Assembly (NCBI GenBank): GCA_036504215.1
Contig: DASXVO010000035.1
Coordinates: 1-64,000, forward strand
Direction: 5' to 3'
From: Vicinamibacterales bacterium
GTDB taxonomy: Bacteria > Acidobacteriota > Vicinamibacteria > Vicinamibacterales > Fen-181
Length of the DNA: 64,000 bases
The translations under genes and the position numbers were made by a program. The notes under the pieces were generated by a model. The model was not told the origin of the DNA. It made no database searches and was given only the letters and a program-made list of their open reading frames with translations. Of the stretch, positions 1 to 64,000 are shown piece after piece (position 1 is the stretch's first letter; every line of letters begins with the position of its first letter).

Positions 1-1203
1 CGAACGGCGCACGAAGCTCCGGCCGTCCTCGATGTGGACCCGGACGTCGGGCCGCAGGTAGAGACCGCCCGAGAAATCGCGGAAGCGGTCCATCATGACG
101 TCTCTGGCGATGATCGGGTTGATTTCCACCGCATCCACGCATGACGCGCCAAAGAGCAGGGCCGAGAGGAGATCGCGGCCGCCACCGGGTCCGATCACGA
201 GCGCCGAGAAGCCGCGCCCCGGAACGCTCGTCCGAGTCCCGGCGTCGGGCGTCGATGCCGGGTCATGCCCGCCGACGGCGAGGTGATACCCGAGCGCCGT
301 GAGTTCCGAAGCCAGGTAGCGGACATCGCTGAGGTTGCCGGTGAAACGAACGATGGGCGTCGAGGCTGCCGAGTCGATGTCCATGAAGCGCGTGTCGGGC
401 ATGGGGCCGTGGTACGTCGAACTGAGCGACCAGTCACCGTGCTGGCGGTCGTAGACGGCGATCCGCGAAAAGGAGTTCCACTTGCTGAACAGCACGCGGT
501 CCTTGTCGTGGCCCTTGGTCTCACCCACGTCGAATGTGACGATGCCGGCCAGGTGGGCACCCCAGGGCAGCAGGGCGAGCGCGACGGCCCAGGGTGTCAG
601 GTAACGTCGCGTTCGTGCGTCGGCGAAGCATACAGCCGCCGCGGCGCCGAGTCCGGCGGTCGACAGCACGACGCCCGGTGCGCCCACGCGGTCCAGCAAG
701 GGCAGGAGCAACAGGCACCCGGCGGACGCGCCGACCAGGTCGGCCGCATAGACGAGGTTGATCCGCCCGGCGAGCCGCGAGATGGCCAGCGAGATGACGG
801 CGCCGCCCGAGAAGAACGGCAGCGCGGACAGGCCGTAGATCGCCAGCATCAGTAACAGATTCCGAATCGAGTAATTCAGGCCGACCCGCAGCCGGACGAG
901 GGCGGCCAGCGACAGCGTGGTGACCAGCGCGTAGGCCAGTGCGTGCCAGGCGAGCAGCGAGGCCGGCGTCAGCCGATCGAACAGACGCCGCGCGAGGTAG
1001 ACGTAGACGCCGCTCGCGCTCAAGCCGAACAACGCGATCGAAATCGCCAGGAATGCGAAGTGGTAATACATCGTGACCGAGAAGATCCGCGTCAGCGCGA
1101 GCTCGGTCATGAGGAGGGCCGCCGAGATGCAGCCGACGCCAGCCAGCACGGCGGTGGTAACGGTCGGCGTGAACGGAGGTGCGGGAGTCGCCGTGTGATC
1201 CAT
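1..1203 (-). CDS. Membrane-bound spermidine synthase-like protein (3' end outside the window)
   Basis: An open frame of 401 codons runs from ATG at 1203 to the window edge without a stop, so the C-terminus is missing. The first ~220 residues are hydrophobic, with about six or seven membrane segments. A soluble domain follows with a methyltransferase-fold glycine motif (GPGGGRD, about residues 338-344), an acidic residue ending the next strand (VEIN, about 360) and IEDGR (about 391). This order fits membrane-anchored members of the polyamine aminopropyltransferase/spermidine synthase superfamily. In that family the fold binds decarboxylated SAM, but the substrate of the membrane-bound types is generally unknown, so I do not claim spermidine synthesis. 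It is divergent from the VWFA gene, with a 79-nt spacer. Confidence 0.75.
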   Translation of the reverse strand, partial: MDHTATPAPPFTPTVTTAVLAGVGCISAALLMTELALTRIFSVTMYYHFAFLAISIALFGLSASGVYVYLARRLFDRLTPASLLAWHALAYALVTTLSLAALVRLRVGLNYSIRNLLLMLAIYGLSALPFFSGGAVISLAISRLAGRINLVYAADLVGASAGCLLLLPLLDRVGAPGVVLSTAGLGAAAAVCFADARTRRYLTPWAVALALLPWGAHLAGIVTFDVGETKGHDKDRVLFSKWNSFSRIAVYDRQHGDWSLSSTYHGPMPDTRFMDIDSAASTPIVRFTGNLSDVRYLASELTALGYHLAVGGHDPASTPDAGTRTSVPGRGFSALVIGPGGGRDLLSALLFGASCVDAVEINPIIARDVMMDRFRDFSGGLYLRPDVRVHIEDGRSFVRRS

Positions 1204-1282
1204 AGCGGGGCAGTGTACCACTCGTCACGTCCGGAACGTCGTTTGCAAGGGCCTCGGTCCAGGTCAACCGAAGGAGCCTGCC

Positions 1283-2305
1283 GTGTCTGGACTGCGAGCC
1301 ATCGTGTTCTGCGGCTGCCTGTCGTTCTCGTGGCTCGGCGCCGCCCTTCTCGTCGCGCAGAGCCTGGCGCCAGGTTTGGCGACGGTGCCTGCAGCGCTGC
1401 TCGACACTCCGCGCCGGACGTTTCGCTCAGCCATAGACTTGGTGACGCTGAACGTCAGCGTGACGGACGGCCGGAGCCGGAGCATCGGCGGCCTGTCGGC
1501 GGGCGACTTCCAGGTCCTGGAAGACGGGGTTCCTCAGGACGTCTCGTACTTCGCCGCGACCTCGGTGCCACTCGATGTGGCGCTGCTCATCGACTCCAGC
1601 TCGAGCATGCGCGAGAAGATGAGCTCGGTGCAGCTGGCTGCCGAATCATTCGTGAAGGCCCTGCGACCGGAAGATCGCGGGATGGTTGTCGAGTTCAACG
1701 ACCAGGTCCGTGTCCTGCAGCCGTTTGTCAACGACCGCGCACAGTTGACGGCGGCGATTCGTCACACCAGGGCCCGGGGGGCGACCGCGCTCTACACGGC
1801 GGTCTACGTGACGCTCGATCAGTTCAGCCGAGCGAGGTCGCTCGAAGGCGCGAATGGCGAGATCCGGAGACCGGCGATCATCGTGCTGACCGATGGCGAC
1901 GACACGTCGAGCCTGATCCAGTTCGACGACTTGCTCGAACGGGCTCGTCGGACAGGAGTGGCGATCTACCCGATCTCGATGATCGCTCCAGCCGAGAGCG
2001 AGCGCCTCCAGCAGGACGGCAGCCGCCGGTTCCTCGGCGAATCCGACTACCTGCTGAAGTCCCTGGCGCAGGAGACGGGAGCCCGCGCGTTCTTTCCGAC
2101 GCTGCTCAGCGAACTCGACAGCGTCTACCAGTCGGTCGCCGACGAGTTGGCGCTGCAGTACGCGCTCGGGTACACCTCGAAATCGGGCCGCCTCGACGGA
2201 ACCTTCCATCGCCTGGTCGTCCGGGTCCCGACCCGGCCCGAGTTGCGGTCGCGCACCAGGATGGGCTACTACGCGGACGTCCCCACGCGCGCCGGGGGCC
2301 GATAG
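1283..2305 (+). CDS. Secreted VWFA-domain protein (acidobacterial type)
   Basis: 340 aa with a GTG start chosen because AAGGAG lies 6 nt upstream (1271-1276). A hydrophobic N-terminus (about residues 5-35) looks like a signal peptide or anchor. A beta-rich segment follows (LNVSVTDGRSR to VLEDGVPQ, about 56-86), typical of the VWFA-related proteins abundant in Acidobacteriota. The VWA fold carries a full metal-ion-dependent adhesion site: DSSSS (104-108), Thr in GATALYT (about 168) and TDGDD (about 203-207). It probably binds protein ligands outside the cytoplasm through a divalent metal. The ligand and process are unknown. Confidence 0.85.
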   Translation: MSGLRAIVFCGCLSFSWLGAALLVAQSLAPGLATVPAALLDTPRRTFRSAIDLVTLNVSVTDGRSRSIGGLSAGDFQVLEDGVPQDVSYFAATSVPLDVALLIDSSSSMREKMSSVQLAAESFVKALRPEDRGMVVEFNDQVRVLQPFVNDRAQLTAAIRHTRARGATALYTAVYVTLDQFSRARSLEGANGEIRRPAIIVLTDGDDTSSLIQFDDLLERARRTGVAIYPISMIAPAESERLQQDGSRRFLGESDYLLKSLAQETGARAFFPTLLSELDSVYQSVADELALQYALGYTSKSGRLDGTFHRLVVRVPTRPELRSRTRMGYYADVPTRAGGR

Positions 2306-2434
2306 AGGCGACCTCGTCGGCACGCAACCGGGGACCCCGAGCGCACCGGTCTGGCGCATGCCGCCGACCTGCGATGCGCGGCAACCTGGTGTCGGACGTG
2401 CCCCGCGTGATGCCCCACGCAGCCGAGTCGAAGG

Positions 2435-2440
2435 GTACAA
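2435..2440 (+). promoter_or_regulatory. Candidate -10 box (TACAAT) for the DUF2085 gene
   Basis: TACAAT ends 7 nt before the GTG start at 2448, so transcription would begin at about the start codon (leaderless). No matching -35 is evident. The same arrangement recurs elsewhere in this window. Confidence 0.45.
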
Positions 2441-2447
2441 TCCCGGT

Positions 2448-2948
2448 GTGGAACAGACATGGATGCGGGCTGCGGGCCGGATCTTGCTGGCGCTGGTGAT
2501 GGCGTGGGCGCTGCTCGTGGTGGGTGCCCCTTGGCTTGCGCTCGGACGCGACACCTCGGACGGCGTGTGGCGGGTGTCCGCGCTGGCCTATGCGATCGGC
2601 GGCATGGTGTGCCACCAGCAGCCGGACCGGTCTTTTCACATGGCTGGCGCCCAACTGCCGGTGTGTGCGCGGTGCACCGGGCTCTACGTGTCGGCCGCCG
2701 TCGGCGTGCTCGGCGCGTGGGGCGCCTGGCGTTTGTGGCCACGGTGGCGTACGCGGCTGGAACCGGGCGGAGCGGGTTGGCGTCAGGCCCTGCTGCTGGC
2801 GGCGCTCCCGACAATCCTGACGGTCCTGCTCGAATGGGCGGGCCTCTGGGCGCCGGGGAACGCGTTGCGGGCGGTGGCTGGCGTTCCGCTCGGCGCCGTG
2901 ACCGGGGCCCTGCTGGCTGCATCGATGAGCTTTCAGGGTAGACTATAG
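2448..2948 (+). CDS. DUF2085 family membrane protein
   Basis: About 166 aa. I chose GTG 2448 because a -10-like TACAAT sits 7 nt upstream; ATG 2463 is the alternative. There are three or four hydrophobic segments. Between the first two lies the family signature: CHQQPDRSF followed by PVCARCTGLY, a Cys-His and CxxC cluster that could bind metal or form disulfides. DUF2085 proteins have no established function. The gene opens a run of four small membrane-protein genes; the next begins 2 nt after this stop, so they are probably co-transcribed. Confidence 0.75.
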   Translation: MEQTWMRAAGRILLALVMAWALLVVGAPWLALGRDTSDGVWRVSALAYAIGGMVCHQQPDRSFHMAGAQLPVCARCTGLYVSAAVGVLGAWGAWRLWPRWRTRLEPGGAGWRQALLLAALPTILTVLLEWAGLWAPGNALRAVAGVPLGAVTGALLAASMSFQGRL

Positions 2949-2950
2949 GG

Positions 2951-3343
2951 ATGCGAGCGGACACCGCAGAGCGAGTGGAAACCGGCGGCCTGGTGCTGTT
3001 GTGTGCGGCCGGCTGGATGATTCCGGGCGCCGGGCATCTCTGGCTGGGGCGGAGAACGAAGGGACTGGTGTTCCTCCTGGCCCTGACGGTGATGTTCGCG
3101 ATCGGTCTTGCGTTTCGCGGACGGCTGTTTCCGTTCGAGCCATCCGAACCGCTGGTGTTTCTGGCGGCCGTGGCCGATCTGGCGATGGGGCTGCCGTACT
3201 TCGTCGCCTGGGGATTGAACCTCGGGCAGGGCCAGGTGATTGCGGCGACGTACGAGTATGCCAACGCCTTCCTGATTGTCGCCGGCCTGCTCAACATGCT
3301 CGTCGTTCTCGATGCGTACGACACGGCCGTCGGCCGCAAGTGA
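2951..3343 (+). CDS. Small membrane protein, unknown function
   Basis: 130 aa with an ATG start 2 nt after the preceding stop. It has about four hydrophobic stretches (residues 13-28, 38-55, 67-90, 100-120) and a glycine-rich loop, PGAGHLWLGRRTKG, typical of small integral membrane proteins with an N-terminal helical hairpin. It resembles acidobacterial proteins annotated as DUF6677; that family name is from memory and should be treated as tentative. The position between a DUF2085 and a VanZ-like gene suggests a shared membrane-related role, which the sequence does not define. Confidence 0.65.
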   Translation: MRADTAERVETGGLVLLCAAGWMIPGAGHLWLGRRTKGLVFLLALTVMFAIGLAFRGRLFPFEPSEPLVFLAAVADLAMGLPYFVAWGLNLGQGQVIAATYEYANAFLIVAGLLNMLVVLDAYDTAVGRK

Positions 3344-3351
3344 GAGGGCCC

Positions 3352-3525
3352 GTGACCAGTCATCTCCTCCTGCTCTTGCTGTTCTCGTTCTTCGTCGCGC
3401 TCGTGTTCGCAGTTCTGACGAAGGATCAGCCGCGCGAGCAGTTGCGGTTCGGAGCCCTCGTCTTCGGCGGCTTCCTCGTCACGGCGCTCGTGCTCGGCTG
3501 GCTGATGTACCCGTTTCCGCTGTAG
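3352..3525 (+). CDS. 57-aa two-helix membrane protein
   Basis: A short frame from GTG 3352, with GAGAGGG at 3342-3348 overlapping the preceding stop and acting as a plausible ribosome binding site. The product is Leu/Phe-rich with two predicted membrane helices (about residues 3-21 and 33-52) joined by a charged loop containing KDQPREQLR. A hairpin-like hydrophobicity pattern in a tight gene series supports a real small protein. No family is recognised. Confidence 0.55.
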   Translation: MTSHLLLLLLFSFFVALVFAVLTKDQPREQLRFGALVFGGFLVTALVLGWLMYPFPL

Positions 3526-3577
3526 TCGCACCGGACACTGACTGCCTGTGGTCCCACACGAATCCCCGCCCGACAAC

Positions 3578-3961
3578 ATGGCACCCAGCCGATTTCGACT
3601 GTGGGGGGCCGTGGTCCTGTACTGTGTGCTGATCTTCATCTTGTCGTCGATCTCGAACGTGCCCACGCTTCCTGGGCACATGTCGGACAAGACCGCGCAT
3701 ACCCTGCTCTACGCCGGACTCGGATTCCTGGTGGCGCGCGCTCTCGCGAAGGGGCTGGGGCGGCCGGTGCCCGGTTGGATCGTCCTCGTCGTTGCGGCGT
3801 TCTCGGGGCTCTATGGGCTCAGTGACGAAACGCACCAGTTGTTCGTGCCGCACCGTTCGTTCGAGCTGATGGACATGGTGGCGGATGTCGCCGGAGGAAC
3901 CCTTGGCGCGGGCGTACTCTGGGCGTGGAGTATAATCGCGGGGTCCCGCCATGGCATTTGA
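3578..3961 (+). CDS. VanZ-like family membrane protein
   Basis: 127 aa from ATG 3578; GTG 3548 would add ten residues. The VanZ-like pattern is clear: a first helix, then SDKTAHTLLYAGLGF, then SDETHQLFVPHRSFELMDM with a DxxADxxGG-type ending (ADVAGG). VanZ confers low-level teicoplanin resistance in some Gram-positives, but most VanZ-like proteins are uncharacterised membrane proteins, so no resistance role is implied. Its last 11 nt overlap the start of the enoyl-CoA hydratase gene, whose promoter lies inside this gene. Confidence 0.75.
   Translation: MAPSRFRLWGAVVLYCVLIFILSSISNVPTLPGHMSDKTAHTLLYAGLGFLVARALAKGLGRPVPGWIVLVVAAFSGLYGLSDETHQLFVPHRSFELMDMVADVAGGTLGAGVLWAWSIIAGSRHGI
3931..3936 (+). 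promoter_or_regulatory. -10 box (TATAAT) for the enoyl-CoA hydratase gene
   Basis: A perfect TATAAT inside the end of the VanZ-like gene, 14 nt before ATG 3951. Such an AT-rich hexamer is unusual in this GC-rich coding context. No clear -35 is visible. Confidence 0.5.
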
Positions 3962-4733
3962 CAATCTCCTGCTCGACCGCGACGGTGCGACGGGCACCAT
4001 CACCATCAACCGCCCGCAGGTCCTGAACGCCCTCAACCGTGCGACCATCGACGACCTTCGACGTGCCGTGCTGGAACTCGGTCGCGACGAGACGGTGCGC
4101 GCGGTGATTGTCACCGGCGCAGGCGAGAAGTCGTTCGTCGCCGGTGCCGACATCCATGAACTCCGCGGTCTGACGCCGGTCCAGGCACGGGAGTACGCGC
4201 GAGCCGGCCAGCATGTTTTCGATTTGATCGAGCACCTCGGCAAACCGACGATCGCCGCGGTCAACGGATATGCGCTCGGCGGGGGCTGCGAGTTGGCGAT
4301 GGCGTGCAGCCTCAGGATGGCGGCCGACACGGCGCGCTTCGGACAGCCTGAAGTGAAGCTCGGCCTGATTCCAGGATTCGCGGGCACTCAGCGGCTGCCG
4401 CGGCTGGTCGGCAAGGGGCGCGCGCTCGACCTGTTGCTGACCGGGCGCATGGCCGACGCGCAGGAGGCGTTGCAGGCAGGTCTGGTCCAGCGGGTCGTGC
4501 CGGCGGGGCAGCTCATGTCGGAGGCGAGGGCCCTGGCGGCGAGTCTCGGACAGCAGGCTCCGGCCGCGATCCGCGCCATGCTGGAGGCCGTCACGCGGGG
4601 AACCGAGGTCTCGTTCTCGGAAGCCACGGCGCTCGAGGCCGCGCTGTTCGGGCTGGTCGCCTCGACCGACGACGCACGCGAAGGAACGAGCGCGTTTCTG
4701 GAAAAACGTCAGGCGCAATTCACCGGAAAGTAA
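3951..4733 (+). CDS. Enoyl-CoA hydratase/isomerase family protein (crotonase)
   Basis: 260 aa, full length for the family. It has the oxyanion-hole segments GAGEKSFVAGADI and NGYALGGGCEL and both catalytic glutamates expected of a hydratase (E114 in GGGCEL, E134 in GQPEVKLG). It would add water across a 2-enoyl-CoA in the cytosol, most likely in beta-oxidation or a related acyl-CoA pathway. The exact chain-length preference cannot be read. nusB follows 12 nt downstream, so the two may share a transcript. Confidence 0.88.
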   Translation: MAFDNLLLDRDGATGTITINRPQVLNALNRATIDDLRRAVLELGRDETVRAVIVTGAGEKSFVAGADIHELRGLTPVQAREYARAGQHVFDLIEHLGKPTIAAVNGYALGGGCELAMACSLRMAADTARFGQPEVKLGLIPGFAGTQRLPRLVGKGRALDLLLTGRMADAQEALQAGLVQRVVPAGQLMSEARALAASLGQQAPAAIRAMLEAVTRGTEVSFSEATALEAALFGLVASTDDAREGTSAFLEKRQAQFTGK

Positions 4734-4745
4734 ATCGAGACGACT

Positions 4746-5231
4746 GTGGTATCCACCAGGCGACGGGCACCGGCGGGCACGGAACCGCGGAGCGAAGAGT
4801 TCCGCCAGCGGCGGCGCGCCCGGGAGGCGGCGCTCCAGATGCTCTACCTCTGCGAGGTGGGGCAGGTGGACGCCGGGGCCGCGATCGCGGCGCACGTCGA
4901 CATGGAGCAGCCCGAGCGTCTGTCCACTCCCGAGGCGTCGGAGTTCGCGGCGCGCCTGGTGCTGGGCACGACGCGGAGCCTCGAGGAAATCGACCCGCTC
5001 ATTGCCGCAAGTGCCGAGCACTGGCGGCCGGAACGGATGGCGATCATCGACCGGCTGATCCTTCGCATGACCGTGTATCAGTTGCTGCACGTGCCCGACG
5101 TTCCCGCTACCGTGGCGATCAACGAAGCGGTGGAACTGGCGCGCGCGTTCAGCGGCGAGGAATCGAGCGGTTTCGTCAACGGCGTGCTGGACGCCATCAA
5201 ACGCCGCCTCGAAGCGGCCAACCAGTCGTAA
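4746..5231 (+). CDS. nusB: Transcription antitermination factor NusB
   Basis: 161 aa with a charged N-terminal extension of about 20 residues (GTG start) before the NusB fold. Family landmarks include RRRAREAALQMLY, the central helix around LILRMTVYQLL and the C-terminal AINEAVELARAFSGEESSGF followed by VNGVLDAI. NusB pairs with NusE (S10) on boxA RNA to sustain rRNA transcription. It lies 4 nt upstream of lysS, in a likely operon starting at the crotonase gene. Confidence 0.9.
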   Translation: MVSTRRRAPAGTEPRSEEFRQRRRAREAALQMLYLCEVGQVDAGAAIAAHVDMEQPERLSTPEASEFAARLVLGTTRSLEEIDPLIAASAEHWRPERMAIIDRLILRMTVYQLLHVPDVPATVAINEAVELARAFSGEESSGFVNGVLDAIKRRLEAANQS

Positions 5232-5235
5232 CGCT

Positions 5236-6734
<1,499 letters not shown>

Positions 6735-6738
<4 letters not shown>

Positions 6739-7961
6739 ACGTCCCCTTCGAACTCCACGTCGCGCTGCGATACCTGCTGGCCAGGCGCAAGCAGGCGTTC
6801 ATCTCGATCATCTCCCTGATCTCGACGCTGGGTGTGGTGGTGGGGGTGATGGCGCTCGTGATCGCGCTCGCGCTGATGACGGGGCTGCAGGGTGAGCTGC
6901 GTGACCGCATCCTGGGATCCACCGCCCACGTCTATGTCTGGAAGCCCGCCGGGATCGTCGACTACCGGGCCGAGGTGACCCGTCTCCGCCAGGTGCCCCA
7001 CGTCCTGGGCGCCGCGCCCGTCGTGCTCGGGAAGGCCCTCATCACCACGGTCCAGGGCCAGTCGTTCATCACGGTGAAAGGGATCGACCCGGCGCTCGAA
7101 CCGACCGTGACGGACGTGGCGCGCTCGATGAGGCGGGGAGGTCTCGCGGGGCTCGAGGGCAGCGGCGACAAGCTGCCAGGCATCGCGATCGGTGCGGACC
7201 TGGCGAAGACGCTCGGCGTGCAGGTCGGTGACCGCGTGCGGGTCATGACGCCCGAAGGCACGCTGTCGCCGATGGGACTGCTGCCGCGCCAGCGCACGCT
7301 CGTGGTGTGCGGCATCTTCGCGCTGGGACTTTGGGAGTTCGATTCGACGTATGGGTTCGTCTCGCTGCCACTGGCCGAGCGGCTGACGGATCGCGACAGG
7401 CCGGAGTTGATCGAACTCCGCGTGGATGACATCTACCGCGCGCCCGCCGTGGCACGCGACATCAGCGATCGGTTCGAGGGCCAGTACATCACCGAAGACT
7501 GGACGCAGCTGAACCGGTCGCTGTTCTCGGCCCTGTGGCTGGAGAAGATGGCCATCTCGATCACGATCGGCCTCATCGTGATGGTGGCGGCGCTGAACAT
7601 CGTCGCGTCCCTGATCCTGCTGGTGATGGAGAAACACCGTGACATCGCCATCCTGAAGACGATGGGAGCGTCCGGGCGGAGCATCATGCTGGTGTTCGTG
7701 CTCCAGGGACTGGTCATCGGGATCGTCGGCACCGGCGTGGGTGCGACCGCCGGATACGTCGTGTCGTCAATCCTGGATCGCTACCGCCTGATCCGGATCC
7801 CGATGGATGTCTACCAGGTCTCCTACGTGCCGTTCGTCGTGCTGCCGCTCGACTTCGTGCTCGTGATCGTCTCGGCAATCGTGATTTGCTTCGTCGCGAC
7901 GCTGTACCCGTCGCGCCAGGCGTCGAAGCTCGATCCGGCCGAAGCGCTGCGGTTTGGATAG
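6735..7961 (+). CDS. LolC/E-type lipoprotein-releasing ABC transporter permease
   Basis: 408 aa from GTG 6735, which overlaps the lysS stop in a GTGA arrangement. The frame stays open far upstream inside lysS, but the LolC/E N-terminus (FELHVALRYLLARRKQAFIS) begins only here. The layout is one N-terminal helix (about 24-50), a large periplasmic MacB-like domain, then three C-terminal helices. MEKHRDIAILKTMGAS is the family cytoplasmic coupling motif. With the adjacent LolD it would extract outer-membrane lipoproteins from the inner membrane. Only one permease is present, so a LolF-like homodimer is possible. Confidence 0.88.
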
Positions 7962-7965
7962 GGCT

Positions 7966-8640
<675 letters not shown>

Positions 8641-8651
8641 CGCGGCATCCG

Positions 8652-8668
8652 GGCCACGCCGCGTGGCC
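8652..8668. other. Short GC-rich inverted repeat after lolD
   Basis: GGCCACGC and GCGTGGCC flank a single C, so the folded form is roughly a 6-bp stem with a 5-nt loop. It sits just past the lolD stop but has no U-tract. It may be a weak terminator or transcript-end stabiliser before the clpC promoter. Confidence 0.35.
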
Positions 8669-8719
8669 GGGCGCTCGACCAGCGGGCCGCGGCGGGCCGC
8701 CCGCCGATCGGTTGTGCCG

Positions 8720-8725
8720 TATAAT
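8720..8725 (+). promoter_or_regulatory. -10 box (TATAAT) for clpC
   Basis: A perfect TATAAT in the lolD-clpC spacer, 53 nt before ATG 8779. It implies a leader of roughly 45 nt. No recognisable CtsR-type direct repeat overlaps it. Confidence 0.5.
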
Positions 8726-8778
8726 GCGATCAGGTTCCCATTGATTTCCAATCCGACTCAACCGCGCAGGTAGCCCGG

Positions 8779-11214
8779 ATGTTCGAACGCTATACCGAAA
8801 GGGCGAGGCGGGTCCTCTTCTTCGCCCGGTACGAGGCCAGCCAACTCGGCAGCATTTCGATTGAAACCGAGCACCTGCTGTTGGGGCTGATCCGCGAGGG
8901 GAAGGGGCTGACGAGCCGGATCTTCGCCCGATCCCACCTGTCGCTCGAGACCATCCGCAAGGAGATCGAGGGCCGGACGGTGTTCCGCGAGAAGGTCTCC
9001 ACGTCGGTCGAGATTCCCTTCAGCGCCGAGACGAAGCGCGTCCTGCAGTTCGCGGCCGAAGAGGCGGATCGCCTGCTGCACAACTACGTCGGGACTGAGC
9101 ACCTGTTGCTCGGCATCCTCCGCGAAGAGCGATCGGTGGCGGCGTCGATCTTGACCGAACGCGGCATGCGGCTGAACACGGTGCGGGAGGACGTGGTCCA
9201 GCTGCTGAACGAGAAGACCACGCTGACACGGGTGAAGGACACGCCGCTGCTGGCCGAGTTCAGCCGCGACCTGACCGAGGCGGCGATCAAGAACCTGCTC
9301 GACCCCCTGGTTGGGCGCGAGCACGAGGTCGAGCGCGTGCAGCAGGTGTTGTGCCGGCGCACGAAGAACAACGCCGTCCTGATCGGCGAACCCGGCGTCG
9401 GCAAGACGGCGATCGTCGAAGGTCTCGCCCAGAAGATCGTGTTCGGGGACGTGCCGCACTTCCTCGCCGACAAGCGCCTCCTCGCGCTGGACATTTCGCT
9501 CATCGTCGCGGGCACGAAGTACCGCGGTCAGTTCGAGGAGCGCCTGAAGGCGATCATGAAGGAGCTGACCGACAACCCGAACATCATCGTGTTCATCGAC
9601 GAACTACACACGCTGGTGGGCGCAGGCTCGGCGGAGGGCTCGCTCGATGCGGCCAATATCCTCAAGCCCGCGTTGTCGCGCGGAGAGATCCGGTGCATCG
9701 GCGCCACCACGCCTGCCGAGTACCGAAAGTACATCGAGAAGGACCGGTCGCTCGAGCGCCGGTTCCAGGCCGTCAAGGTGGATCCGCCGTCGGAGGCCGA
9801 GACGATCGAGATTCTCCTCGGGATCAAGGAGCGCTACGAGCAGTTCCACCACGTGGACTACACGCGCGAGGCCATCGAGGCGGCGGTCTACCAGTCGAGC
9901 CGCTACATCACCGACAGGTTCCTGCCCGACAAGGCCATCGATCTCATCGACGAGGCGGGCGCGCGGGCGAAGCTGCGCGACGCAGGCTGCAGCGGGGAAC
10001 TCGGCGAGATCAACAAGAGCATCCGCGTGGCGGTCGAGCAGATGGAGGACGCCGTCTCGCAGCGCGACTTCGAGCGGGCCCAGTTCTACCGCGATCAGGA
10101 AGTCTCGGCGCGCGAGAACCTCCAGTTCGTGCGCGAGCGCTTCGACGTCAAATCGAACGTCCGCCGGCTCGTGGTCGGCAAGCAGGAGATCGACGAGGTC
10201 GTCTCCAAGTGGACCGGCGTCCCGCTCGCCTCGATCAACCAGGACGAGGGCGACAAGCTGCTGCGGATGGAGGAGCAGCTGCACCGCCGGGTGATCAGCC
10301 AGGAGAAGGCCATCTCGGCGCTGTCGCGCGCCATCCGCCGGTCGCGCGCCGGCCTCAAGAATCCCACGCGCCCGGTGGGCAGCTTCGTGTTCCTCGGCCC
10401 GACCGGCGTCGGCAAGACGGAACTCGCGCGCGCGCTGGCCAACTTCCTGTTCGGCAGCGACCACGCGCTCATCCGCTTCGATATGTCCGAGTACATGGAG
10501 AGGCACTCGGTGTCGAAGCTGATCGGATCGCCGCCGGGCTACGTGGGCCACGACGAGGGCGGCCAGCTGACCGAGAAGGTGAAGCGCAACCCGTACTCGG
10601 TGGTGCTGCTCGATGAGATCGAGAAGGCGCACCCGGATGTCTTCAACATCCTGCTGCAGGTCTTCGAGGACGGCCACCTGACCGACGGTCTGGGGAATCG
10701 CGTCAACTTCAAGAACGCGATCATCATCATGACGTCGAACATCGGTGCGCGCTACATCCAGAAGAAGGGCGCGGTCGGGTTCCAGTCGGCCGAGGTGGCG
10801 GAGGTGAACCGCAGCCTCTCGGACATGGTGCTCGCGGAAGTGCGCAAGACGTTCAATCCGGAGTTCATCAACCGGATCGACGAGATCATCGTCTTCGACC
10901 CGCTGTCCGACGAGGACCTGCGGCGGATCCTGGAACTGCTGGTGTCCCAGATGAACGAGCACCTGGTGGACCGCCGGCTGCGGATCTCGCTGACGCCGGA
11001 CGTCGTCGACTGGATCATCAATGCCACATGCAAGGATCGGTCGTACGGCGCACGTCCGCTGCGCCGCGCGATCCAGCGGTACGTGGAGGATCCGCTCTCC
11101 GAAGAGCTCATCCGTGGCAAGCTCCACGGTGGCGACGTCGAGGTGTATCTGGAGGGGGGGACGCTGGCCTACAGGCCGGTCGGGACCCCTGCCGCCGGCC
11201 AGAGGCTGGCCTGA
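8779..11214 (+). CDS. clpC: ATP-dependent Clp protease ATP-binding subunit ClpC
   Basis: 811 aa. Two Clp_N repeats (about residues 1-145) precede the first AAA+ module (Walker A GEPGVGKT, about 203-210; Walker [10 protein letters not shown]). A middle domain with a UVR-like coiled coil (about 418-458) and a second AAA+ module (GPTGVGKT, about 540; [13 protein letters not shown]) follow. The UVR segment and compact middle domain fit ClpC rather than ClpB. It unfolds substrates for ClpP and acts as a hexamer in the cytosol. It appears monocistronic; the ctsR/mcsAB genes that accompany clpC in Firmicutes are absent here. Confidence 0.95.
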
Positions 11215-11322
11215 AACGTCTAATACCCTGTAAACTAAGATGTTCGAGAGAGGCTCGAATGCCCCTCTTTGGTGCAGCGTATCGGTGCGCGGGCCGGTAC
11301 TTACAGTTTTTCTGAATGATTC

Positions 11323-14010
11323 ATGCGTAAGTGCTGTTTCGTCCTCCTCCTGGCGACGCTGGTCCTGATCCCGGGCGTCTGGCGACCGGCCCTCGCGGTC
11401 GCGGCTGCACAGCCTGGAACCGCGCCCGGCCCGTCCCTTCAAGCGGGCCAGGCCAAGCCGCCGGCGCCGCCACCGCAGGTCCCCTCGCAGCCTGCGGGGA
11501 CGGGACGGATACTCTGGTGCGGCCGCGAAATCGGTCCCCCCTCGAGCCTGCCCCCGTCCGGGTCTGGTCCGGTGGTCTACCTGCTGGGTGCGTGCTTTCC
11601 GGACCAGGGCGGTGTGTCGGTCATCGAGCCGGAGACCTATCTCTACTACATCCAGTTGAAGCCGAGCCGGCCGTCGACCGGGCAGTGGACGGCCTGGAAC
11701 GAGCAGACCGAGAAGACGGTCTTCGACGACTTCAAGCGCCTCTGGGGCACGAACTTCCTCGACAACCTGTCGATCGAGGTCACAGACTACCCGTTCTCGA
11801 ACGGCGTGACCGGCAAGCTGGTCGCCTACAACATGGAGGAGCGCCAGCGGGTCAAGATCGTGGACTACGAGGGTGCCAAGCACCTCGAGCAGACCAAGAT
11901 CGACGAGAAGCTGAAGGAGGAGAACGCCTCCATCCGGCTCGATTCGTTCATCGATCCCAGCCTGGTCCGGAAGGTGAAGAAAGTCGTCCTGGACATGCTG
12001 GCGGAGAAGGGCTACCAGTTCGCCACGGTGAATCCCGAGATCAAGCCGCTGCCCGGCGGCCCGAAACTCGTCAACCTCACGTTCAAGGTCGACGAGGGGC
12101 CGCAGGTGAAGATCCGGCAGGTGCAGTTCGTCGGCAACAAGGCGGTGGGGAACTTCGCGCTGACGCGCCAGATGAAGAACAACCGCGGCAAGTGGTTCCT
12201 CTCCTTCATCACCGGCCACGGCACCTACCAGGAAGCGAAATACGAAGAGGACGCCGACAAGATCGTCGGGTACTACCGCGACCACGGGTACATCGCGGCG
12301 CGTGTCGGCGATCCGGAGCTGAAGTACATCGAGGACTCCCCGAACCGGCGGACGCGGTGGGTCCAACTCCGGATCCCCATCACCGAGGGTGAGCGTTACA
12401 GAGTGGGGAATTTCACCTTCGACGGGAACAAGGTCGTGAAGTCCGAGAGCCTGCGACCGATGTTCAAGCTGAAGGCGAATGACTGGTACAGCGACAAGGC
12501 GGTCCGCAAGGGGCTCGAGAAATCACGGGAGGCGTACGGGTCGGGCGGCTACTTCGAGTTCACGGGCTACCCGGACCTCCAGCCGCGCGACGAGGCCGGG
12601 GCGGCCGCGGCGAAGGCGGCGGAGGCCGGGCAAAAGCCTGTGCCACCGCCGGTCAAGCCGGTCGTCGCGTCTCACGGCAAGGCGCCGATCGTCGATGTGA
12701 CGATGCGGATGCAGGAAGGCAAACAGTACTTCATCAACCGGATCGTCTTCGTCGGCAACACGACGACGCGCGATACCGTCGTCCGGCGGGAGATGCGGCT
12801 GTTCGAAGAGGGCGTCTTCAACACCGAGGCCTTGAAGTACTCGATCAAGCGGATCAACCAGTTGGCCTACTTCAAGCCGCTCGAGGGCGGGAAGGACGTG
12901 GACGTTCAGAAGACGCCCGGGACGGACAACAAGGTGGACGTGACGCTGAAGTTCGAGGAGCAGAACCGCAACCAGCTCACCTTCGGCGCCGGTGTCTCCC
13001 AGTTCGAGGGCTTCTTCGGCCAACTCGGCTTCCAGACCGCGAATTTCATGGGCCGCGGCGAGACCTTCGGTGTCAACCTGCAGGCCGGCTCGCGGGCACA
13101 GAACTACCAGATCTCGTTCTCAGAGCCCTATCTGTTCGACAGGGCGATGACCGGCGGCATCGACGTCTTCCGGCGCCGCATCGAGTACATCAACCAGTTC
13201 ACGCAGAAGTCCACCGGCGGCAACCTCGTGTTCGGGTTCCCGCTCAAGGACTTCACGCGCATGTTCATCAACTACAGCTATGAACATACGACCGTGACCG
13301 ACGTGAACCCGCTGTACACCGACCCGCTCGTGCTGGCATCGAACCCCTACCTGGCGGATTCGTTGTTGCTCGGGGCGAACGGCGCGCGGACGATCAGCAA
13401 GGTCGTGCCGAGCCTGGTGCACAACACGGTGGACAACCCGATTTTCCCGACGACGGGGAGACGGTATACTCTGTCTATTGATCTGGCCGGCCTCGGTGGG
13501 GACACCAATTTCTACAAGCCGATGGCGGAGGGCGTTTGGTACTTCCAGCATACCAAGCGGACCTCATTCGGCTTCAGGGCGCAGGCGGAGTACATCAGCC
13601 AGTTCAGCGGCTCGAAGGCGCTGCCGGTGTTCGAGAAACTGGCGCTCGGCGGCGAGTACAGCATCCGAGGTTTCGACATCCGGTCGATCGGACCGAAGAC
13701 CGAAACGGGGCTGGTGCTCGGGGGCAACAAGAGCCTGCTGTTCAACGCCGAGTATCTGATTTCCATTGCCGGCCCGGTGCGCCTCGTGCTGTTCTATGAC
13801 GCGGGTCAGGTGCGCGACGATGGCGAGAAGTTCTTGCTGAAGGAGTTCAAGACGTCGACCGGCGCCGAAGTCCGGTTCTTCATGCCCGTCTTGAACGTGC
13901 CGTTCCGCCTGATCTTCGCGTACGATCCGCAGCGTGACGGCATTCTGGACAACAGCTTGCAGCCGCAGAAGGCGTTCAGCTTCCGGTTCGCCGTTGGATC
14001 GACGTTCTAG
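11323..14010 (+). CDS. bamA: Outer membrane protein assembly factor BamA
   Basis: 895 aa, longer than the ~810 of E. coli BamA. A signal peptide (about 1-29) is followed by an Ala/Pro-rich stretch and two cysteines, then POTRA repeats and the Omp85 16-strand barrel. The L6 motif IRGF is at about residue 780 (YSIRGFDIRSIGP), and the protein ends in Phe, as expected for the barrel recognition signal. A low-complexity Ala/Lys/Pro insertion (about 425-455) interrupts a late POTRA domain. BamA inserts beta-barrel proteins into the outer membrane. skp and lpxA follow, the classic neighbourhood. Confidence 0.93.
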   Translation: MRKCCFVLLLATLVLIPGVWRPALAVAAAQPGTAPGPSLQAGQAKPPAPPPQVPSQPAGTGRILWCGREIGPPSSLPPSGSGPVVYLLGACFPDQGGVSVIEPETYLYYIQLKPSRPSTGQWTAWNEQTEKTVFDDFKRLWGTNFLDNLSIEVTDYPFSNGVTGKLVAYNMEERQRVKIVDYEGAKHLEQTKIDEKLKEENASIRLDSFIDPSLVRKVKKVVLDMLAEKGYQFATVNPEIKPLPGGPKLVNLTFKVDEGPQVKIRQVQFVGNKAVGNFALTRQMKNNRGKWFLSFITGHGTYQEAKYEEDADKIVGYYRDHGYIAARVGDPELKYIEDSPNRRTRWVQLRIPITEGERYRVGNFTFDGNKVVKSESLRPMFKLKANDWYSDKAVRKGLEKSREAYGSGGYFEFTGYPDLQPRDEAGAAAAKAAEAGQKPVPPPVKPVVASHGKAPIVDVTMRMQEGKQYFINRIVFVGNTTTRDTVVRREMRLFEEGVFNTEALKYSIKRINQLAYFKPLEGGKDVDVQKTPGTDNKVDVTLKFEEQNRNQLTFGAGVSQFEGFFGQLGFQTANFMGRGETFGVNLQAGSRAQNYQISFSEPYLFDRAMTGGIDVFRRRIEYINQFTQKSTGGNLVFGFPLKDFTRMFINYSYEHTTVTDVNPLYTDPLVLASNPYLADSLLLGANGARTISKVVPSLVHNTVDNPIFPTTGRRYTLSIDLAGLGGDTNFYKPMAEGVWYFQHTKRTSFGFRAQAEYISQFSGSKALPVFEKLALGGEYSIRGFDIRSIGPKTETGLVLGGNKSLLFNAEYLISIAGPVRLVLFYDAGQVRDDGEKFLLKEFKTSTGAEVRFFMPVLNVPFRLIFAYDPQRDGILDNSLQPQKAFSFRFAVGSTF

Positions 14011-14023
14011 CCCGGATGCGGGC
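14010..14023 (+). other. Small stem-loop at the end of bamA
   Basis: GCCCG-GATG-CGGGC begins at the last base of the bamA stop codon. With no T-run it is at most a weak pause or processing site before skp. Confidence 0.3.
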
Positions 14024-14100
14024 GGGTGAGTTCTGGTAGGTGTCGGTGGGTTTTCCGACGCGTTCGTGTATCACTGTCAACCGAGAAAGGGACTGCACTG

Positions 14101-14772
14101 ATGAGACGCTTTGCCGTTGCCGTGCTTCTCAGCCTGGCGCTGGGAGCCGTTCCGACGTTCGCCTTGGCCCAGGCCAAGCCCACGACGCCGCAGAAACCCG
14201 CCTCCGCTCTGGCTCCCGCGGCACAGAAGCCGGCCACGCCGTCCCCGGCACAGGCCGCTCCGCAGCCGCCGCGCCCGTTCCCCGAGGGTGCGAAGATCGC
14301 CTACATGAACATCCCGCGCATCGCCGCCGAATCGTCCGAGGGCAAGGTCTCCACGACGAGGGTGAACGCGCTGCGCGAAAAGAAGCTCGCCGAACTGAAC
14401 GCGAAGAACAAGCAGCTCGAGACGGCGCAGCAGAAGGTGAGCCAGGGCGGCAATCTCCTGAGCGAGGACGCCCGCGCCACGGCTCAGAAGGAAGTCGAGC
14501 GGATTCAGGTCGAGATCCAGCGTATGCAGCAGGACGCTGAGGCCGAGATGCAGGACCTGCAGCAGCAGTTGCAAGCGGAATTCCAGCGGAAGTTGACGCC
14601 GATCATCCAGCAGGTCGCGGTCGAGAAGGGGATCCACGTCCTCCTCAGCCAGACCGATGCCGGGATGGTGTGGGCGGACCCCGGCCTCGACCTGACCAAC
14701 GACATCATCAAGCGGTTCGACGCGGCAATGACCGGCGCCAAGCCGCCGGCCAATCCGCCGCAGGGCCAGTAG
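14101..14772 (+). CDS. skp: OmpH/Skp family periplasmic chaperone
   Basis: 223 aa from ATG 14101, with GAAAGGG about 9 nt upstream. A Sec signal peptide (about 1-23, ending FALAQA) precedes a 35-residue Ala/Pro/Lys linker. The OmpH domain starts at KIAYMNIPRIAAES. A long charged coiled coil (about residues 85-165, rich in Gln, Glu and Lys) forms the Skp tentacles. It holds unfolded outer-membrane proteins on their way to BamA, which is encoded directly upstream. The C-terminal Pro-rich tail is unremarkable. Confidence 0.88.
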   Translation: MRRFAVAVLLSLALGAVPTFALAQAKPTTPQKPASALAPAAQKPATPSPAQAAPQPPRPFPEGAKIAYMNIPRIAAESSEGKVSTTRVNALREKKLAELNAKNKQLETAQQKVSQGGNLLSEDARATAQKEVERIQVEIQRMQQDAEAEMQDLQQQLQAEFQRKLTPIIQQVAVEKGIHVLLSQTDAGMVWADPGLDLTNDIIKRFDAAMTGAKPPANPPQGQ

Positions 14773-14814
14773 CCGCGCGCGGAACGTCGCGTGTGCCGTG
14801 CTCCACTCTCTGGG

Positions 14815-14841
14815 CGGGGACCGATCCCGGGTCGGTCCCCG
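14815..14841 (+). terminator. Strong stem-loop between skp and fabZ-lpxA
   Basis: A perfect 10-bp stem, CGGGGACCGA and TCGGTCCCCG, encloses a TCCCGGG loop. It lies 36 nt before the next start. No U-run follows, so it may be a partial terminator or mRNA stabiliser that tunes expression of the downstream lipid A genes. Confidence 0.5.
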
Positions 14842-14876
14842 TCCGTGCGTACCTGCTCCCTTGATCTGACAAGACT

Positions 14877-16133
14877 GTGTTGGCCACTACCATTCCTGCG
14901 CTGCTCGACCGGCTGTGCTATCGGTATCCCTCGTACCTCGTCGACGCCATCGCGGAGCACGTGCCCGGCGAGCGGGTCGTGGCGTTCAAGAACGTCACGG
15001 TCGGCGAGGATTTCTTCCAGGGCCACTTCCCGGGTGCGCCGCTGATGCCCGGGGTGTTGATGATGGAAACGCTGGCGCAGGTGTCGGCGTTCCTGTTGCT
15101 GTACAACGAGGAACAGCGCGCCACCGCACGCGTCGTCCTGCGCGGCGTCAACGACGCCAAGTTTCGCAAGCAGATCGTGCCGGGCGACCGGGTGCGGCTC
15201 GAGGTGAACCGGCGGAAGGGGCGCGGGCCGGTGGCCCGGCTGCACGGCGTCGCGTTCGTCGACGACCAGATCGTGGCCGAGGCCGTGCTGTTGATGGCGG
15301 TGACCGAGGACGCGATCCGGGTCGACCCGACGGCGACGGTCGAGCCGGGCGCCGTCATCGGTGCGGGCACGGTGATCGGGCAGAATGCCTTCGTCGGGCG
15401 GCACGTCCGGATCGGGAAGGACTGCAAGATCGGCGCGTCCGCGGTCATCGACGGGTGGACGGAGATCGGCAACGAGAACGACGTGTCGCCGTTCGTATCG
15501 ATTGGCCTGGCACCGCAGCACCTCAAGTATGCGGGCCAGCCGACGCGGGTCGTCATCGGCGATCGAAACGTGATCCGCGAGTTCGTGACGATTCACCGCG
15601 GTACCGTCGAAGGTGGCGGTCTGACGCGGGTTGGCAGCCGGAACCTGCTGATGGCGTATGCGCACGTGGCCCACGACTGTGCGGTCGAGAACGACACGAT
15701 CCTCGGGAACGCCGCAACGCTCGGCGGCCACGTGCACGTGGAGGACTTCGCGAACATCAGCGCCTTCTCTGGCGTGCACCAGTTCTGCCGCGTCGGGAAG
15801 CACGCATTCATCGGCGGGTACTCCGTCGTCACCAAGGACGCGATGCCGTTCGCGAGGACCGTGGGCAACCGCGCGCGCATCTACGGGCTCAACACGATCG
15901 GCCTCGTTCGGCGCGGCTACTCGGTTGAGACACTGAACAAGCTCAAGCGCGCGTACCGCTACCTGCTCGTGTCGAAGCTCAATACCAGCCGCGCGGTGAG
16001 CCGGATCCAGGCCGACGAGACGCTGGTCTGTCCGGAAGTGCAGTACCTCATCGATTTCATCCGCAGCTCGCACCGTGGCGTCCTGCTGCGACGGCCGGCC
16101 CGGCGGGCCGACGAGGCAGTGGTGGATGAGTAG
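14877..16133 (+). CDS. Fused FabZ dehydratase and LpxA acyltransferase
   Basis: 418 aa in one uninterrupted frame from GTG 14877 (TTG 14880 is an alternative). Residues ~1-145 are a FabZ hot-dog domain with the catalytic His and Glu (GHFPG, H50; METLAQ, E64). Residues ~150-418 are LpxA: left-handed beta-helix hexapeptides, LKYAGQPTRVVIGDRN, TIHRGTVEGGGLT and catalytic AHVAHDC (about H263/H266), then the C-terminal helical domain. FabZ dehydrates 3-hydroxyacyl-ACP and LpxA uses the same molecule to acylate UDP-GlcNAc, so the two activities compete for one substrate. They are usually separate adjacent genes. Confidence 0.9.
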   Translation: MLATTIPALLDRLCYRYPSYLVDAIAEHVPGERVVAFKNVTVGEDFFQGHFPGAPLMPGVLMMETLAQVSAFLLLYNEEQRATARVVLRGVNDAKFRKQIVPGDRVRLEVNRRKGRGPVARLHGVAFVDDQIVAEAVLLMAVTEDAIRVDPTATVEPGAVIGAGTVIGQNAFVGRHVRIGKDCKIGASAVIDGWTEIGNENDVSPFVSIGLAPQHLKYAGQPTRVVIGDRNVIREFVTIHRGTVEGGGLTRVGSRNLLMAYAHVAHDCAVENDTILGNAATLGGHVHVEDFANISAFSGVHQFCRVGKHAFIGGYSVVTKDAMPFARTVGNRARIYGLNTIGLVRRGYSVETLNKLKRAYRYLLVSKLNTSRAVSRIQADETLVCPEVQYLIDFIRSSHRGVLLRRPARRADEAVVDE

Positions 16134-16136
16134 AAC

Positions 16137-16970
16137 ATGCGCATCGGCCTGATCGCGGGCAACGGCACCTTCCCGTTCCTGGTGCTCGACGCGGCGCGTC
16201 GCCTCGGTCACCATGTGACGATTGTCGCGGTACAGGAGGAGGCATTTCCCGAGTTGAACTCGGCGGCGGCGCACGAGCCGCAGGCCGACATCACCTGGCT
16301 CTCGCTCGGTCAACTGAGCACGTGCATCGAGACGTTCAGGGCGGCGGGCGTCACCCAAGCGGTGATGGCGGGCCAGGTGAAGCACGTCAAGATCTTCTCG
16401 GGAATCGTGCCGGACCGACTCCTCCTGTCCGTCCTCCTCCGGCTGCGTGCCCGCAATACGGACGCGTTGATCTCCGCCGTCGCCGACGTCATGCGCGATC
16501 ACGGCATCGAGTTGCTCGACTCGACCGCCTTTCTCACGCCGCTGTTGGCCCGCGCCGGCTGCCTGTCCGCCCGCCGGCCGACCGGCCAGGAAGAGGTCGA
16601 TCTGGCGTTCGGCTATCGCATGGCCGACGCCGTGGCCGGTCTCGACATCGGGCAGACGCTTGCCGTCAAAGACGCCGCCGTGGTGGCGGTCGAAGCGATG
16701 GAGGGCACCGACGAGGTGATTGCGCGGGCGGGCCGCCTTGCGGGCCCCGGCACCCGCATCGTGAAGGTGGCGAAGCCGAACCAGGATATGCGTTTCGACG
16801 TGCCCGTGATCGGTCTCGCCACGATCGAGGCGATGCGTCAGGCCGGGGCGACCGTCCTGTCGGTGGACGCGGGCAAGGCGCTCGTATTCGATCTCGACGA
16901 ACTCATTCGTGCCGCGGATGCCGGCGGGATCGCCGTCGTCGGACGGGACAGCAGCGGACCGCGCGCATAG
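16137..16970 (+). CDS. lpxI: UDP-2,3-diacylglucosamine pyrophosphatase LpxI
   Basis: 277 aa, the typical LpxI (DUF1009) length, starting 3 nt after lpxA. N-terminal [14 protein letters not shown] and the C-terminal domain with [11 protein letters not shown] and [14 protein letters not shown] match the family; the aspartates in the last motif correspond to the region of the catalytic Asp known in Caulobacter LpxI. It cleaves UDP-2,3-diacylglucosamine to lipid X, replacing LpxH in many non-enteric Gram-negatives. The position directly after lpxA supports the call. Confidence 0.92.
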
Positions 16971-16977
16971 TGGACCT

Positions 16978-17922
16978 ATGACGAACTCAACCTCCGTACT
17001 CCGCGTCGCCGCCATCGGCGTTGGTCACCTCGGCCGTCACCACGCTCGGATTCTCTCAACGCTTCCCGGCGCGGACCTGGTAGGCGTGGTCGACATCAAG
17101 CCAGACCGCGCCGCGGAAATCGCCGCTGCGTGCCACTCGAAGCCGTTCACCGATTTCCACGCGCTCCTCGGCCAGGTGGATGCCGTCTCGATCGCGGTGC
17201 CGACGAATGCGCACCTCGAGGTGGCCCTGCCATTCCTCGAACAGGGGATTCCCGTCCTCGTGGAAAAGCCGCTGGCCAGATCGGTCGGGGAGGCCGATCG
17301 GCTGATCGCGGCGGCCGCCAGCAAGGGCGTGGTGCTCGCGGTCGGACACACCGAGCGACACAATCCGGCCGTGGGCGCTGCCGCGCAGTACCTTCAGGAT
17401 CCGCGGTTCATCGAGGTCCATCGGCTCGGAACATTCTCCGAGCGCAGCCTCGACATCGACGTCGTCTTCGATCTGATGATCCACGACCTCGACGTCGTGC
17501 TGTCCCTGGTGCACGGCGAGGTCGCGTCGATCGAGGCCGTGGGGGTGCCGGTCCTGACAGGGCGCGTGGATATCGCCAACGCTCGCATCCGCTTCGAGAA
17601 CGGGTGCATCGCCAATATCACGGCCAGTCGGATCAGCCGCGACCGTGTCCGGAAGATCCGCTTCTTCCAGCCCGACACGTACCTGTCAATCGACTACGCC
17701 GCGCAGGAAGTCGAGATGTACCGGCTGGTGCGCGGCACGGTGAAGCCGACGATCGAAGGTGGAAAACTCGACGTGCCCAGGGAGGAACCGCTCGCGCGCG
17801 AGCTCGCCGACTTCCTCGGCGCCGTTCGCGAGCATCGGCGTCCGCTCGTCGCGGGAGAGGACGGTCGCCGGGCGCTCGACCTCGCCCAACGGATCACCGA
17901 CCGGATGGCGGCCGGCGTATAG
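16978..17922 (+). CDS. Gfo/Idh/MocA family oxidoreductase in the lipid A cluster
   Basis: 314 aa from ATG 16978, 7 nt after lpxI. The N-terminal Rossmann domain has the GVGHLGRHH nucleotide loop (about 14-22) and the family EKPLARS motif. The C-terminal alpha/beta domain carries DLMIHDLDVVLSL with the expected catalytic-region His. Members oxidise sugars with NAD(P). Genes of this family often sit beside lpxA and lpxI. One characterised case, GnnA, oxidises UDP-GlcNAc at C3 for diamino lipid A. That is a possible role here, but no GnnB-type aminotransferase is in the window. Confidence 0.8.
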   Translation: MTNSTSVLRVAAIGVGHLGRHHARILSTLPGADLVGVVDIKPDRAAEIAAACHSKPFTDFHALLGQVDAVSIAVPTNAHLEVALPFLEQGIPVLVEKPLARSVGEADRLIAAAASKGVVLAVGHTERHNPAVGAAAQYLQDPRFIEVHRLGTFSERSLDIDVVFDLMIHDLDVVLSLVHGEVASIEAVGVPVLTGRVDIANARIRFENGCIANITASRISRDRVRKIRFFQPDTYLSIDYAAQEVEMYRLVRGTVKPTIEGGKLDVPREEPLARELADFLGAVREHRRPLVAGEDGRRALDLAQRITDRMAAGV

Positions 17923-17960
17923 AGCTGGGTCTCGCGCTCGGCGTTCCGCACTCTGGCGCC

Positions 17961-19118
17961 ATGCACATCGGCTTGAACCTCTTGCATCCGTATCCGGCGA
18001 TGGGCGGTATCTGGCACTACATCGCCAGGCTCCTCGACGCCGGCGCGGAGCCGCCTGTCGGGCATCTGTCTACTGCCTTCGTCACCACCTCCAGCCGTGC
18101 GCTGGTCCCGCCCTCGCCGCGGATTCGCGTGGAAGACCTGCGGATCCCGGGGCTCTCGCGCAGCGTCCGGGTGTTGTATGAGAACCTGGTCCTCGACAGG
18201 CAATTGAAGGCACACGGCTGCGATCTGGTACATTGGTTTGCCGCCAACCTGGGTCTCGTCGGTACCGTCCCGGCCGTCGTCAGCGTGTACGATCTCCGGG
18301 AGTACGACCGGCCCGGGAGTTTCAGTCTGGGGAAGCGCCTCTACCTGAAGATGATGCACCGTCACGTTGCGAGCGCGGCCCGCCACCTGCTGCCCATTTC
18401 CAGCACGACTGCGGGCCAACTCGCGCTGCGTTTCGGCGTGCCGGACGACCGGATGACCGTGATCCCTCCGATCGTCTCTGATATCTACTTCGACGTCGAT
18501 CGGCAGGAGGCGGAGTCGTATCGCCAGCGGCGCGGACTCCCCGGGCACTTCTGGCTCTACGTCTCCGATTTTCGGCCGTACAAGAACCATGCCGCCCTCG
18601 TGGACGCCTATGCGGAGCTGACACGTCGGTGCCGGGCGTGGCCGTTGGCCCTTCGCGGGGAAGGGGCCCTCGGCATGACCGAGACGTTGGCGCGGGCCCG
18701 GCAGTTGGGGGTTGCCGACCGCGTTCGGATTCTGGACCCCGTGCCGGAGAACGAGATGCCCTACCTCTACGCGACCGCCTCGGCGCTCGTGTTCCCGTCA
18801 CTCTACGAAGGGAGCGGAATGCCGCTGCTGGAGGCCCAGGCCGTCGGGTGTCCGATTCTGTCCTCGTCGATCGCGGCCTTGCGGGAATCCGCTGGCGACG
18901 CCGCAGTGTGGATGGATGCGGACGACGCGAGTTCGATCGCGGCGGGGATGGAGCGGTTCCAGGCGGACGGCGATCGCCGTGAGGCCTGTGCAGGACTCGG
19001 AAGACGCCGTGCCGAGCGGTGGCGGGCGCCTGTGGTCGCGAACCTCCTGTGGCAGGCGTACGCGAAGGCCGCGCGCGCTGCGGCGGGTCCGGATCCCAGG
19101 AGAGGCGTGGCATCGTGA
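17961..19118 (+). CDS. Family 4-type (GT-B) glycosyltransferase
   Basis: 385 aa from ATG 17961. The frame is open upstream inside the previous gene, but the GT-B N-terminus (MHIGLNLLHPYPAMGGIWHY) begins here. The C-terminal donor domain has the EX7E motif in EGSGMPLLEAQAVG, typical of retaining GT4-family enzymes using nucleotide-sugars. It would act at the cytoplasmic membrane face on a glycan or lipid acceptor that cannot be named. Its stop overlaps the GTG start of the MenG/UbiE gene. Confidence 0.85.
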   Translation: MHIGLNLLHPYPAMGGIWHYIARLLDAGAEPPVGHLSTAFVTTSSRALVPPSPRIRVEDLRIPGLSRSVRVLYENLVLDRQLKAHGCDLVHWFAANLGLVGTVPAVVSVYDLREYDRPGSFSLGKRLYLKMMHRHVASAARHLLPISSTTAGQLALRFGVPDDRMTVIPPIVSDIYFDVDRQEAESYRQRRGLPGHFWLYVSDFRPYKNHAALVDAYAELTRRCRAWPLALRGEGALGMTETLARARQLGVADRVRILDPVPENEMPYLYATASALVFPSLYEGSGMPLLEAQAVGCPILSSSIAALRESAGDAAVWMDADDASSIAAGMERFQADGDRREACAGLGRRRAERWRAPVVANLLWQAYAKAARAAAGPDPRRGVAS

Positions 19119-19822
19119 TCGACAAGCGCCCGACGCGCGTCGCGTCGATGTTCGACGCGATTGCCGCACGCTACGATTTCCTGAACCACCTTCTCAGTGT
19201 CGGTCTCGATCGGCGATGGCGCACGCAAGCCATCCGTTCGCTGCACCTCACCGGCCGGGAGACCGTGCTCGATGTCTGCACGGGCACTGGCGACGTGGCG
19301 CTCGCGGCGCTCCGGGCTCGTCCTGGGGCCGCTCGTGTGGTCGGCGTCGATTTTGCGGGTGAGATGCTTCGCCACGCGATCGGAAAGACGAGAGAGCCCC
19401 GGGTCGCCGGGCGGATCTGGCTGGTGCGCGGCGATGCGACCCGCCTGCCCGTGCCGACGTCCTCCATGGACGCGGCGACGGTTGCGTTCGGGATTCGCAA
19501 CGTCGAGGAACCGGGGCGAGCGCTGCTAGAGATGTTCCGAGTCCTGCGGACCGGCGGCCGTCTCGCGATTCTCGAATTCAGCATCCCGCGCCCGGCCGTC
19601 ATCCGGGCTATCTACCTGCCGTACTTTCGCGATGTCCTCCCCCGCATCGGCCGACTCGTGTCCGGTCACCTGACGGCCTACACGTACCTGCCAGCGTCGG
19701 TCGGCGCCTTCATCCCGTCGGACGTCATGCTGAGCCTGATGCAGGAGTGCGGCTTCACCGAGGTACGCGCGAGGGCACTGACCTTCGGCGTGGTGACGCT
19801 GTACACGGGGGGAAAACCGTAG
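19115..19822 (+). CDS. MenG/UbiE demethyl(mena/ubi)quinone methyltransferase
   Basis: 235 aa from GTG 19115, overlapping the upstream stop as GTGA and preceded by AGGAGAG at 19099-19105. SAM motif I is VLDVCTGTGDVALA. The family-specific stretches include FDAIAARYDFLNHLLS, AFGIRNVEEP and LEFSIPRP. It C-methylates the quinone ring in the last or penultimate step of menaquinone or ubiquinone synthesis. Which quinone is made cannot be told from this gene alone. Confidence 0.9.
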   Translation: MIDKRPTRVASMFDAIAARYDFLNHLLSVGLDRRWRTQAIRSLHLTGRETVLDVCTGTGDVALAALRARPGAARVVGVDFAGEMLRHAIGKTREPRVAGRIWLVRGDATRLPVPTSSMDAATVAFGIRNVEEPGRALLEMFRVLRTGGRLAILEFSIPRPAVIRAIYLPYFRDVLPRIGRLVSGHLTAYTYLPASVGAFIPSDVMLSLMQECGFTEVRARALTFGVVTLYTGGKP

Positions 19823-19829
19823 CAAGGCC

Positions 19830-20954
19830 CTACCGTTTCCCGAGGACTTCCTTGTAGACCTGCTCCACGGCGTCCACCATGGTCGAGGCCCCGAACAGGT
19901 GATTTGCCCGCGAGCGGCCGGCCTGGCCCATCGTGGAGCGGCGGCCGGGGTCGTCGACCAGCGACTTGATGGCGGCGGCCAGTGCGGCGGGATCGCAGGG
20001 AGGTACGACCAGTCCGGTGAGGCCTGATTGGTTCACCCACGACGTGCCCGTACCAATTTCGGTGCTGATGACGGGCAGTCCTGCGGCCATGGCTTCGACG
20101 ATCGACGTGCCGAACGCCTCCGCGCGCGTGTGCGAGGGGAGCACGAAGACGTCGCCCACCTGGTAGCAGGCCGGCAACTCACTGTCGTCGACCTCGCCCG
20201 TGAAGACCACGCGGTCGGTGACGCCCAGTCGTCGCGTGATGCCGCGCAGGTGGTCCAGCAGCGGTCCGCCGCCGACGAGCAGGACGTGCACATCGGGAAC
20301 CAGCGGCAACGCCCGTAGCAGGTAGTCGAGCCCCTTGTAGTAGCGAAACCGTCCCACGAAGACGATCACGGGGCGGTCGCGCGGCAGGCCCCACCGTGCG
20401 CGCCCGGCTGCCAGTGAGTAGATTCGATCCTGCTCGAACCGCTCGAGTTCGATGCCGAGCGGGACGACCGTGCACTTGTCCCGAAACTCCTGCAGGTACG
20501 GCGACGTGCCGGCGTACGCGGGGCTCGTGACGAGGATCCGATCTGCGCGGAGGAGCACGCGGCGAAGAAGCGGTTCGTATGCCAGGAGCAGCCTGCGTTG
20601 CCGGACGATATCACTGTGATAGGTGATCACCGTCGCGCCCGCACCACCGATCAGCAGTCGCGCCACCTCCCCGGGTGGATGAGGAAAGTGGAGGTGGACG
20701 ACGTCGGCCTCCAGGCGCGCGAGCCACGTGTAGAGACTCGGACTGATCGGCGTCGACGCAATCGTGCCGAACCGTGCCGCGAGGATGACGCGGACTCCGT
20801 TGACGTCCTGCACCCGCGTTCGCCAGCCGCGGTTCGCTGCCAGCACCGTCACCTCGTGCCCGCGATGCGCCTGAGCCTCGGCGAGGACCCGGATATGGTT
20901 CTCGATTCCGCCGAGGAGCGGCCAGTAGTCCTTGTAGAGGTGCAGTATTCTCAT
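19830..20954 (-). CDS. GT-B glycosyltransferase (GT4-like)
   Basis: 374 aa. The N-terminal acceptor domain has the glycine loop LLGGIENHIRVLAEA. The donor domain has VFVGRFRYYKGLDYLL and the EX7E motif EAFGTSIVEAMAAGLPVIS. It resembles mannosyl- or glucosyltransferases of capsule and O-antigen clusters, but the sugar is not predictable. It is last in a minus-strand series after another glycosyltransferase and a decayed ligase-like gene, so its glycan pathway may be impaired or completed elsewhere. Confidence 0.87.
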   Translation of the reverse strand: MRILHLYKDYWPLLGGIENHIRVLAEAQAHRGHEVTVLAANRGWRTRVQDVNGVRVILAARFGTIASTPISPSLYTWLARLEADVVHLHFPHPPGEVARLLIGGAGATVITYHSDIVRQRRLLLAYEPLLRRVLLRADRILVTSPAYAGTSPYLQEFRDKCTVVPLGIELERFEQDRIYSLAAGRARWGLPRDRPVIVFVGRFRYYKGLDYLLRALPLVPDVHVLLVGGGPLLDHLRGITRRLGVTDRVVFTGEVDDSELPACYQVGDVFVLPSHTRAEAFGTSIVEAMAAGLPVISTEIGTGTSWVNQSGLTGLVVPPCDPAALAAAIKSLVDDPGRRSTMGQAGRSRANHLFGASTMVDAVEQVYKEVLGKR

Positions 20955-21018
20955 CGGTCGGCCGAATGTCGCCGCATGCGAATGGGGAACGCCAGTGTGG
21001 CGGGCGGCGCCTCCACGC

Positions 21019-22003
21019 TCAATTGTCCACGCTCCGTTGCAGCGGCCGCAAACCGTTGCCGTCCGGCGTTGAGTACAACGCGGCGACCAGCAGCGTGGTG
21101 ATCAGACTCGACGACGAGCCGTTCAGCACCACTGGGGAACCGCACGACAACAGCACATGGCAGACGATGACCGCCGCGCCGCCCACGTCGCCGCTCGCTC
21201 CCGTGCGGTAGGCACTCCGCACCGCCAGGAGAGAGGTCCCCGCCATGAACACCGGCATCGCCGCCCCCGGCAATCCGGCGTACACGCTTGCCTCCAGATA
21301 GCCGTCGTGCGCGCTCCGCTCATACTCCGGTCCGTCGGCTCGAGCCCGCAGAGGCGTGGCTCCCGCCCCGTAGCCAACCGGGGACGGTTTGCGGCTGCCC
21401 GCCCGTAACGGTTCCAGGACTCGGCGCGTCGAGCGACACCCGACGCGGCTGAGGCTGACCGGGGCGGCATGGCGAGCAACACGAGAAGGGCCGGGACGAG
21501 GAGCACGATTGCCGTCATTGCCCAGACGTGCCGGAATGCAGCCGATCCCGTCTCGCAGCCCTCACGCCAGACGCATGTCAGCGGCGTCACCACGGTCGCG
21601 ATCAGGGAGCTGTAGCCCCGGGTCGCGACCGGTGTCACGACGCTCAGCAGCCCCAACCCGACGAGGGCCGGTCCGCGACGGGTGTGGAGCCAATCATAAC
21701 AGCTGTGATGGTCGATGAGCAGGTATGCAAGTCCTGCGATGTCGCCCGGCGGGTTTGGGCTTGCGACCAGGCCCTGGATTCCGTCGCCCATGAACCATCC
21801 GGGCGCCGACAGGGCGAACGGAACGGACGCCAGCGCCTTGAAGACGAGGGCGCCGGGCAGCCCCGCAGGACGATCCGGGGCGTGAAGGCGGACGCCGGAG
21901 GGCGTTCAACACCCGGGGTGGCGAATGGCCAACAGCACCGCGGATGGAAACGCCAGCCCGAGCAGAGTCAAGCGGGCCGCGCACTCGACTGTTTCGCTGC
22001 CAC
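21019..22003 (-). pseudogene. Decayed O-antigen ligase/polymerase-like membrane protein
   Basis: A membrane protein split over several frames. AGGAGGA lies 7 nt before GTG 22003, which reads only 11 codons to TGA (21968-21970). A hydrophobic continuation (LTLLGLAFPSAVLLAI) in another frame hits TGA at 21906-21908, then reopens through ALSAPGWFMGDGIQ and several helices. The C-terminus lies in a third frame: PVGYGAGATPLRA, EYERSAHDGYLEASVYAGLP and LLAVRSAYR, ending at 21019. The ADGPEYE...SAHDGYLE pattern matches the conserved loop of Wzy/WaaL-type ligases. At about 985 nt it is also shorter than usual. Assembly error is the main alternative to true decay. Confidence 0.6.
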
Positions 22004-22024
22004 TCCGCAATCCTCCTGGCTGCG

Positions 22025-23149
22025 TCACCCCCCCAGCCGATCCGGCGGAGCAAGGAGTCGCCGGTAGAAGTCGACCGTCTCCCGCGCCCGTTTCTCCGGC
22101 GTGTGCTCTCGCGTGACGTAATCGCGCCCCCGCCGTCCCAATTCCTGGCGGAGTTCGGAGGAGTCGCGCAAGCGGCGCAGTTGCGCCGCAAGGGCGACGG
22201 CGTCGTTCTCGGGGAAGAGCAATCCGTTGCCGTCGAGCACCGCCGGAATCGACCCCGAGTCCGAGCCGACGATCGGCAACTCGCAGCCCATCGCTTCGAT
22301 CAGCACACGGCCGAATTGTTCTTTCCAGACCGGAGTGGACCGCGAGGGCAGGACCAGGACGTCCGCTGCGGAGAGCAGATTCGCCACCTGGTCGAAATCG
22401 AGTTCTCCCACGAAGCGGACGCTATCGCCGATTCCGGCCTCACCCGCCTGAGCCGCGAGTGCCGCATGGCACGGCCCGGCCCCGACCAGCAGGAGGATCA
22501 CCGGCGACGGCAGCATGGCCGTCGCCTGGATCAGGGTGTCCAGTCCCTTCTCGGGCGCCAACCGTCCGACGAAGGCGATTGTGAAGGCGTCGCTCAGGCG
22601 TGGGACATTCCGCCTGTGGTAGATGCCGGCGTCGAGCGTGAGCGCTGGAATGACCGGAGCCGGTCTTCGGTACCCGAACGCCCGAAGCAGCGTCGACGCG
22701 TCGGCATTGCGGCAAACGACGGCGTCCGCGGCCGACAGCGATCGATGAAGCACCCACTCGACCCAGGGCCGCTTTCGCCGATCGACGTTCTGGCAGGTGT
22801 TCAGGATGAGACGGGCATTCGGGGCGAGAAGACGGCGCGCGGTCAGGATCTGAAGCGCCGCCAGGCTGTCCGGCTCTTCCTCGGCATGGATGATGTCAGG
22901 CTCCACGCTCCGCATGCCGAAGGCGACTGTCTGGTACACCGCTCGGTGAGCGTGACCCGGCCGCCACACCCGGACCGTTCGGACACCGTGGAGCACCGAG
23001 CGGTTGCGGATCGCCTCGCCGTCGTACCGACCGCCGATCGGTTGAGGTCGGACCAGCCAGAACGCGAACCCGGGTTCCGCCGCCATCAGCGCAACGCGTC
23101 GCTCGACCGGAATCGTGGTGTACCGAGCGATGTGAAGGACTCGGGTCAT
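22025..23149 (-). CDS. GT-B glycosyltransferase
   Basis: 374 aa from ATG 23149; a GTG seven codons upstream is possible but overlaps the -10 box. The GT4-like donor domain has AFVGRLAPEKGLDTLI and the EX7E motif EQFGRVLIEAMGCELPIVGS. The acceptor domain is less typical. It is the first gene of the minus-strand polysaccharide series, 22 nt before the ligase-like pseudogene, so they were probably one transcript. Donor and acceptor are unknown. Confidence 0.85.
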   Translation of the reverse strand: MTRVLHIARYTTIPVERRVALMAAEPGFAFWLVRPQPIGGRYDGEAIRNRSVLHGVRTVRVWRPGHAHRAVYQTVAFGMRSVEPDIIHAEEEPDSLAALQILTARRLLAPNARLILNTCQNVDRRKRPWVEWVLHRSLSAADAVVCRNADASTLLRAFGYRRPAPVIPALTLDAGIYHRRNVPRLSDAFTIAFVGRLAPEKGLDTLIQATAMLPSPVILLLVGAGPCHAALAAQAGEAGIGDSVRFVGELDFDQVANLLSAADVLVLPSRSTPVWKEQFGRVLIEAMGCELPIVGSDSGSIPAVLDGNGLLFPENDAVALAAQLRRLRDSSELRQELGRRGRDYVTREHTPEKRARETVDFYRRLLAPPDRLGG

Positions 23150-23160
23150 TGAGGCGATTG

Positions 23161-23166
23161 AGGATA
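23161..23166 (-). promoter_or_regulatory. Extended -10 (TGCTATCCT) for the glycosyltransferase operon
   Basis: On the minus strand TATCCT is preceded by TGC and ends 11 nt before ATG 23149. The TGN extension would compensate for the missing -35. Confidence 0.4.
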
Positions 23167-23283
23167 GCACAGCGTCGATCCGTCTCAGCCGTGAAGCCAG
23201 GAGGCGTCGGCGGACGTCTATAGGAGTGTCGGCCGCGCGTCGGTGCTCCCTGGGGGGCGCTCCGGCAGCCCTCGTCGCGGTGC

Positions 23284-23289
23284 TATAAT
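23284..23289 (+). promoter_or_regulatory. Extended -10 (TGCTATAAT) for the TonB-like gene
   Basis: A perfect TATAAT with the TGC extension, 12 nt before ATG 23302. The transcript would have a leader of only about 5 nt. Confidence 0.55.
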
Positions 23290-23301
23290 TGCCTATTCTC
23301 C

Positions 23302-24288
23302 ATGTACTTCGACTTCTATGACGACCGTCCGGACTACCTCCTGCTGAACCGCGATTTTGCGCGGCTGGAGGAGTTGCTCCACCTGATCGTGGCGGTCTGT
23401 GCGGCGTTCTTCCTGGACATCGTTGCCCTCGTGCTCCTGATCGTCTTCGCGACCACGCCCGCGTCGGATGCCGCAGCGAAGAAGGCGCAGCAGTTGGCGG
23501 TGATGCGCCAGCACGAGGCGCCGCGGTTCGTGTTCATGTCGCCGCGCCTCGATACTCCGGCGAGCCAACCACCGCTGCGCGCGGAGGCGTCGGACAAGGA
23601 TCGGCTCGCGATGGCGCGCGAGCGGGCGAAGACTCCCACCAACTTGCTCCCGTACTCCCGCGGGAACACCGTGGAACGGATGGATCAACCGGGCACGCCG
23701 CCCTCGCAGCGCATGGCACGCAACGAGGCGCAGCCCACCGAGAATTCGGCGCAGCGTCCCGGACCGGGCGGGCAGAACGGGCAGAACGGCGGGAACAACG
23801 GTATCGTGCAGATCCCCGGGCCACCGATCAACATGGCTCGCAGTTCGGCCCCCGGCGCGTCGGGCGCGCCGGGGCCGCTCGGTGGTGCGCTCGGCAACCT
23901 GCAGCGGTACGTGCAGGGTGAGGTGTTCGACAATCCGGGCGGCACGGGCGGCCAGCCCGGGGCCGCGATCCAGTTCGACTCGAAGGGCGTGGAATTCGGC
24001 CCATGGCTCCGCCGATTCATCGCCCAGATCAAGCGGAACTGGTTCGTGCCGTACGCGGCGATGGCGATGAAGGGACACGTGGTCATCACGTTCAACGTCC
24101 ACAAGGACGGGTCGGTCTCTGAGTTGTCGGTGCCCGGCCCGTGCGATGTCGAGGCGTTCAACCGGGCAGCGTACAACGCCCTGGCCACCTCGAACCCGAC
24201 GTACCCGCTGCCGCCGGAGTACCCCTCGGAACATGCGTTCTTCACGGTGACCTTCTTCTACAACGAGGCGCCGCCGATCCAGCAGTGA
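23302..24288 (+). CDS. TonB C-terminal domain protein (energy transducer-like)
   Basis: 328 aa. The cytoplasmic N-terminus is acidic and aromatic (YFDFYDDRPDY), followed by one membrane helix (about 28-50). A Pro/Gln/Gly/Asn-rich spacer (about 75-220, including GGQNGQNGGNNG) would cross the periplasm. The C-terminal TonB fold (about 235-325) includes IKRNWFVPYAAM, GHVVITFNVHKDGSVSEL and PLPPEYP. TonB proteins couple inner-membrane energy to outer-membrane receptors through ExbB/ExbD, which are not in this window. It could alternatively serve a structural envelope role. Confidence 0.78.
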   Translation: MYFDFYDDRPDYLLLNRDFARLEELLHLIVAVCAAFFLDIVALVLLIVFATTPASDAAAKKAQQLAVMRQHEAPRFVFMSPRLDTPASQPPLRAEASDKDRLAMARERAKTPTNLLPYSRGNTVERMDQPGTPPSQRMARNEAQPTENSAQRPGPGGQNGQNGGNNGIVQIPGPPINMARSSAPGASGAPGPLGGALGNLQRYVQGEVFDNPGGTGGQPGAAIQFDSKGVEFGPWLRRFIAQIKRNWFVPYAAMAMKGHVVITFNVHKDGSVSELSVPGPCDVEAFNRAAYNALATSNPTYPLPPEYPSEHAFFTVTFFYNEAPPIQQ

Positions 24289-24371
24289 CACGGACGCAGC
24301 AACTCGGCCTGCTCGTCGTCGCCTCCGCGCTCCTCGTGTACCTCGTCATACGCGTGCTGTTCCTCAGGTGA
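24285..24371 (+). CDS. 28-aa single-helix membrane peptide
   Basis: GTG 24285 overlaps the TonB-like stop (GTGA) and its own TGA overlaps the GTG of miaA (GTGA). The product is VTRTQQ followed by one hydrophobic helix (about residues 7-26, LLVVASALLVYLVIRVLFL) and a C-terminal Arg. The double overlap and clean helix argue for translation. It could be a functional micropeptide or mainly a coupling device that carries ribosomes to miaA. Confidence 0.45.
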   Translation: MTRTQQLGLLVVASALLVYLVIRVLFLR

Positions 24372-25342
24372 CATTCCCGATGCCCGTTCTCATCGCCATC
24401 CTCGGCCCCACCGCCGGGGGAAAGAGCGCGCTCGCGCTGTCGCTGGCCGAGCGGTACGACGGGGAGGTCATCAGTTGCGACTCGGCGGCCGTCTACCGCG
24501 GATTCGACATCGGCACCGACAAGGTCGCGCCTGGCGACCGCCGCGGGATCCCGCATCACCTCGTCGACGTGGCCGATCCGACGGAGTGTTACACCGCCGC
24601 GCGGTTCGCGCGCGAGGCGGCCGCTCGGGTCCGCGCCGTCCACGCGCGCGGTCGACTGCCCATTCTGGTCGGCGGCACCGGCTTCTACTACAGGGCCCTG
24701 ACGCGAGGCCTGTTTCCAGGGCCGGGACGGGACGATCGGATGCGCGATCGCCTGCGACGGATTGCGGCCCGGCGCGGAGTCGAGTTCCTGCACGGGATGG
24801 TGCGACGCGTCGACCCCGAGTCCGCGGTGCGCATCCAACCGCGCGACCTGGTGCGCCTCGTGCGCGCCCTCGAGGTCCGGTTCCTGACGGGCCGTCCCCT
24901 GACCGCGCACTTCGCGGCCACGGTGTCGCCGCTGCCCGATGTCCCCGTCATCGGCCTGCTGGTGCAGGTACCGGCGACGGAACTCGCGTCGCGAATCGCC
25001 CGTCGCGTGGACGACCAGTTCGCGCGCGGCCTCGTGGCGGAGGCGGAGGCGCTGCTGGCGAGTGGCGTACCAGCCGACGCACAGCCATTCGGCAGCCTCG
25101 GCTACCGACAAGTGCTCGAGTACCTGCGCGGCGACCGGGACGTTGCCGCGACGCACGAGCTGATCGTCCGCGAGACCCGACAGTACTCGCGGCGTCAGTT
25201 GATCTGGTTCCGCAAAGAGCCTAACCTAGACTCTATCCCCGGACCCGGTGATCGGGCGGCGGCACATCGCGCCGCGTGCCAGATCATCGACCGGCGTCTC
25301 GCCGCGATGGAGGTTCACGCGCGCGACGAGGAGACCCGCTGA
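24368..25342 (+). CDS. miaA: tRNA dimethylallyltransferase MiaA
   Basis: 324 aa from GTG 24368 (ATG 24380 also possible). The P-loop is GPTAGGKSA (about 13-21). The family landmarks [39 protein letters not shown] and the C-terminal [14 protein letters not shown] are all present. It transfers a dimethylallyl group to A37 of tRNAs reading UNN codons. It precedes hfq, with hfq's ATG at the last base of this frame, as in enterobacteria where miaA and hfq are neighbours. Confidence 0.95.
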
Positions 25343-25605
25343 TGCCATCGACACCCGACACGAAGCCGGTCCAGACGAGCCCCAACATCCAGGATGCGTT
25401 CCTCAACCATGCCCGTCGCGACAGAGTGCCGGTTCGCTTCCGGCTCGTGGACGGCTCGGAGTTCGAAGGGCGGATCAAGAACTTCGACCGGTTCGCGGTC
25501 ATCGTCGAGCGCGAAGGCACGGACCAGCTGATCTTCAAGCACGCGATCGCCACGATCACGGCGTCCCGCACGATCAACAGCTACTACAGCCATCAGTCCC
25601 AGTGA
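25342..25605 (+). CDS. hfq: RNA chaperone Hfq
   Basis: 87 aa from ATG 25342; the start overlaps the miaA stop by one base. Sm1 (about residues 17-60) includes [19 protein letters not shown] and [14 protein letters not shown]. Sm2 includes [14 protein letters not shown], with KHAI in place of the usual YKHAIST. It forms a hexameric ring pairing small RNAs with mRNAs. No long C-terminal tail is present. Its stop overlaps the GTG start of deoB. Confidence 0.93.
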
Positions 25606-26780
25606 CGACGTCGCCATTCTCTCGGGTTATCGTGATCGTGCTCGACAGCGTCGGGATCGGGGAATTGCCCGACGCGGCCGACTACGGCGACCGGGGCAGC
25701 AACACCCTGGGCAACATCGCCCGGCGGGTCGATCTGCAGGTTCCCGCGCTGCGCGCACTTGGCCTGGGTCGCCTCGTGGATCTTCGCGGCGATCCGGCAC
25801 CGCCGGCACCCGCCGCGGCCGTCGGCCGAATGGCCGAGCGGTCGCCGGGCAAGGATTCGGTCACCGGGCACTGGGAGTTGATGGGGCTCGGGCTCGAGCA
25901 CGCCTTTCCGGTGTTCCCTCACGGTTTCCCCGAGGATACGATTCGCGAGTTCGAACGGCGAATAGGCCGCTCGACGCTCGGCAACACGGTCGCGTCCGGG
26001 ACGGTCATCATCGAGGAACTGGGGCCGAGGCACATCGAAACGGGGTCGCCAATCGTCTACACCTCGGCCGACAGCGTCTTCCAGATTGCGGCGCACGAGG
26101 ACGTGATTCCCGTGGCCGAGCTCTACCGCGAGTGTGAAATCGCGTACGACATGCTGGTAAAGGGGATCGGCCTCGGCCGGATCATCGCGCGGCCGTTCGT
26201 GGGTGCGTCTGGTTCGTTCCGCCGCACGTCCAACCGTCGCGACTTCGCGATTCCCCCGGCCGGTGAGACGCTGCTCGATCGCGTCAAGGCGGCCGGTCTC
26301 CCCGTGTTCGCGATCGGGAAGATCGAAGACCTGTTCGCCGGCCACGGCATCACGCGCGCCGTGCACACCGCATCGGACGACGAGGGCATGGATCAGGTCG
26401 AGCGCGCCATGCAGGAGATCGAGCGCGGCCTCGTGTTCGCCAACCTGGTGGACTTCGACACGCAGTACGGTCACCGGAACAACGTCGAGGGATATGCGCT
26501 CAACCTCGAACGCTTCGATGCCCGGCTGTCCGAGTTGCTGCCCCGGCTGCGCCCCGATGATCTGCTGATCCTCACCGCCGACCACGGCAACGATCCGACG
26601 ACGCCCAGCACGGATCACGCCCGTGAGTACGTGCCGGTCCTGGCGGTCGGGCCCCGCGTCCGCCGCGGTGTGGATCTCGGTACCAGAACGACGTTTGCCG
26701 ATCTCGGACAGACCCTCGCCGAGGTGTTCGGTGTCGGACCGCTGGCCCACGGGACCAGTTTTCTGCGCGACATCCGCTGA
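25602..26780 (+). CDS. deoB: Phosphopentomutase DeoB
   Basis: 392 aa from GTG 25602 (GTGA overlap with hfq). Alkaline-phosphatase superfamily metal sites are visible: [13 protein letters not shown] at the N-terminus, [11 protein letters not shown], and C-terminal [18 protein letters not shown]. It interconverts (deoxy)ribose 1- and 5-phosphates in nucleoside salvage and needs Mn2+. The next gene encodes a dNTP triphosphohydrolase, so the pair could recycle deoxynucleosides. Confidence 0.95.
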
Positions 26781-26789
26781 TTGGCCTCC

Positions 26790-27842
26790 ATGACGATCCG
26801 GGAAGACCTCGAGGCGCGTGAGCGTCAATTCCTCGCACCGCAGGCGGCGCGGAGCTCGGAGACCCGCGGACGCCTGCGCGAGGAGCCGGAGGATGACATC
26901 CGTCCGGTCTTCCAGCGGGACCGCGACCGCATCATCCACTGCAAGGCATTTCGTCGGCTGAAGCACAAGACGCAGGTCTTCTTCTCGCCGGCAGGCGATC
27001 ACTACCGTACGCGGCTCACGCACACGCTGGAGGTGTCACAGATCGCGCGGACCATCGCCAAGGCCCTGCACCTGAACGAGGACCTCACCGAGGCGATCGC
27101 GCTCGGCCACGATCTCGGCCACACGCCGTTCGGCCACTGGGGCGAACGCGTGCTCAACGATCTGGTGCCGGGCGGCTTCGACCACGTGTCGCAGAGCCTC
27201 CGGGTGGTGGACGTGTTGGAGCGCGGCGGGCTGGGCCTGAACCTCACCTGGGAAGTGCGCGACGGCATCCTGCGGCACTCGAAGGGCAAGTCCGGCGCCC
27301 CGGTTGGCGGCGACGGACTCGCCTCGACGCTCGAAGGACAGACGATCCGGATCTCGGACCTCATCGCCTACGTCAACCACGACACCGACGATGCGATGCG
27401 GGCGGGGCTGCTGACCGAAGGCGACCTCCCGAGGGAGGCCCTGGCGCTGCTCGGGCATTCGCCTTCCGACCGGATCGGCCACATGGTCAAGGACGTCATT
27501 GCGACCACCGCCTCGTCGGGACTCGACGGGATCCGGATGGGCGAGGAGACGCTGGCCGCCACGCTCGAGTTGCGCGCGTTCTTGTTCCGCACGGTCTACG
27601 AGAATGACCTCTCGACGGTCGAGTTCCGGAAGGCGGCGGGCGTACTCGGCGGGCTCTGGGAGAAGATCCGGGCGCGTCCCGAGGAGTTCCTCGACGGCAA
27701 GACGACCGAGCGCGACGGGGTCGACGCGGCGGCGCGCGACTTCCTGGCCGGGATGACCGACCGCTACGCTGTCGGGCTCTTCGAGTTGCTCTTCATCCCC
27801 AAGCCCTGGGTCGAGGTTCCCAGGGACTGGGCGGGGGACTGA
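26790..27842 (+). CDS. dgt: Deoxyguanosinetriphosphate triphosphohydrolase-like protein
   Basis: 350 aa from ATG 26790, 9 nt after deoB. This HD-domain enzyme has RTRLTHTLEVSQIAR, the HD pair in LGHDLGHTPFGHWGE and the later metal ligand in LIAYVNHDTDDAMR. The N-terminal RPVFQRDRDRIIHCKAFRRL is typical of the bacterial dGTPase-like group. It removes triphosphate from dNTPs, limiting dNTP pools; such enzymes can also restrict phage. Substrate preference cannot be read. Confidence 0.9.
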   Translation: MTIREDLEARERQFLAPQAARSSETRGRLREEPEDDIRPVFQRDRDRIIHCKAFRRLKHKTQVFFSPAGDHYRTRLTHTLEVSQIARTIAKALHLNEDLTEAIALGHDLGHTPFGHWGERVLNDLVPGGFDHVSQSLRVVDVLERGGLGLNLTWEVRDGILRHSKGKSGAPVGGDGLASTLEGQTIRISDLIAYVNHDTDDAMRAGLLTEGDLPREALALLGHSPSDRIGHMVKDVIATTASSGLDGIRMGEETLAATLELRAFLFRTVYENDLSTVEFRKAAGVLGGLWEKIRARPEEFLDGKTTERDGVDAAARDFLAGMTDRYAVGLFELLFIPKPWVEVPRDWAGD

Positions 27843-27853
27843 CGTGCCTGTGG

Positions 27854-27859
27854 TAGAAT
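27854..27859 (+). promoter_or_regulatory. Extended -10 (TGGTAGAAT) for the lipid-precursor operon
   Basis: TAGAAT with a TGG extension lies 35 nt before ATG 27895, in the short gap after dgt. It probably drives DUF177, rpmF, plsX and fabD. Confidence 0.45.
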
Positions 27860-27894
27860 GGAAGGTCTTTCTCTTGCGGATCTTCGTGATCTAG

Positions 27895-28440
27895 ATGGCT
27901 CCGATGCAGCTCGATCTCAGTCAGTTCCGAGAGGCGCGCGCCCGGTTCGATCGCACCTACCCGGCGTCGGCGTTTCCGACGACCGAGGAGGACGCGTACC
28001 GCGTGGACGCGCCCGTGCGCCTGTCGTTCGACCTGTTCAAGGACGGTCACCAGTTCCATCTGGTCGGCCGTGTCGAGGCGACCCTTGGCCTGTCGTGCGG
28101 GCGCTGTCTGGAGTCGTACGCGCTGCGGGTGGACGCCGCCTTCGACCTGCTGTATCTGCCCCACACGACGAACGTGGGCGAGGGTGAAGTCGAGGTCGAA
28201 GACGACGATCTGACGACGGCGTTCTACCACGAGGAGGAGATCGACCTCGGCCAACTCGTGCGGGAGCAGTTCTATCTGGCGCTGCCGATGAAGCCGTTGT
28301 GTCGCGAGTCCTGCCGCGGCCTCTGCCCCGAGTGCGGGACGAATCTGAATACGGAACCGTGCAACTGCGTGCAACATTGGACCGATCCCCGGTGGAAGGG
28401 GTTGCGGTCGCTCCTCGATAACGGGGACCGGAAGGACTGA
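27895..28440 (+). CDS. DUF177 / YceD family protein
   Basis: 181 aa. The family core includes LSCGRCLESY (a CxxC pair), the acidic segment GEGEVEVEDDDLTTAFY and the C-terminal LCRESCRGLCPECGTNLN cluster with CNC, all typical of DUF177. These proteins are linked to 23S rRNA or large-subunit accumulation and almost always precede rpmF, as here (6-nt gap). The cysteines suggest metal binding. N-terminal start alternatives are close together (27895 or 27904). Confidence 0.9.
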   Translation: MAPMQLDLSQFREARARFDRTYPASAFPTTEEDAYRVDAPVRLSFDLFKDGHQFHLVGRVEATLGLSCGRCLESYALRVDAAFDLLYLPHTTNVGEGEVEVEDDDLTTAFYHEEEIDLGQLVREQFYLALPMKPLCRESCRGLCPECGTNLNTEPCNCVQHWTDPRWKGLRSLLDNGDRKD

Positions 28441-28446
28441 TTCACC

Positions 28447-28629
28447 ATGCCGAATCCAAAGCGACGACACTCGAAATCGCGCACCGCGAAGCGGCGCACG
28501 CACGACGCCCTCACGCCCGTGGTGCTGGCCGGTTGCCCGCAGTGCCACGAGGCCAAGCTCTCGCACCGGGTCTGTCCGCACTGCGGGTACTACCGCGGAC
28601 GGCAGGTGCGGGAAGTCAAAGAAGGGTAG
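28447..28629 (+). CDS. rpmF: 50S ribosomal protein L32
   Basis: 60 aa. The basic N-terminus PNPKRRHSKSRTAKRR is the L32 signature. Two CxxC knuckles (CPQC at about 31-34, CPHC at about 44-47) form the zinc-binding type of L32, so expression is probably not the zinc-independent form. It sits between DUF177 and plsX, the conserved link between ribosome and lipid synthesis genes. Confidence 0.97.
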   Translation: MPNPKRRHSKSRTAKRRTHDALTPVVLAGCPQCHEAKLSHRVCPHCGYYRGRQVREVKEG

Positions 28630-28650
28630 TCGGATCCGGCGCGTGTCGTC

Positions 28651-29661
28651 ATGATCCGGATTGCCGTGGACGCCATGGGCGGCGATCTCGGCCCTGAGAC
28701 GATTGTCTCGGGGGCGCTCGCCGCGGCGCGCGATGACAGGTCGCTGGCGCTGACGCTCATCGGGCAGGAGGACCGCCTCCGCGCCGCGATGGGGGCGTCC
28801 GCGGATGCCGCCGCGCTCGACGTCCGCATCGTGCCCGCCAGCGACGTCATCGGGATGGGCGAACCGCCGACCGCTGCGCTGCGTCGTCGTCCGAACGCGT
28901 CGATTCGCGTGGCGGCGGCCGAGGTGGCGTCGGGGCGCGCGGCCGCTCTGTTCAGCGCCGGCAACACCGGGGCGACGGTCATGGCCGCGCATGCCGCATT
29001 CGGCATGTTGAAGGGCGCCGACCGACCGGCATTGGCCACGACGATTCCCACGCGGCTGGGCGTTGCCGTGCTGTTGGACGTGGGCGCGAACGTCGACTGC
29101 CGGCCCCAACACCTCGTTCAGTTCGCGGCGATGGGTCGGGTGTATGCGCGGCTCGCACTCGGGATCGAGGCGCCTCGTATCGGTCTGCTGTCGATCGGCG
29201 AGGAAGAGAACAAGGGCAACGATCTGACGCGCGAGGCGCATCGCCTGCTGAAAGCGGGCGACCTCACGTTCATCGGCAACATCGAGGCCCGGGATATCTA
29301 CGCCGGGCGCGCCGACGTCGTCGTCTGCGACGGGTTCACCGGCAATATCGCGCTCAAGGTGAGCGAGGGACTCGTCGAGTTGATCGGCGACGTGCTGCGT
29401 GAGGGGCTCGCGGGCTTCGGTCTGGATGCCTCCTCGCCTCCCGGACGCGAGGCCTTCGACCTGTTCCACACGCGCGTGGACTACTCGGAGTACGGGGGGG
29501 CGCCGCTGCTCGGCGTGGCCGGGCTCGCGGTCGTGGGACACGGCCGGTCGTCGGCAAAGGCCGTCCGCCAGGGCATCAAGGCGGCGCAGCGGTTTGCGGC
29601 GGGCGGGTTCATCGCACGCCTTCAACAGGACATCATCGCGTGCAGTGCGGGGCATCAGTGA
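28651..29661 (+). CDS. plsX: Phosphate acyltransferase PlsX
   Basis: 336 aa. IAVDAMGGDLGPE opens the protein, and FSAGNTGA, LLDVGANVDC, SIGEEENKGN and DGFTGNIALK are family motifs. It makes acyl-phosphate from acyl-ACP for PlsY in phospholipid synthesis at the membrane surface. Its stop overlaps the GTG start of fabD (GTGA), giving translational coupling in the rpmF-plsX-fab operon. Confidence 0.96.
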   Translation: MIRIAVDAMGGDLGPETIVSGALAAARDDRSLALTLIGQEDRLRAAMGASADAAALDVRIVPASDVIGMGEPPTAALRRRPNASIRVAAAEVASGRAAALFSAGNTGATVMAAHAAFGMLKGADRPALATTIPTRLGVAVLLDVGANVDCRPQHLVQFAAMGRVYARLALGIEAPRIGLLSIGEEENKGNDLTREAHRLLKAGDLTFIGNIEARDIYAGRADVVVCDGFTGNIALKVSEGLVELIGDVLREGLAGFGLDASSPPGREAFDLFHTRVDYSEYGGAPLLGVAGLAVVGHGRSSAKAVRQGIKAAQRFAAGGFIARLQQDIIACSAGHQ

Positions 29662-30584
29662 TCGCATTCATCTTTCCGGGACAGGGTTCGCAAGCTGTCG
29701 GCATGGGCAAGGCACTCGCCGACGCGTTCGACATCTGCCGTGACACGTTTGCCGAGGCCGACGCCGCGCTCGGAGAACCGCTCAGCCATGTGATCTTCGA
29801 GGGCCCGGAGGAACGGCTGCGTCTGACCGAGAACACGCAACCGGCGATTCTCACGGTGAGCATCGCTGCCTATCGGCTCTTGTCGTCACGGGGGTTCGAG
29901 CCGGCAATGGTCGCCGGCCACAGCCTGGGCGAGTACTCGGCCAACGTGTGCGCGGGGACGATGAGCTTTGCCGATGCGGTCCGAACCGTGCGTCGCCGTG
30001 GCCGCTACATGCAGGAAGCGGTGCCGGTCGGCCAGGGCGCGATGGCCGCGGTGATGGGACTCGACGTCGAGGCCGTGGCGCGCGCGTGTGCCGAGGCCGC
30101 CGAAGGCGAGGTGGTGAGCCCCGCGAACATGAACATGCCGGGCCAGGTGGTCATCGCCGGGGCGACGGCCGCGGTCGCGAGGGCCGGCGAGCGTGCGAAG
30201 GCGCTCGGTGCCAAGCGCGTGGTCCCGCTGCCCGTGAGCGCCCCCTTCCACTGCGCGCTCATGAAGCCGGCCGAAGTGCGGCTCGCGCCGGAGTTGCGGG
30301 CCCTGGTTGTCTCCGCCCCCCGGGTCCCCATCGTCGCCAACGTCGATGCGGAGCCGAAGCGCGAGGCGTCGTCGGCGATCGACGCGCTGGTGAAGCAGGT
30401 GTCGACCCCGGTGCGCTGGGAAGAGGTGATGCGGCGGCTTGCATCGGAAGGCGTCCGCAAGTATGTTGAAGTGGGCCCGGGCACAGTGCTGACCGGTCTC
30501 GGTCGCAAGATCCAGCGTGATGCGGCGTTCGCACACATCGAGGACCCCGCAGGGATCGACGCGGTGGCGGCGCTGTTCGCGTAG
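29658..30584 (+). CDS. fabD: Malonyl-CoA:ACP transacylase
   Basis: 308 aa from GTG 29658, overlapping the plsX stop; GTG 29640 would add six residues. The oxyanion motif FPGQGSQ, nucleophile GHSLGEYSA and catalytic His in SAPFHCALM are present. It loads malonyl groups onto ACP for fatty-acid elongation. fabG follows after 149 nt, with its own promoter. Confidence 0.96.
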   Translation: MIAFIFPGQGSQAVGMGKALADAFDICRDTFAEADAALGEPLSHVIFEGPEERLRLTENTQPAILTVSIAAYRLLSSRGFEPAMVAGHSLGEYSANVCAGTMSFADAVRTVRRRGRYMQEAVPVGQGAMAAVMGLDVEAVARACAEAAEGEVVSPANMNMPGQVVIAGATAAVARAGERAKALGAKRVVPLPVSAPFHCALMKPAEVRLAPELRALVVSAPRVPIVANVDAEPKREASSAIDALVKQVSTPVRWEEVMRRLASEGVRKYVEVGPGTVLTGLGRKIQRDAAFAHIEDPAGIDAVAALFA

Positions 30585-30691
30585 GCGGTATCCCTCGTCG
30601 GTATCCGTGCCATCATCTGTTGGAACGCCGATCGACGGCGCGCCGTTCGCGCGCACGGCGGTGAAGCATGCGGCGCGGCGGAGAAAGCGTG

Positions 30692-30697
30692 TATGAT
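30692..30697 (+). promoter_or_regulatory. Candidate -10 (TATGAT) for fabG
   Basis: TATGAT lies 36 nt before ATG 30734, inside the 149-nt fabD-fabG gap. The rest of that gap shows no stem-loop or repeat I can support. Confidence 0.35.
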
Positions 30698-30733
30698 GTG
30701 GCGCCCGGCTCGCGCCGGGGGGATGGAAGATCG

Positions 30734-31477
30734 ATGTTCGACTTGAATGGAAAGGTGGCGATCGTCACGGGCGCGTCGCGAGGGATCGGTCGCTGCATCG
30801 CCGAGGCGCTGGCCCGTCAGGGTGCGTTCGTCGCGGTGACCGACGTGCTCGGGGATGCGGCTGTGCAGACCGCCTCGGAGATCGTCGCGGCCGGGGGGAA
30901 GGCCGAGGGCTACACGATGAATGTCTGCGACGCTGACAGCGTCCAGACGGTCGTGAAGCAGATCGTCGAGCGTCACGCGCGCCTCGACATCCTGGTGAAC
31001 AACGCCGGCATCGTGCGCGACCAGGTGCTGTTCAGGATGAAGCGCGACGACTGGGATGCGGTGCTGGGCGTGAACCTCGGCGGGACGTTCACGTGCTCGC
31101 AGGCCGTCGTCCGGACGATGATGCGTCAGCAATCCGGTCGCATCGTGAATATCAGCTCCGTCGTGGGCCAGATGGGCAACGCCGGGCAATCGAACTACGC
31201 GGCGTCGAAGGCGGGCATCATCGGTTTCAGCAAGGCGCTGGCCCGCGAGCTCGCCATGCGCAACATCACGGTCAACGTGGTCGCGCCCGGGCTGATCGAC
31301 ACCGACATGACCCGCGCGCTCCCGGAGAACGTGCGGAACGAATGGGCCGCCAAGGTCCCCCTTGGCCGGCTCGGCACCCCAGAGGACGTGGCATCGGCGG
31401 TCTGCTTCCTGGCGACCGACGAAGCGTCGTACATCTCGGGGCAGGTCCTCGCCGTCAACGGCGGGATGTACACCTAG
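30734..31477 (+). CDS. fabG: 3-oxoacyl-ACP reductase FabG
   Basis: 247 aa from ATG 30734. The SDR nucleotide loop is TGASRGIG (about 13-20), then NNAG, catalytic Ser in NISSVVG, and YAASK. The C-terminal YISGQVLAVNGGMYT is typical of FabG. It reduces 3-oxoacyl-ACP with NADPH. Position between fabD and acpP supports FabG rather than another short-chain dehydrogenase. Confidence 0.95.
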   Translation: MFDLNGKVAIVTGASRGIGRCIAEALARQGAFVAVTDVLGDAAVQTASEIVAAGGKAEGYTMNVCDADSVQTVVKQIVERHARLDILVNNAGIVRDQVLFRMKRDDWDAVLGVNLGGTFTCSQAVVRTMMRQQSGRIVNISSVVGQMGNAGQSNYAASKAGIIGFSKALARELAMRNITVNVVAPGLIDTDMTRALPENVRNEWAAKVPLGRLGTPEDVASAVCFLATDEASYISGQVLAVNGGMYT

Positions 31478-31485
31478 GAGGATGA

Positions 31486-31731
31486 ATGGCCGCGGTTGCT
31501 GACAAAGTCAAGAGCATCATCGTCGAACAGCTGGGCGTGGACGAGGAAGAGGTCACGCCGGATGCCTCGTTCGTTGACGACCTGGGCGCCGACTCGCTCG
31601 ATACCGTCGAACTCGTGATGGCGTTCGAAGAGGAGTTCGGCATCGAGATTCCGGACGAGGACGCCGAGAAGATCACGCGCGTCAAGGAAGCCGTCGAGTA
31701 CATCGAAGCACACGCCAAGGCGAAGAAGTAG
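31486..31731 (+). CDS. acpP: Acyl carrier protein
   Basis: 81 aa and strongly acidic. The phosphopantetheine attachment Ser is in [11 protein letters not shown] (S37). AGGAGG lies 5 nt before the ATG, the clearest ribosome binding site in the region, which fits high expression. It carries growing acyl chains for FabD/FabG/FabF and for LpxA. Confidence 0.97.
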
Positions 31732-31836
31732 CCGCCGGTCGGCGTTGGGTGGACCCGCGCGACGGCGCGGGCACGTGCGTGGCAGGAGTGTCGGCCGCCG
31801 CCGTCGGCGCGCGGCTGCAGCTTCAACGGAGGGAGC

Positions 31837-33078
31837 TTGACCAGGCGAGTCGTCGTTACAGGTGTCGGCCTCCTGTCGCCGCTCGGCGTCGGAACCGACG
31901 CCAACTGGCAGGGCCTGCTCGCGGGCCGGAGCGGTGTCGCACGGATCACGCATTTCGATCCGGCGGATTTCGCCGCCCAGATCGCGGGTGAGGTGAAGGG
32001 ATTCGATCCGCTGCAATTCGTGGACAAGAAAGACGTCAAGAAGATGGACGTCTTCATCCAGTACGCGATCGCAGCGTCACAGTTCGCGGTGGACGACGCG
32101 GCGTTGAAGGTCGGACCGGAGAACGCCGAGCGCGTGGGTGTCTTCATCGCGTCGGGTATCGGCGGATTCAGCACCATCGAGCGGGAACACGAGGCCCTCC
32201 TCAAGGGCGGGCCACGAAGGATCTCGCCGTTCTTCATCCCGGCATCCATCATCAACCTTGCCTCCGGCCAGGTGTCCATCCGGTTCGGGGCCAAGGGCCC
32301 GAACATGGCGACCTGCACCGCATGCTCGGCGTCGGCGCATGCGATCGGCGACGCGTGCGAGGTCATTCGGCGCGGCGATGCGGACGTGATGATCGCCGGT
32401 GGGTCCGAGGCGGCCATCACGCCGATGGGCGTCGGCGGATTCGCGGCGATGCGCGCGCTGTCCACGCGCAACGACGCGCCAGAGAAGGCGAGTCGGCCCT
32501 TCGATCTCAACCGTGACGGTTTCGTGATTGGAGAGGGCTCGGGCATGGTCGTGCTCGAGGAACTCGGCATCGCCCTGGCCCGCGGCGCCCGTATCTACGC
32601 CGAAATAGTGGGGTACGGGGCGTCTGCCGACGCGTTCCACATCACCGCGCCCGCTGAGGATGGCGATGGGGCCGTTCGATCGATGCAGGCGGCGCTGCGC
32701 AGCGGCGGCGTCGGACCGGAGGTCGTGTCGTACATCAACGCTCACGGCACCTCGACCCCGCTCAACGACCGGCTGGAGACAGCGGCCATCAAACGGTGCT
32801 TCGGCGAGCACGCCCCGAACGTGCCGATCTCATCCACCAAGTCGATGACCGGACACCTGCTCGGCGCTTCCGGTGGCCTCGAGGGCGGCATCACGGCGTT
32901 GGTCGTGTATCACCAGACGCTGCCGCCGACGATCAACCTCGACACGCCGGATCCCGACTGCGACCTCGACTACGTGCCGAACACGTGCCGGAACGCCCAC
33001 GTCGAATTCGCGCTGTCGAACTCCTTCGGGTTTGGCGGCACCAACGCGTCGCTCCTGTTCAAGCGATTCGAGGCGTAG
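31837..33078 (+). CDS. fabF: 3-oxoacyl-ACP synthase II (FabF)
   Basis: 413 aa. The TTG start at 31837 is chosen because GGAGGGAG lies just upstream and the family N-terminus [15 protein letters not shown] begins there. The Cys-His-His triad is present: [21 protein letters not shown] and [12 protein letters not shown]. It condenses malonyl-ACP with acyl-ACP and elongates unsaturated and saturated chains. The 105-nt gap after acpP has no obvious promoter. Confidence 0.96.
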
Positions 33079-33097
33079 AGCGCGTTTCACAAGGTGG

Positions 33098-33155
33098 AAA
33101 AGGTGACACCTCCCTGTCTTGCTGAACGGTGCAAGACAGGGGAGTGCCACCTTTT
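33098..33155. repeat. Large imperfect palindrome between fabF and etfB
   Basis: Two 25-nt arms pair at 22 positions around an 8-nt loop (TGAACGGT). The outer part is AAAAGGTG...CACCTTTT and the inner part CTGTCTTGC...GCAAGACAG. A-tract before and T-tract after make a plausible bidirectional terminator; its size and regularity also fit a REP-like dispersed element. Only one copy is seen in this window. Confidence 0.65.
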
Positions 33156-33184
33156 CGCGTTGACCGCTAATCTAGAACCAACCT

Positions 33185-33949
33185 ATGAAAATCGCCGTTT
33201 GCATCAAGCAGGTTCCCGCGCGTGACTCGCAGCCCCGTCTGAACGAGGCCCACACCTGGATCCGCGAAGACGGCGCGGCGTTCGAGATGAACGAGCCCGA
33301 CGCGTACGCCCTCGAAGAAGCCCTGCGCCTCAAGGAGCGCCACGGCGGGGAAGTCGTGGTCTGCTCGGCGGGGCCGGGCCGCGTGAGCCAGGTCCTCCGC
33401 GAGGCGCTCGCCCGTGGCGCCGACCGCGCCATCCACGTCGAATCGGACGAGTTGGTGGCTGCCGACGCGTTCAACGTGGCAGGCACGCTCGCCGATGCGA
33501 TGCGGTCCGAGTCGTTCGATCTGGTATTGACCGGCCTGCAGTCCGATGACCAGGGCTTCGCACAGACCGGGGTCGTACTGGCCGAACGCCTCGGCATGCC
33601 CCACGCCACGATCATCATGGAAGTCCAGGTCGAAGCCGCCGCGCTCCGCGTGAAACGCGAACTCGAGGGCGGCTGGTTCCAGTGGATGTCGATGCCGCTG
33701 CCGGCCGTGCTGACGATTCAGAGCGGGATCAACCAGCTCCGCTATGCAACGCTCAAGGGAATCATGGCGGCGAAGAAGAAGGAAATCCGCAAGGTCGCCG
33801 CCCCCGCCGTGCTGACGTCGCGGCAGCGCGTCGTGAACCTGTACGTGCCGCAGAAGACCAAGCAGGCGCAGGTGCTCGGCGGCACTCCCGCGGAAGCGGC
33901 GAAGGAACTCGTCAAACGGCTGCGCGACGAAGCGCGGGTCATCGAATAA
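33185..33949 (+). CDS. etfB: Electron transfer flavoprotein beta subunit
   Basis: 254 aa with ICIKQVPA-type opening (IAVCIKQVPARDSQP), NEPDAYALEEALRL and DLVLTGLQSDDQGFAQTG. The ETF-beta signature LPAVLTIQSGINQLRYATLKGIM is present. With EtfA it forms an AMP- and FAD-containing heterodimer that takes electrons from acyl-CoA dehydrogenases. It starts after the large palindrome and probably heads an operon with etfA and the membrane FeS protein. Confidence 0.94.
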   Translation: MKIAVCIKQVPARDSQPRLNEAHTWIREDGAAFEMNEPDAYALEEALRLKERHGGEVVVCSAGPGRVSQVLREALARGADRAIHVESDELVAADAFNVAGTLADAMRSESFDLVLTGLQSDDQGFAQTGVVLAERLGMPHATIIMEVQVEAAALRVKRELEGGWFQWMSMPLPAVLTIQSGINQLRYATLKGIMAAKKKEIRKVAAPAVLTSRQRVVNLYVPQKTKQAQVLGGTPAEAAKELVKRLRDEARVIE

Positions 33950-33976
33950 CCGACGGGCGATGTCACGAGAGCATCT

Positions 33977-34951
33977 ATGATTCTGGTTGTTGTCGAGCAG
34001 CGTGAGGGAAAGCTGAACCGGGCGAGTTGGGAGGCGATCGCCGGCGGGCAGCAGCTGGCCGCGAAAGCCGGCGGCGAGAGCGTCAAGATCGCCGTGCTCG
34101 GGGGAGACGTCGGTCCCGTGGCAGCGGAAGTGGCCGGCGCCGCGGTGACCGAAGTCCTCACCGTGTCGAATGCGGCGCTCGAACCCTACACCGCCGACGG
34201 TTACGTGCAGGCGCTCGTGCAGGTGCTCGGACTACATTCCGCCTCCTTCGTCGTCTTCGCCCACACCTACCAGGCACGCGACTTCGTCCCGAAGCTCGCC
34301 GCCCGCCTCGAGCGCGCGCTGGTAGCCGATGTCGTGGGCCTGACCGAGGCCGAAGGCCGCCCCGCGTTCACCCGGCTGGTGTTCCAGGGGAAGATGGCGG
34401 CCGACGTCCTGCCGGAAGGCGACCGGCCGTACCTCATCACGCTCCAGTCCGGCGCCATCGCGGCGGACACGGTCAGGCGCGGCGCCACTCCGGCGCCGGT
34501 GACACCGGTGAACGTCGTGGTGGACGGCTCCGCGATCCGGCAGAGGCCAGAAGCGCCGTTCCGCGAGGCGAAGCAGGCCGTCGATCTCTCGCAGGCCGTG
34601 CGGATCGTGGCGGTGGGCCGCGGCATCAAGGCCCAGGACAAGCTGCCGCTGGCCGAGGAACTCGCGAAGCTGCTCGGAGCCGAGCTGGGCGCCTCCCGCC
34701 CGATTTGCGATTCCGGCTGGCTGCCGCTCGAGCGGCAGGTCGGGAGCTCGGGCCAGACCGTCGCCCCGAAACTGTACCTTGCGCTCGGCATCTCCGGTGC
34801 GATCCAGCACGCGGTCGGCATGAAGGGATCCAAGACGATCGTCGCCATCAACAAGGACGCCGATGCGCCGATCTTCGAGATCGCGGACTACGGGATCGTC
34901 GGTGACCTGTTCGAGGTCGTGCCGGCGCTCATCAAGGAGCTGAAGAGCTAG
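33977..34951 (+). CDS. etfA: Electron transfer flavoprotein alpha subunit
   Basis: 324 aa. The C-terminal FAD domain is complete: SRPICDSGWLPLERQVGSSG, ALGISGAIQHAVGMKGSKT and AINKDADAPIFEIADYGIVGD. The N-terminal domain matches the EtfA sandwich. It follows etfB by 27 nt and overlaps the next gene by one base, supporting direct delivery of electrons to that membrane protein. Confidence 0.95.
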   Translation: MILVVVEQREGKLNRASWEAIAGGQQLAAKAGGESVKIAVLGGDVGPVAAEVAGAAVTEVLTVSNAALEPYTADGYVQALVQVLGLHSASFVVFAHTYQARDFVPKLAARLERALVADVVGLTEAEGRPAFTRLVFQGKMAADVLPEGDRPYLITLQSGAIAADTVRRGATPAPVTPVNVVVDGSAIRQRPEAPFREAKQAVDLSQAVRIVAVGRGIKAQDKLPLAEELAKLLGAELGASRPICDSGWLPLERQVGSSGQTVAPKLYLALGISGAIQHAVGMKGSKTIVAINKDADAPIFEIADYGIVGDLFEVVPALIKELKS

Positions 34952-36813
34952 TGTTCTCCGCGTTGATCCTCGCCCTGCTCGTCGGGCTGTTCGGCGGGCT
35001 GTTCCTCGTACAGGTCGTCAGGCGCCTGCAGTTGATCCGTCGCGCCGGCGGGGTGCTGCGGACGGACGATGTCCCCGCACGGCTCTCGCGTGTGCTTCGC
35101 GAGGTCGTCTTCCAGACGAAAGTCATCGCCGAGAAGCCGGTCGTCGGCGTCGCGCACGCCCTGGTGTTCTGGGGCTTCGTCGCGTTTGCCGGCTACAGCG
35201 GTAGCCAGTTCCTGAAAGGCCTCGGCATCGTCGACATCACGAAGACACCGGCATTTCACGACTACGCGCTGGCGCTCGTGCCGTTCGCGATTGGTGTCCT
35301 CGGGGGAATCCTCCTGTTGCTCGTCCGGCGAGTGGTGGTCCGCCCCGAGGCGCTCGGACCGCTGTCCGGCGAGTCGGTCCTCATCGGATTGTTCATCGCG
35401 ACGCTGATGATCACGTTCCTGCTGGACTTCCGGCTGACGGAAGGTCCGGCCGCCGCCGTGAACTGGTGGCTGCACGCGATCGTCATCCTCGTGTTCCTGG
35501 CCCTGATTCCCAACTCGAAGCACTTCCACCTGGTGCTCTCGCCCGCGACCATCTACTTCAAGGCGCCGATCCTGGGCGAGGTGCGCAACCTCGACTTCGA
35601 GAAAGAGGAAGTCGGGCTCGAGACGGTGAAGGATCTCGAGCGCAAGCAGGTGCTCGACGCGTTCACCTGCGTCGAGTGCGGCCGTTGCCAGATGAACTGC
35701 CCGGCGTACGCCACGGGCAAGGGGCTCAACCCGAAGAAACTGATCCTCCAGAACGAGGAGGCGCTGCTCACCGGGAAGTTGGACTCGAAGCTGGTGGACG
35801 TCTACGACCCGAGTGTGCTGTGGCAGTGCACGACGTGCGGGGCGTGCGAGAATCAGTGCCCGGTCGGCGTGGAGCACCTCCCGCTGATCATCGGGGCGCG
35901 GCGTGGCCTGGTGTCCAATGGAGAAGCTCCCGACGCGCTCGGCGCGATGTACAACCACCTCGAGCGCCGCGGGAACATCTGGGGCCTGACATCCGATCAG
36001 CGCCAGAAGTTCGTCGCGTCGGCGGATCTCGAGACGTTCGATCCGGCGAAGCACGAGTACCTGATGTGGCTCGGTTGCGCCGGCTCTTACGACGCCGATT
36101 TCCAGAGGGCCCTCCGGTCGCTGTTCGACATCCTGCGCGGCCGCGGCGTCACGTTCGGTGTGCTGTCCAAGGAACGATGCACGGGCGACCCGGCGAAACG
36201 CACCGGCAACGAGTACATGTTCCAGGAACTGGCGCGGGCGAACATCGAGGACTTCGAGGCCGCGGGCGTGAAGAAGATCCTCACGGCTTGCCCCCACTGC
36301 CTCAAGACCCTGGAACAGGACTACGGCCTGCTCGGCTTCCACGCCGAGGTGGTCCATTCGGCCGTTCTGGTGTCGAGGCTCACGGGCGATCTGCACCTGG
36401 CTGGAGCGGACGAGGTCACGCTCCACGACCCGTGCTATCTTGCGCGCTATGCCGGCCATACCGAAGAACCGCGTGAACTGCTCGCGCGGATGGGCGCCGT
36501 CGTCCGGGAGCCGGTGCGAAGCCGGGGGAATCCGTTCTGTTGCGGTGCGGGTGGCGGCCTGTTGTTCGAGGAGAAGGAAGAGGGCACCCGCATCAGCCAG
36601 GCGCGATTCGAGCAACTGCAGGCCACCGGAACGGACACGATCGTGACCGCGTGTCCGTTCTGCTCGATCATGCTGAAGAGCGCGCAGGCAAGCGCGAACG
36701 CAACGACCCGGGTCGTGGACCTCATGGCGTTCGTGGACGGCCAGATCAAGCGGGCCAGCGCCGGCACGCGCCCGCCGGAATACCCCACTACGCCCGAGCG
36801 ACCAGCGCCGTGA
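34951..36813 (+). CDS. Membrane FeS oxidoreductase, likely ETF:quinone oxidoreductase (EMO-like)
   Basis: 620 aa from GTG 34951. About five membrane helices (residues 1-190) form a NarI-like cytochrome b module with candidate heme histidines. Two ferredoxin-type clusters follow (CVECGRCQMNCPAYA at about 231; CTTCGACENQCPVGVEH at about 290). Two CCG domains are present (CTGDPAKR...CPHC and HDPCYL...CCGAGGG). This architecture, directly after etfBA, matches the EMO group that passes electrons from ETF to (mena)quinone. Other heterodisulfide-reductase-like roles remain possible. Confidence 0.82.
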   Translation: MFSALILALLVGLFGGLFLVQVVRRLQLIRRAGGVLRTDDVPARLSRVLREVVFQTKVIAEKPVVGVAHALVFWGFVAFAGYSGSQFLKGLGIVDITKTPAFHDYALALVPFAIGVLGGILLLLVRRVVVRPEALGPLSGESVLIGLFIATLMITFLLDFRLTEGPAAAVNWWLHAIVILVFLALIPNSKHFHLVLSPATIYFKAPILGEVRNLDFEKEEVGLETVKDLERKQVLDAFTCVECGRCQMNCPAYATGKGLNPKKLILQNEEALLTGKLDSKLVDVYDPSVLWQCTTCGACENQCPVGVEHLPLIIGARRGLVSNGEAPDALGAMYNHLERRGNIWGLTSDQRQKFVASADLETFDPAKHEYLMWLGCAGSYDADFQRALRSLFDILRGRGVTFGVLSKERCTGDPAKRTGNEYMFQELARANIEDFEAAGVKKILTACPHCLKTLEQDYGLLGFHAEVVHSAVLVSRLTGDLHLAGADEVTLHDPCYLARYAGHTEEPRELLARMGAVVREPVRSRGNPFCCGAGGGLLFEEKEEGTRISQARFEQLQATGTDTIVTACPFCSIMLKSAQASANATTRVVDLMAFVDGQIKRASAGTRPPEYPTTPERPAP

Positions 36814-37487
36814 CCGAGCCCGACTGGCGCGCCTCGCGCGTCAAGCGCCTCGAAGCCGCGGCGATTGCCGCACTCGGTACCCCGATCATCGCGGCGCTCG
36901 CCCGCACCTGGCACTGGCAAGAGGACGGGACCGCGCACCTCGATGCGGTCCTGGCTTCCCGCCGGCAGCCCATCCTCGCGCTGTGGCACGGGCGCATCCT
37001 TCCCGCAACGGTCTACTTCCGCGACCGCGGTGTCGTGGCCATGACAAGCCAGAATTTCGACGGCGAGTGGATCGCCCGCATCATGCGCCGCTTCGGCTAC
37101 GCCGCGGCCCGAGGCTCGACGTCGCGCGGGGCGCGACAGGCACTCCTGCAGTTGCGGCGCGACATGGCCGGCGGACGACCCGCCGCATTCACGGTCGATG
37201 GCCCGCGGGGGCCTGCACGGAAGGCGCAACCGGGTGCGGTCTTCCTGGCGAAGATTACGGGCAACCCGATCCTGCCATTTCACATCGAGGCGAGGCCTTG
37301 CTGGACGGCCCGGAGTTGGGACGCGACGCAGGTCCCGAAGCCCTGGAGCCGGGTGGCGATCGCGATGGGCGAGCCGTTGTGGGTGCCGGCGGATGCGGAC
37401 GCCGCTCGCCTCGAGGGCCACCGCGTCGAGCTCGAACGCCGCCTGCAGGCCCTCGAGGCCCGCACGCTGGAGATGCTGGAAGGCTGA
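36810..37487 (+). CDS. DUF374 lysophospholipid acyltransferase family protein
   Basis: 225 aa from GTG 36810 (GTGA overlap with the upstream stop). The catalytic His region is ALWHGRILP. The family blocks SQNFDGEWIARIMRRFGY, ARGSTSRGARQAL and FTVDGPRGPARKAQPG are all present. DUF374 proteins belong to the LPLAT acyltransferase superfamily and are often linked to lipid A or KDO-lipid acylation, but few are characterised. An N-terminal hydrophobic segment may bind the inner membrane. The etf context might be incidental. Confidence 0.85.
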   Translation: MTEPDWRASRVKRLEAAAIAALGTPIIAALARTWHWQEDGTAHLDAVLASRRQPILALWHGRILPATVYFRDRGVVAMTSQNFDGEWIARIMRRFGYAAARGSTSRGARQALLQLRRDMAGGRPAAFTVDGPRGPARKAQPGAVFLAKITGNPILPFHIEARPCWTARSWDATQVPKPWSRVAIAMGEPLWVPADADAARLEGHRVELERRLQALEARTLEMLEG

Positions 37488-37508
37488 GTCGCCGAGAGCC
37501 GAGAGCCT

Positions 37509-38561
37509 ATGATGCCCCTCGCCCTCGTGTGGTCCGATCGGTTCACCGACCACGTGCCGCCGCCAGGACACCCGGAACGTGTCGACCGGGCCGTCGTCAT
37601 GCGTGAGGTCGCCGAGGCCTGGCGTGCGCAAGGCGGGAGCGTGCTGGCGCCGCGCGTGCCGACGCGCGCCGAACTCGAACGCGTCCACGCGGCCGGCTAT
37701 GTCGACCGCCTGGCGTCGGCGGCAGGGCACCCTGCGGTGCTCGACCTCGATACCTACATGTCGCCTGGATCGTGGGAGGCCGCGCAACTCTCGGCTGGCG
37801 CGGCGCTGACCGCCGTCGAGCACGTGCTGGCGGAGCCGCGCGACGGGCTGCTCCGGGCGGCGCTGGCCCTGACGCGGCCGCCGGGGCATCACGCGCTTCG
37901 CGATCGGGCAATGGGCTTCTGCTTGATGAACAACGTCGCCATCGCGGTTGCGCATGCGCTCGCGTCCGGCGTGGAGCGTGTCGCGATCGTGGACTACGAC
38001 GTCCACCACGGCAACGGGACGCAGTGGAACTTCTACGCCGATCCACGGGTGCTCGTCATTTCCACGCACCAGTATCCCTTCTACCCGATGACCGGTGCGG
38101 CCGGTGAGTGCGGTGTGGGCGACGGCGAAGGTTTCACCGTCAACATCCCGCTCGGCGCCGGTGCAACCGACGGCGACTATCTGCTGGTCATGCGCGGGGT
38201 CGTCGAGCCGGTCGTCGCGTCGTACCGACCCGAGTTGCTGATCCTGGACGTCGGCTTCGACGCACACGACCGCGACCCGCTCGGTCAGATGCACGTGACC
38301 ACGGCCGGCTTCCGCGCGATTGCCGTCCATCTCCGGCGGGTTGCGGAGGCGGTGGCCGGCGGCCGGCTGGCGCTTGCCATCGAAGGCGGCTACAACCTCG
38401 AGGCGTTGCGGGAGGGCCTTCAGGCGACAATCGACGTTCTGGCGGCTGACGTCACGACACCGCTGGAGGCGATGCCGGTGGACGACCGGCCAACCGCCCT
38501 TGGCCTCGCCGCCCTCGACCTCGTGTGTGCCGCCCAGAAGGGCTATTGGCCTGCGCTATAA
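37509..38561 (+). CDS. Histone deacetylase family protein (acetoin utilisation type)
   Basis: 350 aa. The class II HDAC/AcuC fold has its zinc and charge-relay residues: [27 protein letters not shown] and [14 protein letters not shown]. Bacterial members deacetylate polyamines, acetyl-lysine or small amides; the substrate here is unknown. It lies 21 nt after the acyltransferase gene, and its end contains the leuS promoter. Confidence 0.9.
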
Positions 38562-38562
38562 T
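38557..38562 (+). promoter_or_regulatory. -10 box (TATAAT) for leuS
   Basis: A perfect TATAAT overlapping the HDAC stop codon, 58 nt before the leuS GTG. The resulting leader is about 50 nt and includes ACCCAGCCCTGC but no clear T-box or ribosome-stalling leader peptide. Confidence 0.5.
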
Positions 38563-38620
38563 CAACGGATCTGGGGCACCCAGCCCTGCACGCTTTCTCT
38601 CTGGAATCAGGACGCCACCC

Positions 38621-41212
38621 GTGCGTGAGTACAAACCGCAGTCGCTCGACAAGAAATGGCAACAGCGTTGGGCTGAAACGCGGGCCTTCGAAGTCACCGA
38701 GGACCCTGCCCGGCCGAAGTTCTACTGCCTGGAGATGTTCGCCTATCCCTCCGGCCACGCGCACATGGGCCACGTGCGCAACTACACGATCGGCGACGTG
38801 ATGGCGCGGACCAAGCGGATGCGGGGCTTCAACGTGCTGCATCCGTTCGGGTGGGACGCGTTCGGCCTGCCCGCCGAGAACGCGGCGATCAAGCAGGGAA
38901 TCCACCCCGAGACCTCCACGCTCGCGAACATCGCCTACATGAAGGGGCAGTTGCAGCGGCTGGGAATCAGCTACGCCTGGGAACGCGAGGTGGCGACCTG
39001 CCTGCCCGAGTATTACAAGTGGAACCAGTGGCTGTTCCTCCGGATGCTCGAGCGCGACCTGGCCTATCGCAAGCGCTCGACGGTCAACTGGTGTCCGAGC
39101 TGCCAGACGGTGCTGGCCAACGAGCAGGTCGTCGATGGCGGCTGCTGGCGCTGCAGCTCGGTCGTCGAGACCCGCAACCTCGAGCAGTGGTTCCTGCGGA
39201 TCACGCACTACGCTCAGGAACTGCTCGATGCGACCGATGGATTGAGCGGCTGGCCGGAGAAGGTGTTGACGATGCAGCGGAACTGGATCGGGCGGTCGGA
39301 AGGCGCCCGTGTCACGTTCCCGCTGTTGCCCCCGGGCGCGTCCACGCCATCGGCAGAGCGTCGTTCGGCCGAGGCGGCCGACATCGAGGTGTTCACGACG
39401 CGCATCGACACGATCTTCGGCGCGACCTTCGTGCTCCTGGCGCCGGAGCACGAGTTCATCGAGCGTTTTGCCGCCGAGTCGGGCTCGCCTGCGGCGTTCC
39501 GTGATCAGGTCCAACGATTCCACGCACAGGACCGCACGGCTCGCCTGACCGGGCAGATCGAAAAGGAAGGCTTCTTCACGGGCCGCTATGCGGTCAATCC
39601 GTTCACGGGGCAGGCCGTTCCACTGTGGGTGGCGAATTTCGTGCTCGGGGAATATGGAACGGGCGCCGTCATGGCTGTCCCGGCGCACGACCAGCGCGAC
39701 TTCGAGTTCGCCCGCAAGTACGGGCTGCCGATCGTGGTCGTCATCCAGCCCGAGGCGACTGAGGCCGCAGCCGACCGGCTCTCGGCCGATCGGATGACCG
39801 AAGCCTACGTCGAGCCCGGTCGCCTCGTCGCCTCCGGCGCGTTCACGGGTTTGTGGTCGACCGACGCCATCGCGAAGATGACGGACGAGGCGGCCGCTCA
39901 GGGCATCGGCCAGAAGACGGTGCAGTTCCGCCTCAAGGACTGGGGCATCTCGCGCCAGCGGTATTGGGGAACCCCGATTCCGGTCGTCTACTGCGAGACG
40001 TGCGGCATCGTTGGCGTACCCGACGACCAGTTGCCGGTCAGGCTGCCGAAGATCGCGCAGTTCACCGGCAGGGGTGATTCGCCGCTGGCGCAGGTGCCGG
40101 AGTTCGTCAACGCCATCTGCCCCACGTGCGGCGGGCCGGCGCGCCGTGAAACGGACACGATGGACACGTTCGTCGACTCGTCCTGGTACTTCTACCGCTA
40201 CTGTGATTCGCGGAACGAGACGCAGGCCTTCGCGCCCGACGCGGTGAAGTACTGGTGTCCGGTCGATTTCTACAGCGGCGGGGTCGAGCACGCGATTCTC
40301 CACCTGATCTACTCCCGGTTCTTCTGCCGGGTATTCCGCGATCTCGGGATGGTGCAGCACGACGAGCCGTTCACCCGCTTGCTGACGCAGGGCATGGTGC
40401 TCAAGGACGGAAGCGCAATGTCCAAGTCGAAGGGGAACGTCGTGGACCCCGACGATATGATCGAGAGATACGGCGCAGACGCGCTGCGCCTGTATGTGAT
40501 GTTCGTGGCGCCGCCGGAGAACGAGGTGGACTGGGCGGATGCGGGCCTCGAGGGCAGCGCGAGGTTCCTGGCTCGTGTGTGGCGGCTGGTCGATCACTGG
40601 TGTGACGCGTTCGCGGGGCGGAGCATCCCGGCTCCCGAGGGCCTGGCGCTGACGGAGGCCGAGCAGGCGGTCCGTCGCGTCACCCATGACACGATCCGGC
40701 GCGTGACGACCGACCTCGACCCCCGCGTGCACCTCAATACCGTGGTCTCCGCGCTGATGGAGCTGGTGAACGAGATCTATGCGTTCTCGGAGGAACACAC
40801 GCGGACCGGAGCGCCGGGCCGTCGTCCCCGCGGCGCCGAGGACGTCGCGCCGGACCGGCCGGAGACGCTGAGCGTCGTCCGCGAGTCGATTGACGCGCTC
40901 GTGCTGATGCTGTCGCCCTTCGCGCCGCACATGACCGAGGAGTTGTGGGAGATGCGCGGCCACCAGGACGGGCTCACGGCGGCCGCGTGGCCGACGTACG
41001 ACCCGGTCGTGGCGCGATCGAGCGAGATCGTCGTCCCCGTGCAGGTGAACGGCAAGCTGCGGAGCCGCCTGACGGTGTCGCCCGACACAGCCGAGCAGAC
41101 GCTGAAGGACCTCGCGCTGGCCGATGCCGCCGTCCGCACCCACACCGCCGGCAAAACGGTGAGGAAGGTCATCGTGGCCAAGGGCAAGCTCGTGAATATC
41201 GTGGCGAGTTAG
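38621..41212 (+). CDS. leuS: Leucyl-tRNA synthetase
   Basis: 863 aa from GTG 38621. The frame is open upstream inside the HDAC gene, but the family N-terminus [16 protein letters not shown] begins here. HIGH-type motif [15 protein letters not shown] (about residue 45), the CP1 editing domain ([25 protein letters not shown]), zinc-like CPSC...CWRC, and [12 protein letters not shown] are present. It charges tRNA-Leu. lptE and holA follow, an arrangement also seen in E. coli. Confidence 0.96.
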
Positions 41213-41252
41213 GCGTCAGGGGGCAGTGGACCGAGGAAGCAGGGTGCCAGTC

Positions 41253-41804
41253 ATGATCGGAGTTCGTGTGCCACGCACGTTGTTGGCGTCGTTCATCGCT
41301 CTTGCCGCGATCACGTCGGGGTCGTGCGGCTACGCGCTCGCGGGTCGCGGTTCGTACCTGCCCGCCACGATCAAGACGATCGGAATCCCGGATTTCGTCA
41401 ATCGGACGCCGTACTTCGAGGTCGGGCAGACGCTGGCGCAGCGGGTCCGATCGGAGTTCATCGGACGCGGCAAGTACAGAGTGCTCCCGCAGCAGAACGG
41501 CACCGATGCCGTGCTGCGGGTGACGATCAACTCGATCGGCCTGGTCCCGGCAAGCTTCAACGAGAACCAGCAGGCGACGCGATACGTGATCACGGTGGCG
41601 GTCGGCATCGAGTTCGTCCAGGCGTCGGACAACAAGGTCCTCTGGCAGAACCCGAGCCAGCTGTTCCGCGAAGAGTATTCGCTGACGACCGGCAGCGGCG
41701 TCGTCGACGCAGCCGCCTTCTTCGGGCAGGCGTCGAATGCGGTCGATCGCATGGCCACTGACTTCGCGCGCTCCGTGGTGAGCGCGATCCTCGAGGCGTT
41801 CTAG
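41253..41804 (+). CDS. lptE: LptE-like LPS assembly lipoprotein
   Basis: 183 aa from ATG 41253; GTG 41226 is an upstream alternative. A lipoprotein signal ends in the lipobox region ITSGSCGYAL, so Cys is probably lipidated. The rest matches the LptE fold: GYALAGRGSYLPATIKTIGIPDF, RYVITVAVGIEF and a C-terminal helix. LptE plugs the LptD translocon that delivers LPS to the outer surface. Position between leuS and holA supports the call. Sequence conservation in this family is weak. Confidence 0.85.
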   Translation: MIGVRVPRTLLASFIALAAITSGSCGYALAGRGSYLPATIKTIGIPDFVNRTPYFEVGQTLAQRVRSEFIGRGKYRVLPQQNGTDAVLRVTINSIGLVPASFNENQQATRYVITVAVGIEFVQASDNKVLWQNPSQLFREEYSLTTGSGVVDAAAFFGQASNAVDRMATDFARSVVSAILEAF

Positions 41805-41808
41805 TCCG

Positions 41809-42777
41809 ATGCCGGGCCGCCTGTCGTCCGCCGCAGTCCGCAGCCACATCGCCACCGGCGCGCTGGAGCCGCTCTATCTCATCACGGGCGATGACGAGAC
41901 GGAGATGAGCGGGCTCTCCGCCGCGTTCACCGAGTCGGTCGAGGAGGACCTCCGTCCGTTCAACGTTCAGCGGTTCTACGGGACCGACCAGGGCGTGACG
42001 ATCGCCGCCGTGCTCGATGCCGCGAGCACGCTGCCGCTGCTGTCGCCCCGACGGGTCGTGCTGCTGCTGCAGGCCGACCGGGCGTTGGCACCGCGTCGGG
42101 GCAAGATCGCCGAGTCGGACGATGACGACGCGGAGGCCGGCGGTGGAGCGGAGGATGGCGTGCCGAAGGGCTCCGGCCAGCTGGCCCTGCTGAAGACCTA
42201 CGCGAAGAGTCCCCACGCCCACGCCGTTGTCGTGCTGGTTGGCAGCGGCTTGCAGAAGGCGTTCGAACCGCTGGCCAAGCAGGCTGCCGTCGTCGTGTGC
42301 GAGGCCTCGGTCGACATCATCAGGACCCTGGAGATCGAGCACGGCGTTCGGATCGACCGCGAGGCGGCGGAATTGCTGCGCCAGCGAGCCGGCGCCGATT
42401 TGCCGCGTCTGCGCGCAGACGTGGAGCGCGTGCTGCTCTACGCCGCGGGCCGGAAGACGATCGGGCGCGACCAGGTGGTCGAGGTCGTCGGCCGCGCGTC
42501 AGCCGCGGGCGGCAAGAAGCTGTGGACCGAGGTTGCCAACCGGCACGCGGCGAATGCGCTCCGCGAACTCGAGCTGGAAATGGGGGAGGGGGCCGTGCCC
42601 TTCATGGTGCTGGGGCTGCTGCGATCGGTGGTCGAACGGACGGTGACGGCGCCGGATCTGCCGGCGGCGGTCGACGCCTTGATGCGAACGGATCTTGCCC
42701 TCAAGACGTCGGGCGGAGATCCGCGTGTCTTGCTCGAGCGGTTGATCGTGGAGCTGTGCGGAACGGGGCGGGAATAG
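41809..42777 (+). CDS. holA: DNA polymerase III subunit delta
   Basis: 322 aa. The three-domain clamp-loader delta arrangement is recognisable: N-terminal PLYLITGDDE, a central AAA+-like region with LLSPRRVVLLLQADRAL and a C-terminal helical collar (KKLWTEVANRHAANAL, MVLGLLRSVVE). An acidic/Gly insertion (about residues 103-122, DDDDAEAGGGAEDG) is unusual. Delta opens the sliding clamp ring. It starts 5 nt after lptE. Confidence 0.9.
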   Translation: MPGRLSSAAVRSHIATGALEPLYLITGDDETEMSGLSAAFTESVEEDLRPFNVQRFYGTDQGVTIAAVLDAASTLPLLSPRRVVLLLQADRALAPRRGKIAESDDDDAEAGGGAEDGVPKGSGQLALLKTYAKSPHAHAVVVLVGSGLQKAFEPLAKQAAVVVCEASVDIIRTLEIEHGVRIDREAAELLRQRAGADLPRLRADVERVLLYAAGRKTIGRDQVVEVVGRASAAGGKKLWTEVANRHAANALRELELEMGEGAVPFMVLGLLRSVVERTVTAPDLPAAVDALMRTDLALKTSGGDPRVLLERLIVELCGTGRE

Positions 42778-42820
42778 AACCCGCAGGACGCCGGCGGCAT
42801 TCTGCGCGACCGTGTCGAAC

Positions 42821-42847
42821 GGGGGCCGCCGGATGGCGGCCGTCCCC
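42821..42847. terminator. Bidirectional stem-loop between holA and rpsT
   Basis: GGCCGCC-GGAT-GGCGGCC forms a 7-bp core extended by GGG/CCC across a 2-nt bulge. It lies between convergent genes and touches the rpsT stop codon. There is no long U-tract on either strand. Confidence 0.55.
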
Positions 42848-43116
42848 TAGGCAGCCGGCGCCTTGTTGAGGCTCACCTGCAGCCGCGACTTGTAGCGCGC
42901 CGCCGCGTTGTCGTGGATGATGCCCTTGCTCGACATCTTATCGATGAGAGACACGGTGTCGGCGAACTGTCCCTTCGCCTTCTCGAACTCCTTGGCGCTC
43001 ACGAGGGCCCGGATGGCCTTCAGCGCGGTGCGAAGCTCGGAACGGTACTCCCGGTTCTGCTCCCGACGATTGATGCTCTGACGGTGCGCCTTCAGCGCTG
43101 ATGCGTGACTGGCCAC
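42847..43116 (-). CDS. rpsT: 30S ribosomal protein S20
   Basis: 89 aa with GTG start at 43116 and AGGGGAAG about 6 nt upstream on its strand. Family motifs SALKAHRQSINRREQNR, LRTALKAIRAL and KGIIHDNAAARYKSRL are present. It binds the 5' domain of 16S rRNA. In other bacteria S20 represses its own translation; the leader here has a stem-loop that could take part. holA-rpsT adjacency is common. Confidence 0.97.
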   Translation of the reverse strand: MASHASALKAHRQSINRREQNREYRSELRTALKAIRALVSAKEFEKAKGQFADTVSLIDKMSSKGIIHDNAAARYKSRLQVSLNKAPAA

Positions 43117-43145
43117 GGTTGTCTTCCCCTGTGAACAACTGCCTG

Positions 43146-43163
43146 CCGGGTCGATCGGCCCGG
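43146..43163 (-). promoter_or_regulatory. Stem-loop in the rpsT leader
   Basis: CCGGG and CCCGG arms flank an 8-nt loop in the ~55-nt leader between the rpsT -10 box and its ribosome binding site. It could affect start access, but a regulatory role is inferred only from position. Confidence 0.35.
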
Positions 43164-43175
43164 CGCGAAACTCCT

Positions 43176-43181
43176 ATCATA
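43176..43181 (-). promoter_or_regulatory. Extended -10 (TGCTATGAT) for rpsT
   Basis: On the minus strand TATGAT is preceded by TGC, 59 nt before the GTG of rpsT. Confidence 0.45.
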
Positions 43182-43309
43182 GCACAGGTTTCAGCCGCCT
43201 CGACCCTACTGAACCCCAGCCATTCTGCCGAGAACATGTCTTGGACGCGGGCGCGGCCGCCGTGTCCGCGCGTCGAGCAGCGGCCACCTCCAATGAAAGG
43301 CCCCAACTG

Positions 43310-44011
43310 GTGCAGACCCCGTTCGTTGGCAGTGTCGAGTCGATCGTGGGGGCGATGGAAGCCCGGCAGCCGACCGTGGCGTCGCACTGCCGTCGCGTAT
43401 CCGCCTACGCCGTCCAGCTCGCGATCCAGTATGGGCTCTCCGAGGGCCTGGTAGAGACGCTCCGCGTGGGCGGCCTCATCCACGACATCGGCAAGTTGCT
43501 CATCCCCACTCCCATCCTGCTCAAGCCGGGTCGCCTGACCGAACGCCAGTGGACCACGCTCCAGCGGCATGTCGAACTCGGCGCGTCGATGGCCGAGCAT
43601 CTCGGCTTCGACGCGGCGGTCACGCAAATCGTGCTGGGCCATCACGAGCGCATCGACGGCAGTGGGTATCCAGACGCGGTCACCGCCGAGTCCATCCCGT
43701 GGCTGGTCCGAATCGTCAGCGTCATGGATGCGTTCGATGCCCTGACCAGTCCGCGGACCTATCGGGAAGCCCTCTCCATCGACGCCGCCCGCATCCTGCT
43801 CGCGCGCGAGGCGGCGGTCCGCTACTGCCCGTGGGCCGTCAGCGGCCTCCTGTCGCTTCCTCGGGCCTTGCTCGAGGCCATCGCGCACGGTGAGGTCGGG
43901 GCCTACCAGCCAGAGGGTCGGCCGAGCGCCGACGCCCTGGCCGGCGCGACCACCCCCTGGGTGGCCGCGATGTTCACCGACCCCGAACACGCCGCCGCCT
44001 GCTGGGCGTAA
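43310..44011 (+). CDS. HD-GYP-type phosphohydrolase
   Basis: 233 aa from GTG 43310, which has GAAAGG about 9 nt upstream; a TTG at 43241 would add 23 low-complexity residues. The HD-GYP series is present: HCRRVSAYA, HDIGKLLIP, ERQWTTLQRHVELGASM, GHHERIDGSGYPD and MDAFDALTSPRTYRE. HD-GYP proteins with HHExxDGxGYP hydrolyse cyclic di-GMP; this one has HHERIDGSGYP. There is no receiver or sensor domain, and the C-terminal 60 residues are unassigned. It precedes an ABC exporter pair that has its own promoter. Confidence 0.83.
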   Translation: MQTPFVGSVESIVGAMEARQPTVASHCRRVSAYAVQLAIQYGLSEGLVETLRVGGLIHDIGKLLIPTPILLKPGRLTERQWTTLQRHVELGASMAEHLGFDAAVTQIVLGHHERIDGSGYPDAVTAESIPWLVRIVSVMDAFDALTSPRTYREALSIDAARILLAREAAVRYCPWAVSGLLSLPRALLEAIAHGEVGAYQPEGRPSADALAGATTPWVAAMFTDPEHAAACWA

Positions 44012-44115
44012 TCGCCGATTCCAGGAACACAGGACCCTCCGAGCGCACAGAGGAGGTCGAGCCAGCCCGGCGCTGCCGGCGCTGTCGCCTCTGTATCGAG
44101 CATCGATTCCCGTAC

Positions 44116-44121
44116 TACAAT
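44116..44121 (+). promoter_or_regulatory. -10 box (TACAAT) for the ABC exporter operon
   Basis: TACAAT ends 8 nt before ATG 44130, so the transcript is probably leaderless or nearly so; no ribosome binding site is visible between. Confidence 0.5.
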
Positions 44122-44129
44122 GGCGACAC

Positions 44130-44873
44130 ATGATCGTTGTTGAACGCCTGACCAAGATGTACGACGACTTCACCGCGGTGGACGGCCTGTCGTTCGCCGT
44201 CAGCCGAGGGGAAGTCGTCGGTCTGATCGGACCGAACGGCGCCGGCAAGACCACCACGCTCAAGTGCGTCGTCGGCATTCAGGCGCCGAGTGCCGGGTTT
44301 GTCCGGATCGACGGGCACGACATCGTCACCGACCCGATCGAGGCGAAGCGCCGACTGGCCTTCATGCCGGACGAGCCGCAGTTGTTCGAGTACCTCACCG
44401 TGCGCGAGCACCTGAGCCTTGTCGCACGGCTCTATCGGGTCACAGATGCCGCCGCCCGCGTGCCCGGTCTGCTCGACGAGCTGGAGTTGACCGGCAAGGA
44501 GAAGGCACTGCCGGGGGAGCTTTCCCGTGGCATGCGCCAGAAACTCGTCATCGCGTGTGGTCTGCTGCACAGCCCGGACGTTCTGCTGTTCGACGAGCCC
44601 CTGACGGGTCTCGATCCGATCGGCATCCGACGCATGAAGCAGAGTATCGTCGCCAGGGCAAAGGCCGGCGCGGCGGTCGTCGTGTCGTCGCATCTGCTCC
44701 ACCTGGTCGAGGAGATCTGCACCCGCATCGTCATCATCAACAAGGGGACGAAGATCGCGGACGGAACGCTCGCTGAACTCGCGGCTCGGTCCGATCTGGC
44801 GGCGGCCGGATCAGACCTCGAGCAGATCTTCCTGCGAGCGACTGGACACGCCGACGAGACGAAATCGCCATGA
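44130..44873 (+). CDS. ABC transporter ATP-binding protein (ABC-2 type)
   Basis: 247 aa from ATG 44130. Walker A GPNGAGKTTT (about 36-45), Q-loop MPDEPQLFEYLTV, signature LSRGMRQKL in place of LSGGQ, Walker B VLLFDEPLTGLDP and switch His SSHLL are present. The short form and GxMRQK signature fit ATPases of ABC-2-type exporters. It overlaps the permease gene (ATGA), so the two work together. Cargo is unknown. Confidence 0.9.
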   Translation: MIVVERLTKMYDDFTAVDGLSFAVSRGEVVGLIGPNGAGKTTTLKCVVGIQAPSAGFVRIDGHDIVTDPIEAKRRLAFMPDEPQLFEYLTVREHLSLVARLYRVTDAAARVPGLLDELELTGKEKALPGELSRGMRQKLVIACGLLHSPDVLLFDEPLTGLDPIGIRRMKQSIVARAKAGAAVVVSSHLLHLVEEICTRIVIINKGTKIADGTLAELAARSDLAAAGSDLEQIFLRATGHADETKSP

Positions 44874-46594
44874 CGGGCGTGTTCCTGTTCGTCACCGCGT
44901 GCACGCTGAAGAACCGGCTGCACCGCCGGCTGCGGCGTCTCCGCGAGCCCCGGTATGCGGCCGGGCTCGTGGCTGGCCTTGCATATCTCTACTGGTTCCT
45001 CATCCGCAACCAGTTCCGCAGGGCGGGAGCCGGCCGGCTGCCGATCGAGCGCCTCGACGGCGTCCTCGCCTCGGCCGGACCGTATCTGGTCGTCGCCGGC
45101 GCGTTCGGTCTCTGGCTGGCCGCGGCCCTCGCCTGGGTGTTCTCGGCGTGGAAGCCGTCAATCACCTTCACACCGGCCGAGGTGCAGTTCCTCTACACCG
45201 CACCGGTCGGACGCCGACGGTTGCTCAACTACAAGCTCCTGCGGATGCAAGGCGGCATCATATTCGGCCTCTCGATCGCCGCGCTGTTCTCGGGCGCGCT
45301 CCGGGCGGCCATGTCCGGGCGCTGGTCGTTCGTACTTGGTGGGTGGCTGTTGTTGTCCACGATAGCCCTGCACGCGGTCGGGATCAGCCTGACGAAGGCG
45401 CGGCTCTCGACGGGTTCGTTGAACGGCGCGACGCGGCTGTGGACCGCGTGGCTGGTGCCTGGTTTCACGGGAATCGTGTCAGGCGTCGTCCTGTCGGTCG
45501 TGGCTCTCCACGCGAGAGAATGGGCCAAGCTGCAACCCCTCGACGCGGCCAGGGATGCGCTCGGTCACGCCGTCTCCGGTCCTGCGGCCGCGGCGCTCTG
45601 GCCGTTCAAGGCCGTGGTGGCTCCGCTGCTCGCGGTCGAACCGGGTGCGTTCGTCCCGGCGCTGGTGCCTGCGCTGTTCGTCCTGGCGCTCAACTACGTG
45701 TGGGTCATGATGTCGGATTCGGTGCTGAGCGAGGCCGTCGTGGCGGCGGAATCGCAGCGCGCGCGGGGGCGCCGGGCGGCACCAACGGCTGTCGTTCGCG
45801 GTGAGCCGTTCTCGCTGCGGGTCGAGGGACGCCCGGAACTGGCCGTGGCCTGGAAGAACTTGATTCTGCTCAGCCGCTACGCATCCATATGGACCGTCGT
45901 GCGGGTGCTGGTGCCGGTCCTGCTTCTCGGTGTCGTCCTCGGGACCGGCCGCTCGGCCGGTGTGCTCGCGCCGGTCGCGCTGGCCTTGCTTGGGTTCGCC
46001 GCGATCCTCGGCCCCGACATCGTTCGCAACGACCTCCGGGACGACCTGCCGCGACTCGCCGTGCTGAAGACCTGGCCGATGTCCGCCACGAGTCTCCTCG
46101 TGGGCGAGTTGCTGGCACCAACGCTCGTGCTGACCGTCACCATCTGGTTTCTGGATGCGCTGGCGCTCACGCTCTCGTCCGGACTCCGCGCGGGACCGCA
46201 CGCGCTCATCGATCGGGTCTTCCTGGCCCTGGCTGTGGCCATCGTCGCACCGATGTTGGCGGTCGGGAGACTCGTGATCCAGAACGCGGCGGTGATTCTG
46301 TTCCCGGGCTGGATCCCGACCGGTGGAGCACGGCCACGCGGCATCGAGGCGATGGGACAGAACATGCTGACGTTCGCCGGGACGTTCGTGGTCCTGGTGC
46401 TCGGGGTACTACCGCCCGTACTGGTGTCCGGCGGGCTCGGCTTCGTGCTGTGGATGTGGCTCGGGTGGGCGGCGCTGCTGCCGTCAGCGGCCCTGTTCGC
46501 CGGCGTGCTCCTGGGCGAGGCCGCGTTCGCGGTGGCGGTGCTCGGCCGCTTGCTGGGCCGGACCGAGCCCAGCCAGGTCGAGGTCGAAGAGTAG
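44870..46594 (+). CDS. ABC exporter permease-like membrane protein
   Basis: 574 aa, overlapping the ATPase stop by four bases. About 12 hydrophobic segments in two clusters (residues 25-290 and 325-565) are separated by a charged stretch around ESQRARGRRAAP. It resembles the putative ABC exporter permeases seen beside ABC-2 ATPases in several phyla, usually unnamed. Motifs such as FTPAEVQFLYTAPVGRRRLL are typical of that group. Transport substrate cannot be predicted. Confidence 0.75.
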   Translation: MTGVFLFVTACTLKNRLHRRLRRLREPRYAAGLVAGLAYLYWFLIRNQFRRAGAGRLPIERLDGVLASAGPYLVVAGAFGLWLAAALAWVFSAWKPSITFTPAEVQFLYTAPVGRRRLLNYKLLRMQGGIIFGLSIAALFSGALRAAMSGRWSFVLGGWLLLSTIALHAVGISLTKARLSTGSLNGATRLWTAWLVPGFTGIVSGVVLSVVALHAREWAKLQPLDAARDALGHAVSGPAAAALWPFKAVVAPLLAVEPGAFVPALVPALFVLALNYVWVMMSDSVLSEAVVAAESQRARGRRAAPTAVVRGEPFSLRVEGRPELAVAWKNLILLSRYASIWTVVRVLVPVLLLGVVLGTGRSAGVLAPVALALLGFAAILGPDIVRNDLRDDLPRLAVLKTWPMSATSLLVGELLAPTLVLTVTIWFLDALALTLSSGLRAGPHALIDRVFLALAVAIVAPMLAVGRLVIQNAAVILFPGWIPTGGARPRGIEAMGQNMLTFAGTFVVLVLGVLPPVLVSGGLGFVLWMWLGWAALLPSAALFAGVLLGEAAFAVAVLGRLLGRTEPSQVEVEE

Positions 46595-46595
46595 C

Positions 46596-46621
46596 GGGCC
46601 GTCTCTCGAGTCTACCGGCCC
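46596..46621. terminator. Possible bidirectional terminator between convergent genes
   Basis: GGGCCG and CGGCCC flank a 14-nt loop between the exporter gene and the CHAT gene, overlapping the latter's stop. The stem is short and has no U-run. Confidence 0.3.
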
Positions 46622-49600
46622 CCAATCACCATGAAGCCGGCCCAGTGGTACGGATGGCGCGTTGCCGGTTGCGCGAGCGTTGATTTCATCGCGCGCTGCA
46701 GCGAGAACGCCACCTCGGGTGGCGCGGGCCTGGCCGTTCGGGACGGTGTGAGGAACGACCGGTAGAAGGCCGCGATCACGGGAAACCCGGTGGCCGGCGG
46801 CAGCCAGCGGTTGATGGCTACTTGCGGCGTCCCCGCGACGAACAGCGACCAGAACAGGGTTGTCAGAGCATCGCCGCCTCCGTTCGGGCCCAATCCCGCC
46901 TCGACCCTGGTCAGCACCGCCACCGTTGCCGGCAGTTCGCAGTCCATGAACGACGCGATCTCGGTGAGACCGTCGGCGCCATCCGTATCGCCGTCGGGGG
47001 CCATCGCCAGCAACGAGTAGAGCGGAGCGGCCTCGCTCAAAAATCCTGGGACCGCGACATGGAGGACGGACCCGGTCGCCACGCCCCGCGCCACCTGGGA
47101 CCATCGCGCGTCGCCGCGGAAGAACATCTTGCGCCGGACCTGGGCGAAGAGCAGCGAGGCTCGACGTACCTCTCGCTCGGCGCTCGCGGGCGACTTGGAA
47201 GCCGCGGTTGGCCTCAGCAAGGCGAGGCGGCTCGTGGCGGCTGGGCCGAGCAGCGGGTCAGCGAACGCGACGAGCGATGTGGGAGCGCGTGGATCGGGCG
47301 TGGAACCGGCGACCGTCACGAGCGACGTCAGCGAGGGTGCGTAGGAGATTGCGGCGCCTTCGATGAGATAGTGGCCCGAGGGCGTGACGAGCGCCTCGAA
47401 GGGGAGCAGCCAGAGGAACGCGTCGGGGATGATGATGATCCGCTTGCGGCCCTCGATCGCGGCCTGGACCGGTGCGAGCAGGAGCGAGTGCAGGTCCTGA
47501 GAGAGCGCGTCAACGCCGTCACCCTGGTTTGCGATCGCGTCGCGGAACTTGCGCACTTGCTGCGCCAGTTGATCCGCTCTCACTTCGATCGTGGCCACCT
47601 GCAGCAGGCTGGGCGGCGCGGAGGCCGTCGCCCGACCCACGGCGAACACCCAGGTCCGCGCGTCACTGACGGCGAAGGCCAGGATGACGGTCGAGGGCAG
47701 ACGGAGCAGCGGAGCGACTCCCGACACACCAATCGCGTCGTTCTGTGCGCGCTGCCCGCGGAGCGCCCGATGTGAATCGTAGAGAGTCTGCCGCAGCTTC
47801 TCGCGCTCGCGCTCGAGTGTGGAGAGCTGGCCGGCAAGCGTTCGCACGCGGTCGGTGTCGGGGTGTGCGCGTCCGCGCTCGCGCCGTATCTTGACGCCGA
47901 CCGTCCTGGCTTCGCGCATGAGCCGTCGTTCCTCGTCGCGCTCGGCGGGTGTCAGACCCTTGCTGACGACCATGCCGCCTTCGCCGAGTTGATCGGCGAG
48001 CGCTCGCTGCCGGCCCCGCTCGGCCCACACGAACGCCTCCTCCGTGCGACCCGATCCGACGAGCAGATCGACCAACGCCAGGTACGGCGCACGACGATTG
48101 TCGAAGAACGTCTCGGCAGCCGGGCCGAGCGGCACCTTCGCCAGCGCGGCCACCGATTCCTCGAGGGCAGCCAGCGCCTGATCGTTCCGGCCCGCTTTCT
48201 GGTGTGCCTTGCCAATGACCGTCTTGGCATACGCCACGGTGTCGAAGTGCTCGATGGACGTCGCAACCTCGGTCGCGCGGGTCGCCGCGGCCACCGCGTC
48301 TTCGGCGTGACCCTGTTGGAGCGACGCATTGGCGCGCAGCGCCAGCGCCGTGGCGATGGCCGATTGTTCCTTGCTGGCTTCCGAGATGGTGAGACTCCGC
48401 TCGTTGGCAGCAATCGCCTCGTCGTACCGGCCCCGCGAGGCGTGGAGGACGCCGATGTGGATCAGCGTCCACATGACGCCGGGGTCGTCCTTCAGTCTCT
48501 CGCGGAGGGCGAGGCTCCGCTGGTACTCGGTCAGCGCGAGGTCGGCGTCTCCGAGCGCGAAGTGCGCCCCGCCGAGACCACCCAGGTCGCGTGCGATGCC
48601 GGCCTCGGCGGCGTCCGCCGCGTTCCCGCCTCCTTCATCGAGCGTGAGTGCCTGCTGGTACTGCTCGATCGCCCGTTCGAAGCTCCGCTGCAGGGCGTGG
48701 AGTTGGCCGAGCGCGAACCGGGCGCTGGCCCGGTTGACCGGCAGCCGCAGGCGGTCGTACTCCGCGACGCACTTCGTCTGGTACTCGAGGGCTCTCGCCA
48801 GATCCCCCTGCAGGCGGAAGATCTCTGCGATGCCGCCCAGTGCCCTCGCAACGCCGTTCCTGTCCTTGGTGGTCTCGCTCACGGCGAGCGCGCGTCGCCA
48901 GGCGTCCGCCGCGGCGGCATACTCGCCCTGTTCCTTGTTGACCAGCGCAATCGCCTGATATACGCCCGCGGTCGTGTAGATCTGCTTGGCCCGATCCATG
49001 ACCGCGAGCGCCCGCTGATAGTGCTCGAGCGCGCGGGAGAACTCGGTCTGCATGTAGAGCGCATTGCCGAGCCCTTGTAGCGCGGACGCCATGCCGGCAT
49101 CGTCGTTCAGCCGCTCGAACGGGGTGAGCGCCCGTTGATACAGGTCGGCGGCGCGCACGAAGTCGCCGGCCGCGTACGCGAGGTTCGCGAGATTGGCATC
49201 GCAAGCAGCCGCATCGCCGTCGCTCCCGTCGGCGACGAAGGCCTCGCGAGCCGACGTAAACGCGCGTCCGGCTTCGTCGCGGCGACCCGACATCATCAAG
49301 ATGGATCCGGAGTTCAGCTGCGTCCGGCCGAGCACGCCCTGGTTGCCGAGAGTCCTGGCCAGCCGGCCCTGCAGCCCCAGGATCTCGAGGACGTCCTCGA
49401 ACTTGCCTTGACTCTGCAGCCTCCCTGCCTCCAGCCCAAGGCCTGTCAGCGTGTCGTCCGACGCCAGATCGGGTTCGCGGGCGAGGAGCGCGTCCCGCTG
49501 GTCCGCGGGAACTCCGAGCAGCCTGGCCGCGAGCTGTGGCGCGGCAGACGCTTCGTTCCAGATCTTCCAACCGTCGTCGCCCTCGAGAAACGTGAAGTCA

Positions 49601-50007
49601 CGGATGCGGCGCTCGTGGCGGATCCGCCCCGTCTTGGCGTCGGTGACCGTCAGATCGATCACCGCCCGCGCGCGGCCGCCGCCGGGGTCCGCCGAGACGT
49701 CTCGGAGCGACAGTGTGTCGAGCGCGACGGACCGCAGATCGAATTCCAGGAGGACGATGTTTCGGCCGTAGCGAGCGGGGCCGCGCACGTGCCAGCAGGC
49801 CGCCATGGCCTCGATGTCCTTCCGGACATACGCGTCGAAGTAACGCTGGAGCAGCCCACGGAATGCTGCCTCAGGAGCCTGCGCGCCAGCGGCCGGCACG
49901 GCCAGGGCGGAGGAGGACTGGGCTGCTGTTGTGGACGGGATGGCCAGACACGCTGCCAGGAACAGGATCCATACGAGGCCAGAGCAGAGTTGATGTCGGC
50001 GCCGCAC
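46612..50007 (-). CDS. Secreted NTF2-like/TPR/CHAT protein with a degenerate CHAT domain
   Basis: 1131 aa. A Sec signal peptide (about 1-29) precedes an NTF2/SnoaL-like domain (about 46-165, FRGLLQRYFDAYVRKD). At least nine tetratricopeptide repeats follow (about 190-640, for example ALEHYQRALAVMDRA), then a coiled coil (about 690-750) and a C-terminal CHAT fold (about 830-1131). Active CHAT proteases have HG after a strand and a Cys in an SAC motif. Here these positions read LHVAVPG (about 977) and LTRVEAG (about 1030), so both His and Cys are lost. It is probably a periplasmic scaffold rather than a protease. Confidence 0.8.
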   Translation of the reverse strand: MRRRHQLCSGLVWILFLAACLAIPSTTAAQSSSALAVPAAGAQAPEAAFRGLLQRYFDAYVRKDIEAMAACWHVRGPARYGRNIVLLEFDLRSVALDTLSLRDVSADPGGGRARAVIDLTVTDAKTGRIRHERRIRDFTFLEGDDGWKIWNEASAAPQLAARLLGVPADQRDALLAREPDLASDDTLTGLGLEAGRLQSQGKFEDVLEILGLQGRLARTLGNQGVLGRTQLNSGSILMMSGRRDEAGRAFTSAREAFVADGSDGDAAACDANLANLAYAAGDFVRAADLYQRALTPFERLNDDAGMASALQGLGNALYMQTEFSRALEHYQRALAVMDRAKQIYTTAGVYQAIALVNKEQGEYAAAADAWRRALAVSETTKDRNGVARALGGIAEIFRLQGDLARALEYQTKCVAEYDRLRLPVNRASARFALGQLHALQRSFERAIEQYQQALTLDEGGGNAADAAEAGIARDLGGLGGAHFALGDADLALTEYQRSLALRERLKDDPGVMWTLIHIGVLHASRGRYDEAIAANERSLTISEASKEQSAIATALALRANASLQQGHAEDAVAAATRATEVATSIEHFDTVAYAKTVIGKAHQKAGRNDQALAALEESVAALAKVPLGPAAETFFDNRRAPYLALVDLLVGSGRTEEAFVWAERGRQRALADQLGEGGMVVSKGLTPAERDEERRLMREARTVGVKIRRERGRAHPDTDRVRTLAGQLSTLEREREKLRQTLYDSHRALRGQRAQNDAIGVSGVAPLLRLPSTVILAFAVSDARTWVFAVGRATASAPPSLLQVATIEVRADQLAQQVRKFRDAIANQGDGVDALSQDLHSLLLAPVQAAIEGRKRIIIIPDAFLWLLPFEALVTPSGHYLIEGAAISYAPSLTSLVTVAGSTPDPRAPTSLVAFADPLLGPAATSRLALLRPTAASKSPASAEREVRRASLLFAQVRRKMFFRGDARWSQVARGVATGSVLHVAVPGFLSEAAPLYSLLAMAPDGDTDGADGLTEIASFMDCELPATVAVLTRVEAGLGPNGGGDALTTLFWSLFVAGTPQVAINRWLPPATGFPVIAAFYRSFLTPSRTARPAPPEVAFSLQRAMKSTLAQPATRHPYHWAGFMVIGGR

Positions 50008-50171
50008 GTCGCCTCCTCGGCTGGTGAGCAGGAACGGGATCTCAGTCGTGTTAGACGCCGTCGACCGGCAAATGGCCCGGGGCAGGAGGAGAGCGGCGTG
50101 CGAAGGCAGGAGAACGGCGCAGCAACACCGCTGTCAGGACGCTGGCTGGGATGGAGTTCGCAAGCCTCGGG

Positions 50172-50885
50172 CTAACGCGGATTGTCGACGATCTCGTAGG
50201 CGCCGGACGCGGGCTTCATGTCGGAGTAGTGCGGGATGGTGCGGCCGTTCACGACCGCAAGGGTCTTGTAGATCGGGCGCGTGACGGGTGCGACGCCAAC
50301 CGATGTTCGCGTCTTGACCTTCCGGACGTAGTCTCTCGTCTCGCGATAGGGGGGAACCGTGTTCCCGTAGCGTCCCACCGCCTCGGGGCCCGCATTGTAG
50401 GCCGCCAGCGCAAGCTCTTCGTTGTTCTCGAACCGATCGAGCAACCGACGCAGGTATGCGACACCGCCGCGGATGCTCTCTTCCGGATCGTAGGGACGGC
50501 GAACGCCGAGCAGTGCGGCCGTGGACGGCATCAACTGCATGAGGCCCATCGCGCCCTTCGGGGACCGGGCGCGCGGATTGTAGCCCGATTCGACTTGGGC
50601 AACCGCCCGAACGAGGTCCGGTCGGACCCGTTGGGCGCGTGCGTGCTCGACGATGAGCGAGTCGTAGGCGTCGCGGTTGACCGTCGAGGCCGGTCTCGTG
50701 ACGCGGAGATCGGGGCTGGCGTGCGGGACCTCGAACGTCCGGACCGAGGTGGAGGCGTCCGCAGGCGCGTGATCGGACAGCACGAGGGTGCCGTTCGCGT
50801 TCCGCCACGTGTAGATCTGCGCGCTTGCCACCGAAGCGGTCGCCAGAGTCATCACGAGCAGGACGAACGTCCGCAGCAAGTACAC
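50172..50885 (-). CDS. Lytic transglycosylase (SLT domain) with DUF4124
   Basis: 237 aa with GTG start at 50885. A signal peptide (about 1-22) is followed by a DUF4124 segment (IYTWRNANGTLVLSDHAP) and a family 1 lytic transglycosylase domain with catalytic Glu E99 in AQVESGYNPRARS, GAMGLMQLMP and AYNAGPEAV. It would cleave peptidoglycan to 1,6-anhydro products in the periplasm during growth or machinery insertion. It stands alone between the CHAT gene and the zinc-ribbon/SPFH pair. Confidence 0.9.
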   Translation of the reverse strand: MYLLRTFVLLVMTLATASVASAQIYTWRNANGTLVLSDHAPADASTSVRTFEVPHASPDLRVTRPASTVNRDAYDSLIVEHARAQRVRPDLVRAVAQVESGYNPRARSPKGAMGLMQLMPSTAALLGVRRPYDPEESIRGGVAYLRRLLDRFENNEELALAAYNAGPEAVGRYGNTVPPYRETRDYVRKVKTRTSVGVAPVTRPIYKTLAVVNGRTIPHYSDMKPASGAYEIVDNPR

Positions 50886-50893
50886 CTCGGATC

Positions 50894-50899
50894 GTATTA
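50894..50899 (-). promoter_or_regulatory. Candidate -10 (TAATAC) for the lytic transglycosylase
   Basis: On the minus strand TAATAC ends 8 nt before GTG 50885, again the near-leaderless spacing. The remaining gap to 51023 shows nothing else I can support. Confidence 0.35.
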
Positions 50900-51023
50900 T
50901 CGGCAGATTGGAGAATTTCTGTACCCCCCCTCGAGAAGGAGCCAGCGGTAAGGGGTTGGGCGCGGCATGGCGCGCCCTGATCCGGAATCGAGAATTGAGA
51001 AGCGAACGCCGGGAGACCAGAGC

Positions 51024-52118
51024 CTACTTCTGCGACAGCATCAGGATGATGAGCGCGACGATGACGGCCAGGGCGACAGCCGCGACAATCTTCCAGCCGC
51101 TCTTCGGGTAGCGGCCGGCAATCGCTCCCGTGTAGCCGTTGGCGACGACCTGGTACGCCTTCCGACCGTACGTGTAGGTGAGCAGCCAGATCGGCACGAG
51201 GATGTGCTTGAACGTCAGTCCTGAGTACTCCGGCTCAATCTGCAGGTTCCTCTGCGTGTCGCCCGGCACCTCGCGTGAGCACAACTGCATCAGTTCGGCG
51301 CGCATCTGCTCGCGCGAGGCGTTGGCCGCGTCCAGCAGCACGACCTGGTAGTGTTCGACGACGTAGCCGGACAGGTAGGCCGTGTCGTACGCGACGAGTT
51401 CCGTGGTTGGGAACGGTTCCACGCCCCTCAACAGCGACGAATCGACCCCCCGACTTCCTGGCACCAGCTCATCGTCGAACACGTGGGAAATCTCGCCGCT
51501 TGCCGATTCCCACCTCACGCGCTGCACCTGCCGTGTCTGGGTGCGGCCGTCCGAGTCTCGGTATTCCTCCGTGACGTAGTAGTAGTAGCCGGCTTCCGCC
51601 GTCCACGGGCAGCGCGCCTGCGCGTCGAACGTCCAGTAGGGAATGTAGAGGCCCTTGATTTGGTCGACGAGCGCGCTACCTTTGAGCGCGCCTGGCGCGA
51701 ACCAGCGGCTGCCGTACCACTGCCGCATACTGTCACGGACTTGTGTCTGCGACACCTTGAACGGCAGCAGGCTCTGCGGACGGATCGGGGACTTGATCTC
51801 CTGGTAGTCCACGAGCGCCGGCGAGCCGCAGAACTCGCAGTTCTGGCCGACGCGGGCGGGGTCGTAGACCATCACCGCCTTGCAACTCTGGCACTGCACG
51901 GTGCGGCGTTCGAGTTGCCAGCCGCGCTCGTCCTCCGGCATCGCCCGAAGCGCCGAGACCAGGTCGAGTTCCTGGATCGCGCCCGTGTTCTGATCGATCT
52001 TGTACGGCGACTCGGTGCCGCAGAACGGGCACACGAGCCGCTGTTTCGCCGCATTCCACTCGGCCTGCGCCCCGCAGGCCGGACATGCATGCTTCTCGAG
52101 CGCGATGATTTCGGGCAT
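51024..52118 (-). CDS. Zinc-ribbon, tail-anchored membrane protein
   Basis: 364 aa from ATG 52118; GTG 52136 would add six residues. Two N-terminal zinc ribbons (CPAC...CPFC at about 12-33; CQSC...CEFC at about 75-98) precede a beta-rich domain (about 110-330) and a single C-terminal helix (about 343-361). The order recalls Bacillus YdjG-type proteins, which partner an SPFH protein and link PspA to the membrane; the SPFH gene is adjacent. Databases sometimes mislabel such zinc ribbons as primosomal helicases; no helicase motif is present. Confidence 0.7.
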   Translation of the reverse strand: MPEIIALEKHACPACGAQAEWNAAKQRLVCPFCGTESPYKIDQNTGAIQELDLVSALRAMPEDERGWQLERRTVQCQSCKAVMVYDPARVGQNCEFCGSPALVDYQEIKSPIRPQSLLPFKVSQTQVRDSMRQWYGSRWFAPGALKGSALVDQIKGLYIPYWTFDAQARCPWTAEAGYYYYVTEEYRDSDGRTQTRQVQRVRWESASGEISHVFDDELVPGSRGVDSSLLRGVEPFPTTELVAYDTAYLSGYVVEHYQVVLLDAANASREQMRAELMQLCSREVPGDTQRNLQIEPEYSGLTFKHILVPIWLLTYTYGRKAYQVVANGYTGAIAGRYPKSGWKIVAAVALAVIVALIILMLSQK

Positions 52119-52194
52119 AGAAGTCACACGGGGCACGACGTGTTGTGCCCCGCCTGCGCAACGTGCTCATCGATCCACGGCCAGGAGCCGCGCC

Positions 52195-53271
52195 CTACTG
52201 GGCCAGATACGCGTCGAGCGCGGCCTTCGTGATGCGGAAGCTGCTGCCGATCTTCTTGGCCTTCAATTCACCCGACTCGATGATGGCCATGACGTCGGCC
52301 TCGGGAACACCGAGGCGCTTGGCAACGTCTGGCGGCGCGAGCAGTTCGGCGGCCGGAGCCGCGGCCGGCGCCGTCGCGGCCTGGGCGGCGCCCTGTGCGG
52401 CGGCCTGGCCCCCCGGCGCGGGGCTCATCCCCTGTTGCATCATCTGCTGTGCGATGCCGAAGCCAACCGCCAGCTCTGCCGCCATCCCGCCGCCACCGGC
52501 CGTCCCCGATTCCATCCCCTTGCCCATCTGGTACTTCACGAAATCGTTCAGGTTCCCGATCGCTGCCATGCTGGATCGCTTGTCGATCGCCTGTTCGACT
52601 TCCGGAGGGACGGACACGTTCTCGACGACGAAGCTGGTGATTTCCAGGCCGTACTTCTCACCGACGATCGGGTTGATCAGCGGGAGCAGTGCTTCGCCCA
52701 GCTCGCTGTACCGGGTAGCCACGTCGAGCGCCGGCACGTGCGAGGTGGCGAGCGCCTCGCTGAAGACGCTGACGAGTCGAGACCGCATCGTATCGGCGAA
52801 CTCGTCGAGCCGGAAGTGCTGATCCGATCCGGCGACTTCCTTGAGGAACAGCTTGGGTTCGACGATCTTGAAGTCGTAGATGCCGAACGCCCGCATGCGC
52901 ACGACGCCGAAGTCCTGGTCGCGCACCATGATCGGGTTGGCCGTACCCCACTTGTTGCCGGTGAAGAGCCTCGTGGCGAGGAAGTAGACGTCCGCCTTGA
53001 ACGGCGAGTTGAAGCCGTACTTCCACGAGGCGAGCTTCGTCAGGACCGGGATGTTGTCGGTGGTGAGCGTGTGTTTGCCAGGCGCGAACGTGTCGCCGAA
53101 CTGCCCGAGGTAGAGGAACTGTACGAGCTGCGACTCCCGCACGATCAACTGAGCGCCGTTCTTGATCGCCTTGTCCTCGTCCGGGTACCGGTAGGACAAC
53201 GTGTCCCGGGAATCGTCCGTCCACTCGATGACGTCGATCAGTTCGCCCTTGATGAAGTCGAACACACCCAT
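52195..53271 (-). CDS. SPFH-domain protein with C-terminal excisionase-type HTH
   Basis: 358 aa. Residues ~30-240 are a YdjI-like SPFH (band 7) domain (KHTLTTDNIPVLTKL, RAFGIYDFKI). A Gly/Ala/Gln-rich linker (about 265-305) leads to a terminal helix-turn-helix (about 307-355): LLAPPDVAKRLGVPEADV, then IIESGELKAKKIGSSFRITKAALDAYL. The HTH matches the MerR/excisionase HTH_17 pattern. Related proteins usually end in a zinc ribbon or GYF domain. It probably forms membrane-associated oligomers with the neighbouring zinc-ribbon protein, perhaps in envelope stress. Confidence 0.78.
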   Translation of the reverse strand: MGVFDFIKGELIDVIEWTDDSRDTLSYRYPDEDKAIKNGAQLIVRESQLVQFLYLGQFGDTFAPGKHTLTTDNIPVLTKLASWKYGFNSPFKADVYFLATRLFTGNKWGTANPIMVRDQDFGVVRMRAFGIYDFKIVEPKLFLKEVAGSDQHFRLDEFADTMRSRLVSVFSEALATSHVPALDVATRYSELGEALLPLINPIVGEKYGLEITSFVVENVSVPPEVEQAIDKRSSMAAIGNLNDFVKYQMGKGMESGTAGGGGMAAELAVGFGIAQQMMQQGMSPAPGGQAAAQGAAQAATAPAAAPAAELLAPPDVAKRLGVPEADVMAIIESGELKAKKIGSSFRITKAALDAYLAQ

Positions 53272-53314
53272 GGCGCGCTCCTTCTGTGAGGCTCCTGGCC
53301 CCTGGCTTTCGATC

Positions 53315-56005
53315 TCAGCCCTTGATCATCTCTTCGACGACTTTCCTCGCCTCCTGCAGCATCTGGTCGATGCCGCCCGGGTTCTTGCCGCCCGCTTCCG
53401 CGAAATCGGGCCGGCCGCCGCCCCCGCCGCCGACGAGCGGCGCGATCTTCTTGACAATCTGACCAGCGTGCAGCTTCCGGACGAGATCGGCTGTCACCGA
53501 GACCACCATCGACACGCGGCCCTCGTTCTCCGACGCGACGACCACGACGCCGCTCTGCAGTTTGCTCTTCAGCGAGTCGGCGAGCTGGCCGAGGCCGGCC
53601 TTGTCGAGGCCCTGCACCCGCCGCGTCACCAGCCTCGTGCCAGCAACCTCGATCGTATCGTCGTCCGCGGTGCCGCTCGTGCCGCCGCCGCCCATCGCCA
53701 CCTTCATCTTCAGCTGGCCGTTCTCGCGAGCGAGGCGCTTGGCCTCGGCGTGCAGGCGCTCGATCGCTCCGACGGCTTGATCGGACGGCGCTTTGAGCGC
53801 CTCCAGCACGGCGTCGAGTTGCTGCCGCTGATGCTGGTGCAGTTGCAGGGCGCCCGCGCCCGTGAGCGCCTCGATGCGGCGTACGCCGGCGGCGACGCCG
53901 CCCTCCTGCGCGATCGTGAACAGGCCGATGTCGCCCGTCGCCCGGACGTGCGTCCCGCCACAGAGTTCCATGCTGAAGCCGGGCACCGACACCACACGCA
54001 CGCTGTTGCCATACTTCTCGCCAAACAGCGCCATGGCGCCGGCGGCAATCGCCTCGTCGGTCGAGCGTACCTCGGTTTGGACGGCGGTGTTCCGCCAGAT
54101 CTCCGCATTGACGATACGTTCGATCGTCGCGAGTTGTTCGGGCGTGAGCGCCGCGTAGTGCACGAAGTCGAAGCGCAGCCGCTCGGGCGAGACCAGCGAG
54201 CCCCCTTGCTTGACGTGCGCGCCGAGCACCTGGCGCAGCGCGGCATGGAGCAGGTGAGTGGCCGTATGGTTGCGACGGATGGCGTCGCGCCCGGTCGCAT
54301 CGACCTCCGCGGTGACGAGATCGCGCTCCCGGAAGGCGCCGGTCTCGACGTGCACGCGGTGCAGCCGCGGCCGATCGCTGCCGGCACGGACGAGCCCCTC
54401 CACGCGCGCCCGGCCCGGGCCGGACTCGCTGACGATGACGCCGCGGTCCGAGACCTGTCCGCCAGACTCGACGTAGAAAGGTGTCGATCCCAGTGCGACG
54501 TACCCCGAGCGCCCTTCGGTCAGCGCGGCGACCGTCTGGCCGTGCTCGTCGAGCACCGCGAGGACGGGTACGCCCTTCACGGTCGTTGTCGAATAGCCCT
54601 CGAAGACGTCGGCGGTCCCGCGCAGCGATTCGGTGGACGTTTCGAACGCCTGCGTCTCCGATTTTGCCGCGCCGAAGCTGCTCCGGGCGCGCGCCTTCTC
54701 GCGCTGCGCCTCCATCGCCCGCTCGAAGCCTGCGCTGTCGAGGGTCAGATGTCGCTCGGAGGCCATGTCCTCGATGAAGTCGAGAGGGACGCCGAAGGTG
54801 TCGTACAGCTTGAAGGCCTCGTCGCCGGGTACCAGCGCCTTCGCGGCCGCAGCGCGGTCGAGTACGTCCTCGAGCCGGGGGAGGCCCATGGTCAGCACCG
54901 ACTCGAACCGTTCTTCCTCGGTCCGCACCATCCGCTCGACATAGTCCTGCTGCGCGCGCATTGCGGGATACGCGTCGCCCATCTCGCGGGTCAGCACGTC
55001 GACGAGGCGGTGGAGGAAGGGTTCGGTCATGCCCAGTCGCTTGCCGTGACGCATCGCGCGACGCATGATCTTCCGCAGCACGTAGCCGCGCCATTCATTC
55101 GACGGCACGACACCGTCGGCGATGAGGAAAGCGGCCGCGCGGGCGTGGTCGGCGACGACACGCATGGAGACATCGTTGCCCGACATCGAGCCGTCGTATC
55201 GAGTGTGGGCCAGCTCGCCGATGGCCGTGAGGATCGGTGTGAACAGGTCGGTGTCGTAGTTCGACAGCACGCCCTGCAGGACGGCGGTGATCCGCTCGAG
55301 GCCCATGCCTGTGTCGATCGAGGGTGCCGGCAGAGGCGTGAGCGTGCCGTCCGACTGGCGGTCGAACTCCATGAACACGTTGTTCCAGATCTCGACGTAA
55401 CGATCGCAGGAGCAGGCCACGCCCTTGCACTCGGGTTCGGAGCAGGGCAGGTGACTGCCGCGGAAGTAGTGGACCTCGGAGCAGCGGCCGCACGGGCCCG
55501 TGTCGCCCATCGCCCAGAAGTTGTCGGCGGCGCCCAGTTCGCTGATCTTCTCCGCTGGCAGGAACGACCTCCACAGGCCGTACGCCTCGTCGTCGCGGGG
55601 CACGCCGTTCTCGCCACCGAACACTGTCGCGTGCAGACGCTCGGGCGGCAGCTTCCACTCCTCGGTCAGGAGCGTCCAGGCGAAGGCGATCGCGTCGGCC
55701 TTGAAGTAGTCGCCGAACGAGAAATTGCCGAGCATCTCGAAGAACGTGTGGTGGCGGAGCGACGGCCCCACGTTTTCGAGGTCGTTGTGCTTTCCGCTGA
55801 CACGCATGCACTTCTGCGAACTCGTCGCTCGCTTGTAGTCGCGGGTCTCCTTGCCGAGGAACAGGTCCTTGAACTGGTTCATCCCGGCGTTGGTGAAGAG
55901 CAGAGTCGGGTCGTTCCCGGGGACAAGCGGCGAACTCGCCACGATCCGATGGCCGTGACGCGCGAAGAATTCGAGGAATGAGGCGCGGACTTCGTTCGAG
56001 GTCAT
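53315..56005 (-). CDS. alaS: Alanyl-tRNA synthetase
   Basis: 896 aa, the typical length. The N-terminal class II core (RASFLEFFARHGHRIV, FTNAGMNQFKD), the editing domain zinc motifs NHTATHLLHAAL and CGGTHVRATGDIG, and the Gly-rich C-terminal C-Ala/DHHA1 domain (GGGGGGRPDFAEAGG) are all present. It charges tRNA-Ala and clears mischarged Ser/Gly. It is transcribed on the minus strand from a near-leaderless promoter and follows recX, a common pairing. Confidence 0.97.
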   Translation of the reverse strand: MTSNEVRASFLEFFARHGHRIVASSPLVPGNDPTLLFTNAGMNQFKDLFLGKETRDYKRATSSQKCMRVSGKHNDLENVGPSLRHHTFFEMLGNFSFGDYFKADAIAFAWTLLTEEWKLPPERLHATVFGGENGVPRDDEAYGLWRSFLPAEKISELGAADNFWAMGDTGPCGRCSEVHYFRGSHLPCSEPECKGVACSCDRYVEIWNNVFMEFDRQSDGTLTPLPAPSIDTGMGLERITAVLQGVLSNYDTDLFTPILTAIGELAHTRYDGSMSGNDVSMRVVADHARAAAFLIADGVVPSNEWRGYVLRKIMRRAMRHGKRLGMTEPFLHRLVDVLTREMGDAYPAMRAQQDYVERMVRTEEERFESVLTMGLPRLEDVLDRAAAAKALVPGDEAFKLYDTFGVPLDFIEDMASERHLTLDSAGFERAMEAQREKARARSSFGAAKSETQAFETSTESLRGTADVFEGYSTTTVKGVPVLAVLDEHGQTVAALTEGRSGYVALGSTPFYVESGGQVSDRGVIVSESGPGRARVEGLVRAGSDRPRLHRVHVETGAFRERDLVTAEVDATGRDAIRRNHTATHLLHAALRQVLGAHVKQGGSLVSPERLRFDFVHYAALTPEQLATIERIVNAEIWRNTAVQTEVRSTDEAIAAGAMALFGEKYGNSVRVVSVPGFSMELCGGTHVRATGDIGLFTIAQEGGVAAGVRRIEALTGAGALQLHQHQRQQLDAVLEALKAPSDQAVGAIERLHAEAKRLARENGQLKMKVAMGGGGTSGTADDDTIEVAGTRLVTRRVQGLDKAGLGQLADSLKSKLQSGVVVVASENEGRVSMVVSVTADLVRKLHAGQIVKKIAPLVGGGGGGRPDFAEAGGKNPGGIDQMLQEARKVVEEMIKG

Positions 56006-56014
56006 AGGCGTACC

Positions 56015-56020
56015 ATTCTA
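56015..56020 (-). promoter_or_regulatory. Extended -10 (TGCTAGAAT) for alaS
   Basis: On the minus strand TAGAAT with a TGC extension ends 9 nt before ATG 56005. The rest of the 234-nt gap to recX contains a small TCGACC/GGTCGA palindrome near 56108-56123 but no gene. Confidence 0.5.
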
Positions 56021-56239
56021 GCAGCAGGCCGCTTGGCCCCGCAGAGAAGGACGCCACTGAGACACGGAGAACGCCGAGGCGCCAGTCCCCGGCCCTTTGC
56101 GGCGCGATCGACCTCCGGTCGACCGCGCGCACATGGCGCGCCGACGCGCCGGACTACCCAGTGTCCTCTGCGACGTCTGGGGAGAACGTCGTCACGGGGG
56201 CAGGCGGGAAGGGCTTTCCCGGTCGCCGTGTGCGCGCCC

Positions 56240-56737
56240 TCATTCCGGCTCGTCCTCCGGCACGACGTCCCGCTTGGCGCGGGCCTTCAGCGCGGTGATC
56301 ACGGCCGAGGGGGAGAAGCCCTGGCGGACGAGCGCCTGCAGCAGGCGGCGAAAGTGAGCGGCGTCGCGAATGCGGGCGGCGGGACCGCGGAGGCGGCGGC
56401 CGAGGGCGCGCTCGAGGAGGGCGGATTCGTCCAGCGCACCGAAGACCTCGTCGAGCGCCTCGTCGGCGACGTCGGTGGCGATGCCGATGGCCTGGAGGTG
56501 GCGACAGATGCGGGCTCGACCGCGCGACTTGATCTTGGCCTCGGTCAGGGCGGCGTTGCGAGCCACGCGTCGATCGTCGACCGCGCCGACCTCGCGCAGC
56601 CGCGACACGGCTGACTCAATCGCCTCCGCGGCGTGCTCACGACGTGCCAGCCGCTCGCGCACCTGTGCCTCGGACAGCTCCCGCCGCGCCAGCATCGCCA
56701 GCCCCGCCGCATACGCCGCCCGCACGGGGTCGCTCAT
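56240..56737 (-). CDS. recX: Regulatory protein RecX
   Basis: 165 aa, a typical RecX length. It is built of three-helix repeats: LAMLARRELSEAQVRERLARR, VDDRRVARNAALTEAKIKSRGRARI and LLQALVRQGFSPSAVITAL. RecX caps or destabilises RecA filaments. recA is not in this window, but recX-alaS adjacency is a common remnant of the recA-recX-alaS order. It starts 2 nt after the pilT stop on the same strand. Confidence 0.87.
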   Translation of the reverse strand: MSDPVRAAYAAGLAMLARRELSEAQVRERLARREHAAEAIESAVSRLREVGAVDDRRVARNAALTEAKIKSRGRARICRHLQAIGIATDVADEALDEVFGALDESALLERALGRRLRGPAARIRDAAHFRRLLQALVRQGFSPSAVITALKARAKRDVVPEDEPE

Positions 56738-56739
56738 GC

Positions 56740-57885
<1,146 letters not shown>

Positions 57886-57967
57886 GGATGCCCCGAAAGG
57901 AACGGCCGGCCGCCGTCCAGCGGCCGGCGATGGTCCTCGCGCTATCCGGTGTTTCGGCCGCGGGGCC

Positions 57968-58894
57968 CTACGAGTTTAGATACAGCAGCCAGCCGTGACG
58001 GTCCGGCACCTCGCCGTCGATGATCTGGAAGAACGCTTTCTGAATGGCCCTGGTGACGGGCCCGGCCTTCCCGGCACCGACCAGGACACGGTCGACCGAG
58101 CGGATCGGCGTGACTTCGGCGGCCGTGCCGACGAAGAACAACTCGTCCGCGATGTAGAGCGACTCGCGGAGCAGATTCTCCTCGCGCACGTCGTATCCAA
58201 GGTCGCGGGCCATCGTCATGATCGAGTCGCGGGTGATGCCGGGCAGTACCGAGGCGGCGATCGGCGGCGTGAAGAGCACGCCGTCTCGCACCAGGAAGAT
58301 GTTCTGGGCGCTGCCCTCGCTGACGTGGCCCGACGCGTCCAGCGCAATGCCCTCGGCGTAGCCGTCGGCCATCGCTTCCATCTTGATCAGTTGACTGCTC
58401 GCGTAATTGGCGCTCGACTTCGCCATCGTCGGGAAGGTGTTGGGCGCCGAACGGGTCCACGAACTGACCCGCACATCAACGCCCTTCTCGAGTGCCTCGG
58501 GCCCGAGGTACTTGCCCCATTCCCAGACCAGGATCGCCACGTCCACCGGGGACCCGAGCGGGCTCACACCCGGTTCGCCGTAGCCGCGGTAGATCAGCGG
58601 GCGGATGTAGCACGCCTTCAGCCGGTTGGCTCGGATGGTGTCGAGAATCGCCGCGTTCAGCACGGCGGGCTCGTACGGAATCTCCATCCGGTAGATCTTG
58701 GCCGAGTTGTAGAGCCGCTTCGTATGGGCGTCGAGCCTGAAGCAGGCCGAACCCTTCGGAGTGTCGTAGCATCGCGCGCCTTCGAAGACCGCGCTCCCGT
58801 AGTGAACGACGTGTGACGCGACGTGGATCTTCGCGTCGGCCCAGTTCACCAGCGATCCGTTCATCCAGATCGTGCCGGTGCCCGCAAACGCCAT
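57968..58894 (-). CDS. ilvE: Branched-chain amino acid aminotransferase (class IV)
   Basis: 308 aa. The fold-type IV PLP pattern is clear: N-terminal FEGARCYDTPKG, SCYIRPLI-type CYIRPLIYRGYG, the PLP lysine in TMAKSSANYASS (about K165), EGSAQNIFLVRDG and the phosphate site FFVGTAAEVTPI. It transfers amino groups between glutamate and branched-chain oxoacids. A D-amino-acid transaminase role is less likely given the SANY motif. It is a likely single gene between pilT and the kinase. Confidence 0.92.
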   Translation of the reverse strand: MAFAGTGTIWMNGSLVNWADAKIHVASHVVHYGSAVFEGARCYDTPKGSACFRLDAHTKRLYNSAKIYRMEIPYEPAVLNAAILDTIRANRLKACYIRPLIYRGYGEPGVSPLGSPVDVAILVWEWGKYLGPEALEKGVDVRVSSWTRSAPNTFPTMAKSSANYASSQLIKMEAMADGYAEGIALDASGHVSEGSAQNIFLVRDGVLFTPPIAASVLPGITRDSIMTMARDLGYDVREENLLRESLYIADELFFVGTAAEVTPIRSVDRVLVGAGKAGPVTRAIQKAFFQIIDGEVPDRHGWLLYLNS

Positions 58895-58961
58895 GGATCA
58901 CCTCATTTGTCCAAGGATTTCCGCCAGGAAAGCCAACCGGAGGGCATTGGCGATTCTAGCA

Positions 58962-59954
58962 CTACTGCGCTTCACCGCAAAAGGGACAGCGGTCGGTCCG
59001 CATGTGCAAGGGCTTGCGGCAGTGCCAGCAGAACCGCGAAGCCATCGTCTCGCGGGCGCGGAGCCGCCCTTGGATGTCCTGCAGCTCGCCCGTCGCTCCC
59101 TGGGTCCGGCGCGGTGCTGTCTGAGACGCGGTCAGCGTCGCGCGGGACCCCACCCACTTGCTGCGCGCCGCCAGCACGTCGTCGAGTAACTCACCGGCTC
59201 GCTGGTACCGTTCGCCCACCGCCGGCGCCATCGCCCGCATCACGATGTCGTTCAGTTCCTTGGGAATCCGGCTGTTGCGCGCGCGCGGCGGCGAGACGAG
59301 TTCCCCCCGCATGAGTTTCTGGATGTCTGCCGGCGACGGCGTGCCGTAGGGCAACCCGCCCGTCAGCATCTGATACATCGTCACGCCCAGCGAGTAGATG
59401 TCGGACGCGAAGACCGCCTTGCCGTGGAACTGCTCGGGCGCCATGTACGGCGGACTGCCGATGACGGTCGTGCCGTGCCCCGCCACCTCGAGGAAGCGCG
59501 ACGTCCCGAAGTCGGCGACCTTAACCATACCGTTCTCTGAGACGAGGACGTTGGCTGGGCGCAGGTCACGGTGGAGGACTCCCTGACTGTGCGCGTGATC
59601 CACCGCGTTGCAGATCTGACACGTGAGGTCGAGCGTGTGCGCCAGTTCGAGTCCGCCTTCGCGTTCGATGACCGCCTCGAGTGTCTCGCCCGGCACGTAC
59701 TCCATGACGATGAAGAAGACGTTCTCCTGCTTCTCGGCCGTCAGGATGGTGACGATGTTGGGGTGGTTGAGGGCGGCGAGCAGCCGAGGTTCGCGTAGCA
59801 GCTCGCCGAAATCGATGTTCTGGCGGTGCGGCACCTTGATGGCGACCTTTTTGTCGATCCAGGTGTCCTCAGCAAGGTAAACCGCCCCGAACCCGCCGCT
59901 GCCGAGCGACGAGATGATGCGGTATTTCCCTATGGTCTGGCCACGAAAGAACAT
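58962..59954 (-). CDS. Ser/Thr protein kinase with C-terminal zinc ribbon
   Basis: 330 aa from ATG 59954; an upstream TTG at 59975 would place the -10 box inside the gene. Hanks-type kinase residues 1-265: GSGGFGAVYLAED, VAIKV, HRDLRPANVLV (Arg in place of the usual Lys), VADFGTSRFLE and MAPEQF. It lacks a membrane helix and extracellular sensor. The tail has a CxxC...CxxC ribbon (CWHCRKPL, CPFCGEAQ). It is probably a soluble cytosolic kinase; target proteins are unknown. Confidence 0.88.
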   Translation of the reverse strand: MFFRGQTIGKYRIISSLGSGGFGAVYLAEDTWIDKKVAIKVPHRQNIDFGELLREPRLLAALNHPNIVTILTAEKQENVFFIVMEYVPGETLEAVIEREGGLELAHTLDLTCQICNAVDHAHSQGVLHRDLRPANVLVSENGMVKVADFGTSRFLEVAGHGTTVIGSPPYMAPEQFHGKAVFASDIYSLGVTMYQMLTGGLPYGTPSPADIQKLMRGELVSPPRARNSRIPKELNDIVMRAMAPAVGERYQRAGELLDDVLAARSKWVGSRATLTASQTAPRRTQGATGELQDIQGRLRARETMASRFCWHCRKPLHMRTDRCPFCGEAQ

Positions 59955-59961
59955 CGAAGGG

Positions 59962-59967
59962 AGTATA
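59962..59967 (-). promoter_or_regulatory. -10 box (TATACT) for the kinase
   Basis: On the minus strand TATACT ends 7 nt before ATG 59954, which supports that start codon and a leaderless mRNA. Confidence 0.5.
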
Positions 59968-59983
59968 TACCTCAACGGATGGC

Positions 59984-60070
59984 AAGTGCTAAGTGCTGGG
60001 TGCTAAGTGCTGAGTGCGCAGGAAGGTGCGAGGTGCTGGGTGCTGAGTGCGCGGGAGGGTGCCAAGTGCT
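59984..60070. repeat. Degenerate heptanucleotide repeat (RRGTGCT)
   Basis: About nine near-perfect copies of AAGTGCT, GGGTGCT, GAGTGCG and AGGTGCT occur in a row, interrupted by GGAAGG- and GGGAGG-type spacers. A longer period is visible, the block GGGTGCT(A/G)AGTGC recurring. It fills the divergent gap between the kinase and rsmE and is not translated in any convincing frame. Confidence 0.8.
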
Positions 60071-60108
60071 CGGTCCGAGGTGACCACTGCCGCGAAGACG
60101 GCCGCCGG

Positions 60109-60114
60109 TATAAT
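60109..60114 (+). promoter_or_regulatory. -10 box (TATAAT) for rsmE
   Basis: A perfect TATAAT ending 6 nt before GTG 60121, the textbook spacing for transcription starting on the start codon itself. Confidence 0.55.
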
Positions 60115-60120
60115 GTCCGC

Positions 60121-60867
60121 GTGCACCACCGTTTCTACGCGCCCGAACTCAGTGAGGGGCAGGAACTCGTGCGACTGCCGCCTGATGAGGCAGAGCATCT
60201 CGCGCGGGTGTTGCGGTTGCGCGTCGGTGCTGTGGTCCAGGTGTTCGACGGGCGCGGCCGCGAGTGTCGCGGGGCGGTGGAGCAGATCGAACGCGGTGGC
60301 GTCACGGTGCGTGTCACCGGACAGATGAGCCCGGTGCCCGAGACGGTCGTGCGGCTGATCCTCGCCCAGGCGGTGCTCAAAGGGGACGCCATGGACGGTG
60401 TCGTGCGCGACGCCACGATGCTGGGTATCTCGGAGTTCGTGCCGCTGCTCACCGACCGCAGCGAAGTGGACAGCCACCGGCTCCAGCAGTCCGGCCGAAT
60501 CGCACGGTGGCGGCGGATAGCCGTTGCGTCCGCGAAACAGTGCGGGCGCGCCGTCGTACCGGCCATCGCCGACCCCCTCGGGCTCGAGCAGTGTCTCCAG
60601 GCCGTGTCGGCTGAGTGTCGGGTGCTGCTGGTCGAGCCCACCGCGGGTTCGGGCCACGCGACGGGCGTGCGCGACCTGCCGCTGCTCGGAATTGGCTCCG
60701 CGCTGCTGATTGTCGGTCCCGAAGGTGGCTGGACCGATGCTGAAACCGACTGCGCCATGCGGGCTGGCTGCCGGGCCCTGACGCTCGGTCCTCGCACGCT
60801 GCGCGCCGAAACCGCTCCTTCCGTGGGACTGACCGTCCTGCAGTGCCTGTCCGGCGAATTCGACTGA
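60121..60867 (+). CDS. rsmE: 16S rRNA (uracil1498-N3)-methyltransferase RsmE
   Basis: 248 aa from GTG 60121. The PUA-like N-terminus HHRFYAPELSEGQELVRL is followed by a SPOUT domain with the trefoil-knot SAM motifs LLIVGPEGGWTDAE and LGPRTLRAETAPSVGL. It methylates U1498 of 16S rRNA in the assembled 30S subunit. Usually rsmE follows prmA in one operon; here prmA is on the opposite strand about 730 nt away. Confidence 0.93.
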   Translation: MHHRFYAPELSEGQELVRLPPDEAEHLARVLRLRVGAVVQVFDGRGRECRGAVEQIERGGVTVRVTGQMSPVPETVVRLILAQAVLKGDAMDGVVRDATMLGISEFVPLLTDRSEVDSHRLQQSGRIARWRRIAVASAKQCGRAVVPAIADPLGLEQCLQAVSAECRVLLVEPTAGSGHATGVRDLPLLGIGSALLIVGPEGGWTDAETDCAMRAGCRALTLGPRTLRAETAPSVGLTVLQCLSGEFD

Positions 60868-60966
60868 CGGCCTCCCTGCGTTTTTCCTGTCACGTTTTTT
60901 CGGAGATTGCCGAATACCTAGTGGAAGTGAAGTGGGCCCGTCGGGGCCACATTGCAGGAGCGCATC

Positions 60967-61074
60967 ATGTTGTATCTCGCAATCCTTGGTCTGGTCGTTG
61001 GCATGGCGGCGGTCGCGTTCTTCCTGAAGAAGCGAACCGAGCGTGGTTCCACCACGATTTCGATCGGGCATTAG
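60967..61074 (+). CDS. 35-aa single-helix membrane protein
   Basis: ATG 60967 has CAGGAG 6 nt upstream, the strongest local ribosome binding site. The product starts MLYLAILGLVVGMAAVAFFL (helix, about residues 2-20), then a basic KKRTER patch and a polar tail ending ISIGH. This is a classic small membrane protein layout with cytoplasmic C-terminus. The 99-nt gap after rsmE has T-tracts at 60880 and 60894 that may terminate rsmE. Its TAG overlaps the stop of the convergent DUF985 gene. Confidence 0.6.
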   Translation: MLYLAILGLVVGMAAVAFFLKKRTERGSTTISIGH

Positions 61075-61586
61075 GCGACGCGCGCGGTGGTCAGCCGTTC
61101 GATCAGCTGCCGGTGCTGCGGGTAGTGCTCCATCAGCCACTGGCGGTCACCCAATTCGAAGTCCTCGTAGGCGAAACCCGGTGAGACCGTGCATCCCATC
61201 AGGGTGAAGGAACGGGTGTCCTCGACCGTTGCTCCGAACCAGCAACCGGCCGATACGGCGACCTGAAGCGACTCACCTCGCTCCAGGTCCGGACCCAGCC
61301 GCAGCTCGCGCAGTGTGCCGGTCGATTCGATGACGTGAACCGTCGCGGCGCTTCCAGCGTAGAAGTGCCACATCTCGTCGGACTTCAGTCGATGAAGCCT
61401 CGAGACCTGGTGTCCCTTCAGCAGGAAGTAGATGGCGGTCGAGCAGGCTCGCGGACCGCCGAAGCGTGGCGGGAGGCCGCTGGCCGGGATCACATCGGCC
61501 GAGCGGTAGGTCTCCGCGAAGTGGCCACCCTCGGGGTGCGGCTGCAAGCGTAGCGCGGCAATCCAGCCGTCGGCGTCTCGTCGCAT
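61071..61586 (-). CDS. DUF985 cupin family protein
   Basis: 171 aa from ATG 61586, with GAGGGC about 8 nt upstream; a longer start would overlap prmA by 34 nt. Cupin motifs are clear: LQPHPEGGHFAETYR, STAIYFLLKGHQVSRLHRL, DEMWHFYAGS and VSPGFAYEDFELGDR. The small-molecule ligand or reaction of DUF985 is not established. It follows prmA on the same strand. Confidence 0.87.
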   Translation of the reverse strand: MRRDADGWIAALRLQPHPEGGHFAETYRSADVIPASGLPPRFGGPRACSTAIYFLLKGHQVSRLHRLKSDEMWHFYAGSAATVHVIESTGTLRELRLGPDLERGESLQVAVSAGCWFGATVEDTRSFTLMGCTVSPGFAYEDFELGDRQWLMEHYPQHRQLIERLTTARVA

Positions 61587-61597
61587 AATGTCTGCCC

Positions 61598-62464
61598 TCA
61601 AGGGCGCCGTCGCATCAGCAGTCCCACCCATTCGTCCTCGGCGAGCCGGGCCGCGACATCGAAATGCGTTTGGAACGCGGCACGTACGGCCGCTTCCTCG
61701 TCGAGCGTCACGCCGCTCACAATCAGCATCCCGGCTGGCAGCACCGAGTGCGCCAACTCTGCCGCACCCCGAACCAGCAGGCCACCGGTCAGATTGGCAG
61801 TCACCACGTCCGCCACCACGCCCGACAGTGCCCGGAAGTCGGATTGGCGGACGACAATCTCATCGACCATCCCGTTCAGCGCGACGTTCTCGCGCGTCGA
61901 CTCCAGCGCGTCGGGGTCGTCGTCCACGGCAAGAACCGTGTCCGCACCCAGTCTCCTGGCGATGATGGCCAGCACACCAGAGCCCGTGCCGACGTCGAGC
62001 ATCGATCGGCCGGTGAGATCGACGCGCTGAAGCAGGGCCGTGCACAGTCGAGTGCTCGCGTGATGGCCGGTGCCGAAACCCATCGACGGCTGGATGCGGA
62101 CCACGATCATCGGACGTCCCGAGTACGCCGAAGCTGCCGGGACGTTCCATGGCGGCGCGATGATGACGCGTCCGACCGAAACCGGACCCAGGGTTTCCTG
62201 GCTCCGCCGCGCCCAGTCCTCGTCTTCCACGTCAATCGGTTCCAGCGCGAGCCCGCGTCCGACCGTTGTCGGCAGGGCTGCCTCGGCGCGGTCACGGTCC
62301 GCGGCGGACGCGAAGAACACGCGCCAGCCGGCGTCGTGCTCCTGGATCGCTGTGGGATGGAAATCGTCGAGAGCGGCGGAGAGCAACTCTTCGAGTGCGC
62401 ACGGACCGGCCGCAGAGGCAGGGGTGAAACGGATGCTCAGTGCCGGCCAGGTCTTAGACGACAT
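61598..62464 (-). CDS. prmA: Ribosomal protein L11 methyltransferase
   Basis: 288 aa. The N-terminal substrate-recognition domain is divergent; the core has GFGTGHHASTRLC, SAM motif I LDVGTGSGVLAIIARRLGA and VTANLTGGLLV in place of the usual N(I/L) catalytic loop. It trimethylates L11 on ribosomal stalk assembly. It follows dnaJ by 10 nt in a grpE-dnaJ-prmA order also known in several phyla. Confidence 0.92.
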   Translation of the reverse strand: MSSKTWPALSIRFTPASAAGPCALEELLSAALDDFHPTAIQEHDAGWRVFFASAADRDRAEAALPTTVGRGLALEPIDVEDEDWARRSQETLGPVSVGRVIIAPPWNVPAASAYSGRPMIVVRIQPSMGFGTGHHASTRLCTALLQRVDLTGRSMLDVGTGSGVLAIIARRLGADTVLAVDDDPDALESTRENVALNGMVDEIVVRQSDFRALSGVVADVVTANLTGGLLVRGAAELAHSVLPAGMLIVSGVTLDEEAAVRAAFQTHFDVAARLAEDEWVGLLMRRRP

Positions 62465-62474
62465 CCTCGTCCCG

Positions 62475-63623
62475 TCAGCTGAAGATGTCCTTCACGCGAT
62501 CGAATACGGTCTTGTCGGCATCGCCGTTCTCGTATTTCGGCGCCTTCAACTTCTCCAGGGGCATCGCCTTCGCCAGTTGTTCGAGCAGATGCCGCTGGTC
62601 CCGCGTGAGCTTCTTCGGGGTGACCACGTCGACGACCACGTGCAGGTCGCCGCGACCGTGACCGGTCACGCTCGGCATCCCCTTGCCCCGCAGCCGAAAG
62701 ACGTGGCCGCTCTGCGTGCCCTCCGGCACGGTCAGTTTCTCCTCGTCGCCGAGCGTCGGCACTGCGATGTCGCCGCCGAGCGCGAGGATGGGGAAGGTCA
62801 CCGGCACGCGGCAGTAGAGATCGTCGCCGTCGCGCTTGAAGATTGGGTGGTCCTGGACCTGCACGACAACGTAGAGATCGCCGGACGGCCCGCCCGCGGA
62901 CCCGGCCTCGCCCTCGCCGTAGAGCCGCAGGCGCTGCCCGCTCGCGATTCCGGCGGGAATCCGGACGGTCAGCTTTCGCTGTCTGGCGACGTGTCCGTGC
63001 CCGCGGCACTCGCTGCAGGCCTTGGTGATGATCCGTCCCACGCCGCCGCACTGCCGGCACGTCTGGGCAACGGTGAAGAAGCCCTGTTGGTAGCGAATCT
63101 GGCCTCGCCCGCCGCAGTGCGGGCACACGGCCGGTGCCGACCCTGGGGCCGACCCCGATCCCTTGCAGGTCTCGCACGTTTCCTGACGCGGAATCTGGAC
63201 GGACGTCTCCAGTCCGGTGGCCGACTCCTCGAAGCTGATCTCGAGGTCGTAGCGCAGGTCGGAACCGCGTTGCGGGCCGCTCCGACGGCCGCCGCCGCCG
63301 AAGAAGTCGCCAAATCCGAAGATGTCGCGCAGGCCACCGAAGATGTCGCCGAAGTCCGCGAAGATAGTCGGGTCGAACCCTCCCGGGCCGGCAGCCGAGT
63401 TGACGCCAGCGTGACCGTAGTGGTCGTACGCAGCCCTCTTCTCGGAATCGGCGAGGATGGCGTACGCTTCCGCCGCCTCCTTGAACTTCTCTTCGGCCTC
63501 AGCATTTCCGGGGTTGCGGTCGGGATGGAATTTCAGCGCCAGCTTCCGGTAGGCGCTCTTGATGTCCTGGTCGCCCGCGTCCCTCGACACGCCGAGTATC
63601 TCGTAGTAATCGCGCTTGGTCAC
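62475..63623 (-). CDS. dnaJ: Chaperone protein DnaJ
   Basis: 382 aa with GTG start overlapping the grpE stop (GTGA). The J domain has HPD in [10 protein letters not shown] (about 33-35). A Gly/Phe region follows (about 75-120). Four CxxCxGxG zinc motifs ([32 protein letters not shown]) and a C-terminal substrate domain complete the type I architecture. It stimulates DnaK ATPase and delivers clients. Confidence 0.96.
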
Positions 63624-64000
63624 GCCTTGGCTACCTTCACCATTGTCGGGCGCAGCAGGCGCTCGCCGTGCATGTAGCCGCGCCGGACCTCTTCGATGAC
63701 CTCACCTTCGTCACGCCCGGGACTGGTCTCGTACGTGATCGCCTGGTGAAACCTCGGATCGAACGGCTTGCCGGCAGCTTCGATCGGCGTGACGCCACGA
63801 CGCGTGAGGAAATCGAGGAGCTGCTTGTAGATCAGCTCCACCCCTTGCCGATACGTCTCCGCCTCCGGTCCGGCCTCCGTCTTCAGCGCGCGCTCGAAGT
63901 CGTCCACGATGGGCAGCAGCGCCTCGAGGACATCGCCGGTCGCCAAGTGAACGGTCTCACGCCGCTCGCGATCGGTGCGCTTGCGATAGTTGTCGAACTC
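63620..64000 (-). CDS. grpE: Nucleotide exchange factor GrpE (5' end outside the window)
   Basis: The frame enters from the right edge with [16 protein letters not shown], the conserved end of the GrpE coiled coil, and continues through [12 protein letters not shown] to the beta domain ([30 protein letters not shown]). About 126 residues are visible; the N-terminus is missing. GrpE exchanges nucleotide on DnaK. hrcA or dnaK may lie further right, but that is not seen. Confidence 0.94.

Follow-up and report, generated by a model that had tools for sequence, protein, structure and literature searches.

A probably exported TPR protein of a soil acidobacterium with a caspase-like CHAT domain that lacks its catalytic dyad

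A soil acidobacterium encodes a large repeat protein, probably exported, in which the caspase-like part is dead. The gene lies in the window, the 64,000-nucleotide stretch of Vicinamibacterales DNA analysed here, and its CHAT domain has lost both catalytic residues, together with those of a whole group of relatives, while keeping a conserved fold core. The most fitting interpretation, and a moderately probable one, is that of a conserved envelope pseudo-protease, now serving as a non-catalytic scaffold or adaptor. The layout of the gene is as follows.

46612..50007, minus strand: whole gene, 1131 aa from a GTG start (leader, NTF2-like domain, TPR repeats, pseudo-CHAT domain), from the ORF call and a domain scan
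50012..50017, minus strand: AGGAGG, resembling a ribosome-binding site, 4 nt ahead of the GTG, from the sequence
49918..50007, minus strand: signal peptide, residues 1-30, recognised by eye, with a putative cleavage site
49528..49875, minus strand: NTF2-like (SnoaL/DUF4440) domain, residues 45-160, from weak profile matches and a model
48028..49458, minus strand: TPR superhelix, residues 184-660, from a Pfam scan, a model and Foldseek
46621..47508, minus strand: CHAT domain lacking the catalytic dyad, residues 834-1129, from PF12770, alignments and a profile match
47047..47049, minus strand: codon of Pro987, the catalytic His position, from the alignment
46903..46905, minus strand: codon of Val1035, the catalytic Cys position, from the alignment

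The start taken for the ortholog in genome G001 is also GTG. The window protein matches PF12770 with 119.3 bits against a curated cut-off of 24, and its TPR part matches PF13424 over six stretches (E 1.6e-38), with about 11 TPR-like helix pairs that are modelled well and match LGN-type binding superhelices among solved structures (Foldseek E 1.5e-12). The leader, hydrophobic by eye, points to export and a periplasmic location. It includes L-A-A-C at residues 17-20, a putative lipobox; the corresponding Cys is missing in the relative L005, to which the window protein is 65% identical in the NTF2-like domain, 58% in the TPR part, 46% in the linker, and 51% in the CHAT domain. The NTF2-like domain proposed in the initial annotation finds mixed support. 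Matches in the window protein itself stay below cut-off (DUF4440 E 0.0021, Lumazine_bd_2 E 0.0063, and 18.9 bits against 25.2 for the SnoaL/NTF2-like profile), whereas relative L008 passes the last of these thresholds with 29.3 bits, and the model of residues 45-154 shows two helices followed by four strands, an alpha+beta domain of about 115 residues. Weak matches to DUF4440, SnoaL, or Lumazine_bd_2, all NTF2-like families, appear in eight of eight members tried (E<=5), above cut-off in L008 alone. The full-length model has a mean pLDDT of 58.0 and is usable roughly at residues 45-740; a CHAT-only model failed (mean pLDDT 30.7).

Loss of the dyad, as claimed in the initial annotation, is borne out by alignment with intact CHAT domains. 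Aligned with other CHAT pieces (59 in all), the window protein has Pro in the His column and Val in the Cys column: HVAVPG (983-988) and LTRVEAG (1032-1037) correspond to LATHGLF and LSGCGTG in the intact L030 from the same genome, which, like the genome's other CHAT, L002, carries both His and Cys. A set of 96 CHAT ORFs, found within one phylum by similarity to the window protein or to PF12770, has His and Cys at the Pro987 and Val1035 columns in 77 cases; 15 lack both, and in the remaining four, all fragments, at least one of the two columns could not be read. Twelve of the dead copies belong to two families referred to here by the search tool's codes, f1 (the family of the window) and f15 (in the same order). 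The five in f1 are the window protein, L005, L006, and L009, with Pro at the His position, and L007, with Phe; the seven in f15 (L008, L039, L041, L042, L043, L049, and L084) all have Pro, which thus fills this position in 11 of 12 copies (Phe in one), and the Cys position holds V, L, A, G, or P. Outside these families, L141 (P/A), L139 (Q/S), and L162 (T/S) are also dead. A search of 12 genomes returned 30 CHAT pieces, comprising the known dead copies again, five pieces that are unreadable at one column or at both, and otherwise fully readable pieces with His and Cys. Two f15 copies, in G046 and G049, end before the CHAT domain, and their dyad columns are absent from the counts. The survey of orthologs proposed with the initial annotation found both residues missing from all four other f1 copies; because His or Cys is kept in none of these four and in none of the seven f15 copies, a singleton among intact orthologs, or a sequencing error, is ruled out.

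The identity of the two columns is consistent with comparisons to known structures. A profile built from 40 relatives matches the TPR-CHAT protein of Craspase (8d9f, 7x8a) and separase (5fc2) at E 0.0007-0.0009, with single stretches weak; both catalytic loops align for Craspase, and the Cys loop aligns for separase. The catalytic pair of the Craspase protein is described as H585/C627 (PMC9729208). With the CHAT part alone as a single query sequence, no solved structure was matched at E<=1. That another catalytic pair, or some novel enzymatic activity, has arisen in the same pocket is highly improbable. Residue 1034 does differ consistently between the families, R or Q in f1 and D in f15, as a new activity might predict, but no Cys column is conserved in at least seven rows of the nine-row pseudo alignment, on which ground an alternative Cys nucleophile is rejected, and the candidate residues His983, Ser892, and Ser998 are conserved family-wide, in dead copies and in intact relatives (85-100%).

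Conservation within the dead domain separates the catalytic site from the fold. Across 20 intact near relatives, 29 CHAT columns are invariant. Of these, 14 persist in 10 or more of the 12 dead copies (P861, L865, W866, P869, L873, S892, P995, S998, W1053, A1058, G1059, W1068, P1119, and W1122), eight are kept in at most one (H987, G988, A1034, C1035, E1046, G1047, G1050, and S1066), and seven show intermediate retention. The lost columns comprise the catalytic pair, adjacent residues, and positions 11-31 residues past the Cys. Four of them, E1046, G1047, G1050, and S1066, may shape the substrate site; because they are lost too, the old groove is not obviously the route of binding, should the protein bind at all. 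Selection on the dead CHAT domain is purifying, with change slightly faster than in the TPR part: dN/dS by the NG86 method is roughly 0.34-0.43 for CHAT and 0.18-0.35 for TPR in four pairs, figures that are rough because dS is high (0.89-1.51). The NTF2 comparison of L008 with L039 (dN 1.16) was set aside, L039 being without the domain. An unlikely alternative is that CHAT has become an inert structural cap, with function residing in the NTF2-like domain, through ligand binding, or in the TPRs alone. NTF2-like domains often bind ligands, and dN is higher for CHAT than for TPR in each of the four pairs, both of which fit such a cap; yet L865, W866, P869, S892, P995, S998, W1053, G1059, P1119, and W1122 are the same in all 12 dead copies, and L039 and L141, in which the NTF2-like domain was not detected, have nevertheless kept the dead CHAT domain. 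Conserved loss, a conserved core, intact frames, and purifying selection together give good support to the pseudo-protease proposed at the outset, a protein that would bind rather than cut.

Genome context bears on whether the gene is needed and on what it might act with. The genes flanking it in the window match SLT, zinc-ribbon (below cut-off), SPFH, and ABC families, of which two are placed as follows.

50172..50885, minus strand: SLT lytic transglycosylase with DUF4124, candidate partner, upstream on the same strand, from a Pfam scan
43890..46594, plus strand: ABC ATPase and ABC_export-like permease (below cut-off), convergent with the CHAT gene, from a Pfam scan

The order leuS-lptE-holA-rpsT-HD-GYP-ABC-permease-[CHAT]-SLT-...-alaS, in which several gene labels are our presumptive assignments, is shared by the window, G001, and G006. 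The SLT gene of f1 lies 117-219 nt upstream of CHAT on the same strand. The ABC ATPase and permease were not found between HD-GYP and CHAT in G003 and G004, whose contigs end before the SLT position. SLT is present in seven of seven f1 genomes, including G002 and G005 (both 83% complete), which keep the f1 locus and SLT, inverted in G005, with the CHAT gene cleanly absent. The CHAT gene is therefore dispensable, and its adjacency to SLT may be plain synteny, which weakens the case for SLT as an obligate partner. Clean absence from two genomes would also fit a gene in decay, the relic of a protease no longer required, as would the G003 copy, which is missing most of the TPR region in frame, although the MAG contig end there may be misassembled. 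Decay is nonetheless quite improbable, given that nine other copies have long open frames at identities down to 23% among the eight aligned, that dN/dS is well below 1, and that the core is invariant.

The neighbours of dead copies differ between f1 and f15. Genes for NDH2 and DUF3810 lie downstream in five of six f15 loci, the exception being L070 (2 kb left), and NDH2 also follows in the f15 genome G047. A TonB_C gene precedes in four of six (L056, L065, L069, and L084), and in all four f15 junctions read the TonB stop overlaps the start taken for pseudo-CHAT. No TonB gene stands before CHAT in L067, and L070 ends at a contig edge; in G049, TonB adjoins the copy that is cut before CHAT.

A role often taken by pseudoenzymes is that of a decoy or dominant-negative partner, here tuning an active CHAT protease of its own cell. 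The window genome, G004, and f15 genomes do carry other CHATs with His and Cys. However, the two in the window genome fall in a different large clade, and in G001 and G006, rated 100% complete with 4 and 6% contamination, the pseudo-CHAT is the only CHAT found, which leaves no active CHAT to regulate. As a general role, the decoy is rejected by these two genomes, unless a CHAT was missed in the search or in assembly gaps, and we give it very little credence.

The nearest relatives of the dead copies indicate the kind of protein from which they arose. All trees were built with the columns around His and Cys excluded. In a 53-row tree (six of 59 rows dropped, the dead fragment L049 among them), the dead copies and ten intact TPR-CHAT proteins form a 21-row clan with support of 100/100, and 11 dead copies stand on one side of a branch (79/92). 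Several of these intact proteins have signal-peptide-like starts by eye. An NTF2-like domain is detected in nine of ten near-full-length f1 and f15 copies and in the dead L139; it also accompanies intact His and Cys in L138 and in the G074 copy, the frame of which is split by a TAG. That the same architecture occurs with a live dyad suggests that losing the dyad is derived. For f1 and f15, the trees allow a single shared loss as well as separate ones. A 68-row tree (28 of 96 rows dropped, being fragments and distant intact rows) requires at least two changes for 14 dead rows, with L162 on a separate branch. In a 39-row tree (39 of the 96 chosen), a single clade of 13 dead rows is neither rejected (p-AU 0.36) nor recovered; the tree has two changes, and one change suffices in 28% of bootstrap trees.

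Intact relatives differ from dead copies in their surroundings. Among 35 loci with 36 CHATs, a sigma-like gene lies near 15 of 23 intact CHATs, accompanied in 14 of the 15 by a zf-HC2-like gene; neither kind occurs at any of 13 dead loci, nor in the window (Fisher p = 9e-5, a value that ignores kinship and unequal flanks). The eight intact loci without a sigma-like gene include both intact NTF2-like copies (loci L163 and L124), so the sigma-like context may have gone before catalysis. The sigma-like proteins, all retrieved by phmmer searches that used two of these proteins as queries, are divergent. Two of 13 scanned (L167 and L168) pass a Pfam sigma-70 cut-off; among the first three scanned, Sigma70_r2 was below cut-off in two and nothing matched in one, and among the other ten, which include L167 and L168, L165, L169, L066, L071, L059, and L076 gave no sigma match better than E 0.05 in the Pfam scan. 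The zf-HC2 cut-off is reached by nine of 13 neighbours scanned as anti-sigma candidates, and 10 of 14 partners have at least one hydrophobic span by crude hydropathy. Judged from sequence, the intact relatives look like a module of sigma factor, anti-sigma factor, and exported CHAT protein, one that may resemble in outline the Csx29-Csx30-sigma axis as described in PMC10028731.

Csx29, the TPR-CHAT protein of Craspase (type III-E CRISPR), is like the window protein in having TPRs followed by a separase-like CHAT domain, and the profile matches its solved structures. It is described as cleaving Csx30, which inhibits an ECF sigma factor (PMC10028731), a system that the sigma-like and zf-HC2 neighbours of the intact relatives recall. 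The window protein differs in having a leader and no dyad, and the Pfam scan of its flanking genes brought up nothing recognisable as the Cas7-11 (gRAMP) or Csx30 with which Csx29 is encoded. By the same account, Csx29 combines two CHAT units, the pseudo-caspase CHAT1 and the active CHAT2 (PMC10028731), whereas in the window protein the PF12770-matching unit is the dead one. Pseudo-orthocaspases, prokaryotic caspase homologs with conserved dyad loss and Tyr/Ser for His/Cys (PMC6426788), have p20 domains and are described there from phototrophs; the acidobacterial protein instead has Pro/Val, a Pfam match to CHAT, TPRs, and a leader. Dead caspase-fold proteins are thus already known, as pseudo-orthocaspases and as CHAT1 inside Csx29. 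In how it might work, the window protein recalls, by their description, LbcA and NlpI, TPR lipoproteins of the envelope that handle cell-wall (peptidoglycan) hydrolases (PMC6050968); LbcA and NlpI, however, serve C-terminal processing proteases. HetF, a cyanobacterial CHAT protein with a reported divisome role through FtsI, loses function when its conserved active site is mutated (PMC8406250); in the window protein that site is gone. Among the listed titles and abstract starts of the literature searched there was no paper on inactive stand-alone CHAT proteins, and PMC10028731 alone joined a CHAT domain with extracytoplasmic function; as most subscription journals lie outside that literature, the evidence for novelty is weak.

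In the scaffold or adaptor reading, a secreted TPR-CHAT protease would have lost His, Cys, and nearby columns. Its CHAT core and TPR superhelix would have been retained, as would the N-terminal NTF2-like domain in most copies. The dead protein would then bind envelope proteins via the TPR groove and the dead CHAT surface, with the SLT lytic transglycosylase in f1 and the TonB-type protein in f15 as candidate partners. A more far-reaching version is possible, if rather doubtful: a long-lived stand-alone dead-CHAT family, descended from secreted proteases whose near relatives sit mostly in sigma-like/zf-HC2 modules and now the sole CHAT of some genomes, may have been rewired to envelope machines, coupled translationally to a TonB-type protein in f15 and sitting behind a lytic transglycosylase in f1. 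This version is weighted lower since the majority of the sigma-like genes do not reach Pfam cut-offs. The family offers a natural case of a caspase/separase-like protease without catalysis in which the fold core is kept and intact, dead, and gene-free relatives can be compared. The intact, apparently secreted TPR-CHAT proteins beside sigma-like and zf-HC2 genes could, if tested, extend the Csx29 theme, in which a CHAT protease sets a sigma factor free, to non-CRISPR envelope signalling.

Near the dead TPR-CHAT gene, the window also encodes:

51024-53271: SPFH/Band 7 protein, matching HTH_17 at its C-terminal end

It is adjoined by a zinc-ribbon-like protein, whose match falls below the cut-off and which ends in a hydrophobic segment. 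In G005, a genome of the window's family (f1) that has no CHAT gene, no zinc-ribbon or SPFH genes were found in the stretch of locus L188 that was examined, and the lytic transglycosylase gene there (L188:9648-10322) is oriented opposite to that in the window.

The dead copies in two further genomes of this family, G003 and G004, are found at contig ends. In G003 (L058:7996-9093), hardly anything separates part of the NTF2-like domain from CHAT: the TPRs are absent while the frame is kept, reflecting either a true deletion or misassembly of the metagenomic genome. In G004 (L057), the open frame begins with ~45 residues that, judged by eye, resemble a stretch of P-type ATPase, and this start probably marks a chimeric contig end.

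In another relative, the copy at L124:3641-7009 (G074) combines the NTF2-like domain with an intact His and Cys, its frame split by one in-frame TAG. A large expansion is seen in the single genome G439, whose 23 CHAT matches include the Q/S copy L139. In L162 (G442), which occupies a separate tree branch, Thr/Ser replace the dyad, a loss that was probably independent.

Intact TPR-CHAT genes are adjoined by a divergent sigma-like gene at L059, L061, L062, L064, L066, L068, L071, L074, L076, L165, L167, L168, L169, and L172, accompanied at all but L169 by a zf-HC2-like gene, the product of which often spans the membrane and in some cases matches TPR at its C-terminus. Together, the three genes constitute a candidate sigma/anti-sigma/CHAT signalling module.
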